A stretch of 64,000 bases of DNA, taken from assembly GCF_016859125.1 (NCBI RefSeq), contig NZ_CP069338.1:5519501-5583500 (forward strand), in the 5' to 3' direction. This stretch comes from Archangium violaceum (GTDB lineage: Bacteria > Myxococcota > Myxococcia > Myxococcales > Myxococcaceae). Each line of letters starts with the position of its first letter. Positions within the stretch are counted from its first letter, which is position 1. Under the pieces are notes generated by a model, which was not told the DNA's origin, searched no databases, and worked only from the letters and a program-made list of their open reading frames with translations. A program made the position numbers and the translations under genes. This document shows positions 1 through 64,000 of the stretch, one piece after another.

Positions 1-489
1 TACGGGGATGCACGGGCCTCGCACGGGCGGCGCGAGGGCTTCCGGCTGCATCCGGGAGCGGACCTGGGGCTGGCCTCGCTGATGGGTGGCCAGTGGGAGC
101 CCTTTCCCTCCTTCCCTCCGGACCGCGTCTTCTCCACCCAGGGGCGGGGCGAGTACGTCCCTCGCGAGCAGTACGCCTTCGCGGACTGGGCCTGGCGGCC
201 GGCGCGCACGGTGGCGCACTGGAACGTCCACCTGGAGCGCAAGCTGCGGCGGCTGCTGGAGCGCGAGAAGGCGCGGCTCGCGCCGGTGGATCTGCCGGAG
301 CTGGAGCAGGTGCTGGCGTACTGGCTGGGCCGGGCGCCCCAGCCCCCGGCGCTGACGGTGGCCTTCTCCGGACTGGGGCCGCGGGCGTCCTCGTGGGTAC
401 AGGAGCTCGGCGTGCTGCTGTCGCACGTGCGCCAGGCGGCTCACGAGAAGGCCGCCCTGGTGTCGCTGGTGGTCAGCGCCCGGCGGTAG
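1..489 (+). CDS. Hypothetical protein, 5' end outside the window
   Basis: An open frame runs from the first base of the window to a TAG at 487-489, so only the C-terminal 162 residues are visible and the true start lies upstream. I do not recognise the family. The visible part is rich in Trp, Arg and Leu, with an amphipathic charged helix near residues 70-95 ([17 protein letters not shown]) and a hydrophobic, predicted alpha/beta end. There is no transmembrane segment and no Cys cluster. Codon use is high-GC like the neighbours. Its last 17 bp overlap the end of the convergent dtd gene. Function unknown. Confidence 0.6.
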
Positions 490-940
490 GTGCCGCGGCC
501 CCCGGGCTCTCCAGGAGGAGGGTGACGGGGCCGTCGTTGACGAGCGCCACCTTCATGTCCGCGGCGAAGACGCCGGTGCCCACCGTGAGGCCGCGGGCGC
601 GCAGGGTGTCGCAGACGCGCTCGTAGAGGGCCTTGGCGCCCACCGGCTCCATGGCGTCGATGAAGCTGGGGCGCCGGCCCTTGCGCGCGTCCCCATAGAG
701 GGTGAACTGGCTCACGACGATGAGCTGCCGGGAGGTGTCCTCCAGCGACAGGTTCATCTTGCCCGCGGCGTCCTCGAAGATGCGCAGGGTGGCGAGCTTC
801 TCCGCCATCCACGTCACGTCGGCCTCGGTGTCGCCCTTGCCGACGCCGAGCAGCACCAGCAGCCCGGGCCCCATCTGGCTGACACGCTCGCCCTGCACCG
901 TGACGGAGGCCTCGAGCACCCGCTGCACCACTGCCTTCAT
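473..940 (-). CDS. dtd: D-aminoacyl-tRNA deacylase
   Basis: A 155-residue protein, close to the usual 145-150 residues of DTD. It hydrolyses D-aminoacyl-tRNAs (and Gly-tRNA(Ala)) in the cytoplasm, so that D-amino acids do not enter translation. The N-terminus [15 protein letters not shown] is typical. Both family signatures are visible: SQFTLYGD, which holds the active site, and the Gly-cis-Pro element in NDGPVT near the C-terminus. I chose the ATG at 940 because homology begins exactly there; the frame is open further upstream but that part has no family character. The DUF2378 gene ends 5 bp upstream on the same strand, so the two are probably co-transcribed. The 3' end overlaps the convergent partial gene by 17 bp. 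Confidence 0.95.
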
Positions 941-945
941 CTCGC

Positions 946-1569
946 TCACTCCCAGGAGAAGTCGTACACGCTGTCGAGCGGGGCCGTCTGCCTGCCGCGC
1001 ACCCTCACGTTCCTCGCTCCATACTGCGTGACGAGCCCCTCCACCACGCCCTCGTGATACGGCACGGGCAGGAAGGTGCGCCGCATGATGAGCCGGCCGC
1101 TCTTCTCTCCGGGCCACTCCAACCTGCGCTCCCCATAGGAGGACGTCATCCGGTAGAGCGTCTGGACGCTGCCCGTGAGCAGCTTGATGTCCTTGCCGGC
1201 CACCAGGCGCACCGTGTTGCCCACCGCGGAGGCCATGAAGTCCGCCGTGGCCTTGCGTCCCAGGGCCCGCACCGCGTTCTCCGGGCCTCCGTACTGGCCG
1301 CTCAGCTCCCGCATCGCCACCCCTGTCAGGCGCACCAGCAGGGGGGTGGGGTAGCTGAAGAAGGGCACGAAGGTGTGCCCTTCCAGGGCCTCCTGGCAGC
1401 GCGCCACCGCCACCTCGTTCCCGAGTCCCCGGATCGAATCCAGCATGCTGGTGAAGAACAGCCCACGCACGGTGTCCTGGGGCGTGGCGAGCAGACTGCT
1501 CTCGTGCAACTCCCTTGCCCAGTCGCGGGTCGCTCCTGCCTCCATGTTGGCTTCGCGGCTCGTGCTCAT
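946..1569 (-). CDS. DUF2378 (TIGR02265) family protein
   Basis: A 207-residue protein of the DUF2378/TIGR02265 family, a paralogous family essentially restricted to myxobacteria and of unknown function. Family features seen are the opening phrase [13 protein letters not shown] (residues ~31-43), the central [12 protein letters not shown] (~75-86), and the C-terminal ending [22 protein letters not shown] second, diverged member lies at 39884-40501 and shares DxVRGxxFxxxL, FFSYP and the Y-[DE]-[IF]-SW ending. It is a soluble protein with no signal peptide. The start at 1569 is the first ATG in the homologous part; a second ATG eight codons later is possible and neither has a strong ribosome site. 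It sits just upstream of dtd, but no functional link is evident. Confidence 0.8.
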
Positions 1570-1739
1570 GGAGAGGGGGGGGCCCGGCGATTTTTTGTGA
1601 GCGGGGCTGCGGTCGCCGGGTCCTCTGGAACCTATCCGTGGGAGACCCTTCCGGGCAAATCCTCTACCGCCTCGGGCAGATGCCCCGGAGGGGGTGAGAT
1701 GACCTGCCGGAGGGGGGTGGCATAGACTGCGCGACTGAA

Positions 1740-2163
1740 ATGACTGTTCAGCGACCTTGCCGCACCTGTGGGGGGCCATTCCCGAGGGCTTGAATGAATG
1801 TCCCCGGGACGGAACGGCCTTCGAGCTGTTGTCCTATTCAGAGGACAAGACGGTGGTGCGTGCCGCGCTCGAGTCCTCGGTGGAGGAAGCTCCTTCCTCC
1901 TCGGAGAGGGAAGAGTGGGTGTCCACCGTCCGCAAGGACATCCTGGTGGGCCAGCGCCTCGGTTCGTGTCGAGGTGTTGGCGCGATGTGTACATCGACGG
2001 GAAGCTCCGAGGACGTGCGCCGATGGGTCCCATCTCCTTGCCTTCCGGCGAGCACGAGCTCGAGCTGATCAACAATCCCAAGATCCAGGATCATCGAGCG
2101 CGGATCACCATCAACCTGGGGGAAAAGCGCGAATACCCGGCCCCATGCCAGCCCACGGGGTAG
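1740..2163 (+). pseudogene. Remnant of a Ser/Thr protein kinase (N-terminal Cys ribbon and C-terminal PEGA end, kinase core deleted)
   Basis: This looks like a myxobacterial Ser/Thr kinase gene collapsed by deletion. ATG at 1740 opens a typical N-terminus, MTVQRPCRTCGG. A frameshift at a G-run near 1769-1774 moves the frame by one, after which IPEGLNECPRDGTAFELL continues the Cys-rich leader and reaches VRKDILVGQRLG, the usual entry to a kinase N-lobe. There the kinase domain is missing. After ~1970, in the third frame, the text reads DVYIDGKLRGRAPMGPISLP and runs to TAG at 2161-2163; this matches the PEGA-like beta segment that ends such kinases. About 250-350 codons of catalytic domain and linker are therefore absent. 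The homology pieces in three frames in the right order make a shadow frame unlikely. Confidence 0.7.
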
Positions 2164-2199
2164 TCAGAGTCGCTCTCCCCTCCAGGAGCCGCCATTTCC

Positions 2200-3120
2200 A
2201 TGCATCTACGTGCGCTGTCCCTTCTTCTGTTGCTCATTCCCCTGTCCACGTGGGCGGCGGAAATGCGAGGCATCCGCCTCTATGCGCGGGGCGAGTATGT
2301 CCGGGCGAGTCGCGCACTGAAGGAGGAGGTGAACAACCCCCGGCGCTCCGAGAAGGAGCGGGCCCGCGCGCGCGTCTACCTCGCCGCCTCGCTCCTGGCG
2401 CTCGAGAAGACCGACGAGGCGCGCCAGCAACTTGAGGAGCTTGCCCTGCTCTACCCGGAGCAGCGGGTGGATTCCGCCCTCTTCCCTCCGGAGTTGGTGG
2501 AATTGGAGAAGGTGGTGCGCAGCCGACTGCAAGCCGAGCGTCTGCGCGAGGAGGCCGAGCAGGCCGAGCGGGAGAGGCTCGCTGCCGCCGAGGAAGCTGA
2601 GCGGCGCAGGCGTGAGCAGGAGGCCCAGCTTCCGCCGTCCGTGGAGCCGGGGTCGGCGGGGGAACTCCAGGGCACGGCGTCCACACCCTCTCCCTCCACC
2701 ATCCGGTTGCGGCCGGAGCTCACCGGCTACAGCGACGCCGCGGGAGCGCTCTCTGGCGGGAAGGTCTCCTTTGGCCTGGGCCTGGGCCTCACCGTGGGTG
2801 GCGGACCGGTGGAGGGCACCGTGCGCGCGCTGCCGGGTGGTGAGCGTTGGGCGTGGGAACTGGAGGCGGGCTACCTCTTTGGGACGGGGGCCTTCCAACC
2901 GCGAGTGGCCCTGCGGGGAACCCTGTTCCCGCGCGGCACGGTGGAGACTTCCGACGGCTCATGGGTGGGCATCGGAGGCGCGTTGGGAGGACGGCTGGCG
3001 CTCTCGCCCCAGCTCACCCTGTTGGCGGATGTCGGCGCCGAGTACCTCGTCAATGCGCCCGCCCGGTACAACGGAGGCGTGTTCGTCATCTCCGCTGGCG
3101 TGGGCTACAACCTCTTCTAG
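2200..3120 (+). CDS. Secreted TPR/coiled-coil protein with predicted outer-membrane beta domain
   Basis: A 306-residue protein with a clear signal peptide (MHLRALSLLLLLIPLSTWAA, cleavage near residue 20). Residues ~22-105 form a TPR-like helical repeat region (GEYVRASRALKEEV, YLAASLLALEKTDEARQQL). Residues ~105-145 are a Glu/Arg/Ala-rich coiled coil. Residues ~160-306 alternate Gly and hydrophobic residues and end in GVGYNLF, like a small outer-membrane beta barrel with a C-terminal aromatic. I infer a periplasmic or outer-membrane envelope protein; no catalytic motif is seen. It lies 36 bp behind the kinase remnant and may once have shared its operon. An AGGAG stands about 13 bp before the ATG. 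Confidence 0.7.
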   Translation: MHLRALSLLLLLIPLSTWAAEMRGIRLYARGEYVRASRALKEEVNNPRRSEKERARARVYLAASLLALEKTDEARQQLEELALLYPEQRVDSALFPPELVELEKVVRSRLQAERLREEAEQAERERLAAAEEAERRRREQEAQLPPSVEPGSAGELQGTASTPSPSTIRLRPELTGYSDAAGALSGGKVSFGLGLGLTVGGGPVEGTVRALPGGERWAWELEAGYLFGTGAFQPRVALRGTLFPRGTVETSDGSWVGIGGALGGRLALSPQLTLLADVGAEYLVNAPARYNGGVFVISAGVGYNLF

Positions 3121-3212
3121 GCCAGGAGAAGAAAGTCCCGTCAGGGGCTCCCTCGGAGCCAGCGCCAGGAGGGAGGCGTCATTGACTATTCCGGGCCGGA
3201 GGTGACAGGCAC

Positions 3213-4004
3213 ATGGAGAAGGTGACGGGAACGGCGCTCGTGACGGGTGGCAATCGAGGGCTTGGGCTCGAGGTGTGCCGACAGCTCGGCCGGCGCGGCA
3301 TGCGGGTGTTGCTCTCGGCCCGGGACATCGCCGGGGGCGCGAAGGCCACCGCCGCGCTGCGCTCCGAGGGCATCGACGTGAACTTCGAGCCCCTCGACGT
3401 CACGTTCCAGGAGAGCATCCTCCAGCTGACGGATCGGCTCGGGCGCCAGGACATCCGGCTCGCGGCGCTCGTCAACAACGCGGGCATCTCCATGAAGGGC
3501 TTCGACGAGCACGTCGCCGAGGGCACCCTCGCCGTGAACTTCTTCGGTGCCATGAACGTCACGGAGCACCTGCTGCCGTTGATGGAAGAGCACGGCCGCA
3601 TCGTCATGGTGTCGAGCGGGATGGGGGCGCTGGAGGGACTGTCTCCCGCCATCCGCCAGCGCATCGATCCTCCCCCGTCCAGGGAGGAATTGAGCTCCCT
3701 CCTGCGCACGTTCGTCGACGATGTGCGCGGTGGCCAGTACGAGCAGAAGGGCTGGCCGGGCTCGGCCTACCGTGTCTCCAAGTTGGGACTCAACGCATTG
3801 ACACGGCGGTGGGCCGAGGAGCTGAAGCCGCGTCATCTGCTCGTCAACGCCGTCTGCCCGGGCTGGGTGAAGACGCGAATGGGTGGCCCGGGGGCGCCGC
3901 GAAGCGTGGAGGAGGGCGCGGACACCGTCGTGTGGGCCGCGACACTACCCCCCGAGGGCCCCACGGGCTGTCTCTTCCGAGATCGTCGGCCCGTCCCCTG
4001 GTAG
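3213..4004 (+). CDS. Short-chain dehydrogenase/reductase (carbonyl reductase-like)
   Basis: A 263-residue NAD(P)-dependent oxidoreductase of the classical SDR family. The Rossmann nucleotide-binding motif TGGNRGLG is at residues 11-18, NNAG at 88-91, the catalytic Ser at ~134 (MVSSGMG), and the catalytic Y185-x3-K189 (AYRVSK). The ~50 residues between the Ser and the Tyr are longer than in bacterial FabG-type enzymes and resemble the insertion of carbonyl reductases (CBR1-like), so it is probably monomeric and acts on a carbonyl substrate. A strong ribosome site, GGAGGTGA, stands 7 bp before the ATG. It is soluble with no partner gene, and the substrate is unknown. Confidence 0.9.
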   Translation: MEKVTGTALVTGGNRGLGLEVCRQLGRRGMRVLLSARDIAGGAKATAALRSEGIDVNFEPLDVTFQESILQLTDRLGRQDIRLAALVNNAGISMKGFDEHVAEGTLAVNFFGAMNVTEHLLPLMEEHGRIVMVSSGMGALEGLSPAIRQRIDPPPSREELSSLLRTFVDDVRGGQYEQKGWPGSAYRVSKLGLNALTRRWAEELKPRHLLVNAVCPGWVKTRMGGPGAPRSVEEGADTVVWAATLPPEGPTGCLFRDRRPVPW

Positions 4005-4201
4005 TCAGTCCCGCCGCCATGTCGGCGTGAGTGGGTGGTCTCCCCATCGATGTCCGCATGCCTGCCCGGTCTCTCCTTCTCGGAAAGCGCGCACTGGTCC
4101 ACAGATGGGGCAGCGCTTTGCCGCCTGGTGGAAGACCGGGCACCCAAGACGCGGGTTCCAGTCGAGTGTCTCCCTTGCCGCCCTGGAAGCCCCCTCACAT
4201 A

Positions 4202-6469
4202 ATGGCCGCCATCTTCCCCGGAGAGCACGTGCAGGATCACCGAGCCAGACCCCTCTTGGCCGTGACGGTCGCCCTTTTCGTCATGCTTCCGCGCGTCGGC
4301 TTCGGCGCCGCGGACGACAAGAAGCGCGCCGAGCGCGAGGCGCTCAAGGCTTCGCTGATGCAGGTGTTGCAACGCGAGCCCCTCAACGCCAGTCGCGTGG
4401 GCGTCCACATGATGAGCCTCGATGACGGCAGCGTGGTGTTCAGCCACAACGCCGACGAGCTGCTCAACCCCGCCTCCAACGTGAAGCTCGTCACGTCGGC
4501 GGCGGCGCTCGTCACGCTCGGGCCGGAATACCGCTTCGAGACCGAGTTCCTCGTGGAGACCGAGTCCGACGGTATCAAGGCCAGGACGCTCTACGTGCGT
4601 GGCAAGGGCGACCCGTCCATCACCACCGAGCGCCTCTACGGCATCGTGTCGGACCTCTTCCACACCGGCCTGCGCGAGGTGCAGGACATCGTCGTGGACG
4701 ACTCGTGGTTCGACGCCGAGCGCACCCCTCCGGGCTTCGACCAGGAGGACTCGGACCGGGCCTACATGGCGCCCACCGGCGCGCTGAGCCTCAACTGGAA
4801 CGCGGTGGGCGTGTTCCTGCGTCCCGGTGACACCGTGGGCTCCAAGGGCGTGGTGGAGATCGAGCCGCAGAGCGACTTCTTCGTGGTGGAGAACTCGCTC
4901 ACCACGGGCAACGCCCGGTCCCGGCGCTTCTCGGTGGCCTCGGACGCCGCGGGGGCCCAGCAGAAGATCATCGTGCGGGGCCAGGTGCCGCACGGCGGCG
5001 CCTACATGAGCGTGTACAAGAAGATCGACAACCCGCCCATGTACTTCGGCCAGACGCTCAAGCAGATGCTGACCACGCGGGGCGTGAAGGTGAAGGGCAA
5101 GGTGAAGCAGGGCCTCGCGCCGCAGAAGGCGAAGCTGGTGTACGTGGCCCACTCGGACACCTTCGACATCATCCTCAAGCGCCTCAACAAGGTGTCGAGC
5201 AACTTCATCGCCGAGACGCTCCTCAAGACGATGGGGGCCGAGGCGCGTGGGGTGCCGGGCACCTTCGCCAAGGGCATCGACGTGGTGGAGGACTTCCTCT
5301 CGCGCGAGGTGGGCATCCCCCGCGGCACGTACGTGATGAAGAACGGCAGCGGCCTCAACGACGCCAACCGCTTCTCCGCCACGCAGCTGGACCGCGTCCT
5401 CCGCTACATGTACGACCGCTTCCCGCTGGCGCCCGAGTACCTGTCCTCGCTGGGCATCGCCGGCAAGGACGGCACGCTCAGGTACCGCTTCGACGGGACC
5501 GAGGCCGTGGGCCGGCTGCGCGCCAAGACGGGCACGCTGGAGAACGTGTCGGCCCTCAGCGGCTACGTGCAGGCGGCGGGCGGGGAGAAGTTCATCTTCT
5601 CCATGATGGTGAATGACTACCCGGGCCGCTCCGGGCCGGTGGTGCGCGGACTGGACTCGCTGGGCGCGGCGGTGGCCTCGGTGGGCTCCACGATGGGCCC
5701 GGGGCGCACGGTGGCGGAGCTGGCCAGCGAGGAGAAGTCGAGCACCCCCATGGCCGAGGTGACGAGCCGGGTGAAGACGTACCTGGCGCTGGGCAGTCAG
5801 CGCGACGCGCGCAACATCGGCTTCCTGCGCACGGCGTGGCGCAGCGAGCGCGACCCGGCGGTGCGGGCGGTGGTGGCCGAGAGCCTCTACCAGTCCAACC
5901 CGCAGGACTACCTCGGGGTGCGCACGCTGCTGGACAGCTACTCGGCGGGCACGGATGTGTACGGCCGGCTGCGCTCGGTGGCGCGTGAGCTGTCGGTGGA
6001 GGTGCCCGGCCTGGGCTCCATGGTGGAGCTGGCCGCCAGCGGCAACGCCGAGGCGCTCGCGCGCATCATCGAACTGGCCGGAGCGTCCTCGGGTGACGCC
6101 GCCTCCGAGTCCGAGATGGTCGAGGGTCTGGGCGCGGTGGCTCGCACCGCCCCGGAGGAGCTGGTGCAGGCGATGAGGACGGCCTCCGCCAGGGACCGCG
6201 AGGCGACCACCACGCTGTTGGCGCGTGGGCTCGTCCAGGCGGGAGAAGCCGAGCACCCCTTCTGGAAGGCGCTGCGCAAGAGCCTGGGCTCCACCGACAC
6301 CAGGCTGGCGGAGTTCTCCCGCACGCTGGAGGGCACGCTGTCACGCAAGGTGGCCGAGGAGAAGGCGCCCAGGCCCCTGGTGCCCGTGCAGATCGTGGCC
6401 CCGGCGGTCTCCACGCCCATCGGCCCCACCTCCGCCGAGCGCACGGCGGAGACCCGCCCGGGCGGGTGA
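4202..6469 (+). CDS. dacB: D-alanyl-D-alanine carboxypeptidase/endopeptidase, PBP4 (S13) family, with long C-terminal extension
   Basis: A 755-residue penicillin-binding protein of the S13 peptidase family, which trims or cleaves peptidoglycan cross-links in the periplasm. A signal peptide with hydrophobic core LLAVTVALFVMLP (residues ~18-30) supports the ATG at 4202; the frame is open further upstream without family character. The three active-site motifs are present: S92-N-V-K95, S332-S-N334 and K442-T-G444. PBP4 proteins usually end about 480-520 residues from the start. This one carries roughly 250 further residues (from ~500) that read as helical, HEAT/ARM-like repeats (e.g. DARNIGFLRTAWRSERDPAV, VVAESLYQSNPQDYLGVRTL), possibly for protein contacts. 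The gene symbol is by family only. Confidence 0.9.
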   Translation: MAAIFPGEHVQDHRARPLLAVTVALFVMLPRVGFGAADDKKRAEREALKASLMQVLQREPLNASRVGVHMMSLDDGSVVFSHNADELLNPASNVKLVTSAAALVTLGPEYRFETEFLVETESDGIKARTLYVRGKGDPSITTERLYGIVSDLFHTGLREVQDIVVDDSWFDAERTPPGFDQEDSDRAYMAPTGALSLNWNAVGVFLRPGDTVGSKGVVEIEPQSDFFVVENSLTTGNARSRRFSVASDAAGAQQKIIVRGQVPHGGAYMSVYKKIDNPPMYFGQTLKQMLTTRGVKVKGKVKQGLAPQKAKLVYVAHSDTFDIILKRLNKVSSNFIAETLLKTMGAEARGVPGTFAKGIDVVEDFLSREVGIPRGTYVMKNGSGLNDANRFSATQLDRVLRYMYDRFPLAPEYLSSLGIAGKDGTLRYRFDGTEAVGRLRAKTGTLENVSALSGYVQAAGGEKFIFSMMVNDYPGRSGPVVRGLDSLGAAVASVGSTMGPGRTVAELASEEKSSTPMAEVTSRVKTYLALGSQRDARNIGFLRTAWRSERDPAVRAVVAESLYQSNPQDYLGVRTLLDSYSAGTDVYGRLRSVARELSVEVPGLGSMVELAASGNAEALARIIELAGASSGDAASESEMVEGLGAVARTAPEELVQAMRTASARDREATTTLLARGLVQAGEAEHPFWKALRKSLGSTDTRLAEFSRTLEGTLSRKVAEEKAPRPLVPVQIVAPAVSTPIGPTSAERTAETRPGG

Positions 6470-6518
6470 GCCCCTGAGCGCCCGCTCGAGGGGTCTCCCT
6501 GCGGACAGTTGACGCATG

Positions 6519-6556
6519 ACCGGGTGAATCCCTGTTCAGGTGGGGACTCACCCGGT
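6519..6556. promoter_or_regulatory. Inverted repeat upstream of ssb
   Basis: ACCGGGTGA at 6519 is repeated in inverted form as TCACCCGGT ending at 6556. The inner arms also pair (TCCC with GGGGA), giving about 14 bp around a 9-nt centre. No T-run follows, so it is a poor terminator. A possible -10 region (TATGCTATAGG, 6556-6566) begins at its right edge, so it could be an operator for ssb transcription or a 3' hairpin of dacB. Confidence 0.4.
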
Positions 6557-6656
6557 ATGCTATAGGGCGAGTCCGGTGGTGGGCCCGGTGGCCTGCCCCG
6601 GACGCATGTGACTGGCCCGTGGTGGGCCGGTCCTCGTGGAGAAAGGACACGTCGTC

Positions 6657-7166
6657 ATGGCTGGAGGAGTCAACAAGGTCATCCTCATCGGCAACCTCGG
6701 CGCGGACCCGGAGGTGCGCTTCACCCCGGGTGGCCAGGCGGTCGCCAACTTCCGCATCGCGACCAGCGATACCTGGACCGACAAGAACGGCCAGAAGCAG
6801 GAGCGCACGGAGTGGCACCGCATCGTCGTGTGGGGGAAGCTCGCGGAGCTCTGCGGCGAGTACCTGAAGAAGGGCCGCCAGTGCTACGTCGAGGGTCGCC
6901 TGCAGACGCGCGAGTGGACGGACAAGGAGAACAGGAAGAACTACACCACCGAGGTGGTGGCCAACGCGGTGACCTTCCTGGGCGGCCGTGACGGCGCCGG
7001 AGCGGGCGGCGGCGGTGGCGGTGGTGGCCGCGGCTACTCGCAGCAGCGCGGCGGGGGCCAGCAGCAGGGCGGCGGCGGGTACGACGACTACGGCCCTCCC
7101 CCGATGGGCATGGACGAGGGCGGTGGCGGTGGCAACGGCGGCGGGGACGACGACATCCCGTTCTAG
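6657..7166 (+). CDS. ssb: Single-stranded DNA-binding protein
   Basis: A 169-residue SSB, which coats single-stranded DNA in replication, recombination and repair. The OB fold fills residues 1-~110, starting [20 protein letters not shown] and containing the usual [12 protein letters not shown] and TREWTDKE stretches. A Gly-rich, Gln-containing flexible tail follows, and the protein ends in the acidic tip DDDIPF, which recruits partner proteins. I chose the ATG at 6657 because it matches the conserved N-terminus and has AAAGGA about 10 bp upstream; a GTG seven codons earlier is in frame but less likely. It is a single gene between dacB and a bidirectional terminator. Confidence 0.97.
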
Positions 7167-7205
7167 GCCGTGCCGCTCCCTCCCGAGCGCATGAAGTGAA
7201 AACGA

Positions 7206-7238
7206 AACGGCCGCTCCCGGGAGACCGGGGCGGCCGTT
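7206..7238. terminator. Bidirectional terminator between ssb and sdhC
   Basis: AACGGCCGC (7206 on) pairs with GCGGCCGTT (to 7238), and inner CCCGG pairs with CCGGG around GAGA; only one T is bulged in a ~14-bp stem. On the plus strand GTCGTTGT follows; on the minus strand a T-rich TTTCGTTTTC follows. It lies between two convergent genes and probably ends both. Confidence 0.8.
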
Positions 7239-7267
7239 GTCGTTGTGGGCCTCGAAGGGCGCCGCGC

Positions 7268-7984
7268 TCAGTGCATGCCGCCGCGCAGCCGGACGATCTC
7301 CTCGCGGGCGCGGATGATCTCTTCGGTGCCACCGGCCTGGTACAGCGCGAAGATGGCGCCCCAACCCATGGCCAGCAGCACCAGGAAGATGACGATGGAC
7401 CAGGGCTCGAAGCGGCGCATGGAGCGCTCGGTGGCCAGCAGACCCCAGCCCATGGCGAAGCCCTGCAGGCCGTTGGCGAGGTGGTACGCCGTGCCCAGCA
7501 CGCCCAGCAGGTAGACCATGATGGTGGGCGCGTGCCAGTGCATCTCGTAGGCGATGGCCGCGAAGGGCTCCGCCTGGCCGTGAATCAGCCGCGGTTGGAG
7601 GAAGGCCAGCCAGATGTGGGCGCCCAGGAAGGCGAGCACGCCCAGGCCGGCCACGCGCTGAACGATGTACTTGAGGTTGCCGTAGTACGGGTAGGCGAGG
7701 TTGTTCGGCTTGAAGCTGAACATGCGCACCAGGCCCCAGCCGGTGTGGAACAGCAGGGGCAGCATCACGATGAGGAACGTGAGGGCCTGGGCGTACGGGT
7801 GCTTGTACTGGGTGACCGCCGTCTGCCAGGCCGCGCCCCCGTAGAAGGCGGCGAGGTTGTCCCACAGGTGGTTCACCACCCAGATGCTCAGCGGCACCAC
7901 GGCGAGGAACGAGCCCAGACGGGACTGGAGGAGCGGCGTCTTCTGGGAAATGGCGGCAGGAGCGGTAGCGGCTTGGGTGCTCAT
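7268..7984 (-). CDS. sdhC: Succinate dehydrogenase cytochrome b558 subunit
   Basis: A 238-residue membrane protein with five hydrophobic segments (e.g. SFLAVVPLSIWVV, ALTFLIVMLPLLF, GVLAFLGAHIWLAF, TIMVYLLGVLGTAYH, IVIFLVLLAMGWGAIF). It matches the b558-type cytochrome subunit of type B succinate:quinone oxidoreductases. Conserved His residues for two haems are seen in NHLWDN, LFHTGWG, GAHIW, HWHAP and YHLANG. It anchors SdhAB to the membrane and passes electrons to quinone. I chose the ATG at 7984, which has GGAG five bases upstream, over an ATG five codons earlier. No sdhA or sdhB is adjacent, so its partners must be encoded elsewhere. Confidence 0.9.
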   Translation of the reverse strand: MSTQAATAPAAISQKTPLLQSRLGSFLAVVPLSIWVVNHLWDNLAAFYGGAAWQTAVTQYKHPYAQALTFLIVMLPLLFHTGWGLVRMFSFKPNNLAYPYYGNLKYIVQRVAGLGVLAFLGAHIWLAFLQPRLIHGQAEPFAAIAYEMHWHAPTIMVYLLGVLGTAYHLANGLQGFAMGWGLLATERSMRRFEPWSIVIFLVLLAMGWGAIFALYQAGGTEEIIRAREEIVRLRGGMH

Positions 7985-8239
7985 CGGTACTCCGGACATC
8001 GCGCGGATGGGGGCCGCGTCGAGTGACAGACGGACGGACGGACAGGGGGTTATAGCCCGTCCCAGGCGTGGGTAGGACTTTCTGCCATCAGGAAACGGAG
8101 CCGGAGCACATGGAGGTATCAGCCCGGGTGATGCGTCCCCGTAGGGCCCGCCCCGTCGGCCACGCCCCGGGCAGGGGAGCCCCGGGTCTCATTGTCATTG
8201 GCGAGCGGCTCGCGGGTGGGCACGCTAGTTCCAGACCTT

Positions 8240-9139
8240 ATGGCTGATGAACTCGTCAGTGGATTGTTGAAGGAAACCGACCTGCGCGTGGTGCTCGTCA
8301 CCGCCACGGAGCTCGCCCGGAAGGCGCGCGAGCTGCACCGCTCCGCGACGGCCTCGGCCTCGCTCATGGCGCAGGGCCTCTCGGCGGGCGCCCTGCTCGC
8401 CTCCCTGCAGAAGAGCGACTCGCGGGTGAACCTCCAGCTCGAGTGCGACGGGCCGCTGCGGGGCCTCTTCGTGGACGCGGACACGGCGGGCGTGCTGCGC
8501 GGCTACGCCAAGAATCCCCTGGTGACGCACGTGGGCTCGGAGGGCGAGTACCACTGGCGTCCGGTGCTGGGGAACAAGGGCTACCTCTCCGTGCTGCGCG
8601 ACCTGGGCGGGGGCGAGTACTACCGCTCGGCGGTGGAGCTCGAGAGCTTCGAGCTGGCCGGGGACCTGGAGCGCTACTTCTCCATCTCCGACCAGCTGCC
8701 CACGCGCGTCTATCTCACCGTGTTGCCGACGCAGGCCAACGGCTCCGAGGAGCCGCTGGGCCTCGTGGCGGGCATGTTGCTGCAGCCGCTGCCCGACGGG
8801 GACCAGGACGCCTTCCGAGCGCTCGGCGACAGGCTGGCCCGGGACTTCGTACCCGCGGTGCGGGCGCATGCCGTCCATGGGACGACCGCGCTCCTCAAGG
8901 CGCTGGTGCCCCAGCCGGACCTGGAGGTGATGTCACGTTATCCGGTTTCCTTCACGTGCAGTTGCAGCAAGGACCGGGTGAAGCGGGCGCTGTTGTCCAT
9001 GGGCCGCGCGGAATTGGAGGACATCCTCGCCAAGGAAGGCCAGGCCGAGGCCGACTGCCACTTCTGCACCACGCATTACGTGGTCTCCGGGGAGGAGATC
9101 CGAGAAATCCTGAAGGGGATGGCCCAGGCCTCGAGCTGA
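8240..9139 (+). CDS. hslO: Hsp33 redox-regulated chaperonin
   Basis: A 299-residue Hsp33, a cytoplasmic holdase chaperone switched on by oxidative unfolding. The C-terminal zinc switch is complete: a C-x-C (TCSCSKDRV) and a C-x2-C (DCHFCTTHY) about 30 residues later. The N-terminal fold has the family phrases GLSAGALLASL, VNLQLECDGPLRGLFVDA and GYLSVLRDLGGGEYY. The start at 8240 (MADELVSGLL) fits the family N-terminus; an in-frame start 16 codons earlier is less likely. It begins a plus-strand run that continues through the phosphoribosyltransferase, selB and the two-component genes, and is divergent from sdhC. Confidence 0.95.
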   Translation: MADELVSGLLKETDLRVVLVTATELARKARELHRSATASASLMAQGLSAGALLASLQKSDSRVNLQLECDGPLRGLFVDADTAGVLRGYAKNPLVTHVGSEGEYHWRPVLGNKGYLSVLRDLGGGEYYRSAVELESFELAGDLERYFSISDQLPTRVYLTVLPTQANGSEEPLGLVAGMLLQPLPDGDQDAFRALGDRLARDFVPAVRAHAVHGTTALLKALVPQPDLEVMSRYPVSFTCSCSKDRVKRALLSMGRAELEDILAKEGQAEADCHFCTTHYVVSGEEIREILKGMAQASS

Positions 9140-9234
9140 ACAGGGGGCGGGCGAGCGGGTCCCCCCGGGAGTGGCGGTGGCGCGCCGCCCGGGGTATGAC
9201 GCGGCACCGCTACCCCAGACCTGGAGTCCTCGCC

Positions 9235-9906
9235 GTGGCCACGAAGCGGGCAACGCCCAAGGCACCGCCCACCAAGGCACCACCCAAGGGCGCGAAGGGA
9301 ACGCCCTCCCAGAAGAAGCAGGTGGAGAAGCTCGTCTCCATCCCATCGGACGTGGTGCTCGCGCCCCAGGTGGAGGCGCCGCGTCACCTCACCGGGCGTG
9401 ACCAGTCGCGCTCGAAGACGAGCATCCAGGAACTGTCCTGGGCGGAGTTCGACAGGGCGGTGCAGATGCTCGCGCGCACCATCAGCCTGTCCTACAAGCC
9501 CCAGGCCGTGGTGGGCGTGGCGCACGGGGGCGTGTTCGTGGGTGGGGCGCTGTCCAGCGCGCTCGGCTGCGACTTCTTTCCGGTACGCATCAGCCGCCGC
9601 AGCCGGGACAAGGGCGCGTCCAAGCCGAAGCTGACCGGGGAGATGCCGCGCGAGCTCAAGGGCAAGCGCGTGCTCATCGTGGATGACGTCGTCTCCAGCG
9701 GCGACACGCTGGAATTGGCCACCGCCCTGGCCCGGAAGGTGGGAGCCCGGGAGGTGAATACCGCGGCGCTGGTGGCCCGTCCGGGGGGCTTCGCCCCGAG
9801 CTTCTGCGCGCTGCCCACCGATGCCCTCGTCGTGTTCCCATGGGACTACGAAGCCGTCACCGAGGACGGGCGCTTCGACGTGGACCCGGACAAGGCGGGG
9901 GCCTAG
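9235..9906 (+). CDS. Phosphoribosyltransferase family protein
   Basis: A 223-residue protein with a type I PRTase fold in residues ~70-200. The PRPP-binding loop is VLIVDDVVSSGDTLE, preceded by AVVGVAHGGVFVGGAL. It is closest in general form to xanthine/guanine-type enzymes, but the nucleobase is not predictable by eye. The first ~40 residues are a Lys/Pro/Ala-rich basic tail (ATPKAPPTKAPPKG) that looks disordered. The GTG at 9235 has GGAG eight bases upstream; an ATG at 9196 in frame lacks a ribosome site. It lies between hslO (95 bp) and selB (22 bp), likely co-transcribed. Confidence 0.85.
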   Translation: MATKRATPKAPPTKAPPKGAKGTPSQKKQVEKLVSIPSDVVLAPQVEAPRHLTGRDQSRSKTSIQELSWAEFDRAVQMLARTISLSYKPQAVVGVAHGGVFVGGALSSALGCDFFPVRISRRSRDKGASKPKLTGEMPRELKGKRVLIVDDVVSSGDTLELATALARKVGAREVNTAALVARPGGFAPSFCALPTDALVVFPWDYEAVTEDGRFDVDPDKAGA

Positions 9907-9928
9907 TCGAGGGAGAACCGGGGGCGAG

Positions 9929-11845
9929 ATGATCATTGGTACCGCTGGGCACATCGATCACGGCAAGACGTCACTGGTCAAGGCGCTCACCGGTATCGAC
10001 ACCGACAGGCTGAAGGAGGAGAAGCGTCGGGGAATCACTCTGGAGCTGGGCTTCGCGCACCTGGCGCTCGATGACGGCACGGTGGCGGGCGTGGTGGACG
10101 TGCCCGGGCACGAGCGCTTCGTCAAGGCGATGGTGGCGGGCGCTGGCGGGGTGGACCTGGCGGTGCTGGTGGTGGCCGCGGACGAGGGCGTGATGCCCCA
10201 GACGCGCGAGCACCTGGACATCTGCCGGTTGCTCGGCGTGAAGGCCGGCGTCATCGCCCTCACCAAGTCGGACCTGCTGGCGGAGCTGGGCGCCGAGTGG
10301 CGCGCGCTGGTGGAAGCGGACCTGGCCACGCTGGTGGGCGGCACCTTCCTGGAGGGCGCGCCGGTGGTCCCCGTCTCCTCGAGGACGGGGGAGGGGCTGC
10401 CCCAGCTGCGCGCCGCGCTCACCCGGGCCGCCCAGGGGCTGCCCTCGCGTCCCTCCGAGGGTCCGGCCTTCCTTCCCGTGGACAGGGCCTTCACCATCAA
10501 GGGGTTCGGCACGGTGGTGACGGGCACGCTGCTGTCCGGCACGTTGGCGGTGGAGGACGCCGTCTCCCTGCTGCCGGGCCTGCCGGGTCCCTTGCGCGTG
10601 CGAGGGCTGCAGATGCATGGCGAGCCGGTGCCGAAGGTGGCGGCGGGCCAGCGCACCGCCGTGAACCTGACGGGAGTGGAGCCCGAGGCCATCGCGCGCG
10701 GCATGGTGCTGGTGAAGGCCGGCGAGGTGCCCGAGACGTCCATGCTGGACGTGGAGTTGAGCCTGCTGCCCGCGGCCGAGGAGTCGCTTCCCCGGCGCCG
10801 CAAGCTGCTGCTGCACCTGGGCACCGCGCAGGTGGAGTGCACGGTGGCGTTGTTGGATTTGGAGAAGCTGGAGCCGGGTGAGACGGCGCTCGCGCAGCTG
10901 CGTCTCTCCGCGCCGATGGCGGCGCTGCCGGGCCAGCGCTTCATCCTCCGGGGCTCGCGCGCGCTGCCGGGCCGTGGCGCCACGCTGGCCGGTGGGCGCG
11001 TGCTGTCCATCACCCCACCGCGCCGCCGCAAGGGAGGTGCCGAGGTGGTGGCCCCTCTGCTGGAGGCGGGCCCGGAGGGGCAGGTGGCGTGGTTGCTGCG
11101 CCAGGCGGGCTACCGCGGTCTCACGCAACAGGAGCTCTTCGCCCGCTCGGCGCTGGTGCCCCGGGTGCTCTCCCGGGCGCTGGAGTTGCTCGGCGCGCGG
11201 GGCTCGGTGCTGCTGGTGGACCGGGAGCGGCGCCTCTACCTGTCGGGCGAGGTGTTCGAGGGGCTGCGGGCGCGTGCCCTGGCGCTGCTCGCGGCCTTCC
11301 ACGAGCGCGAGCCGCTGCGGGAGGGCCTGTCGCGGGAGGAGCTGCGCCAGCGTCTTTCCAGCGAGCTGGACGCGCGCGTCTTCGCCCGGGTGGTGCAGTC
11401 GCTGACGGACGGAGGGAAGGTGGAGGTGGAGAAGGAGGTGGTTCGCCTCAAGGGGCGTGGCCGCACGCTGTCGCTGGACGAGGACGCGGCGCGCACCCGG
11501 CTGGTGGCGGATCTCTCCGCGGCGGGGCTCGCGCCTCCCACCCTCAACGAGCTGGCCGAGCGGCTGCGGTTGCCGGCCACCCGGGTGCAGGAGTTGCTCA
11601 AGGTGGCGGTGGCGGAGGGCAGGGTGGTCCGGGTGAGCGAGGAGCTCTTCTTCGACGTGGGGGCGCTGGCCGGGCTGAAGGAGCGGCTGGTTGCCCACCT
11701 TCGCGAGAAGAAGGAGATTTCCACCCAGGCCTTCAAGGAAATGGTCGGGCAGAGCCGGAAGTTCGTCATTCCCCTCTCGGAGTACTTCGACCGCGAGAAG
11801 GTGACGCTGCGGGTCGGAGAGAAGCGGGTGCTGCGGCGCGCATGA
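9929..11845 (+). CDS. selB: Selenocysteine-specific translation elongation factor
   Basis: A 638-residue SelB, the GTPase that brings Sec-tRNA(Sec) to UGA codons with the help of a SECIS RNA element. The GTPase motifs are GHIDHGKTS (residues 7-15), DVPGHE and TKSD. Domains II-III of EF-Tu type follow. From ~residue 380 the protein has four winged-helix units (e.g. [37 protein letters not shown]), which bind SECIS. Length is normal for bacterial SelB. Its presence implies selenoprotein synthesis, but no selA, selC or selD is seen in the window. Its TGA overlaps the ATG of the histidine kinase, so the two are translationally coupled. Confidence 0.95.
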
Positions 11846-14349
11846 TGACGAAGCGTTACAGCGAGTCGGCCCTGCGGGCCCTCGTCGAGTCCTTCGGTAA
11901 CCCCATGTACGTGGCCCACGAGGGCCGGGTGCGTGTGGCGAACGAGGCCTACCTGGAGATGCTGGGGCTGGGTCGGGAGCAGGTGGAGGGCCGCTTCTTC
12001 CTGGACTTCGTTCGTCCGGAGGACCGGGCGCGCTTCGAGGTGCGCTACCGCCAACGCCAGGAGGGGACGCTGAAGGAGACGGGCCCCCAGCGCTACCTGC
12101 TGCCTCGGGTGGGCGGGGGGATGCTCGAGGTGGCGACCTACGTGCAGGAGGTGGAGCTGGAGGAGCGTGGCCGGGCCCAGCTCATCAACCTCCTGGTGCT
12201 GGGCGAGCGTCCGGCGGAGCTGGGGGTGGCCGAGCGCCTGGTGGAGACGTCCGCGGAGCTCGTCGCGGCGCGCTCGGAGGATGCGGTGCGGCGGGTGGCG
12301 CTGGCGGGCCTCGCGGGCGCCGGGCTCTCCGCGCGCTTCCTGGCGCGCGACGGGGAGCGTTTCATCGACCGGGACGGAGCGCCACCGCCGGAAGACGGGG
12401 AGCTGGGGCTGCGGGCGCTGTCCGAGGGCCGGCCCGTCTTCGGCGCCGTCCAGGGCCTGTCCACGCCCGTCTACCTCCCGTTGGGCACCACGCTGTCGGA
12501 GGTGCTGTGGGTGTCCGGGCCGGGGCTGTCTCCCTCGTACGGCTCGGTGCTGTCGCTCTTCGCCAAGGTGGTGGGAGCCGCCCTCACCGACGCGCGGCTG
12601 CTGGCGGACGTGGAGCGGGGCCGGTGGGAGATGGTGGCCGTGGCCGAGGCGGCGCGCTTCGTCGCCCAGCCGGAGCCTCCCTCTCCCGAGGACTTCCTCT
12701 CGCGTCTGGCCTCGTTGCTCGGCGCGGAGGCCGTGCTGCTGTACGCGCCCGAGTCGCCCGAGGGGGAGCTGGTCCTCACGGCGCAGGTGGGCCTGGACGG
12801 CGCGCTGAAGGACGTGCTCGCCGCGCAGCGGGGCGGCCTGTCGCCGTCCGTGATGGCGGCCCGGGGCGCGGTGCTCTCCAACGAGGCCGAGGAGCGCGCG
12901 CTGTTGGAGGCCACGGGCGGGCGCCTGGGCTGTGGCGTGGCGATCCGCCTGACGCATGGGGGCCATCCGCGAGGGTTCCTCCAGGTGCTGCGTCCGCCGG
13001 GGCGTCCCTTCGTCGGGGCGGACCTGCGGCTGCTGGGCACGTTGTCCGAGTTGCTGATGACGCTGTTGGATCAGCGGCGCCTGCGCATCGAGTCCGCCCG
13101 GCAGCTCTCCGACACGCGCCTGCTGTTGGACCTGGCCCGCACCACCACCGCCACGCTGGAGGTGGCCAGCATCCTGGACGTGGCCTCGGACTTCCTCGTC
13201 AAGCTGCTGGATGTCTCCAACTGCTTCATCCTGCTGCACGACGAGCACGCGGGCGTCCTGCGCGGCGCCGCCGCCTCCGTCACCCACCGCGACTTCTTCC
13301 GCGGCGTGGTGATTCCGGTGGACGATCCCATCAGCATCGCCGCGCGCGTGGCCCGCGAGCGACGGCCCGTCGCCATTCCGGACCTGTCGAAGGTCGCGGA
13401 GATGCAGGACCGGGAGCTCGTCCGCCGCTTCGAGGAAAAGGCCCTGCTGGGCCTGCCGCTCACCTCGCGCGAGGAGCTCATCGGCGTGGTGCTGCTGGAC
13501 GACACCCGCCGGCCGCGCGCCTTCACCCCCGCCTTCGTCGAGCTGGCCGAGGCCACGTGTGGGCAGATTGCCCTGGCCATCGCCAACGCCCGCCTCTACG
13601 AGTCGCTCTGGGCCTCCTACGCGGAGCTGGCCGCGGCCCGCGCGGAGATGGTCAAGCGCGAGCGCCTGGCCGCGCTCGGCGAGCTGTCCGCCATCGTCGC
13701 CCACGAGGTGCGCAATCCCCTGGGCGTCATCTTCAACGCGGTGGCCTCGCTGCGCCGCATGCTCAAGCCCGACGGCGACGCGGCCATGCTGCTGGACATC
13801 CTCGCGGAGGAGAGTGACCGGCTCAACCGCATGGTGGGGGATCTGCTGGACTACACCCGCCCGCGCGAACCCATTCTGCAGCATGAGGACGTGCCCCGCG
13901 TGCTGCAGGACGCGGTGGATGCCGCGCAGGCCCAGCAGGGCGGCACCCTCCGTATCTCCCTGTCCGCCGAGGTGGAGCCGGACCTGCCCCGCGTGCCGTT
14001 GGACCGACGCCTCATCCGCCAGGCGCTCGTCAACGTGCTGGTCAACTCCATCCAGGCCATGCCACAGGGCGGGGTGGTGCAGGTGCGCGCCCGCCGCGAG
14101 GCCCAGGGGAGCAGGGACGTGCTGCGCATCGACGTGGCGGACCAGGGCTGCGGCATCCCCACCGAGCTCGTGCACCGGGTCTTCGAGCCCTTCTTCACCA
14201 CCAAGGCCCAGGGCACGGGCCTGGGCCTCGCCGTGGTCAAGCGCATCATCGAGGAGCACCACGGGGAGATGACCCTGGAGAGTGCTCCGGGCCGTGGCAC
14301 CACCTTCACCTTCCGTCTACCCCTCACCCAGCCGACGAGTCTGCCGTGA
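11842..14349 (+). CDS. PAS-GAF-GAF sensor histidine kinase, PxrK-like
   Basis: An 835-residue soluble histidine kinase with no membrane segment. A PAS domain spans ~10-110 (MYVAHEGRVRVANEAYLEML). Two GAF-like regions follow (~120-415 in part, and ~420-590, clearest around LLLDLARTTTATLEVASILD). The HisKA dimerisation helix has H621 in IVAHEVRNPLG, and the HATPase domain has NVLVNSIQAM (N box), DQGCGIP (G1), FFTTKAQGTGLGLAV (G2/F) and GRGTTFTF. It starts at an ATG overlapping the selB stop and its own TGA overlaps the GTG of the NtrC-type regulator, so the pair is co-transcribed. Placed directly upstream of Pxr-type sRNA genes, it occupies the position reported for PxrK of Myxococcus xanthus; orthology is inferred from context. 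Confidence 0.85.
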   Translation: MMTKRYSESALRALVESFGNPMYVAHEGRVRVANEAYLEMLGLGREQVEGRFFLDFVRPEDRARFEVRYRQRQEGTLKETGPQRYLLPRVGGGMLEVATYVQEVELEERGRAQLINLLVLGERPAELGVAERLVETSAELVAARSEDAVRRVALAGLAGAGLSARFLARDGERFIDRDGAPPPEDGELGLRALSEGRPVFGAVQGLSTPVYLPLGTTLSEVLWVSGPGLSPSYGSVLSLFAKVVGAALTDARLLADVERGRWEMVAVAEAARFVAQPEPPSPEDFLSRLASLLGAEAVLLYAPESPEGELVLTAQVGLDGALKDVLAAQRGGLSPSVMAARGAVLSNEAEERALLEATGGRLGCGVAIRLTHGGHPRGFLQVLRPPGRPFVGADLRLLGTLSELLMTLLDQRRLRIESARQLSDTRLLLDLARTTTATLEVASILDVASDFLVKLLDVSNCFILLHDEHAGVLRGAAASVTHRDFFRGVVIPVDDPISIAARVARERRPVAIPDLSKVAEMQDRELVRRFEEKALLGLPLTSREELIGVVLLDDTRRPRAFTPAFVELAEATCGQIALAIANARLYESLWASYAELAAARAEMVKRERLAALGELSAIVAHEVRNPLGVIFNAVASLRRMLKPDGDAAMLLDILAEESDRLNRMVGDLLDYTRPREPILQHEDVPRVLQDAVDAAQAQQGGTLRISLSAEVEPDLPRVPLDRRLIRQALVNVLVNSIQAMPQGGVVQVRARREAQGSRDVLRIDVADQGCGIPTELVHRVFEPFFTTKAQGTGLGLAVVKRIIEEHHGEMTLESAPGRGTTFTFRLPLTQPTSLP

Positions 14350-15782
14350 ACGACGCATCCACTCCTCTCCCTCGCGGTCGCATCCTGGTCGTGGACGACC
14401 AGCGCAACATGCGAGCCACCACGGCGCTCCTCCTGCGTTCCGAGGGCTACTCCGTGTCCGAGTCCGCCAATGGCGAGGAAGCGCTCACGACCCTATCGGG
14501 CGGCGGCGTGGACCTGATGTTGACGGACCTGAAGATGGAGCCCATGGACGGGCTCACGCTCCTCAAGAAGGCCCTGGAGGTGGCGCCTCGCCTGCAGGTC
14601 ATCATGATGACGGCCTTCGGCTCCATCGAGAGCGCGGTGGAGGCCATGCGCCAGGGGGCGTTCGACTACGTCACCAAGCCCTTCAAGGAGGGCGAGCTGC
14701 GCTACCGGGTGGAGCGCGCGCTGGAGCGGGCCCGGCTGCAGGCGACGGTGGACATGCTCGCCGGCGAATTCAACGAGCGCCACGGCCTGAGCGCGCTGGT
14801 GGGTGGCAGTCCGGCCATGCGCGAGCTGACGTCGCGCCTGGTGCGCGTGGCGCAGAGCGACGCCACGGTGCTGGTGCAGGGCGAGAGCGGTACGGGCAAG
14901 GAGCTCGTCGCCCGCGCGGTGCACGCGCACAGCCGGCGCAAGGACAAGGCCTTCGTCCCCGTCAACTGCGCCGCCATCTCCGAGACGCTGCTGGAGAGCG
15001 AGCTGTTCGGCCACGCCAAGGGCGCCTTCACCGGCGCGGTGCGGGCCCGCCGCGGTCTCGTCGAGGAGGCGGACGGCGGCACCCTCTTCATCGACGAGGT
15101 GACGGAGACGACGCCCGCCTTCCAGTCCAAGCTGCTGCGCACGCTCCAGGACGGCGAGGTGCGGCGCGTGGGTGAGTCCACTCCCGTGAAGGTGGATGTG
15201 CGAATCGTCGCCGCCACCAACCGGGACATCGAGCTGGAGGTGCAGGAGAAGCGCTTCCGGCAGGATCTGTACTACCGGCTCAACGTGGTGACGTTGCGCG
15301 TGCCGCCCCTGCGCGAGCGCCTGGAGGACGTGCCGGCCCTGGCCAAGCACTTCCTCGAGCGCGCCAACGCGCGCAGCCCGAATCCCAAGCGCCTGTCGGC
15401 GGCGGCGGTGGAGCACCTGATGGGCTACAGCTTCCCCGGCAACGTGCGCGAGCTGGAGAACCTGGTGGAGCAGGCGGCGGCCCTGGCCGAGGGCGAGGAG
15501 CTGTTGCCCGAGGACTTCCCCCTGCGCCCCAGCGCTCGCGTGGCGGCCAGTGGCTCCCTGGGGGCTCCACCCGCTCCCTCCAACACCGACACCAGCACGC
15601 AGATACCCACACTGGCCGAAGCGGTGGAGGAGGCCGAGCGTCGGGCGATTGCCCAGGCCCTGGAGCGGCACGGCATGGACCTGGGCCGCGTCGCCGAGGA
15701 GCTGGGCGTTTCCTCGACCACGCTGTGGCGGAAGATGAAGCGTCTCAACCTCCGTCCGCTCGGGGGCGAGCACCGGGACTGA
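14346..15782 (+). CDS. NtrC-family sigma-54 response regulator, PxrR-like
   Basis: A 478-residue regulator with three domains. The receiver (1-~125) has acidic D17/D18, phospho-acceptor D61 (LMLTDLKM), T and K111 (VTKPF). The AAA+ domain (~148-385) has Walker A GESGTGKE (179-186), the sigma-54-contacting GAFTGA loop (226-231), Walker B GGTLFIDEV and the R-finger region. A Fis-type helix-turn-helix ends the protein (AQALERHGMDLGRVAEELGV, ~435-466). The GTG start overlaps the kinase stop. It should bind palindromes upstream of -24/-12 promoters, and five such arrangements lie directly downstream. It therefore very probably activates the sRNA array behind it, as PxrR does for pxr in M. xanthus. 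The name is an inference from context. Confidence 0.88.
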   Translation: MNDASTPLPRGRILVVDDQRNMRATTALLLRSEGYSVSESANGEEALTTLSGGGVDLMLTDLKMEPMDGLTLLKKALEVAPRLQVIMMTAFGSIESAVEAMRQGAFDYVTKPFKEGELRYRVERALERARLQATVDMLAGEFNERHGLSALVGGSPAMRELTSRLVRVAQSDATVLVQGESGTGKELVARAVHAHSRRKDKAFVPVNCAAISETLLESELFGHAKGAFTGAVRARRGLVEEADGGTLFIDEVTETTPAFQSKLLRTLQDGEVRRVGESTPVKVDVRIVAATNRDIELEVQEKRFRQDLYYRLNVVTLRVPPLRERLEDVPALAKHFLERANARSPNPKRLSAAAVEHLMGYSFPGNVRELENLVEQAAALAEGEELLPEDFPLRPSARVAASGSLGAPPAPSNTDTSTQIPTLAEAVEEAERRAIAQALERHGMDLGRVAEELGVSSTTLWRKMKRLNLRPLGGEHRD

Positions 15783-15879
15783 GGTTGTACGGGGGCTGTC
15801 GATTGAGGAACACCCCGCCAGGAATGCAATGTGGATTCAGCCGTGAAAAGCAGAAGCGCCTGAAATGATTGCGGATTTT

Positions 15880-16002
15880 CACATCTGCAAGGAGATTGCA
15901 GGGCTGCAATGCACGGATGAGCGGCCCCCGGGGGCACCCGAATGCTAAGTGCCTGAATTTACTGCTCTCTGAGACTCGTGGCGCGGTGGCATGGGGAGTG
16001 CT
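15880..16002 (+). promoter_or_regulatory. Activator site and sigma-54 promoter of sRNA copy A
   Basis: The -24/-12 element TGGCATGGGGAGTGCT lies at 15987-16002, with GG (15988-89) and GC (16000-01) exactly 10 bp apart. About 75-105 bp upstream is a degenerate activator pair: CACATCTGCAAG (15880-15891) and CTGCAATGCA (15904-15913). Predicted transcription start is ~16013. Confidence 0.75.
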
Positions 16003-16012
16003 AAGGCTTACA

Positions 16013-16137
16013 CCCGGAGCGCATCGACGTGGCGATGAAGGCGGTTCCCCCCCACCCCTTCAGCGCCTCCGGTGAGCTTAATTTAGAAGAACCCGCGGCC
16101 CGGTCCCTTCCTGAGGGTACCGGGCCGCCTTCTTTTT
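16013..16137 (+). ncRNA. Pxr-like small RNA, copy A
   Basis: The predicted RNA is ~125 nt, from 12 bp after the -12 GC to the T-run of its terminator. It has a 5' segment CGGAGCGCATCGACGTGG, a stem-loop (TGAAGG with CCTTCA) whose loop carries GGTTCCCCCCCACC (16043-16056), a short linker, and a rho-independent terminator. It is the most diverged of the five copies: both the 5' segment and the linker differ from B-E, but the C-rich loop is identical. It is the copy next to the NtrC-type gene, so it may be the ancestral one. Identification as Pxr-like rests on gene context, size, sigma-54 control and shape; no alignment was run. Confidence 0.72.
16095..16137 (+). terminator. Terminator of sRNA copy A
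   Basis: GCGGCCCGG (16095 on) pairs with CCGGGCCGC, and inner CCCT with AGGG, then CTTCTTTTT. It is a strong rho-independent terminator and forms the third stem of the RNA. Confidence 0.85.
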
Positions 16138-16184
16138 GGGCCCTGGGTTTCGCCAGCTTCCGCTGTGGCTGGAGAATGCGGCGG

Positions 16185-16310
16185 TTTGCAGATCTGCAAG
16201 CGGATTTCAATGCTGCAATGCAGGGCTGAAACCGTGAGGAGGGCGCCGGGAGCCAAGTGCCCGGAAACACGAGGCAATTGGGGCGAGGGTGGGCTGGCAT
16301 GGCGAGTGCT
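16185..16310 (+). promoter_or_regulatory. Activator site and sigma-54 promoter of sRNA copy B
   Basis: TGGCATGGCGAGTGCT at 16295-16310 has GG (16296-97) and GC (16308-09) 10 bp apart. Upstream are the perfect palindrome TTGCAGATCTGCAA (16186-16199) and CTGCAATGCAG (16213-16223), a likely pair of activator sites 70-110 bp from the promoter. Predicted start ~16321. Confidence 0.78.
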
Positions 16311-16320
16311 AAAGCATGGA

Positions 16321-16445
16321 GTCGGAGCACGTCGAAGTGAGGCTGAAGGAGGTTCCCCCCCACCGCCTTCAGCACTTCCGGTGAGCTTCCTGAGAAGAAC
16401 CCGAGGCCCGGTCCCCTTTCTGAGGGTACCGGGCTTCCTTCTTTT
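16321..16445 (+). ncRNA. Pxr-like small RNA, copy B
   Basis: The predicted RNA is ~125 nt. It starts near GTCGGAGCACGTCGAAGTGA, forms the stem GCTGAAGG-GG / CC-CCTTCAGC (one A/G mismatch) around the invariant loop GGTTCCCCCCCACC, then has the linker CACTTCCGGTGAGC and a terminator at 16403-16445 (GAGGCCCGGT pairing with ACCGGGCTTC). Its sequence is repeated without a difference that I can see as copy D, 613 bp downstream. A 164-residue reading frame crosses this unit, but it has no family character and breaks the RNA logic. Confidence 0.72.
16403..16445 (+). terminator. Terminator of sRNA copy B
   Basis: GAGGCCCGGT pairs with ACCGGGCTTC (one G-U), with inner CCC/GGG, followed by CTTCTTTT. 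Confidence 0.8.
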
Positions 16446-16493
16446 CGGGCCCTGGGCTCCGCTGGCTTCCGGTAGGGCTGGAGAATGCGGCGG

Positions 16494-16629
16494 TTTGCAG
16501 ATCTGCAAGGGGATTTCAGGGCTGCAATGCAGGGCTGAAAGCAGCCAGGTCCGTTGGACGTGGCCAGCGCGCCAGGTGCTTGAAATCACGGCACTTTCAG
16601 GGGCAGGCCGGGCTGGCATGGCGGGTGCT
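16494..16629 (+). promoter_or_regulatory. Activator site and sigma-54 promoter of sRNA copy C
   Basis: TGGCATGGCGGGTGCT at 16614-16629 has GG (16615-16) and GC (16627-28) 10 bp apart. The palindrome TTGCAGATCTGCAA lies at 16495-16508 and CTGCAATGCAG at 16522-16532, 80-120 bp upstream. Predicted start ~16640. Confidence 0.78.
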
Positions 16630-16639
16630 AAAGGATGGT

Positions 16640-16763
16640 CTCGGAGCACGTCGAAGTGAGGCTGAAGAAGGTTCCCCCCCACCTTCTTCAGCACTTCCGG
16701 TGGGCTTTTGAGAAGACCTGCGGCCCGGTGTCCTTCCTGAGGATGCCGGGCCGCCTTCTTTTT
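16640..16763 (+). ncRNA. Pxr-like small RNA, copy C
   Basis: The predicted RNA is ~124 nt. The 5' part is CTCGGAGCACGTCGAAGTGA. The main hairpin is a perfect 11-bp stem, GCTGAAGAAGG with CCTTCTTCAGC, enclosing the C-rich loop. The linker is CACTTCCGGTGGGC and the terminator 16720-16763. Compared with copy B, both stem arms change together (AGGAGG to AGAAGG on one side, CCGCCTT to CCTTCTT on the other), so pairing is kept. That covariation supports a folded RNA rather than coding DNA. It is identical to copy E. Confidence 0.75.
16720..16763 (+). terminator. Terminator of sRNA copy C
   Basis: GCGGCCCGG pairs with CCGGGCCGC, and inner TCCT with AGGA, followed by CTTCTTTTT. Confidence 0.85.
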
Positions 16764-16787
16764 GGGCCCCGGGCTTCGCGCTCGCCT

Positions 16788-16923
16788 CTTCAGATCTGCA
16801 AGCGGATTTCAATGCTGCAATGCAGGGCTGAAACCGTGAAGAGGGCCCCGGGAGGGCCCCGGGAGCCAGGTGCCCGGAAACACGAGGCAATTGGGGCGAG
16901 GGTGGGCTGGCATGGCGAGTGCT
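16788..16923 (+). promoter_or_regulatory. Activator site and sigma-54 promoter of sRNA copy D
   Basis: TGGCATGGCGAGTGCT at 16908-16923 has GG (16909-10) and GC (16921-22) 10 bp apart. The upstream palindrome is damaged: its left arm reads CTTCAG instead of TTTGCAG (16788-16802), while CTGCAATGCAG at 16815-16825 is intact. This is where the duplication junction falls, so copy D may respond less well to the activator. Confidence 0.72.
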
Positions 16924-16933
16924 AAAGCATGGA

Positions 16934-17058
16934 GTCGGAGCACGTCGAAGTGAGGCTGAAGGAGGTTCCCCCCCACCGCCTTCAGCACTTCCGGTGAGCT
17001 TCCTGAGAAGAACCCGAGGCCCGGTCCCCTTTCTGAGGGTACCGGGCTTCCTTCTTTT
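16934..17058 (+). ncRNA. Pxr-like small RNA, copy D
   Basis: The predicted RNA is ~125 nt, and I can see no difference from copy B within the transcribed part. Its upstream region differs by the altered palindrome arm and an 11-bp local duplication (GGGCCCCGGGA repeated near 16843-16863). The terminator is at 17016-17058. Because the RNA equals copy B, any separate role would have to come from dosage or promoter strength. Confidence 0.72.
17016..17058 (+). terminator. Terminator of sRNA copy D
   Basis: Same sequence as the copy B terminator: GAGGCCCGGT with ACCGGGCTTC, then CTTCTTTT. Confidence 0.8.
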
Positions 17059-17106
17059 CGGGCCCTGGGCTCCGCTGGCTTCCGGTAGGGCTGGAGAATG
17101 CGGCGG

Positions 17107-17242
17107 TTTGCAGATCTGCAAGGGGATTTCAGGGCTGCAATGCAGGGCTGAAAGCAGCCAGGTCCGTTGGACGTGGCCAGCGCGCCAGGTGCTTGAAATC
17201 ACGGCACTTTCAGGGGCAGGCCGGGCTGGCATGGCGGGTGCT
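17107..17242 (+). promoter_or_regulatory. Activator site and sigma-54 promoter of sRNA copy E
   Basis: TGGCATGGCGGGTGCT at 17227-17242 has GG (17228-29) and GC (17240-41) 10 bp apart. The intact palindrome TTGCAGATCTGCAA is at 17108-17121 and CTGCAATGCAG at 17135-17145. Predicted start ~17253. Confidence 0.78.
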
Positions 17243-17252
17243 AAAGGATGGT

Positions 17253-17376
17253 CTCGGAGCACGTCGAAGTGAGGCTGAAGAAGGTTCCCCCCCACCTTCT
17301 TCAGCACTTCCGGTGGGCTTTTGAGAAGACCTGCGGCCCGGTGTCCTTCCTGAGGATGCCGGGCCGCCTTCTTTTT
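17253..17376 (+). ncRNA. Pxr-like small RNA, copy E
   Basis: The predicted RNA is ~124 nt, identical by eye to copy C including its promoter, hairpin and terminator (17333-17376). After it the repeat stops within ~25 bp, and the sequence changes to a GC-rich run of CGCG/GCGAG words (17400-17460) with no gene, before the terminator of the nuo operon. Confidence 0.75.
17333..17376 (+). terminator. Terminator of sRNA copy E
   Basis: GCGGCCCGG with CCGGGCCGC, inner TCCT with AGGA, then CTTCTTTTT; same as copy C. Confidence 0.85.
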
Positions 17377-17469
17377 GGGGCCCCGGGCTTCGCGCTCGTG
17401 GATTCAGCGCGCGGGAGCTGCGCGAGCGGGAGCCGCGGGCAAGCGCGAAGCTCGAGCCCACGAAACGAA

Positions 17470-17498
17470 AACGCCCGGGCGGAAGCCGCCCGGGCGTT
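17470..17498 (-). terminator. Terminator of the nuo operon
   Basis: AACGCCCGGGCGG and CCGCCCGGGCGTT form a perfect 13-bp stem around a 3-nt loop. Read on the minus strand it follows nuoN by 24 bp and is followed by TTTCGTTTCG. Confidence 0.85.
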
Positions 17499-17522
17499 GG
17501 TGAATCCGGAAGCGTGGGTGCT

Positions 17523-19085
17523 TCAGCGGCTGAGCAGCGTGCCGGCCTGGGCGATCCACTCGGCCACGGGGCCGGGGACGATGCCGAGCACCACCACGGC
17601 GACGGTGGAGACCACCAGGGCGAACTCGGTCATCCAGTTGCGCTCCAGGATGTTCGCGCCCTCGGGCACGGGCCGCATGTACATGTAGACGACCACGCGC
17701 AGGTAGTAATAGGCGCCGGCCGCGCTGGCGAGCACCGCGACGATGGTGAGGCCGACGAGGCCCGCGTCGACGGCGGCGCGGAAGAGGATGAGCTTGCCGA
17801 GGAAGCCGACAGTGGGCGGAATGCCGGCCAGCGACAGCATGAAGGCCGCCATGGCGAAGGCCCAACCCGGGCGACGCTGCGCCAGGCCGCTGAAGCGCTC
17901 CAGGTCCCACGCGGTGCCCTTCTCCTCGTCCTCGCGGCGCTCCAGCATGGAGATGATGCCGAAGGCGCCCACCGCGGTGACGGTGTAGGCGAGCAGGTAG
18001 AAGAGGATGCCGCGCAGGGCCTCGACGCGGGCCATGGCCTCGGGGCTGGCGCCGACCAGCGCGGTGGCGCCGAGCAGCTTGAACTCCTGGCCCGGCTGCA
18101 CCACGAAGAGGGCCGCCACGCCCAGCAGCAGGTAGCCGGCGTGGGCGATGGAGGAGTAGGCCAGCATGCGCTTCACGTTGCGCTGCGGGAGGGCCAGCAG
18201 GTTGCCACCCACCATGGTGAGCAGCGCCAGGGTGGAGAAGATGACGAAGGGCAGCTTGGCGTTGATGCCGCTGCCCACGGTGACGAACACGCGCACCATG
18301 GCGACGAAGGCGGCGGCCTTCACGCCCGCGCTCATGAGCGCGGTGACGGGGGTGGGCGCGCCCTCGTACACGTCCGGCGTCCACATGTGGAAGGGCACCG
18401 CGGCCACCTTGAAGGCGAAGCCGGCGGCCACCAGCACCGCGCCCGTGTAGACGAGCGCCGAGCGGTTGTCGCCCATCGCGTTGCGCAGCGGCTGCACCAT
18501 CTCCGACAGCAGCGTCGTGCCGGTGGCCCCGTACAGCAGCGCCGAGCCGTAGAGCAGCACCGCCGAGGAGAAGGCACCGAGGATGAAGTACTTGAAGCCG
18601 GCCTCGCTCGGCCGCGTGCCGCGCCGCAGGTAGGACGTCAGCGCGTACGTGGCGATGGAGAGCACCTCGACGTTGACGAAGAGGGTGATGAGCTCGTTGG
18701 ACAGTCCCAGCAGGCTCATGCCCGCGCCCGAGAAGAGCATCAGCGCGTAGAACTCACCGCGCTCGGCTCCGCGCGTACGCAGGAAGCCGGCCGCGGTGAG
18801 CGACGCCAGCGCCAGCGCCACGCAGACGATGAACGTCAGGAAGCTGGAGAAGGGATCCAGCGCCCCGAAGCCGAGGAACACCTCGCGGGCCGGCTCGGTG
18901 AGCAGCGACAGCGACACGATGCCGGCGATGACGGACGTGGCGGTGGACAGCACCGCCTGGTAGCCGCGCGACGCGTGGGCGGAGAGGAATACCTCCGAAA
19001 TCAGCAGGGTGCACGCGCCCACCACCAGGATGATGGCGGGGATGAGCGGGAGGAAGTCTGCCGAGGTGAGGTTGGGCAGGTTCAT
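17523..19085 (-). CDS. nuoN: NADH-quinone oxidoreductase subunit N
   Basis: A 520-residue, 14-helix antiporter-like subunit of respiratory complex I, one of the three proton-pumping membrane subunits. The family phrases are ILGAFSSAVLLYGSALLYG, GFAFKVAAVPFHMWTPDVYEGAPTPV (containing the pumping Lys and the antiporter signature) and MLAYSSIAHAGYLLLG. Length is usual. It is the last gene of the minus-strand nuo run, 16 bp after nuoM, and is followed by a strong terminator. Confidence 0.95.
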   Translation of the reverse strand: MNLPNLTSADFLPLIPAIILVVGACTLLISEVFLSAHASRGYQAVLSTATSVIAGIVSLSLLTEPAREVFLGFGALDPFSSFLTFIVCVALALASLTAAGFLRTRGAERGEFYALMLFSGAGMSLLGLSNELITLFVNVEVLSIATYALTSYLRRGTRPSEAGFKYFILGAFSSAVLLYGSALLYGATGTTLLSEMVQPLRNAMGDNRSALVYTGAVLVAAGFAFKVAAVPFHMWTPDVYEGAPTPVTALMSAGVKAAAFVAMVRVFVTVGSGINAKLPFVIFSTLALLTMVGGNLLALPQRNVKRMLAYSSIAHAGYLLLGVAALFVVQPGQEFKLLGATALVGASPEAMARVEALRGILFYLLAYTVTAVGAFGIISMLERREDEEKGTAWDLERFSGLAQRRPGWAFAMAAFMLSLAGIPPTVGFLGKLILFRAAVDAGLVGLTIVAVLASAAGAYYYLRVVVYMYMRPVPEGANILERNWMTEFALVVSTVAVVVLGIVPGPVAEWIAQAGTLLSR

Positions 19086-19101
19086 GGTTGGAGGCTCTCG
19101 A

Positions 19102-20787
19102 CTAGCGCCGGTCGGCGAGGGGACCCGCCGGCAGGGCGTTGGGGGCGGCGGCCATGCCCGAGGGGGGCAGGTCCATCACCGTGATCCGCACGTCGCTCGG
19201 CTGCACCCGGCTGTGGGGGATGCCGAGGCTGGCGCGGCTGACGAAACGCTCGGTGGACGGGTTGATTCGGTCCAGGAAGGGCTGGGGCATCAGGCCCATC
19301 ACCACCACCAGGACGAGGAAGGGCAGCACCGTGGCGAACTCGCGCAGGTTCAGGTCCGACAGGTGCTGGTTCTCACGGTGGGTGAGCGGGCCGAAGAACA
19401 CCTTCTGCACCATCCACAGCATGTAGGCCGCGCCGAGGATGACGCCCAGGGCCGCGAACACGCCGAAGCCCAGGCCCAGGCTGCTCTTGAAGGTACCCAG
19501 CAGCACCAGGAACTCACCCACGAAGCCGTTGGTACCCGGCACCGCCACGGACGAGAAGGTGATGATGAGGAAGGCCGTCGTGAACACCGGCAGCACCTTG
19601 GCGATGCCGCCGTAGTCCGACATCAGGCGGGTGTGGCGCCGCTCGTACAGGAAGCCGAACAGGAGGAACAGCGCGCCCGTGGACACGCCGTGGTTGAGCA
19701 TCTGGTAGGCGCTACCGGTGGCGCCCTCTCCGGTGAAGGCGAGCATGCCCAGCATGCAGTAACCCAGGTGGCTCACCGAGGAGTAGGCGATGAGCTTCTT
19801 GATGTCCCGCTGCGCCAGGCACATGAGCGCGCCGTAGACGATGCCAATCACCGCCAGCACGGCCAGGAAGGGCCGGGCCTGCTGCGCGGCCGCCGGGAAG
19901 AACGGGATGGCGAAGCGCCAGAAGCCGAAGGTACCCATCTTCAGCATGACGCCGGCGAGGATCATCGAGCCCGCCACGGGCGCCTGGACGTGGGCGTCCG
20001 GCAACCACGTGTGCACCGGCCACATCGGCACCTTGATGGCGAAGGCCAGGGCGAAGGCGGCGAACATCCACGGACCCCAACGGTACAGGATGCTGGCCAT
20101 GCCCGTGAGCCGCGAGCAGTCCCCGTCACCCATGCAGGTGGAGATCTCCCGGTTGGCGGCCAGCAGGCTGTTGTAGATGGTGGCGTAGTCGAAGGAGCGG
20201 TTCCCCGGCGTGCTGCTGATGAAGTAGAGCGCGACGATCGCCACCAGCATCAGCAGCGAGCCCACCAGCGTGTAGAGGAAGAACTTCACCGCCGCCATCT
20301 GGCGATCCTCGGCGCCCCACACGCCCACCAGCAGGTACATGGGGATGAGCATCGCCTCCCAGAAGATGTAGAAGAGCAGCACGTCCAGGGACACCAGCGC
20401 CCCCAGCATCACCGTCTGCAGCACGAGCAGCGCGAGGTGGAACTCCTTCACGCGCTCGGTGATGTACGTCTGCGAGGCCATCACCACCAGGGGCCCCAGG
20501 AAGACGGTCAGCAGGATGAGGCTGATGGCCAGGCCATCCACGCCGATGTGGTAGCTGACCCCGAGCTGCTCCAGCCACCGGGTGCGGTACTCGAGCTGGA
20601 ACTCGGCGCCGCCCGGCTGGAAGCGCAGGTAGGCCCACACACCGAACACCAGGTCCACCAGCATGCCGATGAACGTGATGGTGCGGATCTGCCCGCGCTC
20701 TCCGGAGGGCAGCAGGCAGATGAGCGCCGCGAACAGCAGCGGCAGGTAGACGACGAGGTTGAGCAGATGGGTTTCGAAGAAGCTCAT
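19102..20787 (-). CDS. nuoM: NADH-quinone oxidoreductase subunit M
   Basis: A 561-residue antiporter-like membrane subunit of complex I. It begins MSFFETHLLNLVVYLPLLFA and contains the diagnostic FAFAIKVPMWPVHTWLPDAH (discontinuous helix with the key Lys and His) and LIAYSSVSHLGYCMLG. The ATG at 20787 overlaps the last 4 bp of nuoL, so translation is coupled. The C-terminal ~60 residues after the last helix are a polar tail rich in Pro and Ser (e.g. DRINPSTERF). Proton pumping role by family. Confidence 0.95.
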   Translation of the reverse strand: MSFFETHLLNLVVYLPLLFAALICLLPSGERGQIRTITFIGMLVDLVFGVWAYLRFQPGGAEFQLEYRTRWLEQLGVSYHIGVDGLAISLILLTVFLGPLVVMASQTYITERVKEFHLALLVLQTVMLGALVSLDVLLFYIFWEAMLIPMYLLVGVWGAEDRQMAAVKFFLYTLVGSLLMLVAIVALYFISSTPGNRSFDYATIYNSLLAANREISTCMGDGDCSRLTGMASILYRWGPWMFAAFALAFAIKVPMWPVHTWLPDAHVQAPVAGSMILAGVMLKMGTFGFWRFAIPFFPAAAQQARPFLAVLAVIGIVYGALMCLAQRDIKKLIAYSSVSHLGYCMLGMLAFTGEGATGSAYQMLNHGVSTGALFLLFGFLYERRHTRLMSDYGGIAKVLPVFTTAFLIITFSSVAVPGTNGFVGEFLVLLGTFKSSLGLGFGVFAALGVILGAAYMLWMVQKVFFGPLTHRENQHLSDLNLREFATVLPFLVLVVVMGLMPQPFLDRINPSTERFVSRASLGIPHSRVQPSDVRITVMDLPPSGMAAAPNALPAGPLADRR

Positions 20788-23018
20788 TGCAGCACCTGGA
20801 TGAGCGCGTACACCGCGCCGCCGAGCAGGGCCAGCGCCATCACCGCGGCATAGGCCTGTGCGTCTCCCGTCTGCACGTAGCGCAGGGCGCTGCCCAGGCG
20901 GGTCGTGACCCACGCCGTGCCACGCACCGCCACCGTGTCGATGAGGAGGCTGTCCACCAGCTTGAAGAGGATGGCGCTCACGTTCTTCACCGGCCGGATG
21001 ACCAGGAACTCGTAGGCCTCATCCACGTAGAACTTGTTCTGCGTGAAGCGACGCACCGAGCGGGCGAAGGCCGGAGCCGGCTGGCCCACCCGCGAGGGGA
21101 AGAACTTCATGTACATGAAGGCCGCCGCCGCACCGCCGGACACCGCCACCACCCATGCCACCAGGTAGCTGCCGAGCGTGGGCAGGGTGTGGTCCAGCTT
21201 CACCAGCCCGCCGCGCGCGGCGATGCGCTCGGCGCTGGCGAACACCGGGCCCAGGAAGTTCTCCATCACCGGCTGCATGCCATTGCGGCCCGGCATCAGC
21301 GGCAGCGCGTACACCAGCGCCACCACGCTGAGCACCGCCAGGACGACCAGCGGCAGCGTCATCTGCCAGACGCTCTCGTGCGCGTGGGGAATCTTGGCCT
21401 CGGGCGAGCGCTTGCCCTCGAAGGTGAGCAGGTACACGCGCGACATGTAGAAGGCCGTGCACGCCGCGATGACCAGGCCCACGTAGTAGAGCACGTGGGT
21501 GGCCGTCTCGTAGCCGTGCAGGTAGTTGGCGTGCACGCCGTGGAAGATGGCGTCCTTGGAGAAGAAGCCGGAGAGCGGGACGATACCGGTGATGGCCAGC
21601 GTGGACACCAGGAAGGTGCCCCACGTCCACTTCATCTCGTGGCGCAGGCCGCCCAGCTTCTTGATGTCCGTCTCGTCCGCGTTGCCGTGCATCACGCTAC
21701 CGGCGCCGAGGAAGAGGCAGGCCTTGAAGAAGGCGTGGGTGACCAGGTGCAGCACCGCCGCCCAGAACACGCCCACGCCCACGCCCATGAACATGATGCC
21801 CAGCTGGGACACCGTGGAGTAGGCGAGCACCTTCTTGATGTCGTCCTGCGCGAAGGCGATGAGCGCCGCGAGCAGCGAGGTGATCGCACCGATGATGGCC
21901 ACGGTGATCATCGCCGTGGGGCTCATCACCAGCAGGTAGCTCATGCGGCTGAAGAGGTAGACACCCGCGGTCACCATCGTCGCCGCGTGGATGAGGGCGG
22001 AGACCGGCGTCGGGCCGGCCATGGCGTCCGGCAGCCACACGTACAGCGGGAACTGGGCGCTCTTGCCCGCCGCGCCCAGCAGGAACAGCAGCAGCGCCAC
22101 CGTCAGCACGCCGCCGAAGGTACGGCCCTCGAGCGGACCCTCCTTGATGGGTGTCGCCAGGCTGACCGCCGCCTGCGTCCCCTCCGCCGAGGGCAGCGCG
22201 TTGGCCATGACCTCCAGGCCCTGGAAGGCCAGGGGACCCTTCATCTGCAGGCCCTCGCGGTAGCGCACCTGGGCGGTCTCCGCGTTGCCGGCCGCCGCGG
22301 CGAAGTTGCCCGTGTTCGCCTGGCTGTTGAACGCACCCACCAGCAGCACGATGAGGAAGGAGGCGATGAGGAACGCGAAGTCACCGATGCGGTTGGTGAC
22401 GAAGGCCTTGCGGCCGGCCCACGCCTTGGCCGTGTCCGAGTACCAGAAGCCGATGAGCAGGTAGCTGGCCATACCGACGCCCTCCCAGCCCACGAAGAGC
22501 AGGACGAGGTTGTCGGCCATCACCAGCGTGAGCATCGCGGCGACGAAGAGGTTGAGGTACGCGAAGTACCGCCAGTAGCTCTCGTCGTGCTCCATGTAGC
22601 TGGTGGAGTACAGGTGGATGAGGAAGCCCACGCCGGTGATGACCAGCAGCAGCGTCCCCGACAGGTGGTCCACCATCAGGCCGAAGTTCACCCGGAAGGT
22701 CCCGGCGGAGAACCACGTCCCGTAGTCGTAGCCGATGGCGTAGCGGATGGCGCTGGTGGAGAAGGCGCTCTCCATCGCCACGGGGGTGGTGCCCGGAGGC
22801 GCGTGGTTGACGCACCAGAAGGCCACCACCGACAGCACGAACGAGCCGGCCACCGTCGCGCACGCGATGAGGTTGACGTTGCCGCGGCCCAGCATCTTGC
22901 CGAACACGCCGCACACGAAGGCCCCCAACAGGGGCAGCGCGATGATGAGCCACAACGACTGCGCGAAGATGGCGGGGTCCACCGGCGCGGTCATGAAGTA
23001 TTGCTTGAGGGCATCCAT
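20784..23018 (-). CDS. nuoL: NADH-quinone oxidoreductase subunit L
   Basis: A 744-residue antiporter-like subunit carrying the long lateral helix of complex I. It has the family phrases LLLFVGWEGVGMASYLLIGFW, GKSAQFPLYVWLPDAMAGPTPVSALIHAATMV and KVLAYSTVSQLGIMFMGVG. It is longer than the E. coli protein (613 residues), partly through an inserted polar loop of ~60 residues (from AAGNAETAQVRYREGLQ to KEGPLEGRTFGG) between two helices. The start at 23018 gives a normal N-terminal helix; an ATG eight codons later is also possible. It lies 40 bp after nuoK and overlaps nuoM. Confidence 0.95.
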   Translation of the reverse strand: MDALKQYFMTAPVDPAIFAQSLWLIIALPLLGAFVCGVFGKMLGRGNVNLIACATVAGSFVLSVVAFWCVNHAPPGTTPVAMESAFSTSAIRYAIGYDYGTWFSAGTFRVNFGLMVDHLSGTLLLVITGVGFLIHLYSTSYMEHDESYWRYFAYLNLFVAAMLTLVMADNLVLLFVGWEGVGMASYLLIGFWYSDTAKAWAGRKAFVTNRIGDFAFLIASFLIVLLVGAFNSQANTGNFAAAAGNAETAQVRYREGLQMKGPLAFQGLEVMANALPSAEGTQAAVSLATPIKEGPLEGRTFGGVLTVALLLFLLGAAGKSAQFPLYVWLPDAMAGPTPVSALIHAATMVTAGVYLFSRMSYLLVMSPTAMITVAIIGAITSLLAALIAFAQDDIKKVLAYSTVSQLGIMFMGVGVGVFWAAVLHLVTHAFFKACLFLGAGSVMHGNADETDIKKLGGLRHEMKWTWGTFLVSTLAITGIVPLSGFFSKDAIFHGVHANYLHGYETATHVLYYVGLVIAACTAFYMSRVYLLTFEGKRSPEAKIPHAHESVWQMTLPLVVLAVLSVVALVYALPLMPGRNGMQPVMENFLGPVFASAERIAARGGLVKLDHTLPTLGSYLVAWVVAVSGGAAAAFMYMKFFPSRVGQPAPAFARSVRRFTQNKFYVDEAYEFLVIRPVKNVSAILFKLVDSLLIDTVAVRGTAWVTTRLGSALRYVQTGDAQAYAAVMALALLGGAVYALIQVLQ

Positions 23019-23058
23019 GGGAAGGGGGGCTCTCTTGGCGGAAGGGGAGGCCGGAGCG

Positions 23059-23361
23059 TCAGTGCTTCATCGTCCGGATTTCTTCGATGTTGATGGTGCC
23101 CCGGCTGCGGAACACGGCGATGACGATGGCGAGGCCGATGGACGCCTCGGCCGCGGCCACCGCGATCACGAAGAAGGCGGACACGTGGCCAGACACATCG
23201 CCGCTCGCCTTGGCGAAGGCGAGGAACGTCAGGTTCGCCGCGTTGAGCATCAGCTCCACGCACATGAAGACGACCAGCGCGTTGCGGCGGACCAGGACGC
23301 CGAACATGCCCATGCAGAACAGGGCGGCGGCGAGGATCAGATAGTAGGAGATGGGAACCAT
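23059..23361 (-). CDS. nuoK: NADH-quinone oxidoreductase subunit K
   Basis: A 100-residue, three-helix membrane subunit of complex I, normal in length. It begins VPISYYLILAAALFCMGMFG and contains the conserved membrane Glu residues in VFMCVELMLNAANLTF and AAEASIGLAIV. It lies between nuoJ (4 bp gap) and nuoL. Confidence 0.95.
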   Translation of the reverse strand: MVPISYYLILAAALFCMGMFGVLVRRNALVVFMCVELMLNAANLTFLAFAKASGDVSGHVSAFFVIAVAAAEASIGLAIVIAVFRSRGTINIEEIRTMKH

Positions 23362-23365
23362 GTGC

Positions 23366-23874
23366 TCAGATCCTCGACTTGGCCACCACGACCGCGCCCA
23401 CCATGCCGACCAGTAGCAGCAGGCTCACCGCCTCGAAGGGCAGCAGCCACTTGGTGTAGATGGTCTGTCCGATGACCGCCAGCGTGCCGAAGCCCGACTG
23501 CACGGCCTGCGCTCCCGTGAACGTCCCGGTGGTCGGCATCCGCCAGATGGCCATCACCAGCACCACCAGCAGGCCCGCCGCGGCGGCCCCACCGGCGATG
23601 CGCGAGATCGTCATCCGCGGCCCGGACGAGGACGTCTCGCCCAGATTGAGCAGCATGATGACGAAGAGGAAGAGCACCATGATGGCGCCCGCGTAGACCA
23701 GCACCTGCAGCACCGCCACGGTGTGGGCCCACAGCAGCACGTAGATGCCGGCCAGGAAGAAGAACGTGGCCACCAGCGACATGGCGGAGCTGATGGGGCT
23801 CCTGGCGAAGATGACCAGACCGGCCGACAGCAGCGTCAGGAGCGCGAAGGCTCCGAAGAGAACCAGCTCGATGT

Positions 23875-23878
<4 letters not shown>
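23366..23878 (-). CDS. nuoJ: NADH-quinone oxidoreductase subunit J
   Basis: A 170-residue, five-helix membrane subunit of complex I. The conserved third helix reads LQVLVYAGAIMVLFLFVIML, the pi-bulge region thought to relay conformational change. I chose the GTG at 23878, which overlaps the nuoF stop codon (GTGA) and opens with NIELVLFGAFALLTLL; the open frame extends upstream but only as a shadow of nuoF. Coupling of a peripheral-arm gene (nuoF) directly to a membrane-arm gene (nuoJ) is not the E. coli order. Confidence 0.93.
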
Positions 23879-25209
<1,331 letters not shown>

Positions 25210-25235
25210 GAAATCAGGTTCCTTGATGCAGGAGT

Positions 25236-25724
25236 TCAGGGGAGCTTGTCGAAGATCGCGTCGACCTTGGCCTTCGTCAGGCTCTCGTGGTGCTCCTCGT
25301 TGATTTGCAGGCACGGCGCGGTGCCGCAAGAGGCCAGGCACTCGGTCTCGCGCAGGAAGAAGCGCTCGTTGGCTTCACCGGCCTTCAACCCGAGCTTCTG
25401 CTCCAGGTAGGCGAGCATCTTCTCCGCGCCCCAGAGGGCACAGGAGAGGTTGGTGCAGACGTCGACGGTGTACTTCCCGGGCTTCTTGAGGTGGTACATC
25501 ACGTAGAAGCTCGCCACCTCGTAGGCGCGCTCGGGAGTGACGCCCAACCGGCTGGCGACCAGCTTGAGCCCCTCGGGGGGCAGCCAGCCTTTCAGGTCCT
25601 GCATCAGCCGCAGCGCGGGGAGCATCGCGGCGCTCTTCCGATCCGCGGGGTAGTGCGAGAGGATTTCCGCGATCTCCGCGTCGAACTTCTTCTGCTCTTC
25701 GGGGGTGAACAGGGGCTCCGCCAT
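25236..25724 (-). CDS. nuoE: NADH-quinone oxidoreductase subunit E
   Basis: A 162-residue thioredoxin-like [2Fe-2S] subunit of complex I. The four ligands appear as C-x4-C in VCTNLSCAL and C-x3-C in ECLASCGTAP, in normal spacing. Typical phrases are LPALRLMQDLKGWLP and VASFYVMYHLKKPGKY. It is the first gene of the minus-strand run; a -35/-10 pair stands immediately upstream with the -10 only 10 bp from the ATG. Confidence 0.95.
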   Translation of the reverse strand: MAEPLFTPEEQKKFDAEIAEILSHYPADRKSAAMLPALRLMQDLKGWLPPEGLKLVASRLGVTPERAYEVASFYVMYHLKKPGKYTVDVCTNLSCALWGAEKMLAYLEQKLGLKAGEANERFFLRETECLASCGTAPCLQINEEHHESLTKAKVDAIFDKLP

Positions 25725-25734
25725 GGCGGGGGCT

Positions 25735-25763
25735 TCGTAAGGCCCGAAAGGCTACGTTGTCAA
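25735..25763 (-). promoter_or_regulatory. Predicted promoter of the nuo operon
   Basis: On the minus strand a perfect -35 TTGACA (25763-25758) is followed after 17 bp by TTACGA (25740-25735), a moderate -10. The nuoE ATG begins 10 bp later, so the transcript would be leaderless or nearly so. Confidence 0.5.
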
Positions 25764-25827
25764 CATAAACCCACGGCGCTACACTGCGCTCCATCAGCGA
25801 AATGCCGAGCGATTTCAACCCCTTGTT

Positions 25828-26589
25828 ATGAATCGGGGATCAGACGACAAGCGAGACGGTCCCCGAGTGCCGCTCGTGCTGCGAGTGCAGTTCCCGGATC
25901 AGGCCCGGATGACGGAGGTCACGGAGAACCTCTCCAAGGGGGGGATCTTCGTGCAGACCGACCGTGCCTTCACGCCCGGAGAGGAAGTGGGCCTGGCACT
26001 TTCTTTCCCGGGGCTCCTGAATCCGGTACAAGTCGTGGGGACGGTGGCCTGGGTACGGCCAGCGTCGGCCGAGGCGCCGGGTGGTGTCGGCATCCGGGTG
26101 GTTCGCGATCAGGACCGGCAGCGATTGGGTGAAATCTTGAGCTCGGCAGGACAGACCCGCGCGTCGGACCAGACGACTCCCCCCGCCGAGGGCTACCGTG
26201 TCCTCATCGTCGAGGACAACCCGCACATCGTCGAGATGTACAGCTACGTGCTCAAGAAGCTGGCGAGCGGCGAGCTGGCGGGCAAGGTGCCGCTCGAAGT
26301 GCACTTCTCCCCGGATGGCCACCATGCGCTGCAGCAGCTGCAGGAGAAGCGGGGCCGCTTCAGCCTGGTGATGACGGACCTGTACATGCCGGTGATGGAC
26401 GGCTTCGCGCTGATCGAACGCATCCGCGCCGAGGAGTCGCTCAAGTCCATTCCGGTGGTGGCCATCTCCGCGGGCGGTCCCGAGGCGCGCGAGCGGGCCA
26501 TGCAGCTGGGCGTGGACATCTACCTGCGCAAGCCCGTGCGCTTCCAGGAAGTGCTGGAGACGGTGAAGCAGCTGCTTCACATTCCCTGA
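25828..26589 (+). CDS. PilZ domain and receiver domain protein
   Basis: A 253-residue regulator. Residues ~5-105 form a PilZ-type domain of the Myxococcus TIGR02266 class (ENLSKGGIFVQT, GEEVGLALSFP, VVGTVAWVRP, GVGIRV), related to c-di-GMP binding, though the canonical RxxxR is not complete (DGPRVPLVLRV only). Residues ~122-253 form a receiver with E129/D130, phospho-acceptor D184 (VMTDLYMPVMDG) and K (YLRKPV). There is no output domain other than PilZ, so it probably acts by protein contact. It is divergent from nuoE; the next gene follows after 57 bp with its own promoter. Confidence 0.85.
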   Translation: MNRGSDDKRDGPRVPLVLRVQFPDQARMTEVTENLSKGGIFVQTDRAFTPGEEVGLALSFPGLLNPVQVVGTVAWVRPASAEAPGGVGIRVVRDQDRQRLGEILSSAGQTRASDQTTPPAEGYRVLIVEDNPHIVEMYSYVLKKLASGELAGKVPLEVHFSPDGHHALQQLQEKRGRFSLVMTDLYMPVMDGFALIERIRAEESLKSIPVVAISAGGPEARERAMQLGVDIYLRKPVRFQEVLETVKQLLHIP

Positions 26590-26608
26590 CAGGCGGCCCG
26601 GGGTTGAT

Positions 26609-26637
26609 TTGAGGCAGGGCGCTGGGACGCGTAGAGT
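26609..26637 (+). promoter_or_regulatory. Predicted promoter of the pseudokinase gene
   Basis: TTGAGG (26609-26614) and TAGAGT (26632-26637) are 17 bp apart. The ATG at 26647 begins nine bases after the -10, predicting a leaderless transcript. Confidence 0.45.
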
Positions 26638-26646
26638 CCGGCGCTC

Positions 26647-28176
26647 ATGTCCAAGTCCTCCACCCACCGCGATACCGTCTGCGGCGAGGCGCTGTTCATC
26701 CTCCAGACCCTGAGGGAGAACAGCCGCCTGGGACGCTCGAACAAGTTGGCCGATGTGAAGGCCGCGCTCGAGCCGTCCGTCTCGCTGGAGTTCGACAGCT
26801 ACTACCTCTTCCTCCGCAAGTACCTCTACATCGCGCTGGACCACCGGGAAGCGCAGCTGCGCCTCACCGAGCTGGGCGAGCGGATGGTGGACGGCGAGCT
26901 GCAGGAGAAGTTCGCCATGGAGGTGGACGAGTTCTTCGCCGAGCAGCTCGCCGGAGACGCGCCCGTCGTCCAGGGCGGTGAGGAGGAGGCCGACCCCACG
27001 ATGCCTCCCCCCCCGCCGGACATCCTGCTCGATGAGGCGGAGGTGGTTCGGCACGCGGAGCCTCCCGCCCTGCCGCGCCCCCGCGTGTCCGCGCCGTTCG
27101 AGGTGCCGCCTCCCGCGCCGACGCCGGTGTCCATGCCTCCCCCGGTGGCGAGCGTGCGCAACGAGGCCATCCCCCTGCCACCCGCGGCGCCCGTGCCACC
27201 CGCTGCGCCCGTGCCCCCCGTCGCCCCCATGGCACCTCCCACTCCGATGCCCGCCCCCGTCTCCGCGTCCGTGTCGCCGCCGGTCACCACCTCCTCGAAG
27301 CTCGCGGAGCCCTCGAGGTCCGGGGAGCTGTTGGACCAGCGCTACCAGAAGCTCGAGGCCCTCGGGTCCGGGCCGCTGGGAACGGCGTACAAGGGGCGGC
27401 TCAACGCGCTCGGGCTGGACATCTGCATCAAGGAGCTGAAGGACATCTTCGGCTACTTCTCCTTCCTCCAACGTGGCGAGGTGCTCAAGCGCCTGAAGAG
27501 GGAGCTGTGCGCCCAGGCCCAGGTGCGCCACCCGGGCATCATCCAGGTGCTGGACCAGAACACCGAGACGGCCCGGCCCTACTACGTGCTCGAGCTGCTG
27601 CACGGCAGCCTCAAGGGCAGGTTGGAGGAAGGCGGGGGACAGGGCGTGCCCGTGCCCGTGGCCATGCGCTGCTTCCTGCAGGTCGCCTATGCGCTGCGCG
27701 CCGCGCACGCCGTGGGCCTCACCCACCACAACCTCAAGCCGGAGAACATCCTCTTCGACATCTACGGCAACGCGAAGTTGGGGGACTTCGGCCTCGGCCG
27801 CGTGGTGGAGCAGGATGCCTCCAAGGGCCTGCCCCAGGTCTTCGTGGGCGCCAGCGGCATGGTGTACCTGGCCCCCGAGCTCATCCAGCCGCAGCGCGCG
27901 AAGGACGCCGGCCCCGCCTCCGACGTCTACGGGCTGGGCATCCTCCTCTACGAGATGCTCACCGGACAGATTCCGGGCCGCCGCTCGCCGCTGCCCTCCG
28001 AGGTCAACCCCGAGGCCCCCGCCGGCCTGGACGCCATCTTCGACAAGATGACCCACGACCGCGTGGAGCAGCGCTACCCGGATATCGACGCGATGCTGGA
28101 GGACTTCTACAAGTCCTTCACCGATGCGCAGTTCCTCGCCAAGGGAGACCTCATCCTCTCCTCGGAGCCCCAGTAG
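26647..28176 (+). CDS. Ser/Thr kinase-like protein, predicted pseudokinase
   Basis: A 509-residue protein. Residues 1-~110 are a helical domain of unknown family, ~115-225 a Pro/Ala/Val-rich disordered linker, and ~228-490 a protein kinase fold. The fold has a glycine loop (GSGPLGTAYKG), the ATP-binding K262 (ICIKELKD), DFG at 380-382 (LGDFGLGR) and an APE-like PELI. In the catalytic loop the usual HRDxKPEN reads H360-H-N362-L-K-P-E-N, so the catalytic Asp is Asn. ATP may still bind, but phosphotransfer should be poor or absent. This suggests a scaffold or allosteric role. The serB start lies one base after its stop, so the two are coupled. No membrane segment. Confidence 0.85.
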   Translation: MSKSSTHRDTVCGEALFILQTLRENSRLGRSNKLADVKAALEPSVSLEFDSYYLFLRKYLYIALDHREAQLRLTELGERMVDGELQEKFAMEVDEFFAEQLAGDAPVVQGGEEEADPTMPPPPPDILLDEAEVVRHAEPPALPRPRVSAPFEVPPPAPTPVSMPPPVASVRNEAIPLPPAAPVPPAAPVPPVAPMAPPTPMPAPVSASVSPPVTTSSKLAEPSRSGELLDQRYQKLEALGSGPLGTAYKGRLNALGLDICIKELKDIFGYFSFLQRGEVLKRLKRELCAQAQVRHPGIIQVLDQNTETARPYYVLELLHGSLKGRLEEGGGQGVPVPVAMRCFLQVAYALRAAHAVGLTHHNLKPENILFDIYGNAKLGDFGLGRVVEQDASKGLPQVFVGASGMVYLAPELIQPQRAKDAGPASDVYGLGILLYEMLTGQIPGRRSPLPSEVNPEAPAGLDAIFDKMTHDRVEQRYPDIDAMLEDFYKSFTDAQFLAKGDLILSSEPQ

Positions 28177-28177
28177 C

Positions 28178-29380
28178 GTGAGCGACAGCCCGAATCCCCA
28201 GGACTCCATCCTCGTTACCGTCACCGGAAGGGACCAGCCCGGCATCACCGCCCGCCTCACCGGCATCCTCGCCGAGATGGGCGCGGCGCTGCTCGACATC
28301 GAGCAGGTGGTGGTGCAGGGGCAGCTCACCCTCTGTCTCCTGGTGCGCCTGCCCGAGACGCGCGGTGTGCTCAAGGAGCTGCTCTTCGCGGCTCGCGAGC
28401 TGGGCGTGTCGCTGGACTTCCAGCCCGTGGCCTCGCCGAAGCTCCCGGCCGCCCGGGCTCCCAGCCGCCATGTCGTCACCGTGGTGGGCCGCTCCCTGGG
28501 CGCGCGCGAGCTGCACGCCGTGGCCGAGCGTCTGGCCCGGCACGCGGCCAACATCGAGCGCATCAACCGCCTGTCCGAGGCGGAGCTCGGTTCCATCGAG
28601 GTCCACATCGCCCTGCCGCCGGAGCGGGACGCGGAGGAGCTCAAGCGCTCGCTGCTGGAGCTGGCCATGTCCTCCAACGCCTTCGACGTGGCGCTGCAGC
28701 TCGAGAGCATCTACCGGCGGAGCAAGCGGTTGGTGGTGATGGACATGGACTCCACGCTCATCCGCATCGAGGTCATCGACGAGCTGGCGCGGGCCTATGG
28801 TGTGGGCGACAAGGTGTCGCGCATCACCGAGCGCGCCATGCACGGGGAGATGGACTACGACGAGTCCCTGCGCCAGCGCGTGGCCCTGCTCGAGGGGCTG
28901 GACGCGAAGGTGCTGCACGGCATCGCCGCCAACCTCCCGCTCACCGAGGGCGCGGAGACGCTCATCCGCGTGCTCAAGCGGCTGGGCTACCGCACCGCCA
29001 TCCTCAGCGGCGGCTTCTCCGTGGCCGCCGAGGCGCTCAAGAACCGGCTGGGCATCGACTACGCCCACTCCAACGTGTTGGAGGAGGTGGACGGCAAGCT
29101 CACCGGCCGCACGCTGGGGCCCATCGTCAACGCGCGCCGCAAGGCGGAGCTGCTGGAGAGCATCGCCCAGGCGGAGGGCATCCTCCTGGACCAGGTCATC
29201 GCCGTGGGTGACGGCGCGAATGACCTGTTGATGCTGGAGCGCGCGGGTCTGGGCATCGCCTTCCGCGCCAAGCCCAAGCTGCGCCAGGCGGCCGATACCT
29301 CCATCTCCGCCGGCGGCCTGGACACCATCCTCTACCTCCTGGGACTCACGCGGCGCGAGGTCCAGGAGGTGTTGGGGTAG
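28178..29380 (+). CDS. serB: Phosphoserine phosphatase with N-terminal ACT domains
   Basis: A 400-residue enzyme for the last step of serine synthesis. Residues ~8-175 hold two ACT-like domains (ILVTVTGRDQPGITARLTGI; HVVTVVGRSLGARELHAVAE), the usual arrangement in actinobacterial and deltaproteobacterial SerB and a site for serine feedback. The HAD phosphatase follows with motif I DMDST (189-193), LSGGF (motif II), K in NARRKAELL and GDGANDLLML (motif IV). I chose the GTG at 28178, one base after the upstream stop, because it begins the ACT domain correctly. Confidence 0.93.
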   Translation: MSDSPNPQDSILVTVTGRDQPGITARLTGILAEMGAALLDIEQVVVQGQLTLCLLVRLPETRGVLKELLFAARELGVSLDFQPVASPKLPAARAPSRHVVTVVGRSLGARELHAVAERLARHAANIERINRLSEAELGSIEVHIALPPERDAEELKRSLLELAMSSNAFDVALQLESIYRRSKRLVVMDMDSTLIRIEVIDELARAYGVGDKVSRITERAMHGEMDYDESLRQRVALLEGLDAKVLHGIAANLPLTEGAETLIRVLKRLGYRTAILSGGFSVAAEALKNRLGIDYAHSNVLEEVDGKLTGRTLGPIVNARRKAELLESIAQAEGILLDQVIAVGDGANDLLMLERAGLGIAFRAKPKLRQAADTSISAGGLDTILYLLGLTRREVQEVLG

Positions 29381-29386
29381 GGCGGC

Positions 29387-30238
29387 TCAGGAGGGACGCA
29401 TGCGCGCCGCCAGCTCCCGCTGCTGGATGGTGCGCTTCTCCAGCAGCAGCTCGAGCAGGGCACGCAGGATCTTGGAGCTCTTCTCCTGGTTGATCTGCAC
29501 CGCCTGCAGCCGCTGCATCTCCTCGGGAGAGAACACCTCGGCCGGGGAGGGCGCGGCGCTGAGGATCTCATCGAGCAGGTCCGCGGCGCTCGCTCCACCG
29601 CCGGAGCGCGGCACGGGCGCGGGGGTGGTGGCGGGCCCCGCCTTCCGGGCGGCGTCCTCCCTCGCCATGTTCGGGGCGATGTCGGCGATGGACTTCCTCA
29701 CCGTCTTGCCACTCATGTCGACGATCTTGAACTCGTCCTCGTCACCCGCGCCGCCGCTCCCCCCGCTCGTGGCCGCGTGGGAGCTGTGTGAGACCGGATC
29801 CTGGTTGCGGTAGTGGCGCAGGATGGCGTTCTGGATCTCCCGGTCACCGGCCACCACGGGGATGACGCGCGTACGGCTGCGCGCGGCCACCTGGTCGATG
29901 GTCTGCAGGTCCGTGGGGTCCGCCATGGCGAGCACGAGCGTCTTGCCGTTGTCGCGCAGGGACACGGGGAAGATGCTCTTCTGCTCGGCGAAGCCGACGT
30001 CCAGCTTCGCGAGGGCGCCAGCGTCCTTGGCGGTGCCCAGCTGGACGCGCTGCACGCCCAGGCCCCGGGCAATGGCCTCGGTGATGGTGTCCTCCGCGGC
30101 GAGGCCCATGTCGCTGATGATGCGTGACAGGCGTCCGCCCCACTGATCGTGCTGGGCCAGGGCGCTGCGCAGCTGCATCTCGTCGATGACGCGGGCCTTG
30201 ACGAGAATCTCTCCGATACGGTTGCGAGGTGCGGCCAT
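29387..30238 (-). CDS. GspE/PilB N-terminal (MshEN) domain protein without ATPase
   Basis: A 283-residue protein beginning with the N-terminal domain of type II secretion/type IV pilus ATPases (RIGEILVKARVIDEMQLRSALAQHD, then GVQRVQLG). Such MshEN domains can bind c-di-GMP. The ATPase domain is absent; instead a Gly/Ser linker (~150-165), a short conserved patch (EFKIVDMSGKTVRKSI), a Pro/Ala linker and a C-terminal coiled coil (SSKILRALLELLLEKRTIQQ) follow. I infer an adaptor that may sense a nucleotide signal. It ends 6 bp from the convergent serB and is divergent from the DUF309 gene. Confidence 0.8.
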   Translation of the reverse strand: MAAPRNRIGEILVKARVIDEMQLRSALAQHDQWGGRLSRIISDMGLAAEDTITEAIARGLGVQRVQLGTAKDAGALAKLDVGFAEQKSIFPVSLRDNGKTLVLAMADPTDLQTIDQVAARSRTRVIPVVAGDREIQNAILRHYRNQDPVSHSSHAATSGGSGGAGDEDEFKIVDMSGKTVRKSIADIAPNMAREDAARKAGPATTPAPVPRSGGGASAADLLDEILSAAPSPAEVFSPEEMQRLQAVQINQEKSSKILRALLELLLEKRTIQQRELAARMRPS

Positions 30239-30279
30239 GATCGCCAGTCTACGGAGGAAGGAGCCCGGAGTCGCGTTCG

Positions 30280-30639
30280 ATGCCGCGCGGATTCGATACC
30301 TGCCTGGAAGAAGGGGTGGCGCTCTTCGACGCCGGCTCGTTCTACGAGGCCCACGAGGTCTGGGAAGAGGCCTGGCGGCGCGAGAGCGGCCCTCGCCGGC
30401 TGCTGCTACAGGGTCTCATCCTCGTGGCGGCGGGCTGGCTGAAGCGGGACGCGGGCAATGTCCTTGGCGCGTGGACGCTCTTCTCCCGCGCCCTCGAGCG
30501 GCTCGAGTCCCTCCCCCCCACCTGTGAAGGCGTGGACGTGGAGGGCCTGCGCCCCCGTGTGGCGCGCTGGCGCGAGGGCGGAGACAGCACCCGGCCCCTG
30601 CTCGCCCGGCTGGTGGCCCGGCAGGAAGGAGAGCGCTGA
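30280..30639 (+). CDS. DUF309 domain protein
   Basis: A 119-residue all-helical soluble protein with the DUF309 signature: AGSFYEAHEVWEEAWRRE followed by LLLQGLILVAAGWLKRDAGN. The family is widespread in bacteria with no known activity; the His and Glu of EAHEVWE are invariant and might bind a metal. GGAG lies 9 bp before the ATG. Its TGA overlaps the ATG of the CPXCG protein, so the two form an operon. Confidence 0.85.
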   Translation: MPRGFDTCLEEGVALFDAGSFYEAHEVWEEAWRRESGPRRLLLQGLILVAAGWLKRDAGNVLGAWTLFSRALERLESLPPTCEGVDVEGLRPRVARWREGGDSTRPLLARLVARQEGER

Positions 30640-30833
30640 TGCAGCCCTTCGCCGATGGGCTTCTGCTCCTGTGTCCCTACTGCGGCGAGCAGGTGGAGGT
30701 GACGGTGGACCCCGGAGGACCTTCCTCGGAGACGTACGTGGAAGACTGCCCGGTGTGCTGCCGGCCGTGGGTGGTGCACGTCTCCCGCGAGGAGGAGGAC
30801 GTCTTCGTCCACCTGGGGCGCGAGGACGACTGA
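30639..30833 (+). CDS. CPXCG-motif cysteine-rich small protein
   Basis: A 64-residue protein with two zinc-knuckle halves, LLCPYCGEQVEV and DCPVCCRPWVVHV, i.e. two C-x2-C pairs that likely hold one zinc. It matches the small CPXCG family of proteobacteria, whose function is unknown. Its ATG overlaps the DUF309 stop. The C-terminus is acidic. Confidence 0.85.
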   Translation: MQPFADGLLLLCPYCGEQVEVTVDPGGPSSETYVEDCPVCCRPWVVHVSREEEDVFVHLGREDD

Positions 30834-30990
30834 GCCGTCGCCTTGACACGTTCCAAAGCATGGTTCTCTTGAGGCTGTGAGAGACGCCGGGCCCCGAGCG
30901 AGGGCACGGCGTGGACAGACAACCCATCACTTTCAAGACAACCAACGCGCCGCTGCTCCGCGAGGAGTGCGACGCGAGAAGGAGACGTCC

Positions 30991-31440
30991 ATGCTGACCC
31001 GTTGGAATCCGTTCATCGAGATGAGCAATGGTGCCGTGGCGCTGGGGCCCTTCAAGGAGTTCGACCAGCTCTTCCGTGAGCTGTCCGTGCGCCAGGGCGG
31101 TGCGCGCGAGCTCGTCCCTCCGGCGGATATCTACGAGACGGCCGAGGGCATTACCCTGCAGGTGGACCTGCCGGGACATGATCCGAAGGCCATCGAGGTG
31201 AAGGTGGAGAACGACACCCTCACCCTCAAGTCGGAGCGCAAGGTGGAGCGCCCGGACAAGGACGGCGCGCGGCGCCTGGAGCGCAGCTTCGGTGTGTACA
31301 CGCGCTCCTTCGTGCTGCCGCGCACGGTGGACACGTCCAGGGTGGAGGCCCGCTACGAGAACGGCGTGCTCACCCTGACGCTGCCGAGGCGTGAGGAGGC
31401 CCGGCCTCGCGTGGTCGAGGTGAAGGTCAACAACGGCTAG
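30991..31440 (+). CDS. Small heat shock protein (Hsp20/alpha-crystallin)
   Basis: A 149-residue Hsp20. The alpha-crystallin domain (~45-140) has VPPADIYETAEGITLQVDLP, VKVENDTLTLKSERK and the hallmark A-x-Y-x-N-G-V-L in ARYENGVLTLTLPR. It is an ATP-independent holdase. I chose the ATG at 30991 with AAGGAG seven bases upstream; an earlier in-frame start has no ribosome site. A TTGACA at 30843-30848 may be its -35, but no good -10 follows. Single-gene unit. Confidence 0.93.
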   Translation: MLTRWNPFIEMSNGAVALGPFKEFDQLFRELSVRQGGARELVPPADIYETAEGITLQVDLPGHDPKAIEVKVENDTLTLKSERKVERPDKDGARRLERSFGVYTRSFVLPRTVDTSRVEARYENGVLTLTLPRREEARPRVVEVKVNNG

Positions 31441-31599
31441 TGCGGTGCGCGGAGTGCCCGGCGGGGACGGGCTCCTGAGAGGGGGCGCGTCCCTTCCACT
31501 TCGGGCTTCGTGGATACACGCGCGGCGGTGCGCCATCACATGGGAGCCCCGGAACCAGGCCCCCTGGAGACGCTTCGCCGCCTTCGTCGTTCAGGCGCC

Positions 31600-32193
31600 C
31601 TAGCGCTTGACGGCGGTGTTGGCCCCGAGGGCCAGCGGCACGCGGAAGAGGTCGAGCACCTGCTGCACGTCCAGCGGCTTGGGCAGGCACGCCACGGCGC
31701 CCGCCTGCTTCGAACTCTCCACCACCTCGGGCGAGTGGGCGGACGTCATGGTGATGAGCCGCACGCCCTCCATCTGCTTGCGGGCGCGGATGCGGCGGCA
31801 CACCTCGATACCGTCGATGTCCGGCATGTTCAGGTCGATGAGCATGCCGTGCGGCTTCTGCTCGCTCACCAGCAGCAGCGCCTCGACGCCGCTGGTGGTC
31901 GTCTGCAGCTCCACCTGATTCGCGTAGGGCTTGAAGGCACGCTTGATGGCATCGAGCACCTGCCGCTCGTCATCCACCACCAGCAGCCGCACGGTGCTGC
32001 TGCCCAGCTCCTCGGGCACCGGCATCTGGTGGGTGATGAGGAACGTGCGGAGATCCGCCGAGCGCACGCGCCGGTGGCCACCCGGCGTCCGGAACGCCAT
32101 GAGGATGCCGCGGTCGATCCACTTGCTCACCGTGGACGGGTCCACCTGGAGCAACCGGCTGATGTCGTGGGTCGTGTAGAGCTGATCCGTCAT
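31600..32193 (-). CDS. HTH (MerR/excisionase-like) plus receiver regulator
   Basis: A 197-residue protein in which the DNA-binding domain comes first: residues 1-~55 are a MerR/BldC/excisionase-type winged helix (YTTHDISRLLQVDPSTVSKW, then RTPGGHRRVRSADL). Residues ~67-190 are a receiver with D74/D75, D120 (LIDLNMPD), T and K (LPKPLD). Most response regulators have the reverse order. The ATG at 32193 has GGGGAG five bases upstream. It lies 81 bp after kdsC on the same strand with an AT-rich gap, so it probably has its own promoter. No cognate kinase is adjacent. Confidence 0.85.
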   Translation of the reverse strand: MTDQLYTTHDISRLLQVDPSTVSKWIDRGILMAFRTPGGHRRVRSADLRTFLITHQMPVPEELGSSTVRLLVVDDERQVLDAIKRAFKPYANQVELQTTTSGVEALLLVSEQKPHGMLIDLNMPDIDGIEVCRRIRARKQMEGVRLITMTSAHSPEVVESSKQAGAVACLPKPLDVQQVLDLFRVPLALGANTAVKR

Positions 32194-32274
32194 CGAACTC
32201 CCCTCACTCTGCACTGCTGGCTTCCGGCCTTCATAGGATAAGACACCTAAGCGGGAAGCGAAAATTCTTCGATT

Positions 32275-32853
32275 TCACAACTTGACAGCTTGTAGGGCAT
32301 CAGGGTCCCTCATGTGTTGAACGGTGGCCTCCCACCGTCCCGATGCCTTCAAGCACAGCTCGACCAGCTCGCGTGCGGCGCCGTGTCCACCCCGGCTCCG
32401 CGCCACGTAATGCACTTCCTGACGTACTTCGGGGGCGGCATCCGCGGGGCAGGCCGACAGGCCCGCCATGCTCAAGGGGGCCAGGTCGTTGACGTCGTCT
32501 CCCATGTACGCGCATTCCTCGGGAGAGACCTCGAACTGGGCCAACAGTTCACGGAAACCCGCGGCCTTGTTCTTGCGACCCTGGAGGACGGCGGTGACTC
32601 CCAGCTCGAGCCCACGCACCTCCACGATGGAGGACGTGCGCGCGGTGAGGATGGAGGTGCTCAACCCCGCCATCCTCGCCATCACCAGACCGTGGCCGTC
32701 CTTGACGTCGAAGCGTTTCATCAGCTCGCCGCCGTCACCGTAGTACAGGCCACCGTCCGTGAGCACTCCGTCCACGTCGAAGACGAGCAGACGGACGCGT
32801 GCCGCGCGCTCCGTCAGCTCGTCCCTGCTCGGTTTGGGCGGCAGCTCCGTCAT
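32275..32853 (-). CDS. kdsC: 3-deoxy-D-manno-octulosonate 8-phosphate phosphatase
   Basis: A 192-residue type C0 HAD phosphatase that removes phosphate from Kdo-8-P in LPS synthesis. Motif I is FDVDGVLTDG, the T/S motif is LTARTS, the conserved Lys region is QGRKNKAAG and the acidic motif is YMGDDVNDLAPL. There is no cap domain, as expected for KdsC. It follows kdsA by 56 bp on the minus strand. Confidence 0.92.
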   Translation of the reverse strand: MTELPPKPSRDELTERAARVRLLVFDVDGVLTDGGLYYGDGGELMKRFDVKDGHGLVMARMAGLSTSILTARTSSIVEVRGLELGVTAVLQGRKNKAAGFRELLAQFEVSPEECAYMGDDVNDLAPLSMAGLSACPADAAPEVRQEVHYVARSRGGHGAARELVELCLKASGRWEATVQHMRDPDALQAVKL

Positions 32854-32909
32854 GTCGCGTCCCCTTGTACTCCCTCCCCACGACTTCTCCTCACTGCGTA
32901 CCGCGACTC

Positions 32910-35395
<2,486 letters not shown>

Positions 35396-35459
35396 TCAAT
35401 GATTCTGTCAGACGGCGCGGATGCCCGCCTGGTCCCGGAAGTCCAGCAAGGGACGCAAG

Positions 35460-35765
35460 TCAGTCGTGCCCCTGGGTCCTTGGACGGGACTCGGCGTAGT
35501 CCCGGGCCCGGGGTTCGCTCTCACGATGGTCGCGCAGCGGGCAGTGCCGGCAGCTCCAGCCCTCCCAGCCCCGTTTCACCGCGAGGTGCAGGCAGGCGTC
35601 ATAGTTGAAGCAGAACAGGTTTCGCTGGCCTTCCACCGCCGACTCGTCACGCAGAGCGGAGGGCAGAGGGCTCGGACAGGGTGTGATGGACAAGGTCAGG
35701 GCCTCCAGGCGGCTGAAACGGGCCTTCCCCCCCCGGCGGCTGCAACAGGGTTGTCGCGCGCGCAT
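35460..35765 (-). CDS. Small cysteine-motif protein, conserved type, function unknown
   Basis: Up to 101 residues. The C-terminal half, CFNYDACLHLAVKRGW and then GWSCRHCPLRDH, has a C-x5-C and a C-x2-C set that resembles a small conserved family of deltaproteobacteria likely to bind zinc. The N-terminal 40 residues lack character, and the ATG at 35765 lies only 15 bp after a strong terminator with no ribosome site, so the true start may be further in (a GTG at 35636). Function unknown. Confidence 0.5.
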   Translation of the reverse strand: MRARQPCCSRRGGKARFSRLEALTLSITPCPSPLPSALRDESAVEGQRNLFCFNYDACLHLAVKRGWEGWSCRHCPLRDHRESEPRARDYAESRPRTQGHD

Positions 35766-35780
35766 TCCCGAGAAGCAGGC

Positions 35781-35840
35781 AAAAAAAGGCCCGCCCGCTC
35801 CGTGGCCCCAGCGTGGAGGGGTGCACGGAACGGGCGGGCC
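35781..35840 (-). terminator. Strong rho-independent terminator on the minus strand
   Basis: GGCCCGCCCGTTCCGTG pairs with CACGGAGCGGGCGGGCC (one mismatch) around a ~26-nt loop, followed on the minus strand by seven Ts. It ends a transcript coming from the msbA side, past the 16-codon frame at 35881-35931. Confidence 0.8.
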
Positions 35841-35880
35841 AGAACTGCCAGCGTCAACACTTCCGCCGCATGGTGCTTCT

Positions 35881-35931
35881 TCAGCGAGCCATACGAGCGG
35901 AGGTGGACGCCTGACTCTTGCTGTCGGTCAA
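35881..35931 (-). CDS. Possible 16-residue peptide with a near-perfect ribosome site
   Basis: On the minus strand AAAGGAGGTG (35946-35937), an almost complete anti-16S match, stands seven bases before a TTG that opens a 16-codon frame: MTDSKSQASTSARMAR, then TGA. A strong terminator follows 40 bp later. The peptide is basic and Ser-rich, with no family. It could be a leader peptide, a small protein or a chance site; the quality of the ribosome site is the only positive evidence. Confidence 0.35.
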   Translation of the reverse strand: MTDSKSQASTSARMAR

Positions 35932-36044
35932 GGCATCACCTCCTTTCTGCGGCGGCTTACGTAATGGCGGGTTTTTCGCCGCGCCACTCCGCGTGAGTGC
36001 CGGGAGGAGCCTGGAGGCAGGGCAGGCGAGAGGACGTGCGTTGC

Positions 36045-37823
36045 TCAGGCGGCCACGAACTGGCGCTCCACCAGGCGGCGGTAGAGCCCCTCCTGACCCA
36101 TGAGCGTGGCGTGGTCGCCGCTCTGCACCACCTTGCCACCCTCCATCACCACCACCCGGTCCGCGCCAATCACCGTGGACAGGCGGTGGGCGATGATGAG
36201 CGTGGTGCGGCCCTGCATCAGGCGCTCCAGGGCCTCCTGCACCAGGTGCTCGCTCTCCGCGTCCAGGGCGCTGGTGGCCTCGTCCAGCACCAGCAGGCGC
36301 GGATCCTTGAGCACGGCGCGGGCGATGGCGATGCGCTGCTTCTGGCCACCGGAGAGCTGCACGCCGCGCTCCCCCACCAGGGTGTGGTAGCCCTCCGGGA
36401 AGCGGGAGATGAACTCGTGCGCGTTGGCGGCGCGCGCGGCGGCCTCCACCTCCGCGTCGGTGGCGTCCATGCGGCCGTAACGGATGTTGTCCGCGATGGA
36501 GGAGGCGAACAGCATCGGCTCCTGCGCCACCGTGCCCACCCGCTGCCGCAGCCACTCGGGGTCCAGCGAGCGCAGTTCCTTGCCGTCCAACAGCACGCGC
36601 CCGTTCTGCGGGTCATACATGCGCGCCAGCAGCGCGGCGATGGTCGACTTGCCCGCGCCCGAGGGGCCGACGATGGCCACCACCTCGCCCGGGGCGAGCT
36701 TCAGGTCGACACCCTGGAGCACCGGCACGTCCTGGCGCGAGGGATAGGCGAAGCTCACCTGCTGGAAATCGACACGGCCCTGGACGGATGCCGGGCGCTC
36801 GCCACCCGAGGCGGGGATGGCGGGCTGGCGGTCGATGAGCTCGAAGACGCGCTCGGCGGCGCCGGAGGCCCTCATGAAGTCCGCCCACAGGTCCGTCAGC
36901 GCTCCCAACGAGATGGCCACCATCAACGAATAGATGAGGAAGGAGGTGAGGTTGCCCACGGTGAGCGTGCCGTCCAACACCAGCCGGCCGCCGTACCAGA
37001 GCACCACCGCCGAGGAGAGGTAGCCGGCGGAGGAGGCCCCGGCCAGGAAGAACGAGGACTGCCGCGCCCGGTTCCGCGCGATGTCATAGGCGCGCTCGGT
37101 GGCGGAGCGGTAGCGCTCCACCTCGTGCCGCTCGGCCGCGAAGGAGCGCACGGTGCGGATGCCGGAGAGGCCCTCCTCGGCGACCTCGTTGGCGGCGGCG
37201 AGCGCGTCCTGTGTCTGCTTGGAGAGCCCTCGCACCTTGCGGCCGTACGTCACGGCCCCCACCGCCACCAGGGGCACGATGGCCAGCATCAACCCCGTGA
37301 GCATCGGCGAGGTGTAGAGGAGCAGCGCGATGCCACCCAGCGCCTGCGCCGCGTTGCGCAGGCCCATGGAGATGTTCACGCTCACCGTGTTCTGCAGCAC
37401 CGTGGTGTCCGAGGCCAGCCGGTTGGTGAGCTCACCCGTCTTGCGCTCGTCGAAGAAGCCCACCTCCTGGGACATGAGGCTGGAGAAGAGATCCTGCCTC
37501 AGCCGCGTCACCACGCGTTCTCCCGCGGTGGTGAAGAGGTAGTAGCGCATCGCCATGGCCAGGCCCTGCGCCAGGAAGACGACCACCATGCTCAGGGCGA
37601 TGCTGTCGATGCGGGTGCGGTCCCCCGCCTTGAGCGCCTGATCGATGATGTCGCCGATGACCTTCGGGTACACCAGGCCCAGGCCACTGGCGATGAGCAG
37701 GAAGAAGGTGCCGCCGATGATCCTGCGCGCCTGGGGCCGGGCGAGGCTCATGATGCGGCGCATCGTCACGCGGGAGAACTTCGGCTTCTTGGGGGCGTCG
37801 GGCTTCTGGGGGGCGTCGGACAC
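36045..37823 (-). CDS. ABC exporter, fused membrane and ATPase domains (MsbA/ABCB type)
   Basis: A 592-residue half-transporter that works as a homodimer in the inner membrane. Six helices lie in residues ~30-320. The nucleotide-binding domain has Walker A GPSGAGKST, Q loop VAQEP, signature LSGGQKQRIAIARA, Walker B LLVLDEATSALD and the switch His in IIAHRLS. In this place, downstream of kdsB and upstream of pyrG-kdsA-kdsC, the likely cargo is lipid A or another envelope lipid, but sequence alone cannot separate it from other type IV exporters. Starts at a GTG (37823), 62 bp after kdsB. Confidence 0.88.
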   Translation of the reverse strand: MSDAPQKPDAPKKPKFSRVTMRRIMSLARPQARRIIGGTFFLLIASGLGLVYPKVIGDIIDQALKAGDRTRIDSIALSMVVVFLAQGLAMAMRYYLFTTAGERVVTRLRQDLFSSLMSQEVGFFDERKTGELTNRLASDTTVLQNTVSVNISMGLRNAAQALGGIALLLYTSPMLTGLMLAIVPLVAVGAVTYGRKVRGLSKQTQDALAAANEVAEEGLSGIRTVRSFAAERHEVERYRSATERAYDIARNRARQSSFFLAGASSAGYLSSAVVLWYGGRLVLDGTLTVGNLTSFLIYSLMVAISLGALTDLWADFMRASGAAERVFELIDRQPAIPASGGERPASVQGRVDFQQVSFAYPSRQDVPVLQGVDLKLAPGEVVAIVGPSGAGKSTIAALLARMYDPQNGRVLLDGKELRSLDPEWLRQRVGTVAQEPMLFASSIADNIRYGRMDATDAEVEAAARAANAHEFISRFPEGYHTLVGERGVQLSGGQKQRIAIARAVLKDPRLLVLDEATSALDAESEHLVQEALERLMQGRTTLIIAHRLSTVIGADRVVVMEGGKVVQSGDHATLMGQEGLYRRLVERQFVAA

Positions 37824-37885
37824 GCGCGCAGACTAACGCGGGATGGGTCCCGCCGCATGCCTACCTGGATGGCGAGGACGCGGGC

Positions 37886-38626
37886 TCAGCCGCCTCTCAT
37901 CGCCGCTTCCACCCGCGCCACGTCCTCGGGCACATCCACCGCCACCGTGCGACCCTCGACCCGTCCACACCGGATGCGGATGCCGTGCTCCAGCGCTCGG
38001 AGTTGCTCCAACTTCTCCGCCTGCTCCAGCGGCGTGGCACCCAGGCCCGCGAGCCTCAACAGCGTGTCGCGCCGGTAGCCGTACAGCCCCAGGTGCGCCC
38101 AGCGCTTCACCGCCCCCGCCTCACCCGGCTCGCGGATGTAGGGCACGGTGCTGCGGCTGAAGTAGAGCGCGTCCCCGTTCAGCGCCAGCACCGCCTTCAC
38201 CACGTGTGGGCTGTCCACCTCGGCCGCCTCGAGCGGGCGCACCAGCGTGCCCATCTCCACCGCCGGATCCGTGAACAGGCCCGCCAGAACCCGCAGTGAA
38301 TCCGGGTCCACCAGCGGCTCGTCGCCCTGCACGTTCACCCAGACGTCCACCTCCGGGCGGGCCCGCGCCACCTCGGCCGCCCGATCCGTCCCCGTGGCGC
38401 AATCGGGCGACGTCATCACCGCCACGCCGCCCAGGCGCATCACCGTCTCCTGGATGCGGACATCGTCGGTGGCCACCACCACCTCGTCGAAGACGCGCGC
38501 CTCCTGGCAGCGGCGCCACACGTGCTCGATCATCGGCCGGCCGGCGATGAGGGCCAGCGGCTTGCCGGGAAACCGCGTGCTGGCGTAGCGGGCGGGAATG
38601 ACGGCGAAGGTGCGAGGGGCGGACAT
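37886..38626 (-). CDS. kdsB: CMP-Kdo synthetase (3-deoxy-manno-octulosonate cytidylyltransferase)
   Basis: A 246-residue enzyme that activates Kdo with CTP for lipid A core assembly. Diagnostic phrases are VIPARYASTRFPGKPLALI, the Arg/Lys of the CTP site, SPDCATGTDRAAEV and NVQGDEPLVDP. I chose the ATG at 38626 (MSAPRTFAVIPARY). With kdsA and kdsC it gives three of the four Kdo steps; the arabinose-phosphate isomerase kdsD is not in the window. It is divergent from wecB. Confidence 0.95.
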   Translation of the reverse strand: MSAPRTFAVIPARYASTRFPGKPLALIAGRPMIEHVWRRCQEARVFDEVVVATDDVRIQETVMRLGGVAVMTSPDCATGTDRAAEVARARPEVDVWVNVQGDEPLVDPDSLRVLAGLFTDPAVEMGTLVRPLEAAEVDSPHVVKAVLALNGDALYFSRSTVPYIREPGEAGAVKRWAHLGLYGYRRDTLLRLAGLGATPLEQAEKLEQLRALEHGIRIRCGRVEGRTVAVDVPEDVARVEAAMRGG

Positions 38627-38732
38627 GGTGCCGCGCTGTCTATCAGATTCAGGACGCTGCAAGGGACCAGGGGGAGCCCAGGGGGGAGGGGGCACTGGTC
38701 ACCCCGGGGGCAGTGCCTAGCTTCCCGCCACC

Positions 38733-39860
38733 ATGAAGAAGGTTCTCCATATCGTCGGCGCTCGTCCCAACTTCATGAAGGTGGCCCCCATCCATCGGGC
38801 CATCTCCGAGCGCGGCTCGCTCACGCAGACGTTGGTCCACACCGGTCAGCACTACGACGTGAAGATGAGTGACGTCTTCTTCACCGACCTGGGCATGCCC
38901 GCTCCGGACATCCACCTCGGCATCGGTTCGGGCAGCCACGCGGAACAGACGGCGAAGGTGATGATCGAGCTGGAGAAGGTGTTCGCCCGCGAGAAGCCGG
39001 ACCTCGTCTCCGTCGTGGGCGACGTCAACAGCACCCTCGCCGCCGCGCTCGTGGTGTCGAAGATGGGCATCCCCATCTCCCACGTGGAGGCGGGTCTGCG
39101 CAGCTTCGACCGCACCATGCCCGAGGAGATCAACCGCGTCCTCACCGACCGTATCTCGGACCTGCTGCTCACGCCCTCGGCCGACGCGGACGCCAACCTC
39201 ATCCGCGAGGGCCTGGAGCCCGCGCGCATCCGGTTGGTGGGCAACGTGATGATCGACTCGCTCCTGGCCGCCCGGGAGAAGGCCCTGCGGCTGCCGACGC
39301 TCTCGGAGCTGGGCCTCGAGCCGCGTGGCTACGCCGTGTGCACCCTGCACCGCGCCTCCAACGTGGATGACGCCAAGGTGTTCTCCGGGCTGCTGTCCGC
39401 GCTCGGCCACGTGGCCAGCCGGCTGCCCGTGGTGTTCCCCGTCCACCCGCGCACCCGCAAGCGCATCTCGGAGCTGGGGCTCGCGCCCACGCTGGAGCGC
39501 ACCCCGGGCCTGCGCCTGGTGGACCCCATGGGCTACCTGGAGTTCCTCGCGCTCACGTCCCAGGCCCGGCTCGCCTTCACCGACTCCGGCGGCCTCCAGG
39601 AGGAGACCACCGTGCTCGGCATTCCCTGCCTCACCGTGCGCGAGAACACCGAGCGCCCCATCACCGTGGACATCGGCACCAACGTCGTCGTGGGCACCGA
39701 CCCGGTCCGCATCCAGCAGACCGCGGATCGCATCCTCGATGGCCACGGGAAGAAGGGCCGCATCCCGGACCTGTGGGACGGGCGCTCCGGCGAGCGCATC
39801 GCCCAGGTGTACGAGCAGTTCCTCGGGGTGGGCGATACGCCCAGGCTCGCGGCCGTGTAG
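38733..39860 (+). CDS. wecB: UDP-N-acetylglucosamine 2-epimerase (non-hydrolysing)
   Basis: A 375-residue enzyme interconverting UDP-GlcNAc and UDP-ManNAc for surface polysaccharides. Diagnostic phrases are GARPNFMKVAP, VHTGQHYD, VVGDVNSTLAAAL, HVEAGLRSFDRTMPEEINR, TLHRASNVDD, VFPVHPRTRK and TDSGGLQEETTVLG. Length is normal. It is divergent from kdsB; a TAGCTT nine bases before the ATG may be its -10. No wecC follows, so the use of ManNAc here is not clear. Confidence 0.95.
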   Translation: MKKVLHIVGARPNFMKVAPIHRAISERGSLTQTLVHTGQHYDVKMSDVFFTDLGMPAPDIHLGIGSGSHAEQTAKVMIELEKVFAREKPDLVSVVGDVNSTLAAALVVSKMGIPISHVEAGLRSFDRTMPEEINRVLTDRISDLLLTPSADADANLIREGLEPARIRLVGNVMIDSLLAAREKALRLPTLSELGLEPRGYAVCTLHRASNVDDAKVFSGLLSALGHVASRLPVVFPVHPRTRKRISELGLAPTLERTPGLRLVDPMGYLEFLALTSQARLAFTDSGGLQEETTVLGIPCLTVRENTERPITVDIGTNVVVGTDPVRIQQTADRILDGHGKKGRIPDLWDGRSGERIAQVYEQFLGVGDTPRLAAV

Positions 39861-39883
39861 CCGCCCCGCCGTGAGACGGGCTT

Positions 39884-40501
39884 CTACAGCCAGGAGATTT
39901 CGTACTCGTTGGTGCCCGGTCCCGTGGGCCACGAGCGTATCCTCGTGCCCTTCACGCTGGCGGCCATGAACGTCGCCAGGATTCCTTCCTCCACGAAGGG
40001 GCGGGGGCTGAAGTCACGATGGACGGTGAGGATGCCGCTCCAGGGTCCGGTCCTCCTCACGGAGACCTGCACGCCACTGATTCCCACCTGGATGGCCCAG
40101 GGCAGGGTGTTGATCAACCGGTGCGGATCCTTCTGGACCAGCACCAGCAGCGTCCTCCCCGCAGCGGACAGCAGGAAGTTCTCCGCGGCCTGTCGTCCCA
40201 GGTGCCGCAGCGCCTTCTCGAAGTCCTCCTGGCCCTCGCTGCGCAACCGGGCCGCCGTGTAGAGCACCTCGAGGTACTTGCTGGAGGGATAGCTGAAGAA
40301 GTCCAGGAACTTCTTCTCCCCACCCGCTTCCAGACACCGCTGCGCCGCGGCATCACCCCCCTGGTTCCTCGCCACCTCCAGCACGGCGTTGAAGAGCACC
40401 CCGCGCACGGCGTCCGTCTCCACGAGCAGGGACTGCCGGTGTCTCAGCTCCTCGTCGGAGCCAAGTGGCGGTTCGCCCGGCTCGGCGGTCGGGCCCTTCA
40501 T
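39884..40501 (-). CDS. DUF2378 (TIGR02265) family protein, second copy
   Basis: A 205-residue member of the myxobacterial DUF2378 family. Signature stretches are DAVRGVLFNAVLEVARNQ, KFLDFFSYPSSKYLEVL, LRHLGRQAAENFLLSAAG and the end TNEYEISWL. It is clearly diverged from the copy at 946-1569 but has the same order of motifs. The start at 40501 (MKGPTAEP) is chosen from homology; an upstream GTG at 40522 is possible. It is convergent with wecB and divergent from the pseudouridine synthase. Function unknown. Confidence 0.8.
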   Translation of the reverse strand: MKGPTAEPGEPPLGSDEELRHRQSLLVETDAVRGVLFNAVLEVARNQGGDAAAQRCLEAGGEKKFLDFFSYPSSKYLEVLYTAARLRSEGQEDFEKALRHLGRQAAENFLLSAAGRTLLVLVQKDPHRLINTLPWAIQVGISGVQVSVRRTGPWSGILTVHRDFSPRPFVEEGILATFMAASVKGTRIRSWPTGPGTNEYEISWL

Positions 40502-40613
40502 GTGCTTCTCGTCGTCGGTCACGGAGGATGGATTCCATGCGGAGCCCTCGGGCGGCAAGAGGCTCGTGTACGAATTCCAACAGCCGCCCGCTGTGTTAAG
40601 CGGAGACGGCCGC

Positions 40614-41654
40614 ATGAGAGAGCACCGCGAGGACACTCCCACCCCCTCCGACGAAGCACCCGAGGGCTATGTCGACATCCCGTTCGTCGTCGAGCCGAAC
40701 TACGCCGGCTGGCGGCTCGACCGCTACCTCGCCGAGAAGCTCCGCCGCCTGACGCGCGAGCGCCTGCACGGCATCATCCAGCGGGGCGTGCTGTGCGAGG
40801 AGCGCCGTCTCAAGCCCTCCACCCCCGTCTACCCGGGCCTGTCCTTCCGCATCCGCCGCCCCGCCAGCGCGGAGCCGGATACGCCCACGGAGCTGCCCGT
40901 CCTCTTCCAGGACGACTGGCTGCTCGTGCTCGACAAGCCCGCGGGACTCCCCATCCACCCCACCGCTCGCTACCACAAGGGCACGCTCGTCTCCCTGCTG
41001 CGCGAGCGCTTCGGCGAGGCCTTCGCCGAGCCCGCCCACCGTCTGGATCGCGAGACGAGTGGCCTCGTCGTCTGTGGGCGCACCACCGAGGCCTGCCGCG
41101 TCCTCGGTCGCCTCTTCGTCTCCCGCGACGTGGACAAGGAGTACCTCGCCGTCTGCGAGGGCCATCCCCCCGAGGACTCCTTCTTCGTGGATGCCCCCAT
41201 CGCCGAGGGCACCGAGCTCATCCGCATCGCGGTGCGCATCGACCCCGTGGCGGGCAAGGAGAGCCGCACCCGCTTCCAGGTGCTCCAGCGCTTCACCCGC
41301 GACGGCGCGCCCTTCGCCCTGCTGCGCTGCCATCCGGAGACGGGACGTCAGCATCAGATACGCATCCACCTGCGCGAGGCCGGCTTCCCCCTGGTGGGCG
41401 ACAAGATGTACGGCCCGGACCCCGGCTACTTCGACCGCTTCAGCAAGCGCTGCCTGGAGCCCGAGGCCTGGGTCCGCCTGCGCCTGCCCCGACACGCCCT
41501 CCACGCCACGCGCATCTCCTTTCCCCACCCGGGCTCGGGGGAGCGCGTCACCTTCGACTCGCCCCTGCCCGCGGATCTCCAGGACTTCATCTCCGGGCTG
41601 CCCATCGCCACGGGGACCCCACCTGGTACCGCTCCGGGTGGGGACGCCGCGTGA
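40614..41654 (+). CDS. RluA-family pseudouridine synthase
   Basis: A 346-residue RNA-modifying enzyme. An S4-like RNA-binding domain occupies ~22-85 (AGWRLDRYLAEKLRRLTRER), and the catalytic domain has the family motif HRLDRETSG with the catalytic D145, DWLLVLDKPAGLPIHPT before it, and HPETGRQHQIRIHLR. Target uridines (rRNA or tRNA) cannot be told by eye among RluA/C/D types. GGAG lies eight bases before the ATG at 40614. The Pro/Gly-rich C-terminus is a short tail. Confidence 0.93.
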   Translation: MREHREDTPTPSDEAPEGYVDIPFVVEPNYAGWRLDRYLAEKLRRLTRERLHGIIQRGVLCEERRLKPSTPVYPGLSFRIRRPASAEPDTPTELPVLFQDDWLLVLDKPAGLPIHPTARYHKGTLVSLLRERFGEAFAEPAHRLDRETSGLVVCGRTTEACRVLGRLFVSRDVDKEYLAVCEGHPPEDSFFVDAPIAEGTELIRIAVRIDPVAGKESRTRFQVLQRFTRDGAPFALLRCHPETGRQHQIRIHLREAGFPLVGDKMYGPDPGYFDRFSKRCLEPEAWVRLRLPRHALHATRISFPHPGSGERVTFDSPLPADLQDFISGLPIATGTPPGTAPGGDAA

Positions 41655-41669
41655 GGGGCCGACGCGGGT

Positions 41670-44600
41670 TCACGGCCGGGCTTCCACGCGAGGGGCCGCC
41701 CCACTGAGGGACTCGGCCTTGCGGACGAAGCCCGCCAGTCCCCGGGCCCGCGCCTCCTCCGCCAGCACCTGCATCCGCTGCCAGGCCAGGGAGAGCCGAC
41801 CCAGCGCCAGCTCCGCCTCCGCGAGCGCCAGCCGGGTCTCGTACTCCAGGAGGACGAGCCCCTTGTCACGCGTCTCGGTGAGGACCCGATTCAGTCGCCT
41901 CGCCGCCTCGCGGGACCTGCCCTCCGCGGTGAGCACCCGGGCCGCCACCACCGCCGAGCCGAGCCGCGTCTGGGCGTTCTGGCTCCGGGCCGCCATCGCT
42001 TCCGCCCGGGCACTCGCCGCGCGGGCCTCCGAGAGCTGGCGCCGCGCCAGGTACACCTGCGCCAGGGCGGTGTGGGCCTGGGCCTCTCCGTCCGGCAGCC
42101 CCAACCCGTGCAGCGTCTCCACCGCCGCGTGCAGCGGCTCGAGCCCGGCTTCCGGCTGGCCCTCCTCCACCGCGAGCAGCCCGAGGGCGATCTGCGTCTC
42201 GGCCACCTCGCCGCGGCCCTCCAGCTTCTGGCGCAGCTCCAGCGCCTCCTCGTACTGGCTGCGCGCGCGCGTCAGGTCTCCCTCCATCAGCGACACCGTG
42301 CCAGCGCCGTGCAGGTGGTAGGCGGCATAGCGGTGGTCCTTCATCTGCCCCGCCAGGGCGAGCCCCTCCGCGTAGTGTTGCCGCGCCCGGACGGGGTTGC
42401 CCTCCGCCAGGGAGATGTTGCCCAGCGTCCACAGCCCCATGATGAGGGCGTAGCGGTAGCCCGTCTCCTGGCTCAGGCGCACGCCCTCCTCACCCTGTGG
42501 CCGGGCCCGGGCCGGCTCTCCGCGCATCAGCCGGAGCTGGGCGAGGTTGGTCCGCGTCAGCCCCTCGTTGCGCCGGTCGTTGATTTCCTGCTCGAGCTCC
42601 AGCGCCTGCTCGAAGAGGGGCTCCGCCTCCACCAGCTCGCCCTGCATGAGGAGGGTGTCGGCGATGTTCTGCATCGCCACGGCCATGCCGCCCCGGTGGT
42701 TGAGGTCCTTCCAGATGCGCAGCGCCTCGTGGAAGACGCGCTTGGCCTCCTCGTAGTTGCCCTCCTCGTAGGCGACGTTGGCCAGCCGGTTGAGCGCCTC
42801 GGCCTCGGAGCCCGGGTCCCCGGCCTCGACGAAGATGCCGCGGGCTTCCTGGCAGGCGGCGCTCGCCTCCTGGTGGTGCCCCAGTCGCAGGAGCGCGTTG
42901 CACCGGGCCAGACGGGCCCTCCCCACCAGCAGGCGGGAGCCGCGCGTGGTGCCCTTCTGCTCGGCCCGGGTGGCCAGGGGAAGCACGCCCTGGTAGTCCG
43001 AGAGGCTGTGCCGCACCTGGGCCTCGGTCAGGTCGATGCGCTCGTCCTCCGAGGCCGGCGGCGGCCTGCGGCGGAGCGCGGCGAGCGTGGCGAGCGCGTC
43101 CCGGCCCTGTCCCGCGGCGGACTGGGCGCTGGCGAGCCGCAGGCCGTAGTCGAGGTTGTCGGGGAAGAGGCTGGAGAGGGTGCGGTAGTCGTTCACCGCC
43201 TTCGCCCAGTCCTTCTCCATTTCGTGGACGCGGCCCTCCACCAACAGCCGCTCCTCGCGGGACAGGCCCTCCGCGAGCGCGAGCGCCCTGCGGGCCTGCT
43301 CGAGGGCGCGCGTGTCGTAGCCGAGCACCGCCCACGTCTCCGCCAGCGCGGAGTGGGCCAGGGCGAAGCGGGGATCCGCGTCGATGGCCTGGGTGAAGAA
43401 CTCCCGGGCATCGAGTGGCTCGTAGGCGCGCAGTCTGGCGAGGCCCTCGGCGTAGAGCCGGAGCGCGGTGGCGTTGGCGGGCAGCACGGTGGTGGTGGGA
43501 GACCCGGTGCCCGTTCCCTCCGTGCCGTGCGTGACGAGCCTGCCCCGCAGCCGCTCGCCCATGCGCGAGACGAGCCCGAGGATGCCGGCCTGCGTCCCTG
43601 TCTCCTTGAGGATGGCCATCTCCTCACCCGTGGAGACGTCCTGCAGCCGCAGCAGGAGGCTGAGCTGGCCCCCTGTCTCCTCCGGCAGCGCCAGGTAGGA
43701 GCCGAGCACCACGTAGTCCACGCCCAGGTGCGCGCGGATGCGGGCGAGCGTGTCCGGCGCCAGGCTCTCGCTGTCGGCCAGGGACAGCTCGCGCTTCATC
43801 CGGACGACGGTCTCGCCCGCCACCATGCGCAGATCCTCCCCCGCGGCGAGCTCGGCGGTGAGCATCTCGGAGAAGGCCGTGGTGAGCCACGCCGACTCCT
43901 GCCGCCCGGACAGGTTCTTGAATCCGAGCACCGCCACCGAGCGGCGCGGCTTCACCTGCCGGGCCTCCTCGGAGGAAGGGGAGGGGCTTTCCCCTCGGAG
44001 CGAATAGCCCGCCACCGCCGCCAGCACGAGCCCGCACAGCGCCAGCAACACCACGCGCAGCCGCCAGCCCCGCCCGGGCCTGGGCGCCGTCGTGGAGACG
44101 GAGGGCAGCGACGGGCTCGAGTGGGTGACGCGCCGGGCCTTGGCCGTGTCCGAGGGCGGCACCAGCGGCGCCCTGCCCGGCACACCCACCTCGCACACCT
44201 CCACCGGCTCCTCCACCCCGGCCAGCAGGTAGAAGCCATGGGCGCGCCAGGCCAGCTCGGTTCCCTCTCCCTGGCTTCCCACGAAGGCGCGGCGGGCGAT
44301 GTCGAAGGCGGCGCGCGTCATCAGCGTCTGCCCTCCCTGGGCGAGCGGCATGATACGGGCGGCGATCAGCTTGGTGAGCCCCTCCACGTCCACGGGCTTG
44401 GCGCCCTGGGCCACCAGGTGGGGGGGGTTCTCGCGCAGCACCACCTCGCCCAGGTGGATGCCCGCGCGGGCCTCGAGCCGTACCCCCAGCTCCTGTGACA
44501 GCAGGGCGAGCCGCTCGTGGTAGGCGAGCGTGTAGCGGGCGGCGTCCACCGGCCGTTCGAAGAGGAGCAGGAAGCCATCGGTCTTGTCGATCTCCTGTCC

Positions 44601-45581
44601 GGCGTGGAGGTGCAGCAGCTCGCGGGCGAGCTGATCATGCCGGGCGAAGAGCTCGGCGGCGCGGGCATCTCCCAGGGTCTCGACGAGCCGGGTGCTCTCG
44701 ACGAGGTCGAGCAGCAGCACGGTGCGCAACGCGACGCTCGGCTCGTCGAGCGGGCGGGGGACCCGGCTGGGTTGCACGAGTGTGCGCACCACCTCGCGGG
44801 CGCTGGTGAAGCGCTTGCGCGGGTTCGGGTCCAGGCAGCGGCGGATGACGACTTCCCAGCGGTGGGGCAGGCCCAGATGGACGGCCGGGGCCAGCGCGCC
44901 GCGGCGCAGCTGCGTGAACAGGGTCTTCGCCTCGGAGTCCGGTGAGGACAGCGCACCGGCGAGCAGCTCGAGCAGGACGAGCCCCAGCGAGTAGAGGTCC
45001 GACGCGGTCGTGGGGGCGGCGCCCTTGCGTTGCTCGGGTGCCAGGTGCGGAGCGGCGGCCGGTGGGCTCCCGTCATCCCCCGCGCACAGGGGGGCGGCGA
45101 GCACGGCGCGCGTTCCCTCGGGGGCCGGGACGAGCATCACCCGGGCGCTCCGGAGATCTCCCTGGACGAGCCCCGCGTCATGCAGCGCGGCCAGCCCCTC
45201 GCACATCTGCCGCGCCAGCGGGAGGGCCTCCTGGGGTGTCAGCGGGCCCTGTTGGAGGAGCCGCTGCTCCAGGGACTCCCCCTCGAGCAGCTCCGTGGTC
45301 AGGAAGGGCAGCTCCACTCCGGACGTGTCCTCGGCGTGGCGGCCCACGTCGAGGATCCGCTGGACGTGGGGGTTCACCACCTCCCGGGCCCGGTGCAGCT
45401 CGCGCTCGACGCGCTCCAGCGCCCGCGCGTCCCGGGTGCTCGACCGGACGATCTTCAACGTGACGCGCTGCTCACGCTGCACATCCAGCGCCTCGAACGT
45501 CTCGTCTTGCCCCACCAGGGCAATGGACCTCAGGAGCTTGTAGCGGCCCACGAAGAGCCGCTCGCTGCCAGGTTGGGTCAT
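41670..45581 (-). CDS. Pseudokinase-adenylate cyclase-TPR membrane signalling protein
   Basis: A 1303-residue modular protein. Residues ~12-270 are a degenerate Ser/Thr kinase fold: K43 is kept (VTLKIV), but the catalytic HRD reads Q140-G-D142, the following KPEN is lost and no DFG is visible. Residues ~283-465 are a class III cyclase-type domain (LLLDLVESTRLVETLGD with D292; DKTDGFLLLF, where the canonical GDG is altered). One membrane helix lies at ~508-527. Residues ~547-690 resemble a FlgO/TolB-type fold (SVAVLGFKNLSGR). About 600 residues of TPR repeats follow, outside the membrane if the kinase side is cytoplasmic. I infer a non-catalytic sensor or scaffold. Confidence 0.85.
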   Translation of the reverse strand: MTQPGSERLFVGRYKLLRSIALVGQDETFEALDVQREQRVTLKIVRSSTRDARALERVERELHRAREVVNPHVQRILDVGRHAEDTSGVELPFLTTELLEGESLEQRLLQQGPLTPQEALPLARQMCEGLAALHDAGLVQGDLRSARVMLVPAPEGTRAVLAAPLCAGDDGSPPAAAPHLAPEQRKGAAPTTASDLYSLGLVLLELLAGALSSPDSEAKTLFTQLRRGALAPAVHLGLPHRWEVVIRRCLDPNPRKRFTSAREVVRTLVQPSRVPRPLDEPSVALRTVLLLDLVESTRLVETLGDARAAELFARHDQLARELLHLHAGQEIDKTDGFLLLFERPVDAARYTLAYHERLALLSQELGVRLEARAGIHLGEVVLRENPPHLVAQGAKPVDVEGLTKLIAARIMPLAQGGQTLMTRAAFDIARRAFVGSQGEGTELAWRAHGFYLLAGVEEPVEVCEVGVPGRAPLVPPSDTAKARRVTHSSPSLPSVSTTAPRPGRGWRLRVVLLALCGLVLAAVAGYSLRGESPSPSSEEARQVKPRRSVAVLGFKNLSGRQESAWLTTAFSEMLTAELAAGEDLRMVAGETVVRMKRELSLADSESLAPDTLARIRAHLGVDYVVLGSYLALPEETGGQLSLLLRLQDVSTGEEMAILKETGTQAGILGLVSRMGERLRGRLVTHGTEGTGTGSPTTTVLPANATALRLYAEGLARLRAYEPLDAREFFTQAIDADPRFALAHSALAETWAVLGYDTRALEQARRALALAEGLSREERLLVEGRVHEMEKDWAKAVNDYRTLSSLFPDNLDYGLRLASAQSAAGQGRDALATLAALRRRPPPASEDERIDLTEAQVRHSLSDYQGVLPLATRAEQKGTTRGSRLLVGRARLARCNALLRLGHHQEASAACQEARGIFVEAGDPGSEAEALNRLANVAYEEGNYEEAKRVFHEALRIWKDLNHRGGMAVAMQNIADTLLMQGELVEAEPLFEQALELEQEINDRRNEGLTRTNLAQLRLMRGEPARARPQGEEGVRLSQETGYRYALIMGLWTLGNISLAEGNPVRARQHYAEGLALAGQMKDHRYAAYHLHGAGTVSLMEGDLTRARSQYEEALELRQKLEGRGEVAETQIALGLLAVEEGQPEAGLEPLHAAVETLHGLGLPDGEAQAHTALAQVYLARRQLSEARAASARAEAMAARSQNAQTRLGSAVVAARVLTAEGRSREAARRLNRVLTETRDKGLVLLEYETRLALAEAELALGRLSLAWQRMQVLAEEARARGLAGFVRKAESLSGAAPRVEARP

Positions 45582-45612
45582 CGGAGTCGTTCCGGACGCC
45601 GGGGGGGTCGCG

Positions 45613-45627
45613 GCGCGGATTGTGCCA
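45613..45627 (-). promoter_or_regulatory. Possible sigma-54 promoter upstream of the pseudokinase-cyclase gene
   Basis: On the minus strand TGGCACAATCCGCGC has GG and GC separated by exactly 10 bp. The -24 half TGGCAC is perfect; the -12 half (GCGC for TTGC) is poor. The predicted start would be about 20 bp before the ATG at 45581. Confidence 0.35.
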
Positions 45628-45789
45628 CACGCGCCGTCACGAGGTGGCTACCGGCTCACCTTCGTCCTCCGGGGCGACATCTCCAAGGGAATCCAGGAAC
45701 GGTATGGGTGGAATTCCACAGTAGATGAACGAGACCGGCGAGGTGGGGCCCCGCCTCCATCCCCCTCATCCCCTATAGAGGGACCCGCA

Positions 45790-45818
45790 TTGGCGGTCCC
45801 GGAGGGCTCCCCTATGCT
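45790..45818 (+). promoter_or_regulatory. Predicted promoter of the radical SAM gene
   Basis: TTGGCG (45790-45795) and TATGCT (45813-45818) are 17 bp apart; the ATG at 45828 begins nine bases after the -10. A small inverted repeat, GGGACC-GC / GC-GGTCCC (45780-45800), overlaps the -35. Confidence 0.45.
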
Positions 45819-45827
45819 GCGCGACCC

Positions 45828-47696
45828 ATGAGGGTCGCCCTGGTCGTGATGCCGCTGGCGGCGGTTCATCGCCCGAGCCTCGCGGCGGGTCTGTTGCAGG
45901 CCGCGGTGAAGGCGCGGGGCCACGAGTGCCACACCAAATACTTCAACGTCACGCTCTGGAAGATGCTGGGCGCGGAGTCCTACCGCTTCTTCTGTCAGGA
46001 GGCGCCCATGACGGCGCTGGCGGGGGAGTGGGCCTTCGCGCAGGCCTTCCACGGGCGCCGCGAGGGGGCGCGGGAGGCCTACGCACGCGAGGTGCTGGAC
46101 CATCCGGTGTGGGGCATGTCGCCCGCTTCGCGCGAGCACGTGTGGGCGCTGGAGGAGGTGGCGCCCGCGTTCCTGCGCGTGGCCTTCGAGTCCTGTGACT
46201 GGGGCCAGTACGACCTGGTGGGCTTCACCAGCACCTTCGAGCAGACGATGCCCTCGTTGTGCCTGGCGCGGATGATTCGCGAGCGCTACCCCCGGGTGAA
46301 GCTGGTGGCCGGTGGCGCCAACTTCGAGGCGGGGATGGGCCGGCAGTACATGGAGCGCTTCGGGTTCCTCGACTACGTGGCCACGGGCGAGGCGGACGTC
46401 TCCTTCCCCCAGCTGTGCGAGAACCTGCGCGAGGGCCGCGACGAGGTGCCCCCGGGCTTCCTCTACCGGGAGGGCGGTGTGGTGCGCGAGTCCCCCCGGC
46501 GCAAGGAGCCGGGCTACGCGAACCTGGATGCGCTGCCCACGCCGGACTACGAGGACTTCTTCCGCCTGGTGCGCACGAGCGCGCCCGAGCTGGCGGCCGG
46601 GATGTGGCTGCCCCTGGAGGCCTCACGGGGCTGCTGGTGGGGCGAGCACTCGCACTGCACGTTCTGCGGCCTCAACGGCGAGGCGATGACCTTCCGCCGC
46701 AAGAGCTGGCGGCGGGTGGTGGACGAGCTGGAGGAGGTGGGCCGGCGTCACGGCGCCGCGCCCGTGCAGTACGCCGACAACATCCTGGCGATGGACTACT
46801 TCAAGGACCTGCTCCCCCACTGGGCGGCCCGGCCCGAGCGGACGGAGAAGTTCTTCGAGATCAAATCCAACCTCAAGCGCCGCCAGGTGCGCCTGCTTCG
46901 CGAGGCGGGCATCACCCGCGTGCAGGCCGGCGTGGAGACGCTCGCGGACGGGACGCTCAGGGTGATGCGCAAGGGCGTGTCGGGTGCGCAGAACGTGGCG
47001 CTGCTGCGCTGGTGCCAGGAGCTGGGCGTGGACTCGCTCTGGAACGTCATCTACGGGTTTCCGCGCGAGGATCCGGAGGACTACGCGCGGACGCTCGCGC
47101 TGCTCCAGAAGCTGGCGCACCTGAGGCCCCCGGACATCTGCTCGCCCATCCGGATGGACCGCTTCAGCCCCAACCACGCGAGCTGGCGCGAGCAGGGGTT
47201 CTCCGGCATCCGGCCCATGCCGGCCTACCGGCACGTCTTCCCCTTCCCGGAGGAGACGCTCCACGAGCTGGCCTACTACTTCGACTACGAGCACCCGCGC
47301 TGGAACGAGGTGCTCGAACGGGGCGCGGCGCTCCGGTCCTTCATCTCCCAGTGGCAGGAGCGCCACCACCGGCGCGACAACGGCGAGCTGGCCGTGAAGC
47401 CGCACTGGCAGGGAGGCTTCGTCCTCGTCGACAGCCGCTTCAACGTCACGCCCGCCAGCGAGCGCCTCGCCGAGGCCACGGTGGCGCTGCTGCTGGCGTG
47501 TGACGCGCCCACCTCGCGCGAGCAGGCGCTGAGGACCGCGGCGGGGGCCACCGGAGCCTCGGCCCCCGAGGCGCTGGAGCGGGAACTGGCCCGGCTGCTC
47601 GAGCGAGGCATCATCGCCAGCGTGGGCTCGCTCCTGGTGACGTTGGCGATGCTTCCGGACGGCTTGAGGATGGAGCGGCTCGCGAGAGCCCACTGA
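45828..47696 (+). CDS. B12-binding radical SAM protein, RiPP maturation type (rSAM ocin-1 like)
   Basis: A 622-residue enzyme. The N-terminal ~200 residues form a cobalamin-binding-like domain (YDLVGFTSTFEQTMPSLCLA, KLVAGGANFE). The radical SAM cluster is the variant C269-x7-C277-x2-C280 in SRGCWWGEHSHCTFCGLNG, which matches the RiPP maturation radical SAM protein 1/C-methyltransferase family (TIGR03975-like). Further SAM-domain parts are GITRVQAGVETLADGTLRVM and NVIYGFPREDPEDY. A C-terminal ~130-residue domain (VKPHWQGGFVLVDSRFNVTP, winged-helix-like end) follows. It would modify a ribosomal peptide, probably by C-methylation, and a Gly/Pro-repeat peptide gene follows after 20 bp. The precise reaction is inference. 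Confidence 0.88.
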   Translation: MRVALVVMPLAAVHRPSLAAGLLQAAVKARGHECHTKYFNVTLWKMLGAESYRFFCQEAPMTALAGEWAFAQAFHGRREGAREAYAREVLDHPVWGMSPASREHVWALEEVAPAFLRVAFESCDWGQYDLVGFTSTFEQTMPSLCLARMIRERYPRVKLVAGGANFEAGMGRQYMERFGFLDYVATGEADVSFPQLCENLREGRDEVPPGFLYREGGVVRESPRRKEPGYANLDALPTPDYEDFFRLVRTSAPELAAGMWLPLEASRGCWWGEHSHCTFCGLNGEAMTFRRKSWRRVVDELEEVGRRHGAAPVQYADNILAMDYFKDLLPHWAARPERTEKFFEIKSNLKRRQVRLLREAGITRVQAGVETLADGTLRVMRKGVSGAQNVALLRWCQELGVDSLWNVIYGFPREDPEDYARTLALLQKLAHLRPPDICSPIRMDRFSPNHASWREQGFSGIRPMPAYRHVFPFPEETLHELAYYFDYEHPRWNEVLERGAALRSFISQWQERHHRRDNGELAVKPHWQGGFVLVDSRFNVTPASERLAEATVALLLACDAPTSREQALRTAAGATGASAPEALERELARLLERGIIASVGSLLVTLAMLPDGLRMERLARAH

Positions 47697-47716
47697 CACA
47701 ACCAAAGGGAGGGGAG

Positions 47717-48142
47717 ATGTCGAAGCAGACGAGATACCTGCTGACGGTCGACTCGGCGACGGGTGCGGCCGTGAGGTTGGAGCGACTGGGTGAAGCGGGA
47801 GACCTGACCGAGGTTCCGTTGAGCACGCTCACGGCGGCCCCCCTGGGCGTGACGAGCCCGGCGCCCGCGGCGGGAGGAGGGGCACCGCTCTCGCCCCAGT
47901 CCCTGGTCATCAACATCTACATGGGAGGCCCGCAGCAGGCGGCTCCGCTCTCCCTGTCGCTGCCGGGGCTCATCGGGCCCGGGGCGCCTGGAGGGCCCGC
48001 GCCGAGCACCACCACCATCGGGCCCGGGGGGCCTGGAGGGCCCGCGCCGAGCGCGAGTCTGGCGGGACCAGGCGGCCCTGGTGGTTTCGCGGGGCCCGCT
48101 CCGAGCGGGACCGCTGGCGGTGAGGAGGGCGGCTCGCGGTAG
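47717..48142 (+). CDS. Gly/Pro-repeat protein, candidate RiPP precursor
   Basis: A 141-residue protein starting 20 bp after the radical SAM gene with a strong AGGGAGGGGAG ribosome site. Residues 1-~40 are a folded, charged leader-like part (YLLTVDSATGAAVRLERLGE). Residues ~58-84 hold a hydrophobic strand (SLVINIYMGG). Residues 85-130 are tandem repeats of the type IGPGGPGGPAPS, with two 45-bp DNA repeats beginning at 47972 and 48017. The tail is acidic and Gly-rich. No Cys is present, so it is not a lanthipeptide or sactipeptide. I infer that it is the substrate of the adjacent enzyme because of position and leader/core-like layout; it is not a family I recognise. Confidence 0.6.
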   Translation: MSKQTRYLLTVDSATGAAVRLERLGEAGDLTEVPLSTLTAAPLGVTSPAPAAGGGAPLSPQSLVINIYMGGPQQAAPLSLSLPGLIGPGAPGGPAPSTTTIGPGGPGGPAPSASLAGPGGPGGFAGPAPSGTAGGEEGGSR

Positions 48143-48151
48143 GCTGTCCGT

Positions 48152-48405
48152 ATGGACGCGAACGCCGTTGCCCGGGAGCTCCAGATGCTCCGCTCGTTGA
48201 TGACCGGCCACACCGACCGGCACGACGAGCGGCGCACCTCCGACCTTCTCGTGTCATCGCCCGGGATGGCGTGGCCCGTGTCGCTCGCGCCGCCCAGGAG
48301 GACATGGGCCGGGTGCCCTTCGATTCAGAGGCCCCACGTCAGGCGCGGCTGGCCGAGCTGACGCGCGACCTGCTGCGCGCGGAGGCCCTGGCTCCTCGGG
48401 CTTGA
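48152..48405 (+). pseudogene. Frameshifted small gene behind the Gly/Pro peptide
   Basis: ATG at 48152 opens MDANAVARELQMLRSLMTGH and continues to HDERRTSDLL. Near 48245-48250 the natural continuation moves to another frame, reading RVIARDGVARVARAAQEDMG and ending LTRDLLRAEALAPRA at TGA 48403-48405. Together they give ~85 helical, charged residues. Either one or two bases were lost in the CTTCTC region, or the sequence has an error there. No family is recognised. It starts 9 bp after the peptide gene and may be part of the same unit. Confidence 0.5.
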
Positions 48406-48578
48406 TGGGCGGCTACTCCGTCGAGCGGTCGCGCGAGGGGTGTACCAAAGCCATACGGACAGACCGGGGTCGGGGAGGACGTTGGTTTGACACCGAAGAA
48501 AAAGCCTGCCATCAGCGAGGGAAGTATCGCGGAACCTTGGAAGATGGGGCTCGGTCCTGGACGGGGGCGGAGGAGGCC

Positions 48579-49718
48579 ATGAGTGTGCGTGGCGGGGTCA
48601 TCCTCATCGAAGGCGCGAGCCCTTCACGGATGCTGACCATCCAGGCGCTCCAGGCCATCCACTGTGAGTGCGTCGCCGTCGTTGACCTCGAGGAGGCCGA
48701 GGCGGAGGCGAAGAAGGGACGTCCGCTCATGCTCATGCTGGATTGCTCGTCCTTCATGCCGGCGGATGAGGGCGCCCTCTCCCAGCTCCAGGAGATGCGG
48801 CGGAGGGTAGGCGTCCCCCTGGTCCTCCTGGCCAATCTCGAGACACCCACCGAGTTCATTGAGAGTCTCAGCCAGGTGGGCGCGGACGACTGCCTGCTCA
48901 AGCCGCTGCGGCCCCACCAGCTCCAGTCACGCATCGAGGTCGTCTCCGCACCCAGGCCCCCCGTGAACCCCTCTTCACTGGGGCGCCTGGGCCCGAAGGT
49001 CGTCTCCATCCTCCATGGGCGGCAGGGCTTCGCCTGGCGGACGGGAGAGCTGTTCGAGCACAGCGGCTATCATGTGCTCTACGGTTCCATCGGGGATGAG
49101 CACGTGCAGCGGGACGCGTCCGGCATCGACCTCCACATCTTCTGCACCGACTCCCGCGAGGCGCTTGCCCGTGCACTCCGACTTCACCTCCCGGCGGGGA
49201 TGCCCCCGGGAGCGCGGGGGTTCCTCATCTGCTCCGGGGGACCCGGTGACCTCGTCTCCCACTCTGGCGGTGGGTTGATGGCTGGCCTCGACATGGACCA
49301 GATCTTCCCGGAGCACATCGTCCAGAAGGCCAATGCCTGGTTCTCCAGGTCCAGCGATGCCCTTCGGCCCGAGTCGCGCGTGCCCTTCTTCTGTCCCGTC
49401 GAGTACCGCGAGGCGGGCAACATCTTTGGCACCTGGAACTCCTGCTACTCCTACGATCTCAGCCCCGGGGGCATCTTCCTGCGCACGCTCGTTCCGGCCC
49501 GTCCGGGCTCCGCGGTGGAGCTGAAGATCCACCTGACCACCCACCGCACGGAGCTGCTGGGCTCGGGGGTCGTGGCCTGGGCCAACACGTATGCCGACCG
49601 CAAGGCCTATTCCTATCCAATAGGCATGGGCGTGCAATTCCTCGGGATGAGCCCCAAGGGGCTCGCGCTGCTCCGCGAGCTGTGCGGTGCGGATCCCACC
49701 ATGAGCAAGCCGGGTTGA
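48579..49718 (+). CDS. Receiver-like and PilZ domain protein
   Basis: A 379-residue protein. Residues ~5-120 look like a receiver (VILIEGASPSRMLTIQALQA, D55 in LMLMLDCSS, K near DCLLKPLRP), but the acidic pair is E11-G12, so Mg binding and phosphorylation are doubtful. A middle region (~130-245) reads as a second alpha/beta domain (VVSILHGRQGFAWRTGELFE). Residues ~265-375 are a PilZ-type domain (YDLSPGGIFLRTLVP, SGVVAWANTYADR, IGMGVQFLGM) of the TIGR02266 type. It starts the plus-strand che-like operon. A perfect TTGACA at 48487-48492 may be a -35, though no good -10 follows. Confidence 0.82.
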   Translation: MSVRGGVILIEGASPSRMLTIQALQAIHCECVAVVDLEEAEAEAKKGRPLMLMLDCSSFMPADEGALSQLQEMRRRVGVPLVLLANLETPTEFIESLSQVGADDCLLKPLRPHQLQSRIEVVSAPRPPVNPSSLGRLGPKVVSILHGRQGFAWRTGELFEHSGYHVLYGSIGDEHVQRDASGIDLHIFCTDSREALARALRLHLPAGMPPGARGFLICSGGPGDLVSHSGGGLMAGLDMDQIFPEHIVQKANAWFSRSSDALRPESRVPFFCPVEYREAGNIFGTWNSCYSYDLSPGGIFLRTLVPARPGSAVELKIHLTTHRTELLGSGVVAWANTYADRKAYSYPIGMGVQFLGMSPKGLALLRELCGADPTMSKPG

Positions 49719-49748
49719 GTGGCTTGCTCCGTCTGGAGAACCGTGACG

Positions 49749-50120
49749 ATGACACGAAAGAAGATCCTCCTCGTGGATGACTCCAACACCGTCATCCTCA
49801 TGCACCGGATGATGCTGAGTGGTGGGGGCTACGAGTTGCTGATCGCTCGCAACGGTGTGGAGGCGGTGGACCTGGCGCTGCGCGAGCGGCCGGATCTCAT
49901 CTTCATGGACGTCATGATGCCGCAGATGGATGGCCTGCAGGCCTGCAAGCGGATTCGCGAGAGCCCGGAGATGAAGTCCACCCCCATCATCATGGTCACC
50001 ACCCGTGGAGAGCCGCACAACGTGCAGGCGGGCTACGAGAGCGGCTGCACCGAATACATCACCAAGCCGTTCGACAAGGGCGAGCTGATGCAGAAGCTTC
50101 GCAACCACCTGGGCGAGTAG
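49749..50120 (+). CDS. CheY-like response regulator
   Basis: A 123-residue single receiver domain. The acidic pair is D10/D11 (LLVDDSNT), the phosphorylated residue D54 (LIFMDVMMPQMDG), the switch Thr is in MVTTRGE and the Lys in YITKPFDKG. All residues needed for phosphotransfer are there. It lies 30 bp after the receiver/PilZ gene and 25 bp before the GAF gene, so it is probably the output of the CheA kinase in the same operon. The start could also be a GTG two codons earlier. Confidence 0.93.
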   Translation: MTRKKILLVDDSNTVILMHRMMLSGGGYELLIARNGVEAVDLALRERPDLIFMDVMMPQMDGLQACKRIRESPEMKSTPIIMVTTRGEPHNVQAGYESGCTEYITKPFDKGELMQKLRNHLGE

Positions 50121-50145
50121 ACGGACGCCCGCACCCGCATCCCTC

Positions 50146-50805
50146 ATGAGCTCGGATCCACCCCGCGACCCCAAGGACTCCGCCCACGACATGCTCCGGC
50201 TCACCGAAGAATCCCTGGGAGAGCTGGAGGCGGAGAACGCGTCCCTGCGCACCCAGGTGGACAGCTTGCGTCAGGAGCGGGTCCGCCTCGAGGAGAAGCT
50301 CTCCAGCGCGGATGTGCAGATGACGAACCTGGTGAACCTCTGCGTGGCCAGCCACCGTCTGCACGAGACCGCCGATCGCCGCGCCCTGCTCGACATCATC
50401 CGGGAGATCATCAACAACATCGTCGGCTCGGAGGAGCTGGGCATCTTCGAGCTCGATGCGGAGCGCTCGATGCTGTCGCTGGTGCACTCGATGGGCATCG
50501 AGCCGGATCGGTTCCAGTCCATTCCCCTGGACCAGGGAGTCATCGGCTACACGGCCCTCACCGGCGAGCGCTTCGTCGCGGGTGAAGGCCCGGGCCCCCG
50601 TGCCACCGGGAGCGAGTCGAACCTGACCGCCTGCATCCCGCTGCGCTGTGGCAGCCGCGTCTGGGGCGTCATCGCCATCTTCGGCCTGCTGCCGCAGAAG
50701 CCCACGTTGAAGGACGGGGACCGGGAGCTCTTCGCGCTGTTGGAGAATCAAGCCGGCCTGGTCCTGGCCGCGTCCGAGACGGAGCCCGATGGAAATCGAT
50801 CATGA
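50146..50805 (+). CDS. Coiled-coil GAF domain protein
   Basis: A 219-residue soluble protein. Residues ~18-58 are a heptad coiled coil (SLGELEAENASLRTQVDSL). Residues ~70-210 are a GAF domain (HETADRRALLDIIREIINNI, LGIFELDAERSMLSLVHSMG, CIPLRCGSRVWGVIAIFGLL). The gene overlaps cheA by 17 bp. In an operon that lacks chemoreceptor and CheW genes, this protein may take the place of the receptor as signal input; this is inference from the neighbours. Ligand unknown. Confidence 0.85.
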   Translation: MSSDPPRDPKDSAHDMLRLTEESLGELEAENASLRTQVDSLRQERVRLEEKLSSADVQMTNLVNLCVASHRLHETADRRALLDIIREIINNIVGSEELGIFELDAERSMLSLVHSMGIEPDRFQSIPLDQGVIGYTALTGERFVAGEGPGPRATGSESNLTACIPLRCGSRVWGVIAIFGLLPQKPTLKDGDRELFALLENQAGLVLAASETEPDGNRS

Positions 50806-52450
50806 CGCGCTCCTGAAGGCCTTCCTCGTCGAGTGCGATGAGCTCTTCGCGCTCATGGAAGAGCAGCTCGTGGGCCTGGAGCAGCAGCCGGATCCGGAGC
50901 GGCTGCGGACCATCTTCCGCGCGGCCCATACCCTCAAGGGCAATGCCACGTGCGTGGCGCTTCCCTCCTTCGCGGAGTTCGCCCACGTGGTCGAGGATCT
51001 GCTCGAGCGCCTGCGCACGGGGGAGCTGGGCGTGTCGCATGAGCTCGTGTCACTCCTGCTCTCGGCCGTGGATGCGATGCGGGAGCTGCGGGAGCGGGTG
51101 CCGGGCGGGCAGGTGATGCTGACGGCGCATCAGCGCGGCTTGATGGCGCTCATGACCCGATGGGCCCGGAAGGAGCTCGTGGCCGGTGGAGAGGTTGTCG
51201 ACGCCAGGGACTCCTCCACGAGCCCCCTTCCCGAGCAACCCGGGCGCAAGCCCCTGGCCGAGGAGGAGCGGGCCAGGAACCTCCGGGTGGGCATCAACAA
51301 GCTGGACCGGATGGTGGACCTCATCGGCGAGCTCTCCATCGCGCAGGGCGGCGTGACCGCGATGCTCGAGGGGGACAGGTGGCGGTCGCGCGAGGAGCTG
51401 CTCGAGGCGAACCGCGCGGGCGAGCGCTTGCTGCGCGAGCTCCAGGAGCTGGTGATGAAGGTGCGGATGGTGCCGCTCGGCCCCACGTTCCGCCAGTACG
51501 TGCGCACAGTGCGGGACCTGGCCTCGGCGCAGGGCAAGCAGGTCGAGCTCGTCTTCGAGGGCGAGGACGTGGAGATGGACACCACGGTGGTCGACAACGT
51601 GCGAGATCCGCTGCTGCACATGATTCGCAACGCCATCGACCACGGCATCGAGACTCCGGCCGTGCGCCGGGCGAGGGGCAAGCCGGAGCTCGCCCAGCTG
51701 AAGCTTCGCGCCTCCCATGACTCCGGCAGCATCCGCATCGAGGTCATCGACGACGGGGCGGGCCTGGACAAGGCGCGGATCATCGAGCGCGCCCGCGCAC
51801 TGGGTCTCTCGCGCGAGCCCGAGGCGCTACCCGATGAGGAGCTCTTCGCGTTGATCTTCGAGCCGGGCTTCTCCACCGCTCAGGAGATCACTCCCACGTC
51901 GGGCCGGGGCGTGGGGATGGACGTGGTGCGTCGCAACGTGGAGGCCCTGCGGGGAAAGGTCACCGTCCAGAGCAGGGAGGGACAGGGTGTCACGGTGAGC
52001 CTCCGGCTCCCGCTCACGTTCGCCATCATCGATGGGTTCCTGGTGGGCGTCGGCTCGGAGACGTACGTCGTGCCGCTCGATGCCGTCCACGAGTGTGTCG
52101 AGTTGCCCGAGAGCACGCACGAGCGGGCCGGGGAGCGAGATGGCGTGCTGAACCTGCGGGGCGAGCCCATCCCCTTCCTCCGGTTGCGCCACCTCTTCTC
52201 CCACGACACGGTGGCGCCGCCGCGCGAGAGCATGGTCATCGTCCAGTACCAGCAGGGCAAGGTGGGCCTGGTCGTGGATACCCTCCATGGTGAGAGCCAG
52301 ACGGTCATCAAGCCCCTGGGAATGTTGTTCAAGGACCTCCCCTGCATCTCGGGCGCGAGCATCCTGGGCAACGGGCGGATCGCGTTGATCCTCGACGACG
52401 CCGCGCTCCTGCGTGAGGCCACCCGCTCGCGGTCCTCCGCGGCTCCATGA
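50789..52450 (+). CDS. CheA-type histidine kinase
   Basis: A 553-residue CheA. The Hpt domain (1-~105) has the phospho-acceptor H47 in RAAHTLKGNA. There is no P2 CheY-docking domain, only a ~50-residue linker. The dimerisation domain starts near LRVGINKLDRMVDLIGEL. The ATPase has HMIRNAIDHGIE (N box), DDGAGLD, FEPGFSTAQEIT and SGRGVGMDVV. The CheW-like domain ends the protein (VGVGSETYVVPLDAVHECVE to GRIALILDDAALL). It should phosphorylate the CheY-like protein two genes upstream. No cheW, cheR, cheB or mcp gene is nearby. Confidence 0.93.
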   Translation: MEIDHDALLKAFLVECDELFALMEEQLVGLEQQPDPERLRTIFRAAHTLKGNATCVALPSFAEFAHVVEDLLERLRTGELGVSHELVSLLLSAVDAMRELRERVPGGQVMLTAHQRGLMALMTRWARKELVAGGEVVDARDSSTSPLPEQPGRKPLAEEERARNLRVGINKLDRMVDLIGELSIAQGGVTAMLEGDRWRSREELLEANRAGERLLRELQELVMKVRMVPLGPTFRQYVRTVRDLASAQGKQVELVFEGEDVEMDTTVVDNVRDPLLHMIRNAIDHGIETPAVRRARGKPELAQLKLRASHDSGSIRIEVIDDGAGLDKARIIERARALGLSREPEALPDEELFALIFEPGFSTAQEITPTSGRGVGMDVVRRNVEALRGKVTVQSREGQGVTVSLRLPLTFAIIDGFLVGVGSETYVVPLDAVHECVELPESTHERAGERDGVLNLRGEPIPFLRLRHLFSHDTVAPPRESMVIVQYQQGKVGLVVDTLHGESQTVIKPLGMLFKDLPCISGASILGNGRIALILDDAALLREATRSRSSAAP

Positions 52451-52501
52451 GAGCCCCCGGTCCACTCCTCGGCTGAGGAGGAGGGGGACGAGCGGGGGCT
52501 C
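52451..52501 (+). terminator. Hairpin after cheA
   Basis: GAGCCCCCG directly after the cheA stop pairs with CGGGGGCTC, and inner CCTC with GAGG. No T-run follows, so its strength as a terminator is uncertain. Confidence 0.45.
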
Positions 52502-52596
52502 CCTGCGAGGGGCCATGCTCGATTCCCATCTTCCCCGGGGAGGCGCCCGGGAAGGTCCGGCCGCCTCCATTCCCTCACCGTAGTGGGGAGCGAGCG

Positions 52597-52968
52597 ATGG
52601 CGCAGCGGATGGATGTTCGGGTCGGCATGGTGGCGAAGAGCCGGGATGGGCACCGGCTGGGCAAGGTCATCGGCCTGGCGGAGGATGGCTTCGTCGTGGA
52701 GAAGGGCGTGTTCTACGCGAAGGACTACCTGGTCCCCTTCCGCTCCGTGGAGAGGATCGAGGGGGATGACATCCACCTCTCCCTGGAGAAGGACCAGTTG
52801 CGGAAGGCCAGCCTGGGCGAGGTGCTGGAGGCGGCCGACCGGTTGGATATGGGGACGGACTCGCTGAGCGAGGCCCGTATGGACAGCGCCAAGTTTCAGG
52901 ACCACGACCGGTACGACGTGCGCCCCGAGGGAGAGAAAGCCGATCCCAACGCGCCTTCCCGCTACTAG
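52597..52968 (+). CDS. PRC-barrel/DUF2171-type protein
   Basis: A 123-residue soluble protein whose first ~75 residues match a PRC-barrel/DUF2171 beta fold (VRVGMVAKSRDGHRLGKVIG, GFVVEKGVFYAKDYLVPFRS). The rest is polar and disordered (RYDVRPEGEKADPNAPSRY). Such domains occur in ribosome maturation and envelope proteins, but no role can be assigned here. The next small gene starts 3 bp after its stop. Confidence 0.7.
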   Translation: MAQRMDVRVGMVAKSRDGHRLGKVIGLAEDGFVVEKGVFYAKDYLVPFRSVERIEGDDIHLSLEKDQLRKASLGEVLEAADRLDMGTDSLSEARMDSAKFQDHDRYDVRPEGEKADPNAPSRY

Positions 52969-52971
52969 GAC

Positions 52972-53277
52972 ATGCACGTCATCCAATTCCTGCTGCCGCT
53001 GCGCGACAATGAGCGGCGGCCCTTCGCCCGGGCGGACTTCGAGAAGGTCCGCACCGAGCTCACCAATCGTTATGGGGGCGTCACCGCCTTCCTACAGTCT
53101 CCGGCCATGGGGGCGTGGAAGGAGGAGGGCGAGACGGTGCGGGACGAGATGGTGCTCTTCGAGGTGATGGTGGAGCCGCTCGACCGGGAGTGGTGGAGCG
53201 GCTATCGCGCGGAGCTGGAGCGCCGCTTCCGGCAGGAGCGCATCGTGATGCGCGCGCTCGGGGCCGAGACGCTCTGA
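52972..53277 (+). CDS. Hypothetical protein in operon with the PRC-barrel gene
   Basis: A 101-residue soluble alpha/beta protein starting 3 bp after the preceding stop. It reads like a ferredoxin-fold dimer subunit (MHVIQFLLPLRDNE, GGVTAFLQSPAMGAWKEEG, VLFEVMVEPLDREWW), but I do not recognise a named family. Trp- and Arg-rich, with no Cys. Probably a real gene from its coding style and tight coupling. Confidence 0.65.
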   Translation: MHVIQFLLPLRDNERRPFARADFEKVRTELTNRYGGVTAFLQSPAMGAWKEEGETVRDEMVLFEVMVEPLDREWWSGYRAELERRFRQERIVMRALGAETL

Positions 53278-53333
53278 GCCGCGAGCTTCGCTCGGGGGCG
53301 AGGGGGGCTTCCCACTCATCGGGTGAGCATCAC

Positions 53334-53349
53334 TGTGACGCGGGTCACA
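53334..53349. promoter_or_regulatory. CRP-type binding site
   Basis: TGTGACGCGGGTCACA is a perfect match to the CRP/FNR-family consensus TGTGA-N6-TCACA. It stands ~100 bp upstream of the CDP-alcohol phosphotransferase start, a normal position for activation. Confidence 0.6.
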
Positions 53350-53405
53350 TCCCGCGTGTGAGGTGGCGCACCGCTCGTGGGCCCGGGCTTTCGCATTGTT
53401 CGTAT

Positions 53406-53437
53406 CACCCCGGGCGACGAAACCGGCCCGGGGTGAA
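53406..53437. promoter_or_regulatory. Inverted repeat before the CDP-alcohol phosphotransferase
   Basis: TCACCCCGGGC and GCCCGGGGTGA are an exact 11-bp inverted repeat around a 10-nt centre, ending 12 bp before the ATG at 53450. It may be an operator or, in RNA, a hairpin next to the ribosome site. Confidence 0.45.
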
Positions 53438-53449
53438 TGGACACGGGCA

Positions 53450-54568
53450 ATGAACAAGCAACAGGCACGGGAGTTGGAGCCCCATGTGTTGGTCCTCGAT
53501 ACGCAGCAGAGCTACAAGCGCCTGGAGGAAGACGCGCTCATCCGGGTGGTCCGGGAGGAATGCCGGCACTTCGTCGCCCACCGTCTCCCCTACAGGCTCT
53601 CCCCGGTCATCCTCGGCGTTCCCGGGCTGCTGCTCCACCTGTTCCTGCTCGCCGCCGTCCATACCTTCGAGCGCGCGCGGTGGATGTATGCGCTCTGGGT
53701 GGTCTGCCGGGTGCTCCACTTCTGTCTGGACGCCATGGACGGCACCCAGGCCCGGCGCAACGGGACCCAATCGACCGCACGCCACTTCTGGGACCATTGG
53801 GTCGACGTCATGAACTCGGCGATGGCGGTGCTGATCGTGGCCGCGATCGGTCCCCGGCAGGGCGTCTATTTCCTGCCCTACATCCTGCTGACAGCCACCG
53901 GGCAACTGTTCTTCTACCTCGGGCTGTGCCGCTACTTCGCGACGGGCGTCATGAGGGAGCCCTACATCAACCACCTCTGGAACTATGTCTTCTGTCTATT
54001 CCTGGGATTGTCGGTCTGCGTCGGTGACGTGGCGATCCTCGAGGAGCCCGGCTTCCAGCTCACCTACACGTGTTTGAGTATCGTGGCCTTCGGCGCTGGC
54101 TTCTGGTCGCTGTTGCAGGACCTCGTGCTCATGTACCGCTCGCCGCTCTCCTCGCTTCGCTTCTACGTGCGGATCCTCACGGCGCCGGTGCTCATCCTCG
54201 GCCTGTACGGGGTCTGGCTCCGGGACTGGAGCGATGTCTTCTCCGCCCGGGCCCTGGTCTCCCTCGCCATGAGCAGCCTCGCGGTGGGCGTCCATGCGCG
54301 CCAGCTCGTCAACAAGCCTCCGGCGTGGCTGACCGTGGAGAGCGCGCTGTTCCTCCTGGTACTTCCCCTGTCGTGGTTGCCCCCGGCGCTCCAGCCAGCT
54401 CTCCACCGCGGACTGCTGCTGGTGATGGTGCTGACGATGGTCGTCAGCATGTTCCGGTATCTCCGGGCGATGATTGCTCAGTACCCGGAGATCGGATTCC
54501 CGCTGATCTGGTTGCCGTCGACGCACAGGCTCGTGCTCCAGCACGTGAGCAACAAGCTCGCGGCATGA
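53450..54568 (+). CDS. CDP-alcohol phosphotransferase, choline/ethanolamine phosphotransferase-like
   Basis: A 372-residue integral membrane protein with ~8-10 helices. The family motif D-G-x2-A-R-x8-G-x3-D-x3-D is read as D97-G-T-Q-A-R102, then D115 and D119 (WDHWVD). The central Gly is replaced by R111, while all metal-binding Asp are kept. The DGTQARR wording is closer to eukaryotic CPT/EPT enzymes (DGKQARR) than to bacterial PgsA or PssA. I infer transfer of a phospho-alcohol from a CDP-alcohol to a lipid in the inner membrane; the substrate is open. It starts at an ATG after an inverted repeat and a CRP-type site. Convergent with the lactonase. Confidence 0.82.
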   Translation: MNKQQARELEPHVLVLDTQQSYKRLEEDALIRVVREECRHFVAHRLPYRLSPVILGVPGLLLHLFLLAAVHTFERARWMYALWVVCRVLHFCLDAMDGTQARRNGTQSTARHFWDHWVDVMNSAMAVLIVAAIGPRQGVYFLPYILLTATGQLFFYLGLCRYFATGVMREPYINHLWNYVFCLFLGLSVCVGDVAILEEPGFQLTYTCLSIVAFGAGFWSLLQDLVLMYRSPLSSLRFYVRILTAPVLILGLYGVWLRDWSDVFSARALVSLAMSSLAVGVHARQLVNKPPAWLTVESALFLLVLPLSWLPPALQPALHRGLLLVMVLTMVVSMFRYLRAMIAQYPEIGFPLIWLPSTHRLVLQHVSNKLAA

Positions 54569-54593
54569 AGGGTGGCCTGTTGGGTCGCCTGTC

Positions 54594-55790
54594 TCAGACC
54601 GAAGGAGGCACCACCAACAGGCACGTCGGCGCGGGAACCGCCAGGGGTTGGCCGACGGGCGTCAGCTTCCCGGTCTGTGCGTTCCTCTGGAAGGTGATGA
54701 CGCTGTTGTCCTTCTGGTTGGCCACCAGCAGATACGTGCCCGTCGGATCGATGGCGAAGTTGCGAGGCCATTTGACGCGCGTGGTCACGTGCTCCACGTA
54801 GGTTAGCGTCCCCTCCGAATCGATGGAGTAGACCACGATGCTGTCGTGGCCACGGTTGGAGCCATACAGGAAGCGGCCATCGGGGCTGACGTGGATGTCC
54901 CCGCAGTCATTGGACCGGTTGTAGCCATCGGGCAGGGTGGTGAGCGTCTGCAACGCCGTCAGCGTCCCCTGGGCCGCGTCGTAGGCGTAGGCCGTGATGG
55001 TGGAGTCCAGCTCGTTGATGGAGAAGACGAAGCGTCCGTTGGGGTGAAAGGTCAGATGGCGCGGTCCCGCTCCCGGCTTGCTGGAGACAAAGGGCGGCGT
55101 GCCGGGCGTGAGCTTTCCCTGCTGCTCGTCGAACCGATAGAGCATGATCTTGTCCGTCCCCAGGTCCGACACGAAGGCATACCGGTTGGCGGCATCCAGG
55201 CGGATCTGGTGGGCGTGCGGAGCTTCCTGTCTCTGGGCATTGGGCCCCGAGCCCTCGTGCTGCTTCTTGTCGACGGCGGTGCCCAATCCTCCGCCCTCTT
55301 GAATGGGGAGGACGGCGACATTTCCGCCGACGTAATTGGCGACCAGGACGAAGCCACCCTTCGCATCCACATCCAGGTAGCAGGGCGCACCGCCCTCGGA
55401 GGGGCGCTGGTTGATGAAGGTCAGCTCCCGGCTCTGGGGATTGATGGCGAAGGCACTCACGGCTCCGCTGGGTTGGCCCTCGAACTCCGTCAATTCATTG
55501 ACGGCGTAGAGGTAGCGGCCCTTCGGCTCCAGGGCCAGGTAGGAGGGCTCGGCCACGCCCCGGGTGACACCCACCCGCTCGAGGGCGCCCGTGGCCATGT
55601 CCAACCGGCAGAGATAGATGCCCTCGCTGCCGCCCGAGGTGTAGGTGCCCACGTAGATCCAGAGCTCCTTGGGCGTCTGTGGCGCGCGTATCGGCATCGA
55701 CGGCTTCTCCGTGCAGGACAGGATCAGGCTCGCCGTTCCCATCGCCGTGAGGTGGATGAAGTCGCGACGCGTCGGATTCGTCTCGTTCAT
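54594..55790 (-). CDS. Secreted lactonase-family beta-propeller (6-phosphogluconolactonase type)
   Basis: A 398-residue protein of the Lactonase/YbhE seven-bladed propeller family. The N-terminus MNETNPTRRDFIHL and the following hydrophobic stretch ending SLILSC give a twin-arginine signal with a lipobox, so it is probably a Tat-exported lipoprotein with the lipidated Cys at 26. Family blades are seen in YVGTYTSGGSEGIYLC, GGAPCYLDVDAKGGFVLVAN, PHAHQIRLDAANRYAFVSDL and GAGPRHLTFHPNGRFVF. Export argues against a role on cytoplasmic 6-phosphogluconolactone; the substrate is unknown. The ATG at 55790 is chosen because it begins the Tat signal. Confidence 0.85.
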   Translation of the reverse strand: MNETNPTRRDFIHLTAMGTASLILSCTEKPSMPIRAPQTPKELWIYVGTYTSGGSEGIYLCRLDMATGALERVGVTRGVAEPSYLALEPKGRYLYAVNELTEFEGQPSGAVSAFAINPQSRELTFINQRPSEGGAPCYLDVDAKGGFVLVANYVGGNVAVLPIQEGGGLGTAVDKKQHEGSGPNAQRQEAPHAHQIRLDAANRYAFVSDLGTDKIMLYRFDEQQGKLTPGTPPFVSSKPGAGPRHLTFHPNGRFVFSINELDSTITAYAYDAAQGTLTALQTLTTLPDGYNRSNDCGDIHVSPDGRFLYGSNRGHDSIVVYSIDSEGTLTYVEHVTTRVKWPRNFAIDPTGTYLLVANQKDNSVITFQRNAQTGKLTPVGQPLAVPAPTCLLVVPPSV

Positions 55791-55937
55791 GCGCGGATTG
55801 AAAGCAGAGAAATCCGCGAGTGCCAACAAAGCAGTCCCTGTTCGGGCCCACGAGCCGTTCACCCCTGGCGTTATGTTGCTGTATCGCGGTGGGCCTCGAC
55901 CGGGAGCCGGACCCGGAAGCCGCCGCCCCTCTGTCAT

Positions 55938-56441
55938 TCATTGAAACCCCTGCACGGACGAGGCGAGGGCGCGGAAGGCCAGCACGGTGAGCATCACTCC
56001 CAGCGCCAGCAGCGCCACCAGCGCCACGATGACCCCGAGCACCCACGCACGGCTGGCGCGGCGGGTGGCGTTGGGGGCCGACAGGTGCTCCTCGAGCAGA
56101 CGCACGTTGCGCGTGTTGGCCTTCCAGGCCGCGTCGAAGATATCGCCAAGGAAGGGCACCGCGCCCACGAGTGCCTCCAGCGCCACGTTACCGAGCATGC
56201 GCGCCAACACCTCGCGCGAGGCGCCCAAGCGCACCGCCTGCAGGACGATATAGGAGGAGATCAGGGCTCCGGCCCAATCGCCCACGCCCGGCACCAGGCC
56301 CAGCACGGCGTCCCAGCCGATGCGAATGCCCCCGGGTAACCGGATGGAGGTGTCCAACTGTTGTGCCAGGCGGCGCACCTGGTCGAGTGCGGCGGGCTCG
56401 GAGGGAGGGCGGCTCATGGGCGCGGCAGGAGATGGGCTCAT
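55938..56441 (-). CDS. DUF4112 membrane protein
   Basis: A 167-residue protein of the DUF4112 family. The signature stretch is LDTSIRLPGGIRIGWDAVLGLVPGVGDWAGAL followed by VPFLGDIFDAAWKANTRNVRLL (read in parts at residues ~28-60 and ~95-118). One or two membrane segments lie at ~130-160 (AWVLGVIVALVALLALGVML). The function of the family is unknown. An in-frame ATG eight codons later could also be the start. Confidence 0.88.
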   Translation of the reverse strand: MSPSPAAPMSRPPSEPAALDQVRRLAQQLDTSIRLPGGIRIGWDAVLGLVPGVGDWAGALISSYIVLQAVRLGASREVLARMLGNVALEALVGAVPFLGDIFDAAWKANTRNVRLLEEHLSAPNATRRASRAWVLGVIVALVALLALGVMLTVLAFRALASSVQGFQ

Positions 56442-56566
56442 TCGCTCCGGGCAGAGGAACCTTCCCGCGGGCGTTCGTCAACGCCGGTCCGCGCCCGTCA
56501 TCGGGTACGCCACAGTCAGGCGCGCCTTGTACGTCCGGTCCGCGGGGATACACTCGCTGGCAATTC

Positions 56567-56863
56567 ATGGACATCTCAATCTATCAAGCCCGCGTTCCCG
56601 TATTGACTCACATGCTGCGGAATCTGGGTCATATCCTTCAAAAGGCAGCCACCTTCTCGGTGCGGGAACGGATGGGCCCTGAGCTCCTCCTGGAGCGGCG
56701 CCTCCACCCGGATATGTTTCCCCTCTCGAGACAGGTGGAGATCGTCGTCGCCGGCGCGAAGGGGAGCGTCGCTCGTCTGGCGGGTCGTCTGGCTCCGGAT
56801 GACGAGTCTCCAGAGTTCGCGGTCTTCAACCGGCGCGAGCGCGCGCTCGATCCGCCACTATGA
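56567..56863 (+). pseudogene. DUF1993 protein, C-terminal half lost
   Basis: The frame opens MDISIYQARVPVLTHMLRNL and continues with HPDMFPLSRQVEIVVAGAKG and SVARLAGR. This is the N-terminal half of the DUF1993 family, normally ~165-170 residues. After about residue 80 the homology fades and the frame runs into MerR-type DNA read out of frame, ending at 56863. A deletion appears to have joined this gene to the next one near 56800-56820. The remaining ~98-residue product is probably not functional. Confidence 0.7.
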
Positions 56864-57155
56864 AAAGGCAGGGCTGCTCGTTTCGAGCCGCCGGGACAAG
56901 GGTTACCGCGAGTTCGGTCCCGAGGTCGTGCTTCGGGTCCAACACATCGTTCGTATGATCCGCCTGGGCTTCTCTCTCGAGGAGATCGCCGCCTTCCCCC
57001 CGTGCATGTTCACGAGCGCTTCGACCGTCATCTGCCCGCATGCGTTCGCGGCGCACCAGGAGAAGCTCTCCGACATCGAGCGATAGCTCGCCGAGTTGGA
57101 GTCACGTCGCGCCCGGCTCATCGAGACACTCGAGGACGCCTCCCGCGGACGAGGA
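56799..57155 (+). pseudogene. MerR-family regulator remnant, 5' truncated with in-frame stop
   Basis: From ~56815 the frame reads TGASARSIRHYEKAGLLVSS, RDKGYREFGPEVVLRVQHIV and RLGFSLEEIAAFPPC, a MerR winged helix. The first ~10 residues of the domain and the native start are missing at the junction with the DUF1993 remnant. A TAG at 57084-57086 interrupts the C-terminal coiled coil; after it LAELESRRARLIETLEDASR continues in frame to TGA at 57153-57155. The TAG sits where a Gln (CAG) would be expected, so one C-to-T change explains it. Confidence 0.72.
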
Positions 57156-57159
57156 TGAC

Positions 57160-57582
57160 ATGCTGCCCGAGGCGAAGACCGGCTACGGAGAGAATCTCTT
57201 CCTGGGCAACCCGGTGGAGTTGGGGGCGGTCCGAATCAATCCGCGCGGGGATGCCTCGTACATGGAGGCATTGCGCGCGGCCTATTACAACGACGTGGAG
57301 CCTCGTGAGTTCCTGCCCTTCGCGCTCACGCCCGGCCTCCCCCTCGCCCTGTGGACGTCCGAGGTCACCGTGACGCGCGAGCGCTGGGGCCGTATCCCGC
57401 GCAGCTACATCCGCTGTACGAAGGAGCGCGCCATGGCCCCCGCCCTCCAGGACCTGATGATCCGCGAGGCGGACGCCTTCACGCCCGACAACCGCTTCGA
57501 GCAGAAGACCCTGGAGGCCAGCCACTCGCCCTTCGCGTCGCAGCCGGCGCGGCTCGCCGAGCTCCTGGCGGGGCTGAGCTGA
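57160..57582 (+). pseudogene. Alpha/beta hydrolase remnant, N-terminal half lost
   Basis: The 140 residues from ATG 57160 match the second half of an alpha/beta hydrolase of the hydroxynitrile-lyase/methyl-esterase-like type: GRIPRSYIRCTKERAMAPAL, MIREADAFTPDNRFEQ and the catalytic His in ASHSPFASQPARLAELL. The nucleophile elbow and first strands are absent, because the MerR remnant ends right before it. It cannot be an active hydrolase as it stands. With the two preceding fragments it makes three truncated genes in ~1 kb. Confidence 0.7.
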
Positions 57583-57661
57583 CGCGACCGAAATATTTCG
57601 ACATCTCTCCGGCCCGAATAGGGCCCGGACTCCCCCGTCAGAAGGGTCACAACACGGAGCG

Positions 57662-57696
57662 AGAGGCCCTCTCGGTGGTTGTTCGAAGGGCCTCTT
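57662..57696. promoter_or_regulatory. Inverted repeat in the leader of the Arg/Glu repeat protein
   Basis: AGAGGCCCT and AGGGCCTCT form a perfect 9-bp inverted repeat around 17 bases, about 35 bp before the ATG at 57732. It could be a leader hairpin or an operator. A separate perfect 12-bp palindrome, CGAAATATTTCG, lies at ~57589-57600. Confidence 0.35.
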
Positions 57697-57731
57697 CTCC
57701 ACCCCAGGACACCTGTCTGGAGGAGCCCGTC

Positions 57732-58172
57732 ATGAAGACCCTGTTCAAGTGGATGTCCGTTGCTTTCGCCGTGTACGCGAGCACGCCAGCGCTGGCGGAT
57801 GCGCGGCACGACCACCCCGCCAACCACAACCCGGGCACGGTGGATCGGGCGAACCGGGAGCGCGCGGAGCGGGAGCGGCGAGAGCGTGAGGCCCGGGAGC
57901 GGCGAGAGCGTGAGGCCCGGGAGCGTGCGGAGCGGGAGCGGCGAGAGCGTGAGGCCCGGGAGCGTGCGGAGCGGGAGCGGCGAGAGCGTGAGGCTCGGGA
58001 GCGCGCGGAGCGGGAGCGGCGAGAGCGTGAGGCTCGGGAGCGCGCGGAGCGGGAGCGGCGAGAGCGTGAGGCCCGGGAGCGGCGAGAGCGTGAGGCCCGG
58101 GAGCGTGCGGAGCGGGAGCGGCGTGAGCACGATGGGCGCGTGCACGGTGCCTCCCCGGTGGATGGCCGTTGA
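57732..58172 (+). CDS. Secreted Arg/Glu repeat protein, predicted single alpha-helix
   Basis: A 146-residue protein with a signal peptide (MKTLFKWMSVAFAVYASTPALA, cleavage near 22) and a short His/Asn-rich spacer. From ~42 to ~135 it is built almost only of Arg, Glu and Ala in repeats such as EREARERAERERR. The charge pattern (E and R at i, i+3/i+4) predicts a long, stable single alpha-helix of about 90 residues, roughly 13-14 nm, rather than a coiled coil, because hydrophobic heptad positions are missing. The DNA shows a 39-bp tandem repeat with a 24-bp variant. The last residues are HGASPVDGR. I infer a periplasmic or surface spacer; no family is recognised. Confidence 0.75.
   Translation: MKTLFKWMSVAFAVYASTPALADARHDHPANHNPGTVDRANRERAERERREREARERREREARERAERERREREARERAERERREREARERAERERREREARERAERERREREARERREREARERAERERREHDGRVHGASPVDGR
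57855..58125 (+). repeat. 39-bp tandem repeats inside the Arg/Glu protein gene
   Basis: The unit, 39 bp starting GAGCGTGAGGCCCGGGAGCG, recurs with small changes (CCCGGG/CTCGGG, CGTGCG/CGCGCG) and with a shortened 24-bp form at both ends. Copy number may vary between strains. Confidence 0.8.
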
Positions 58173-58187
58173 AGTCCCGCTCGCGCC

Positions 58188-59663
58188 TCACGCCTCCACG
58201 CTCGCGCGGCGCCCGCCGATGCTGGCGCCCGCGTCGGGGGACATGCGCTGGTAGAGTGGCCCGGCCAGCATCGTCACCACGCCCACGGCGATGAAGGGGA
58301 GGATGAACTGGCGGGGCGTGAGGGGAGCGTCATCTCCTCCTCGCGCCAGTTGTAGCATCAGGCCGCCGAAGCTGATGCCCAGGCTCAGGCCCATCTGCTG
58401 GGTCACCACCGCCAGCGTGGAGGCGTTGCTCACCGTGGACGGAGGGATGTCCGCGTAGGCCACGGTGTTGAGCGAGGTGAACTGCATGGAGCGCATGAAT
58501 CCGCCAATGGCCAGGATGATGACCATGAGCGCGACGGGCGTCGTTTCCCGGAAGAAGGCGGGAATGGCCGTCAGCACGGCGGTGACGACGTTGGAGAAGA
58601 TGAGGGTGGCGCGGAAGCCGAACCGCTTGACCACCGCGGGCGCCACGGGCTTGTACGACAGGGCTCCCACGCTCGTGCCGATGATCACCAGCCCGGCCTC
58701 GAACGGTCCCCATCCCAGTCCGACCTGGAAGAGCAGCGGCAACAGGAAGGGCGTCGCGCCCAGCCCCACCCGCACCAGGGTCCCACCCATCAGGCTCGCC
58801 CGGTAGGTGGCGAAGCGCACCAGGCGGATGTTGAGCACGGGCCGCTCGATCCGCAGCGCGTGCCGGATGTAGGCCGCGCTCATCATCAGGGCGAGCACCG
58901 CGGCCCCTACCTGCAGGGAGACCGGAACGAGACCCATTCCCGCGGTCTCGGCCGCCACCATCAGCGCGGTGATGGCGATGGCCGCCAGGACGAAGCCCTT
59001 CACGTCGAACCGGCCCGGGTCTGGTTGGTGCAGGGGCGGCACGAAGCGCAGCACCGCGAGCATGCCCAGAATCCCCACGGGCACGTTGATGAAGAAGATC
59101 CACGGCCAGTCCGCGATGCGCAGGATGAAGCCGGCCAGGGGCGGCCCGACGAGGGGGCCCACCAGCGCGGGCATGGTGAACCAGCTCATCGCCGCCACGA
59201 GCCGCTCGCGCGGCGCCGAGCTCACCACGATCAGCCGGCCCACCGGCGTCATCAGCGCTCCACCGATGCCCTGGAGCGTGCGGAAGATGACGAGCTGGGG
59301 CAGCGACCGCGAGAAGCCGCACAGCACCGAGCCCACCAGGAACACCCCCATCGCGGTCATGAACACGCGGCGGGGCCCATACTTGTCGGCGATCCATCCG
59401 CTCGCGGGCGTGACCACCGCCAGCGCCAGGATGTAGGACGTCAGCGCCAGCTTCAGGTGGACCAGGTCACTGCCGAACGCCCTGGACAGCGTTGGCAGCG
59501 CGGTGGACAGCGCCGTGGAGTCGATGAACTCCATGAACAGCGCGCTGGCCACGGCGATGGAGGCCAGCCGGGTGCCGATCTCCGAGCCGGGAGGACTGTC
59601 CGTGGTGGGGGGAGAGGGACGGAGCACGCTCCCTGTTATGCGTCCGCCTCCCGGCTCTGTCAC
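58188..59663 (-). CDS. MFS multidrug-type exporter (DHA2-like)
   Basis: A 491-residue integral membrane protein with 12-14 helices. The major facilitator loop motif is GWIADKYGPRRVFM (motif A), and antiporter motif C is ALVGPLVGPPLAGFI. The N-terminal helix contains FMEFIDSTALSTALPTLS, typical of EmrB/QacA-type drug:proton antiporters. The substrate is unknown. It starts at a GTG (59663). No membrane-fusion partner is adjacent. It is convergent with the Arg/Glu repeat gene. Confidence 0.9.
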   Translation of the reverse strand: MTEPGGGRITGSVLRPSPPTTDSPPGSEIGTRLASIAVASALFMEFIDSTALSTALPTLSRAFGSDLVHLKLALTSYILALAVVTPASGWIADKYGPRRVFMTAMGVFLVGSVLCGFSRSLPQLVIFRTLQGIGGALMTPVGRLIVVSSAPRERLVAAMSWFTMPALVGPLVGPPLAGFILRIADWPWIFFINVPVGILGMLAVLRFVPPLHQPDPGRFDVKGFVLAAIAITALMVAAETAGMGLVPVSLQVGAAVLALMMSAAYIRHALRIERPVLNIRLVRFATYRASLMGGTLVRVGLGATPFLLPLLFQVGLGWGPFEAGLVIIGTSVGALSYKPVAPAVVKRFGFRATLIFSNVVTAVLTAIPAFFRETTPVALMVIILAIGGFMRSMQFTSLNTVAYADIPPSTVSNASTLAVVTQQMGLSLGISFGGLMLQLARGGDDAPLTPRQFILPFIAVGVVTMLAGPLYQRMSPDAGASIGGRRASVEA

Positions 59664-59734
59664 CCCTCGGCTTCGGGACCGCTGCGGGCGGTGTACCCGA
59701 GGTGATGGTCACTGACAGTTGCGCTCGCCGGGCC

Positions 59735-60763
59735 TCAGCGCCAGGGCTCCACCAGGATCTTCGCGTGCCGCTCGGGATTGCCCAGCTCCGTGAAGGCCTC
59801 CTTCACCCCTTCGAGCCCCACGCGGCCGGTGATGAGGGGCACCACGTCGAGCTCCCCCTCGGCCACGTGGCGCAGGGTGCGCGCGAACTCCTCGGGCGTG
59901 TAGGCCAGGGCGAACTGGAGTTGAAGCTCCTTGTAGATGCCCAGGAACGGCTCGATCTGGTCGCTCTGCATGCACACGCCCACCACGACGATGCGGGCCT
60001 GGGGCGGAGCGCCCTCGATGAGTTGCTGAAGCATGCCCGGCACCCCCACGCATTCGAAGAGCACCGCGGGCTTGACGGCCGCGTGCTCCGTCCACGTCTT
60101 GTAGGGAGAGCGCTCGGAGGGGTCGACGACGACATCCGCGCCCATCTTCTCCGCGAGCGCGCGGCGGGTGCGCGAGTAGTCGGCGGCGATGATGGGGTGC
60201 ACTCCCTCGAGCTTGAGGGCGGCGATGACCGCGAGGCCCACCGGCCCGCAGCCGATGACGAGCGGCACCTCACCCCCCTTCAGCGCGGCCTTCTCCACCG
60301 CGTGCACGCCCACGGCCATGGGCTCGACGAGGGCGGCGTGCTCGGAGGGCAGACCATTGGGCACCTCGAGCAGGAGCGCCTCGTCGAGGAGCATCTTCTG
60401 CGCGAAGCCTCCCGGCAACACGTTGGAATAGCCGAGGGTCCGCACCCCGTCCGCGCTCACCGTCAGCGGCATGCAGGTGACCCTCGTACCGGGCTTCAAC
60501 CGGCGCTCGCTGCCGGGGCCGTAGTCGAGCACCTCGGCGCAGAACTCGTGGCCGAGCACCACGTCGCGCGCGAGGTCCATCACCTCCGGGGCGTTCGCGC
60601 GCCGCATCGTCTCGGTGAAGGTGTGCGCGTGCTTGAAGACGTGGAGGTCGGACCCGCAGATGCCGCAGGCCAGTGATTTGACGAGCACCTGACCCTGTCC
60701 GGGGACTGGATCCGGCAGTGTGTCGACGACGAGGTCTCCCTTGCGGAAGATGGCGGCTTTCAT
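59735..60763 (-). CDS. Zinc-dependent alcohol dehydrogenase (MDR family)
   Basis: A 342-residue medium-chain dehydrogenase. The catalytic zinc ligands are in ACGICGSDLHVF and GHEFCAEV; the Rossmann motif is VIGCGPVGLAVIAAL. The structural zinc Cys cluster of classical enzymes is missing: the region after GSERRLKPGTRVTCMPL has no four-Cys loop, as in several bacterial subgroups. The substrate is unknown. I chose the ATG at 60763 (MKAAIFRKG) with GGGAG upstream. It is divergent from the NmrA remnant. Confidence 0.9.
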   Translation of the reverse strand: MKAAIFRKGDLVVDTLPDPVPGQGQVLVKSLACGICGSDLHVFKHAHTFTETMRRANAPEVMDLARDVVLGHEFCAEVLDYGPGSERRLKPGTRVTCMPLTVSADGVRTLGYSNVLPGGFAQKMLLDEALLLEVPNGLPSEHAALVEPMAVGVHAVEKAALKGGEVPLVIGCGPVGLAVIAALKLEGVHPIIAADYSRTRRALAEKMGADVVVDPSERSPYKTWTEHAAVKPAVLFECVGVPGMLQQLIEGAPPQARIVVVGVCMQSDQIEPFLGIYKELQLQFALAYTPEEFARTLRHVAEGELDVVPLITGRVGLEGVKEAFTELGNPERHAKILVEPWR

Positions 60764-60883
60764 CGTTTCGCTCCCCCTGGATGCGGAGGCCAGGTCGGCC
60801 CCCGGCGTGTTGGCGCCAGTTCCCGCGACGCTCGCGAAGCCTCGTATTCCTGTCAAGCCAGAGGGCTCGCGTCTGGCGGAACC

Positions 60884-61359
60884 GTCTGCTCTCACCGGTG
60901 GTGGGCTCGGGCGTGATGCCGAGCTTCATCGGTCCGTCCGACCGTCCGGTGCACATGGTGGCCACGCGGGACGTGGGCGGGCTGGCGGCCCGGTTGTTAC
61001 GCGAGCCCACGTTCGGCCAGCGCGTGGTGGAGCTGGCGGGCCCGGTGGATTACAGCCCGGACGAGGTGGCGGACACGCTGGCCCGGCTGCTCGGCCGGCC
61101 GGTGCGCGTGGCGGAGCACTCGCCCGCGGCCCTGGTCCCCATGCTCATGGGCATGGGTTTCTCGGCGGAGGTGGCGAACCTCAGGGCGGAGCTCGTCGAG
61201 GCCATCAACCGGGGCCGGCTCACCTTCGAGCATCCCAGCCACGTGGTGCGTGGCCGGACGACCCTGGACGAGGTGCTCGGAGGGCTGCTGCGTTCCATGG
61301 GCGCCCTGCCGCACAGGGGCGCTGGCGCCGAGGAGGGCTCGACGGCTTCGCCCTGGTGA
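60884..61359 (+). pseudogene. NmrA-like NAD(P)-binding protein remnant
   Basis: About 150 residues match the C-terminal part of an NmrA/atypical SDR protein: GVMPSFIGPSDRPVHMVATR, DVGGLAARLLREP, RVVELAGPVDYSPDEVADTL and the end FEHPSHVVRGRTTLDEVLGG. The N-terminal Rossmann half with the GxxGxxG motif is missing; upstream is only the start region of the divergent alcohol dehydrogenase. An ATG at 60917 could make a short protein, but it would have no cofactor site. It is most likely a truncated remnant. Confidence 0.65.
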
Positions 61360-61370
61360 ACACGATTCCG

Positions 61371-64000
61371 TCAGCCGGTCTTGCGCAGCTTCTCCGTCGC
61401 CGGCACGACCCTCAGCAGCCGGGCGGGCATCCTGCCCGCGAGTCGCTCCATGGACTGCATGAACAGGCGGTACATCACTGGCAGCAACACCAGCGTCAGC
61501 ACGCACGCGGAGATCGTCCCCGCCACGATGACCACCGCCAGCGGCTTCTGCGTCTCCGAGCCGATACCCCGGCTGAGGCAGGCCGGGACCAGGCCCAGCG
61601 CCGCCAACGCCGCCGTCATCAGCACCGGCCGGAGCCTTTCCCGGGCGCCGTTGAGGATGGCCGACTCCAATGGCTCGCCTGTCTCGAGCCGCTCCGCGAT
61701 GGCCGACATCACCAACACGCCGTTGAGCGCCGCCTGTCCGATGAGGGCGATGAAGCCCACCGCCGCCGCCACCGACAGCGGCATGCCCGCCAGGTACAGG
61801 CCGAACACGCCCCCCATCAGCGCGAAGGGCACGTTCATCAGGGTGATGACCGCGCGGCTGAACGAGTTGAACGCCTTGAACAGCAGCAGCAGTGTCAGCA
61901 GGAGCGCCACGGGCACCACCGTCAGCAGCCGGTTCATCGCCCGCTCCTTGCTCTCGAACTCACCGCCCCATTCGAGGCTCACGCCCGGTGGCAACGGCAC
62001 CTCCCTGGCCACCGTGGCGCGTGCCTCCTCCACGAACGAGCCCATGTCTCGCCCGCGCACGTTCATCCGGATGCCGATGTAGCGCCGGCCGTTCTCCCGG
62101 TTGATGGACGCGCGTCCCTCGCCGCTCCCCACGTGTGCCAGTGCCTCCAGCGGCACGATCACGCCTCCTTCCACCGGCACCCGCATCTTGGCGATCTTCT
62201 CCACGTCATCGCGGCTGGAGACTGGCAGGCGCATGACGACGTCGAAGCGCCGTTCTCCGTCCCAGAACTCGTTCACCGTCTGCCCGCCCAGCGCCGTCTG
62301 CAACACGTGCTGGAACTCACCCATGTCCATTCCGTAGCGCGCGAGCGCCACCCGGTCCGGATTGATCTGCACCTGCATCACCGGCGCGCTCTTCACCAGA
62401 CCCAGGTCCGCCACGCCGTCCACCCGGGCGATGGTGGACTTCACCTTCTCCGCCAGGTTCTGCAACTGGCCCAGATCGTCACCAAAGAGCTTCACCGCGA
62501 TCTGCCCCTGCTGGCCGGAGATGCTCTCGTTGACGTTGTCTCCAATGGGCTGGCTGAAGTTCACCTCCATCCCGGGAATCTCGCTGATGGAGGCCTGCAG
62601 CCGGTCCATCACGTCGGTGAGCTCGGGCGTGTCGCGAGGCCACTGGTCCGGTGGCTTGAGCTTGACGAAGAACTCCAGGTTGTTGGCCAGCTTGGCGTCC
62701 GTACCGTCCTCGGGGCGGCCCAGCGAGGACAGCACCTGCTCCACCTGGGGGGCCTGTTCGATGAGCTGGGTGATTCGCGGCACCAACTTGCGTCCCTCGG
62801 TGAGGGACACGTTCGGCGGCAGGCTGAAGGTCATGTAGATGCTGCCCTCGTTGAGGGCGGGGAGGAACTCGCTGCCCATGCGAGGCAGCATCACTCCCGC
62901 CGTCAACAGGCCCGCCGTGGCCAGGGTGAGCACCAGCGCGGGGCGCTCGAGGGCGAACGTCAGCGTGGGCTCGTAGGCCCGCTCCATCAGCTTCAGCACC
63001 GGGCTCTCCTTGTGCTGGGCCCCCTTGCGGTACACGAGCGAGGCCAGCACCGGGACGAGCGTCACCGAGAACACCAGCGCCCCCAGGAGCGCCGCCACCA
63101 CCGTGTTGGCCATGGGGCTGAACATGCGCCCCTCCACCCGCTCCAGCATGAAGATGGGCAGGTAGGCCGCGATGATGATGAGCATGGAGAACACGGTGGG
63201 CCGCACCACCTGCGAGGTGGCCTGGCGGATGCGCTGCTCCACTGGCGGCGCTTCCCGCTCCGCTCCCGGGCCATGTCCGTGGCCGTGATCGAGGGCCAGC
63301 TTGAGCAGGATGCTCTCGATGATGACCACGCCGCCGTCCACGATGACGCCGAAGTCCACCGCGCCCAGGGACAGCAGGTTGGCCGACATGCCCCGGCTCT
63401 TCAGGTAGATGAACGAGGTGAGCAGTGACAGCGGGATGAGCGTGCCCACCACCAGCGCGGCCCGCAGGTCCATGAGGAAGATGAAGAGGACGAGCGTCAC
63501 CACGATGCCGCCCTCCAGCAGGTTGCGGCCCACCGTCTTGAGCGTGGTGTTCACCAGGTCCGTGCGGTCGTAGAAGGGGTCGATCCTCGCATCCTCGAGC
63601 TTGAGGCGCTGGTTGATCTCCTCCACCGCTCCGCGCAGGCGGGAGAGCACGTCGGAGGGGTTCTCCCCCCGGCGCATCAAGACGATGCCCTCCACGGTGT
63701 CGTATTCCCCGCCGCGGCTCACCACGCCCTGGCGTGGCGCCCAGCCATCGCGTACCTCGGCGACATCCTTGATGAAGACGGGCGTGCCCTCGTGCGTGGC
63801 CACGCGCACCTCGCGGATGTCCTCCAAGGTGCTGAAGAGTCCCTGGCTGCGGATGACGAGCTGCTCGGCGCCCCGCTCCAGCACTCCGCCCGAGGCATTC
63901 ATGCTGCCGCCGCGCAGGGCGTCCTCCAGGTCGTCCAGCGTCAGCCCGAAGGCGGCCAGGCGCGAGGGATCTGGCTCCACGTGCACCTCGCGCAGCAGGC
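61371..64000 (-). CDS. Heavy-metal efflux RND transporter, CusA/CzcA type, partial
   Basis: At least 876 residues are in the window and the frame is still open at base 64000, so the N-terminal part is outside. The protein is the inner-membrane pump of a tripartite metal efflux system. Visible features are the RND helices with the proton-relay region LLSLGAVDFGVIVDGGVVIIES, FSMLIIIAAYLPIFMLERVEGRMFSPM, the porter loops, and the last helices AAALGLVPACLS and ISACVLTLVLLPVMYRLFMQ. The metal cannot be assigned from this part. The membrane-fusion and outer-membrane partners are presumably upstream, outside the window. Confidence 0.92.
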   Translation of the reverse strand, partial: LLREVHVEPDPSRLAAFGLTLDDLEDALRGGSMNASGGVLERGAEQLVIRSQGLFSTLEDIREVRVATHEGTPVFIKDVAEVRDGWAPRQGVVSRGGEYDTVEGIVLMRRGENPSDVLSRLRGAVEEINQRLKLEDARIDPFYDRTDLVNTTLKTVGRNLLEGGIVVTLVLFIFLMDLRAALVVGTLIPLSLLTSFIYLKSRGMSANLLSLGAVDFGVIVDGGVVIIESILLKLALDHGHGHGPGAEREAPPVEQRIRQATSQVVRPTVFSMLIIIAAYLPIFMLERVEGRMFSPMANTVVAALLGALVFSVTLVPVLASLVYRKGAQHKESPVLKLMERAYEPTLTFALERPALVLTLATAGLLTAGVMLPRMGSEFLPALNEGSIYMTFSLPPNVSLTEGRKLVPRITQLIEQAPQVEQVLSSLGRPEDGTDAKLANNLEFFVKLKPPDQWPRDTPELTDVMDRLQASISEIPGMEVNFSQPIGDNVNESISGQQGQIAVKLFGDDLGQLQNLAEKVKSTIARVDGVADLGLVKSAPVMQVQINPDRVALARYGMDMGEFQHVLQTALGGQTVNEFWDGERRFDVVMRLPVSSRDDVEKIAKMRVPVEGGVIVPLEALAHVGSGEGRASINRENGRRYIGIRMNVRGRDMGSFVEEARATVAREVPLPPGVSLEWGGEFESKERAMNRLLTVVPVALLLTLLLLFKAFNSFSRAVITLMNVPFALMGGVFGLYLAGMPLSVAAAVGFIALIGQAALNGVLVMSAIAERLETGEPLESAILNGARERLRPVLMTAALAALGLVPACLSRGIGSETQKPLAVVIVAGTISACVLTLVLLPVMYRLFMQSMERLAGRMPARLLRVVPATEKLRKTG

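Follow-up and report, generated by a model that had tools for sequence, protein, structure and literature searches.

Immediately downstream of a two-component gene pair, the window (i.e., the whole 64 kb stretch of DNA that was analyzed) contains five tandem pxr units, which are followed by a convergent gene that we take, from family features, to encode a NADH-quinone oxidoreductase subunit N-like protein. The coordinates of these features are presented in Table 1. The first gene of the pair encodes a histidine kinase sharing 64% identity with the pxr-locus kinase of M. xanthus AM003, and the second an NtrC-type activator that is 80% identical to PxrR at the same locus. Given these identities and the Pfam domains, the pxrK-pxrR-pxr order proposed in the initial annotation is upheld. 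Further upstream, inspection of the translations by eye shows a resemblance to Hsp33 (8192-9139) and to the selenocysteine elongation factor SelB (9821-11845).

When the Rfam Pxr model (RF01812) was applied to the window, it matched exactly five times, between positions 16027 and 17375, with all scores (80.4-90.6 bits, E = 1e-12 to 1e-14) above the gathering score of 80. Pxr was the only Rfam family matched. Over the whole chromosome (12.68 Mb), both this model and one built here returned the same five matches only. All five transcript starts initially proposed coincide with the +1 implied by the sigma-54 promoters, and each unit folds strongly and, as had been claimed, closes with a terminator, here the SL3/terminator hairpin followed by a T tail. 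The five-gene Pxr array is hence confirmed as real, and its expression and function in the host are predicted from sequence. Long open reading frames across the array were rejected as artefacts of GC-rich repeats.

Table 1. Features of the pxr locus, in window coordinates.
Feature	Position	Strand	Details
pxrK orthologue	11842..14349	+	PAS-GAF-HisKA-HATPase histidine kinase, 835 aa (Pfam domains)
pxrR (nla19/spdR) orthologue	14346..15782	+	receiver, sigma-54 activator, Fis HTH, 478 aa (Pfam)
Operator pair, unit 1	15877..15909	+	TTTCACATCTGCAA + TTGCAGGGCTGCAA
Sigma-54 promoter, unit 1	15987..16003	+	GG at 15988, GC at 16000
Predicted transcript, unit 1	16013..16136	+	P1 strands 16017-16026 / 16070-16079
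RF01812 match, unit 1	16027-16136	+	80.4 bits
Operator sites, unit 2	16186..16231	+	
Source block, units 2 and 3	16189..16784	+	99.4% identical to next block over 543 columns
Sigma-54 promoter, unit 2	16295..16311	+	
Predicted transcript, unit 2	16321..16445	+	P1 strands 16324-16334 / 16379-16389
RF01812 match, unit 2	16335-16445	+	90.6 bits
Operator sites, unit 3	16495..16540	+	
Sigma-54 promoter, unit 3	16614..16630	+	
Predicted transcript, unit 3	16640..16762	+	P1 3' strand 16698-16705
RF01812 match, unit 3	16654-16762	+	81.5 bits
Operator sites, unit 4	16788..16833	+	first site altered (CTTCAG)
Duplicate block, units 4 and 5	16791..17398	+	few substitutions, 11-nt insertion and one extra G relative to source
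Sigma-54 promoter, unit 4	16908..16924	+	
Predicted transcript, unit 4	16934..17058	+	sequence of unit 2
RF01812 match, unit 4	16948-17058	+	90.6 bits
Operator sites, unit 5	17108..17153	+	
Sigma-54 promoter, unit 5	17227..17243	+	
Predicted transcript, unit 5	17253..17375	+	sequence of unit 3
RF01812 match, unit 5	17267-17375	+	81.5 bits
Probable terminator	17470..17498	.	13-bp perfect inverted repeat between array and convergent nuoN
NADH-quinone oxidoreductase subunit N-like gene (presumed)	17523..19085	-	ORF, downstream, convergent

Promoters and operators

The pattern TGGCAY-N6-TGCTA, searched for with up to one mismatch, has five matches in the window against a chance mean of 0.9; all are exact, and each lies upstream of a pxr unit. 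The +1 was placed 12 nt after the C of the -12 element. One -24/-12 promoter per unit with GG-N10-GC spacing had been claimed, and the spacing is exact in all five. The claim of an activator palindrome per unit stands in part: an operator does lie upstream of each unit, yet it consists of two TTKCA-N4-TGMAA sites and a degenerate third rather than of a single palindrome. Fifteen of the sixteen window matches to TTKCA-N4-TGMAA fall inside the array (chance mean of 1.3).

The two-site composite operator, with up to three mismatches allowed, occurs in the whole host genome at the five pxr promoters only. With up to two mismatches, it is found in nine of ten relatives, always at pxr promoters, while the reversed control yielded zero matches in the relatives' genomes. 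In the tenth relative (G037), the sites are 3 bases apart instead of 4. Given that the composite operator was found at pxr promoters only, the motif searches indicate PxrR-type control via a paired-site arrangement dedicated to pxr, with single sites possible elsewhere. M. xanthus cannot synthesize Pxr without PxrR, and its Pxr-S holds development back until the onset of starvation (PMC10217877). Orthology with M. xanthus makes it most likely that, in growing cells of the host, Pxr comes from five promoters under a single regulator; control by PxrR, processing and the block of development would carry over from the M. xanthus work.

A conserved element, CAAGTGCCTGRAA..ACTGG, was also observed between the operators and the promoter, some 85 nt before each Pxr body begins (e.g., 15946-15966 and 16256-16270). 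It is found in the array units and in Myxococcus relatives, and may be a candidate site for a second factor.

The P1 stem and the structure of full-length Pxr

The sigma-54 +1 lies 13-14 nt upstream of the annotated Pxr start. When the full predicted transcript was folded, this leader paired with the region drawn as SL2 in the published three-stem-loop model, forming a stem hereafter called P1. Ensemble folding presents at least five P1 pairs in 91 of 93 units, with a mean of 10.8; cutting off the leader abolished these pairs, and SL2 formed. In an alignment-free swap test on 26 divergent members, native leader/partner combinations reached -15.3 kcal/mol, compared with -10.0 kcal/mol for swapped ones (z = -9.9, 0 of 5000 permutations), and restricting the test to one member per genus (21 members) yielded z = -8.4 with 0 of 20000 permutations. 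When a 12-nt window was slid along the sequence, the signal peaked at +0 from the predicted +1, was absent at +10 and from -15 to -35, and was weak (z of -1.2 to -1.7) from -40 to -50.

In a sequence-only alignment, P1 is paired in 93.2% of cells, compared with 33-50% in slid controls. P1 shows strong covariation, with two-sided changes in seven of nine pairs, and RNAalifold recovers P1 unaided. The published SL2 is paired in 64% family-wide, with slid controls reaching up to 72%, and no covariation support was found for it family-wide. Its pairs break in the window units; given SL2 also fails in accepted family members, this counts against the model element, not against Pxr membership. The RF01812 model draws SL2 and is without leader and P1. 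When held-out covariance models with and without P1 were compared on 27 distant members, the P1 model scored higher in 21 (by 0-6 bits) and lower in six, which supports P1 modestly.

From the comparative sequence evidence we conclude that full-length Pxr is a two-domain RNA, consisting of P1+SL1 and SL3, whose 5' end coincides with the sigma-54 +1 or lies close to it. P1 is new with respect to the published and Rfam models, in a comparison whose literature lacked the founding 2010, 2014 and 2016 papers. It corrects the working structure of Pxr and offers a concrete hypothesis for the step from Pxr-L to Pxr-S. While the stem itself is well supported, the following is conjecture, and we regard it as rather improbable: P1 would be a processing-controlled switch, in which loss of the 13-nt leader or opening of P1 frees the strand for SL2 and converts inactive Pxr-L into active Pxr-S. 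The unit types would be variants adjusted in the strength of P1 and in turnover, and the content of the array would thereby set the nutrient threshold for fruiting.

P1 also bears on the published cross-species allele tests. Two of four Cystobacter paralogue alleles tested in M. xanthus accumulated poorly and did not block development, and these tests fused the M. xanthus leader to foreign Pxr bodies (PMC5568312). Given this design, a P1 mismatch is a possible contributor to the poor accumulation. A chimera test used units from A. violaceum Cb vi76 and from other Archangium in place of the Cystobacter alleles. Joined to the M. xanthus leader, bodies of the first and third types lost approximately 1-4 kcal/mol, and those of the second type mostly lost nothing. 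The effect is small, and these folding energies do no more than hint that P1 loss explains the failure of Cystobacter alleles Cb.1 and Cb.3.

Copy number, duplication history and the probable role of the array

Pxr was found in 93 of 96 genomes of the GTDB family and in none of 49 genomes of other families in the order, a distribution that agrees with the published single origin. Genomes of the host's genus, Archangium, have 5, 4, 5, 4, 2 (in an assembly broken inside the array) and 4 copies, and those of the Cystobacter-like genus g6 have 4, 2, 5 and 5. A sixth Rfam match in the last of these (G034, 38 bits) was rejected as a pxr copy, since it is a bare terminator hairpin without the loop. 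Most genomes of genus g3 have two tandem copies, and nearly all others have one. As the initial annotation had stated for M. xanthus, pxr is single in the Myxococcus genomes surveyed; the novelty this implied for a tandem array is overstated, given three tandem paralogues are already in print.

The broken assembly is that of A. violaceum Cb vi76, whose break falls within the array (end of L138, start of L139), which suggests that copy numbers from fragmented genomes are likely undercounts. All single-contig or near-complete Archangium and Cystobacter-like genomes have four to five copies. Hence, multi-copy pxr is a trait of the clade rather than a peculiarity of the host. Two further observations concern the survey. 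In a metagenome-assembled relative (G080), three contigs (L160, L161 and L149) together carry four diverged pxr copies: a tandem pair, and two copies of a second type whose stems differ. A sequence labeled Comamonas sp. KCTC 72670 (L047) contains a myxobacterial pxrR and pxr, spaced as in M. xanthus; its label or assembly is probably wrong.

In Cystobacter minor and C. violaceus, three tandem pxr paralogues were described, each with its own sigma-54 promoter and each functionally tested, and pxr was located between nla19 and a NADH dehydrogenase gene (PMC5568312). The array presented here has the same placement as those of Cystobacter (now Archangium) minor Cbm6 and violaceus Cbvi34, and likewise consists of tandem copies with their own promoters, in which first and later types are distinguishable and the first-position type is shared within the clade. 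It differs in having five copies, arranged 1+2+2, with a recent block duplication. Tandem pxr arrays are thus a known kind, of which the five-copy form is a further member. We came across no description of a four- or five-copy array in the literature searched, a scope that lacked the 2014/2016 papers on pxr evolution and pxrK/pxrR. What is new, on sequence comparison, is that four- to five-copy arrays are usual in Archangium and Cystobacter-like genomes, apparently with an orthologous first unit and the rest homogenized per genome. Along with the P1 stem and the exclusivity of the operator, this clade-wide copy-number series is among the most useful new results. With M. xanthus pxr the array shares the family, the two-component genes upstream, the type of sigma-54 promoter and operator, and the C7 loop, whereas the copy number is one there and five here, and the Pxr bodies of the array are 16-20% divergent from Myxococcus-type Pxr (G062).

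Units 4-5 arose by a recent duplication of units 2-3. Transcript 4 has exactly the sequence of transcript 2, and transcript 5 that of transcript 3, so that the array encodes three distinct RNAs (1, 2=4 and 3=5) in the 1+2+2 arrangement rather than five independent variants. Near-identical blocks could also result from an assembly artefact of the repeat, but we regard this as extremely improbable: the blocks differ in their junction sequences, in an 11-nt insertion and in a few substitutions, which makes a simple assembly duplication unlikely; independent single-contig relatives have four to five copies with other boundaries; and fragmented assemblies drop copies rather than add them, as in Cb vi76. 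A tree of the units joins the first ones from Archangium and Cystobacter-like genomes in a single clade (support 99/91); later units group mostly within their own genome or close relatives, as expected if repeated duplication and homogenization shaped the later units.

Operators, -24/-12 elements, part of the leader, the SL1 loop and SL3 are kept in first and later units, while the spacers diverge. The C7 loop of SL1 (UUCCCCCCCA) is invariant, and the segment GGUUCCCCCCCACC is identical in all 36 aligned units, paralogues included. The conserved core and terminator of SL3 are paired in all units, with a compensatory C-G to A-U change in units 2 and 4. Replacing one C of the SL1 loop by A, or deleting the loop, abolishes Pxr function in M. 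xanthus but not accumulation, for which SL3 is required (PMC5684412).

These observations are best explained by a five-gene Pxr array with its own two-component system, quite likely acting as a dosage-amplified checkpoint whose paralogues have diverged mildly. The parts of this explanation read from the sequence are the family, the promoters and operators, how the array was duplicated, P1 and the constraint on the loop. When active, PxrK-PxrR would occupy the paired TTKCA-N4-TGMAA sites ahead of every unit and, together with sigma-54 polymerase, drive synthesis of five RNAs of approximately 124 nt, of three types, during growth. Each would fold into a P1-closed hairpin presenting the C7 loop, plus the SL3 terminator/stability hairpin. 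The loop would repress targets needed to start fruiting-body development, and starvation would lift this repression. Carrying five copies would increase the dosage of Pxr, and the divergent types may not be equally stable or processed alike. Dosage is favored by the identical copies, with a putative benefit. Pxr is a model for one small RNA gating multicellular development, and two to five copies under one dedicated regulator form a natural dosage series within the clade.

The initial annotation had offered either dosage control or a family of related RNAs, and both are plausible, the sequence bearing signs of each in the identical pairs 2=4 and 3=5 and in the three distinct types. Types 1, 2 and 3 are mutually 13-18% different in the Pxr body. 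Together with the orthology of the first-position type and the functional differences among paralogues in M. xanthus (PMC5568312), this could reflect a subfunctionalized family like Vibrio Qrr, in which the types have different targets, stability or timing and the identical copies are by-products. We consider this possible though less likely than dosage: the SL1 loop, essential to function in M. xanthus, is the same in all types, whose differences are confined to stems, linkers and SL3, and within-genome homogenization of the second and later copies opposes specialization. If anything, the types would thus differ in stability or processing while sharing targets.

The Vibrio Qrr system comprises several related small RNAs, each with sigma-54 and one NtrC-type regulator (LuxO), which are dispersed and Hfq-dependent. 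The likeness to the array is in circuit only, given the two are not homologous as far as known and the window has no Qrr match. Four or five Qrr copies act redundantly or additively (cited in PMC5568312), and the myxobacterial genomes sequenced yielded no detectable Hfq homologue (PMC5568312).

The failure of two Cystobacter alleles suggests that not every copy need be functional, and unequal crossing-over could by itself sustain a high copy number even if dosage brought no benefit. Under such a neutral process, copies would accumulate and be homogenized and only one or two would matter, in line with the recent 600-bp block duplication, the range of two to five copies among related genomes and the inactivity of some paralogues in M. 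xanthus (PMC5568312). We find this unlikely, since every array unit examined has retained the promoter GG/GC and the C7 loop despite divergent adjoining spacers, and since four to five copies persist in all single-contig or near-complete genomes of the two genera. The dosage-amplified checkpoint hence remains the preferred reading.

A search of ten genomes for the complement of the C7 loop near start codons (TGGGGGGGAA-N0-14-ATG) yielded 37 matches, compared with three for the reversed pattern, an excess probably due to ordinary G-rich ribosome-binding sites. Given only one gene recurs (in two genomes) among the 30 loci translated, no conserved Pxr target was found in this search. The recurring gene is a nucleotide-cyclase-like ORF in two Archangium-group genomes (L178 and L192), with TGGGGGGGAAGGAG, complementary to the C7 loop, just before its start; as a candidate Pxr target, it is a weak lead.

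Follow-up and report, generated by a model that had tools for sequence, protein, structure and literature searches.

Does a radical SAM enzyme gene that is followed, 20 bp on, by a small Gly/Pro-rich reading frame form a RiPP maturase together with its own substrate, and if so, what would the enzyme do to the peptide? The question was raised by an earlier note on a window of 64,000 nucleotides of the Archangium violaceum genome, which proposed a possible new RiPP class. Methylation of unactivated carbons by B12 radical SAM enzymes is hard chemistry, for which few tractable peptide systems are available.

The upstream gene (45828..47696, + strand) encodes a 622-aa member of the B12-type radical SAM RiPP C-methyltransferase family. 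Against NCBIfam TIGR03975 (rSAM_ocin_1, RiPP maturation radical SAM C-methyltransferase) it scored 596.7 bits, approximately twice the cut-off of 281.85, and covered profile positions 1-606 of 606, i.e., a full-length match. Pfam recognised a Radical_SAM domain, together with a weak B12-binding match (20.5 bits, below the 32.1 cut-off). A profile built from 31 homologues of the enzyme matched the solved cobalamin radical SAM enzymes TokK, OxsB, CysS, and TsrM, with the alignments to OxsB and TokK beginning at positions 101-132. The enzyme contains SRGCWWGEHSHCTFCGLNG, and its C269-x7-C277-x2-C280 arrangement (codons at 46632..46667, + strand) was unchanged in 31 of 31 homologues; this is the [4Fe-4S] cysteine motif by which class B of the cobalamin-dependent radical SAM enzymes is recognised. 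Cx7Cx2C is also the unconventional motif that has been reported for PoyB/PoyC and for the bottromycin methyltransferases (PMC5682303, PMC11285071). The initial reading of a B12-type maturase with a C-x7-C-x2-C cluster is thus borne out by the family match, the motif, and the invariant cysteines. The C-terminal ~100 aa (47388..47693, + strand) are the most divergent part of the enzyme, with 18-25% identity to distant family members compared to 40-48% in the radical SAM core. No Pfam domain scored above cut-off in this part, where a relaxed scan returned sub-threshold matches only, and its divergence across the family fits a putative substrate-recognition domain.

The downstream gene (47717..48142, + strand) encodes a 141-aa peptide and is separated from the enzyme gene by 20 bp (47697..47716, + strand), in which the purine-rich ribosome-binding site AAAGGGAGGGG precedes the ATG; a GGAG-type purine-rich site is retained in 8 of 8 relatives. 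The peptide is free of Cys, as are its 7 relatives, and matched no family in Pfam or NCBIfam. The gene spacing, peptide length, strong ribosome site, and lack of Cys had all been described correctly before. Residues 1-38, MSKQTRYLLTVDSATGAAVRLERLGEAGDLTEVPLSTL (47717..47830, + strand), are nearly fixed, with 23 invariant positions across 8 species, and dN lies far below dS in every pairwise comparison, indicating purifying selection. Of the folded, leader-like start read earlier from this genome, the leader-like character is upheld by that conservation. Beyond the leader, the peptides are hypervariable and hard to align, with total lengths of 141-212 aa (G002 counted through a frameshift) and a low-complexity core of ~100-170 aa, which is unusually long for a RiPP. 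In G002 the frame breaks after 55 codons at a G-run (L021:3387-3620), and the repeat tail can still be made out in the frame that follows; the break reflects either a sequencing error or decay. A leader under purifying selection ahead of a hypervariable tail is the anatomy of a RiPP precursor, and the peptide adjoins a maturase, as conserved-leader/variable-core precursors of RiPPs generally do. The leader itself resembles no established type: neither NCBIfam nor Pfam returned an NHLP (nitrile-hydratase-like, proteusin) leader match, the Nif11 and lanthipeptide class I leader models did not match either, and four relatives of the peptide gave no NCBIfam match in a search in which an NHLP peptide did.

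Co-occurrence of the two genes, on which the earlier note had made the pairing depend, was exact. Close orthologues of the enzyme (at least 76% identity, full length) are present in 8 of the 96 genomes of the family, and the leader is present in exactly those 8, each time directly downstream of the enzyme. The naive probability of such a coincidence, 1/C(96,8) or ~8e-12, is too small because of the kinship among the genomes and therefore overstates the case. Both enzyme and leader are absent from the congener G003, and no further convincing leader was found in a 195-genome sample of the phylum that includes the 8. Weak leader matches in G022, G042, G053, G070, G086, G097, and G183 were partial (E 0.0003-0.01) and were treated as chance.

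The genomic surroundings show that it is the two genes that stay together. In G000, G001, G002, G004, and G008 the pair adjoins the same divergent gene for a protein kinase and TPR protein (1303 aa, window positions 41670-45581), whereas the flanks at the G005, G018, and G111 loci resemble neither this locus nor one another, and the only DNA common to these three loci is a 2.0-2.3 kb cassette of enzyme and peptide. The cassette enzymes form one clade in the enzyme tree, in which G005 groups with G018/G111 apart from its own genus, suggesting transfer of the cassette. In G005, moreover, the stop between the genes is lost, and enzyme and peptide are read as a single in-frame ORF of 771 aa (L054:6028-8340). 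The two genes are passed on jointly, by descent as well as by transfer, and we conclude that they are a real, conserved, mobile two-gene cassette. Since the pair moves as a unit, its product is very probably a modified peptide not described before; we found no published description of the enzyme-peptide pair in the open-access literature.

Two neighbouring genes were considered as further components and rejected. The kinase/TPR gene keeps its place beside the cassette in 5 of 8 species but is missing at the remaining cassette loci. An APP1-like phosphatase gene (PF09949) lies intact behind the pair in G001, G002, and G004, a set comprising A. lansinium and A. violaceum besides G002, and is absent from four species; in the present genome it is a remnant (48152..48402, + strand) that has lost ~313 codons and keeps residues 1-36 and 350-401 (tblastn with the A. 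lansinium protein), so it is dispensable for the pair. As observed before, no transporter or peptidase gene adjoins the pair, and across the cassette loci the pair is not accompanied by any peptidase, transporter, or immunity gene. Bottromycin has a short core and is made with YcaO enzymes, whereas no YcaO gene lies next to this pair, with all 4 YcaO matches in this genome >1.4 Mb away; the locus thus falls outside the bottromycin/azole (TOMM) type.

We consider it likely that the two genes are a minimal RiPP cassette for leader-guided, PoyC-like C-methylation of the variable part of the peptide. The peptide is, in all likelihood, the substrate of the enzyme, and the idea with which this work began, that a B12-type radical SAM RiPP maturase stands next to its substrate, gains support from co-occurrence, adjacency, and the leader, as well as from the RiPP genes that neighbour its homologues. 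The first ~38 residues of the peptide would act as the leader and be recognised by the enzyme, perhaps via its variable C-terminal domain. With methylcobalamin, SAM, and the Cx7Cx2C [4Fe-4S] cluster, the enzyme would then methylate unactivated carbons in the variable segment, in a reaction modelled on that of PoyC, which methylates Val/Ile C-beta; C-methylation is probably the chemistry involved. Enzymes encoded elsewhere would cleave and export the product. Points that weigh against this reading are the B12-binding match that falls short of the Pfam threshold, the long and low-complexity core, the broken G002 frame, the lack of cleavage, export, and immunity genes in the cassette, and a sister enzyme that has no peptide of this kind close by.

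Which residues would be modified is a separate matter, and the first candidates were the Gly/Pro repeats. The repeat tail (47972..48106, + strand) comprises two 15-residue units (47972-48016 and 48017-48061) and a degenerate third; the two units lie 45 bp apart with a core identical at 36 of 37 nt, and the DNA pattern occurs at 4 sites in the 12.7-Mb genome, 2 of them in the peptide gene. The 15-residue repeats reported earlier are therefore real but short, with only two units plus the degenerate one. It has been suggested that each GPG repeat receives one methyl group from the enzyme, on Pro, Gly, or Ile, yielding a multiply methylated collagen-like peptide. We regard this as doubtful, even though GPG[AG]PGGPG-type blocks with constant Gly/Pro are found in 7 of 8 precursors, and precedents exist both for the residue and for the iteration: the bottromycin methyltransferases, which share Cx7Cx2C (PMC5682303, PMC11285071), reportedly methylate a RiPP at Val, Phe, and Pro (PMC5682303), and TvgA is acted upon by a radical SAM enzyme once per peptide repeat (PMC9062424). 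The doubt stems from two observations. The residue directly before GPG is Ile in this genome only, with A, S, V, T, and Q in the other precursors, and G008 carries leader and enzyme with the GPG blocks absent. Moreover, Gly-rich tails can also be spacers, and the Gly/Pro tail of this peptide may be one. Methylation of Ile, Pro, or Gly in the repeats is hence unsupported as it was stated; repeat chemistry is possible and not favoured, with Pro/Gly being unlikely targets. Should the Gly/Pro repeats nevertheless be the target, the product would represent a type of modified repeat polypeptide that has not been described. A broader version, in which the pair is a self-sufficient two-gene RiPP type whose single leader-guided enzyme, in one species fused to its substrate, methylates many carbons of a long, Cys-free, collagen-like Gly/Pro repeat polypeptide to give a modified structural or surface polypeptide and not a small antibiotic, appears decidedly improbable.

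Hydrophobic residues offer another set of sites for the proposed C-methylation. Five of the eight relatives carry V[VIL]N[IL][YF]xGG, represented here by VINIYMGG (47906..47929, + strand), a candidate modification site, and in the remaining three precursors PVLVPAY[VL]YMY stands in its place. Judged from these sequences, the hydrophobic motif VVNIYxGG would be as good a modification target as the GPG repeats. In addition, position -2 before GPG carries a hydrophobic residue 23 times out of 45, compared to a background of 21%, although these counts ignore shared ancestry. Our tentative view is that the targets could quite possibly be hydrophobic residues, i.e., those of VVNIYxGG, the Leu/Phe/Val at position -2 to each GPG block, or both.

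The enzyme might instead modify the peptide by chemistry other than methylation, for instance by closing a ring or by some other B12 radical SAM reaction. OxsB and BchE are Cbl-dependent radical SAM enzymes that are not methyltransferases (PMC13331322), and OxsB scored nearly as high as TokK against the enzyme family profile. We nonetheless find this improbable, given that C-methyltransferase is the annotation of the whole TIGR03975 family and that one of its members is located in a Poy-like cluster next to a PoyD epimerase. Finally, it is highly improbable that the peptide is an ordinary small protein, be it a regulator, a chaperone, or a surface spacer, that shares no more than a transcript with the enzyme, the substrate of which lies elsewhere: the long Gly/Pro tail, the absence of export and cleavage genes, and a sister enzyme that works without such a peptide neighbour would agree with this reading, but the exact co-occurrence, two-gene transfer, natural fusion, and leader/core anatomy argue against it.

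Comparison with known systems shows where the cassette resembles them and where it departs. The likeness to PoyB/PoyC (polytheonamide, proteusins), which are B12-dependent radical SAM C-methyltransferases, lies in the reported Cx7Cx2C motif, and a TIGR03975 homologue of the present enzyme sits with an NHLP precursor and a PoyD epimerase; unlike the polytheonamide system, the pair here has no NHLP leader, epimerase, or protease/transporter. The reported motif is likewise the feature shared with the bottromycin radical SAM methyltransferases (PMC5682303). The Tvg pathway (TvgA/TvgB, poly-cyclopropylglycine; PMC9062424) is similar in that a radical SAM enzyme acts repeatedly on a repeat peptide, but it differs in its motif, TVGG, and in its five-gene cluster with transporters; TvgB belongs to a subfamily for which binding of as many as three [4Fe-4S] clusters is known, and it forms C-C bonds (-2 Da) (PMC9062424). 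We show that the precursor family is new to Pfam and NCBIfam and that the minimal two-gene layout is new, while the maturase family is already known. Of the new RiPP class proposed earlier, the novelty of the precursor family stands; the enzyme family is not novel, and the claim of a class needs a modification. The system is compact, with a single enzyme, a single substrate, a natural fusion of the two, and eight precursor variants, and because these variants share a common leader, leader recognition and site choice are directly testable.

Relatives of the enzyme occur in other RiPP contexts. The closest one outside the cassette (G111:C95, 63% identity) branches as the fully supported sister of the cassette clade; its gene overlaps a ThcOx-type oxidase gene by 4 bp and lies behind a SagD-type YcaO gene. 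The operon (L015:5119-11057; L052:22-5960) reads YcaO (SagD type), ThcOx/nitroreductase, B12 radical SAM enzyme, and alpha/beta hydrolase, and combines azole formation with a cobalamin radical SAM enzyme. It thus differs from the pair in having cyclodehydratase and oxidase genes and in lacking a matching leader peptide: no cassette-type leader was found near the sister enzyme, and a search for the precursor of this YcaO operon identified none. Distant TIGR03975 homologues adjoin an NHLP precursor, a Nif11-type precursor, and a lanthipeptide-like peptide, the last of which resembles class I lanthipeptide leaders with a score just below the cut-off. No leader common to the precursors of these distant homologues was found, and their variety indicates that the enzyme family works on many types of RiPP, the leader differing from type to type; that of the present pair is a new one within this range.

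Two of the distant loci deserve mention in their own right. At G032:C1 (~3777088-3782584; L058:5089-10585), a TIGR03975 enzyme is accompanied by an NHLP precursor, a PoyD-type epimerase, and a methyltransferase-like gene, and the precursor core runs from Val/Ala into Asn repeats (...VNAAANVNAAANANSVANANSVV), i.e., a polytheonamide-like cluster in the same bacterial family. In G053, two near-identical small peptides with a LNESEVNLLDSVVGG leader and a short Val/Ile/Thr core (L061:5412-5772, - strand) are encoded upstream of, and divergently from, a distant TIGR03975 homologue.
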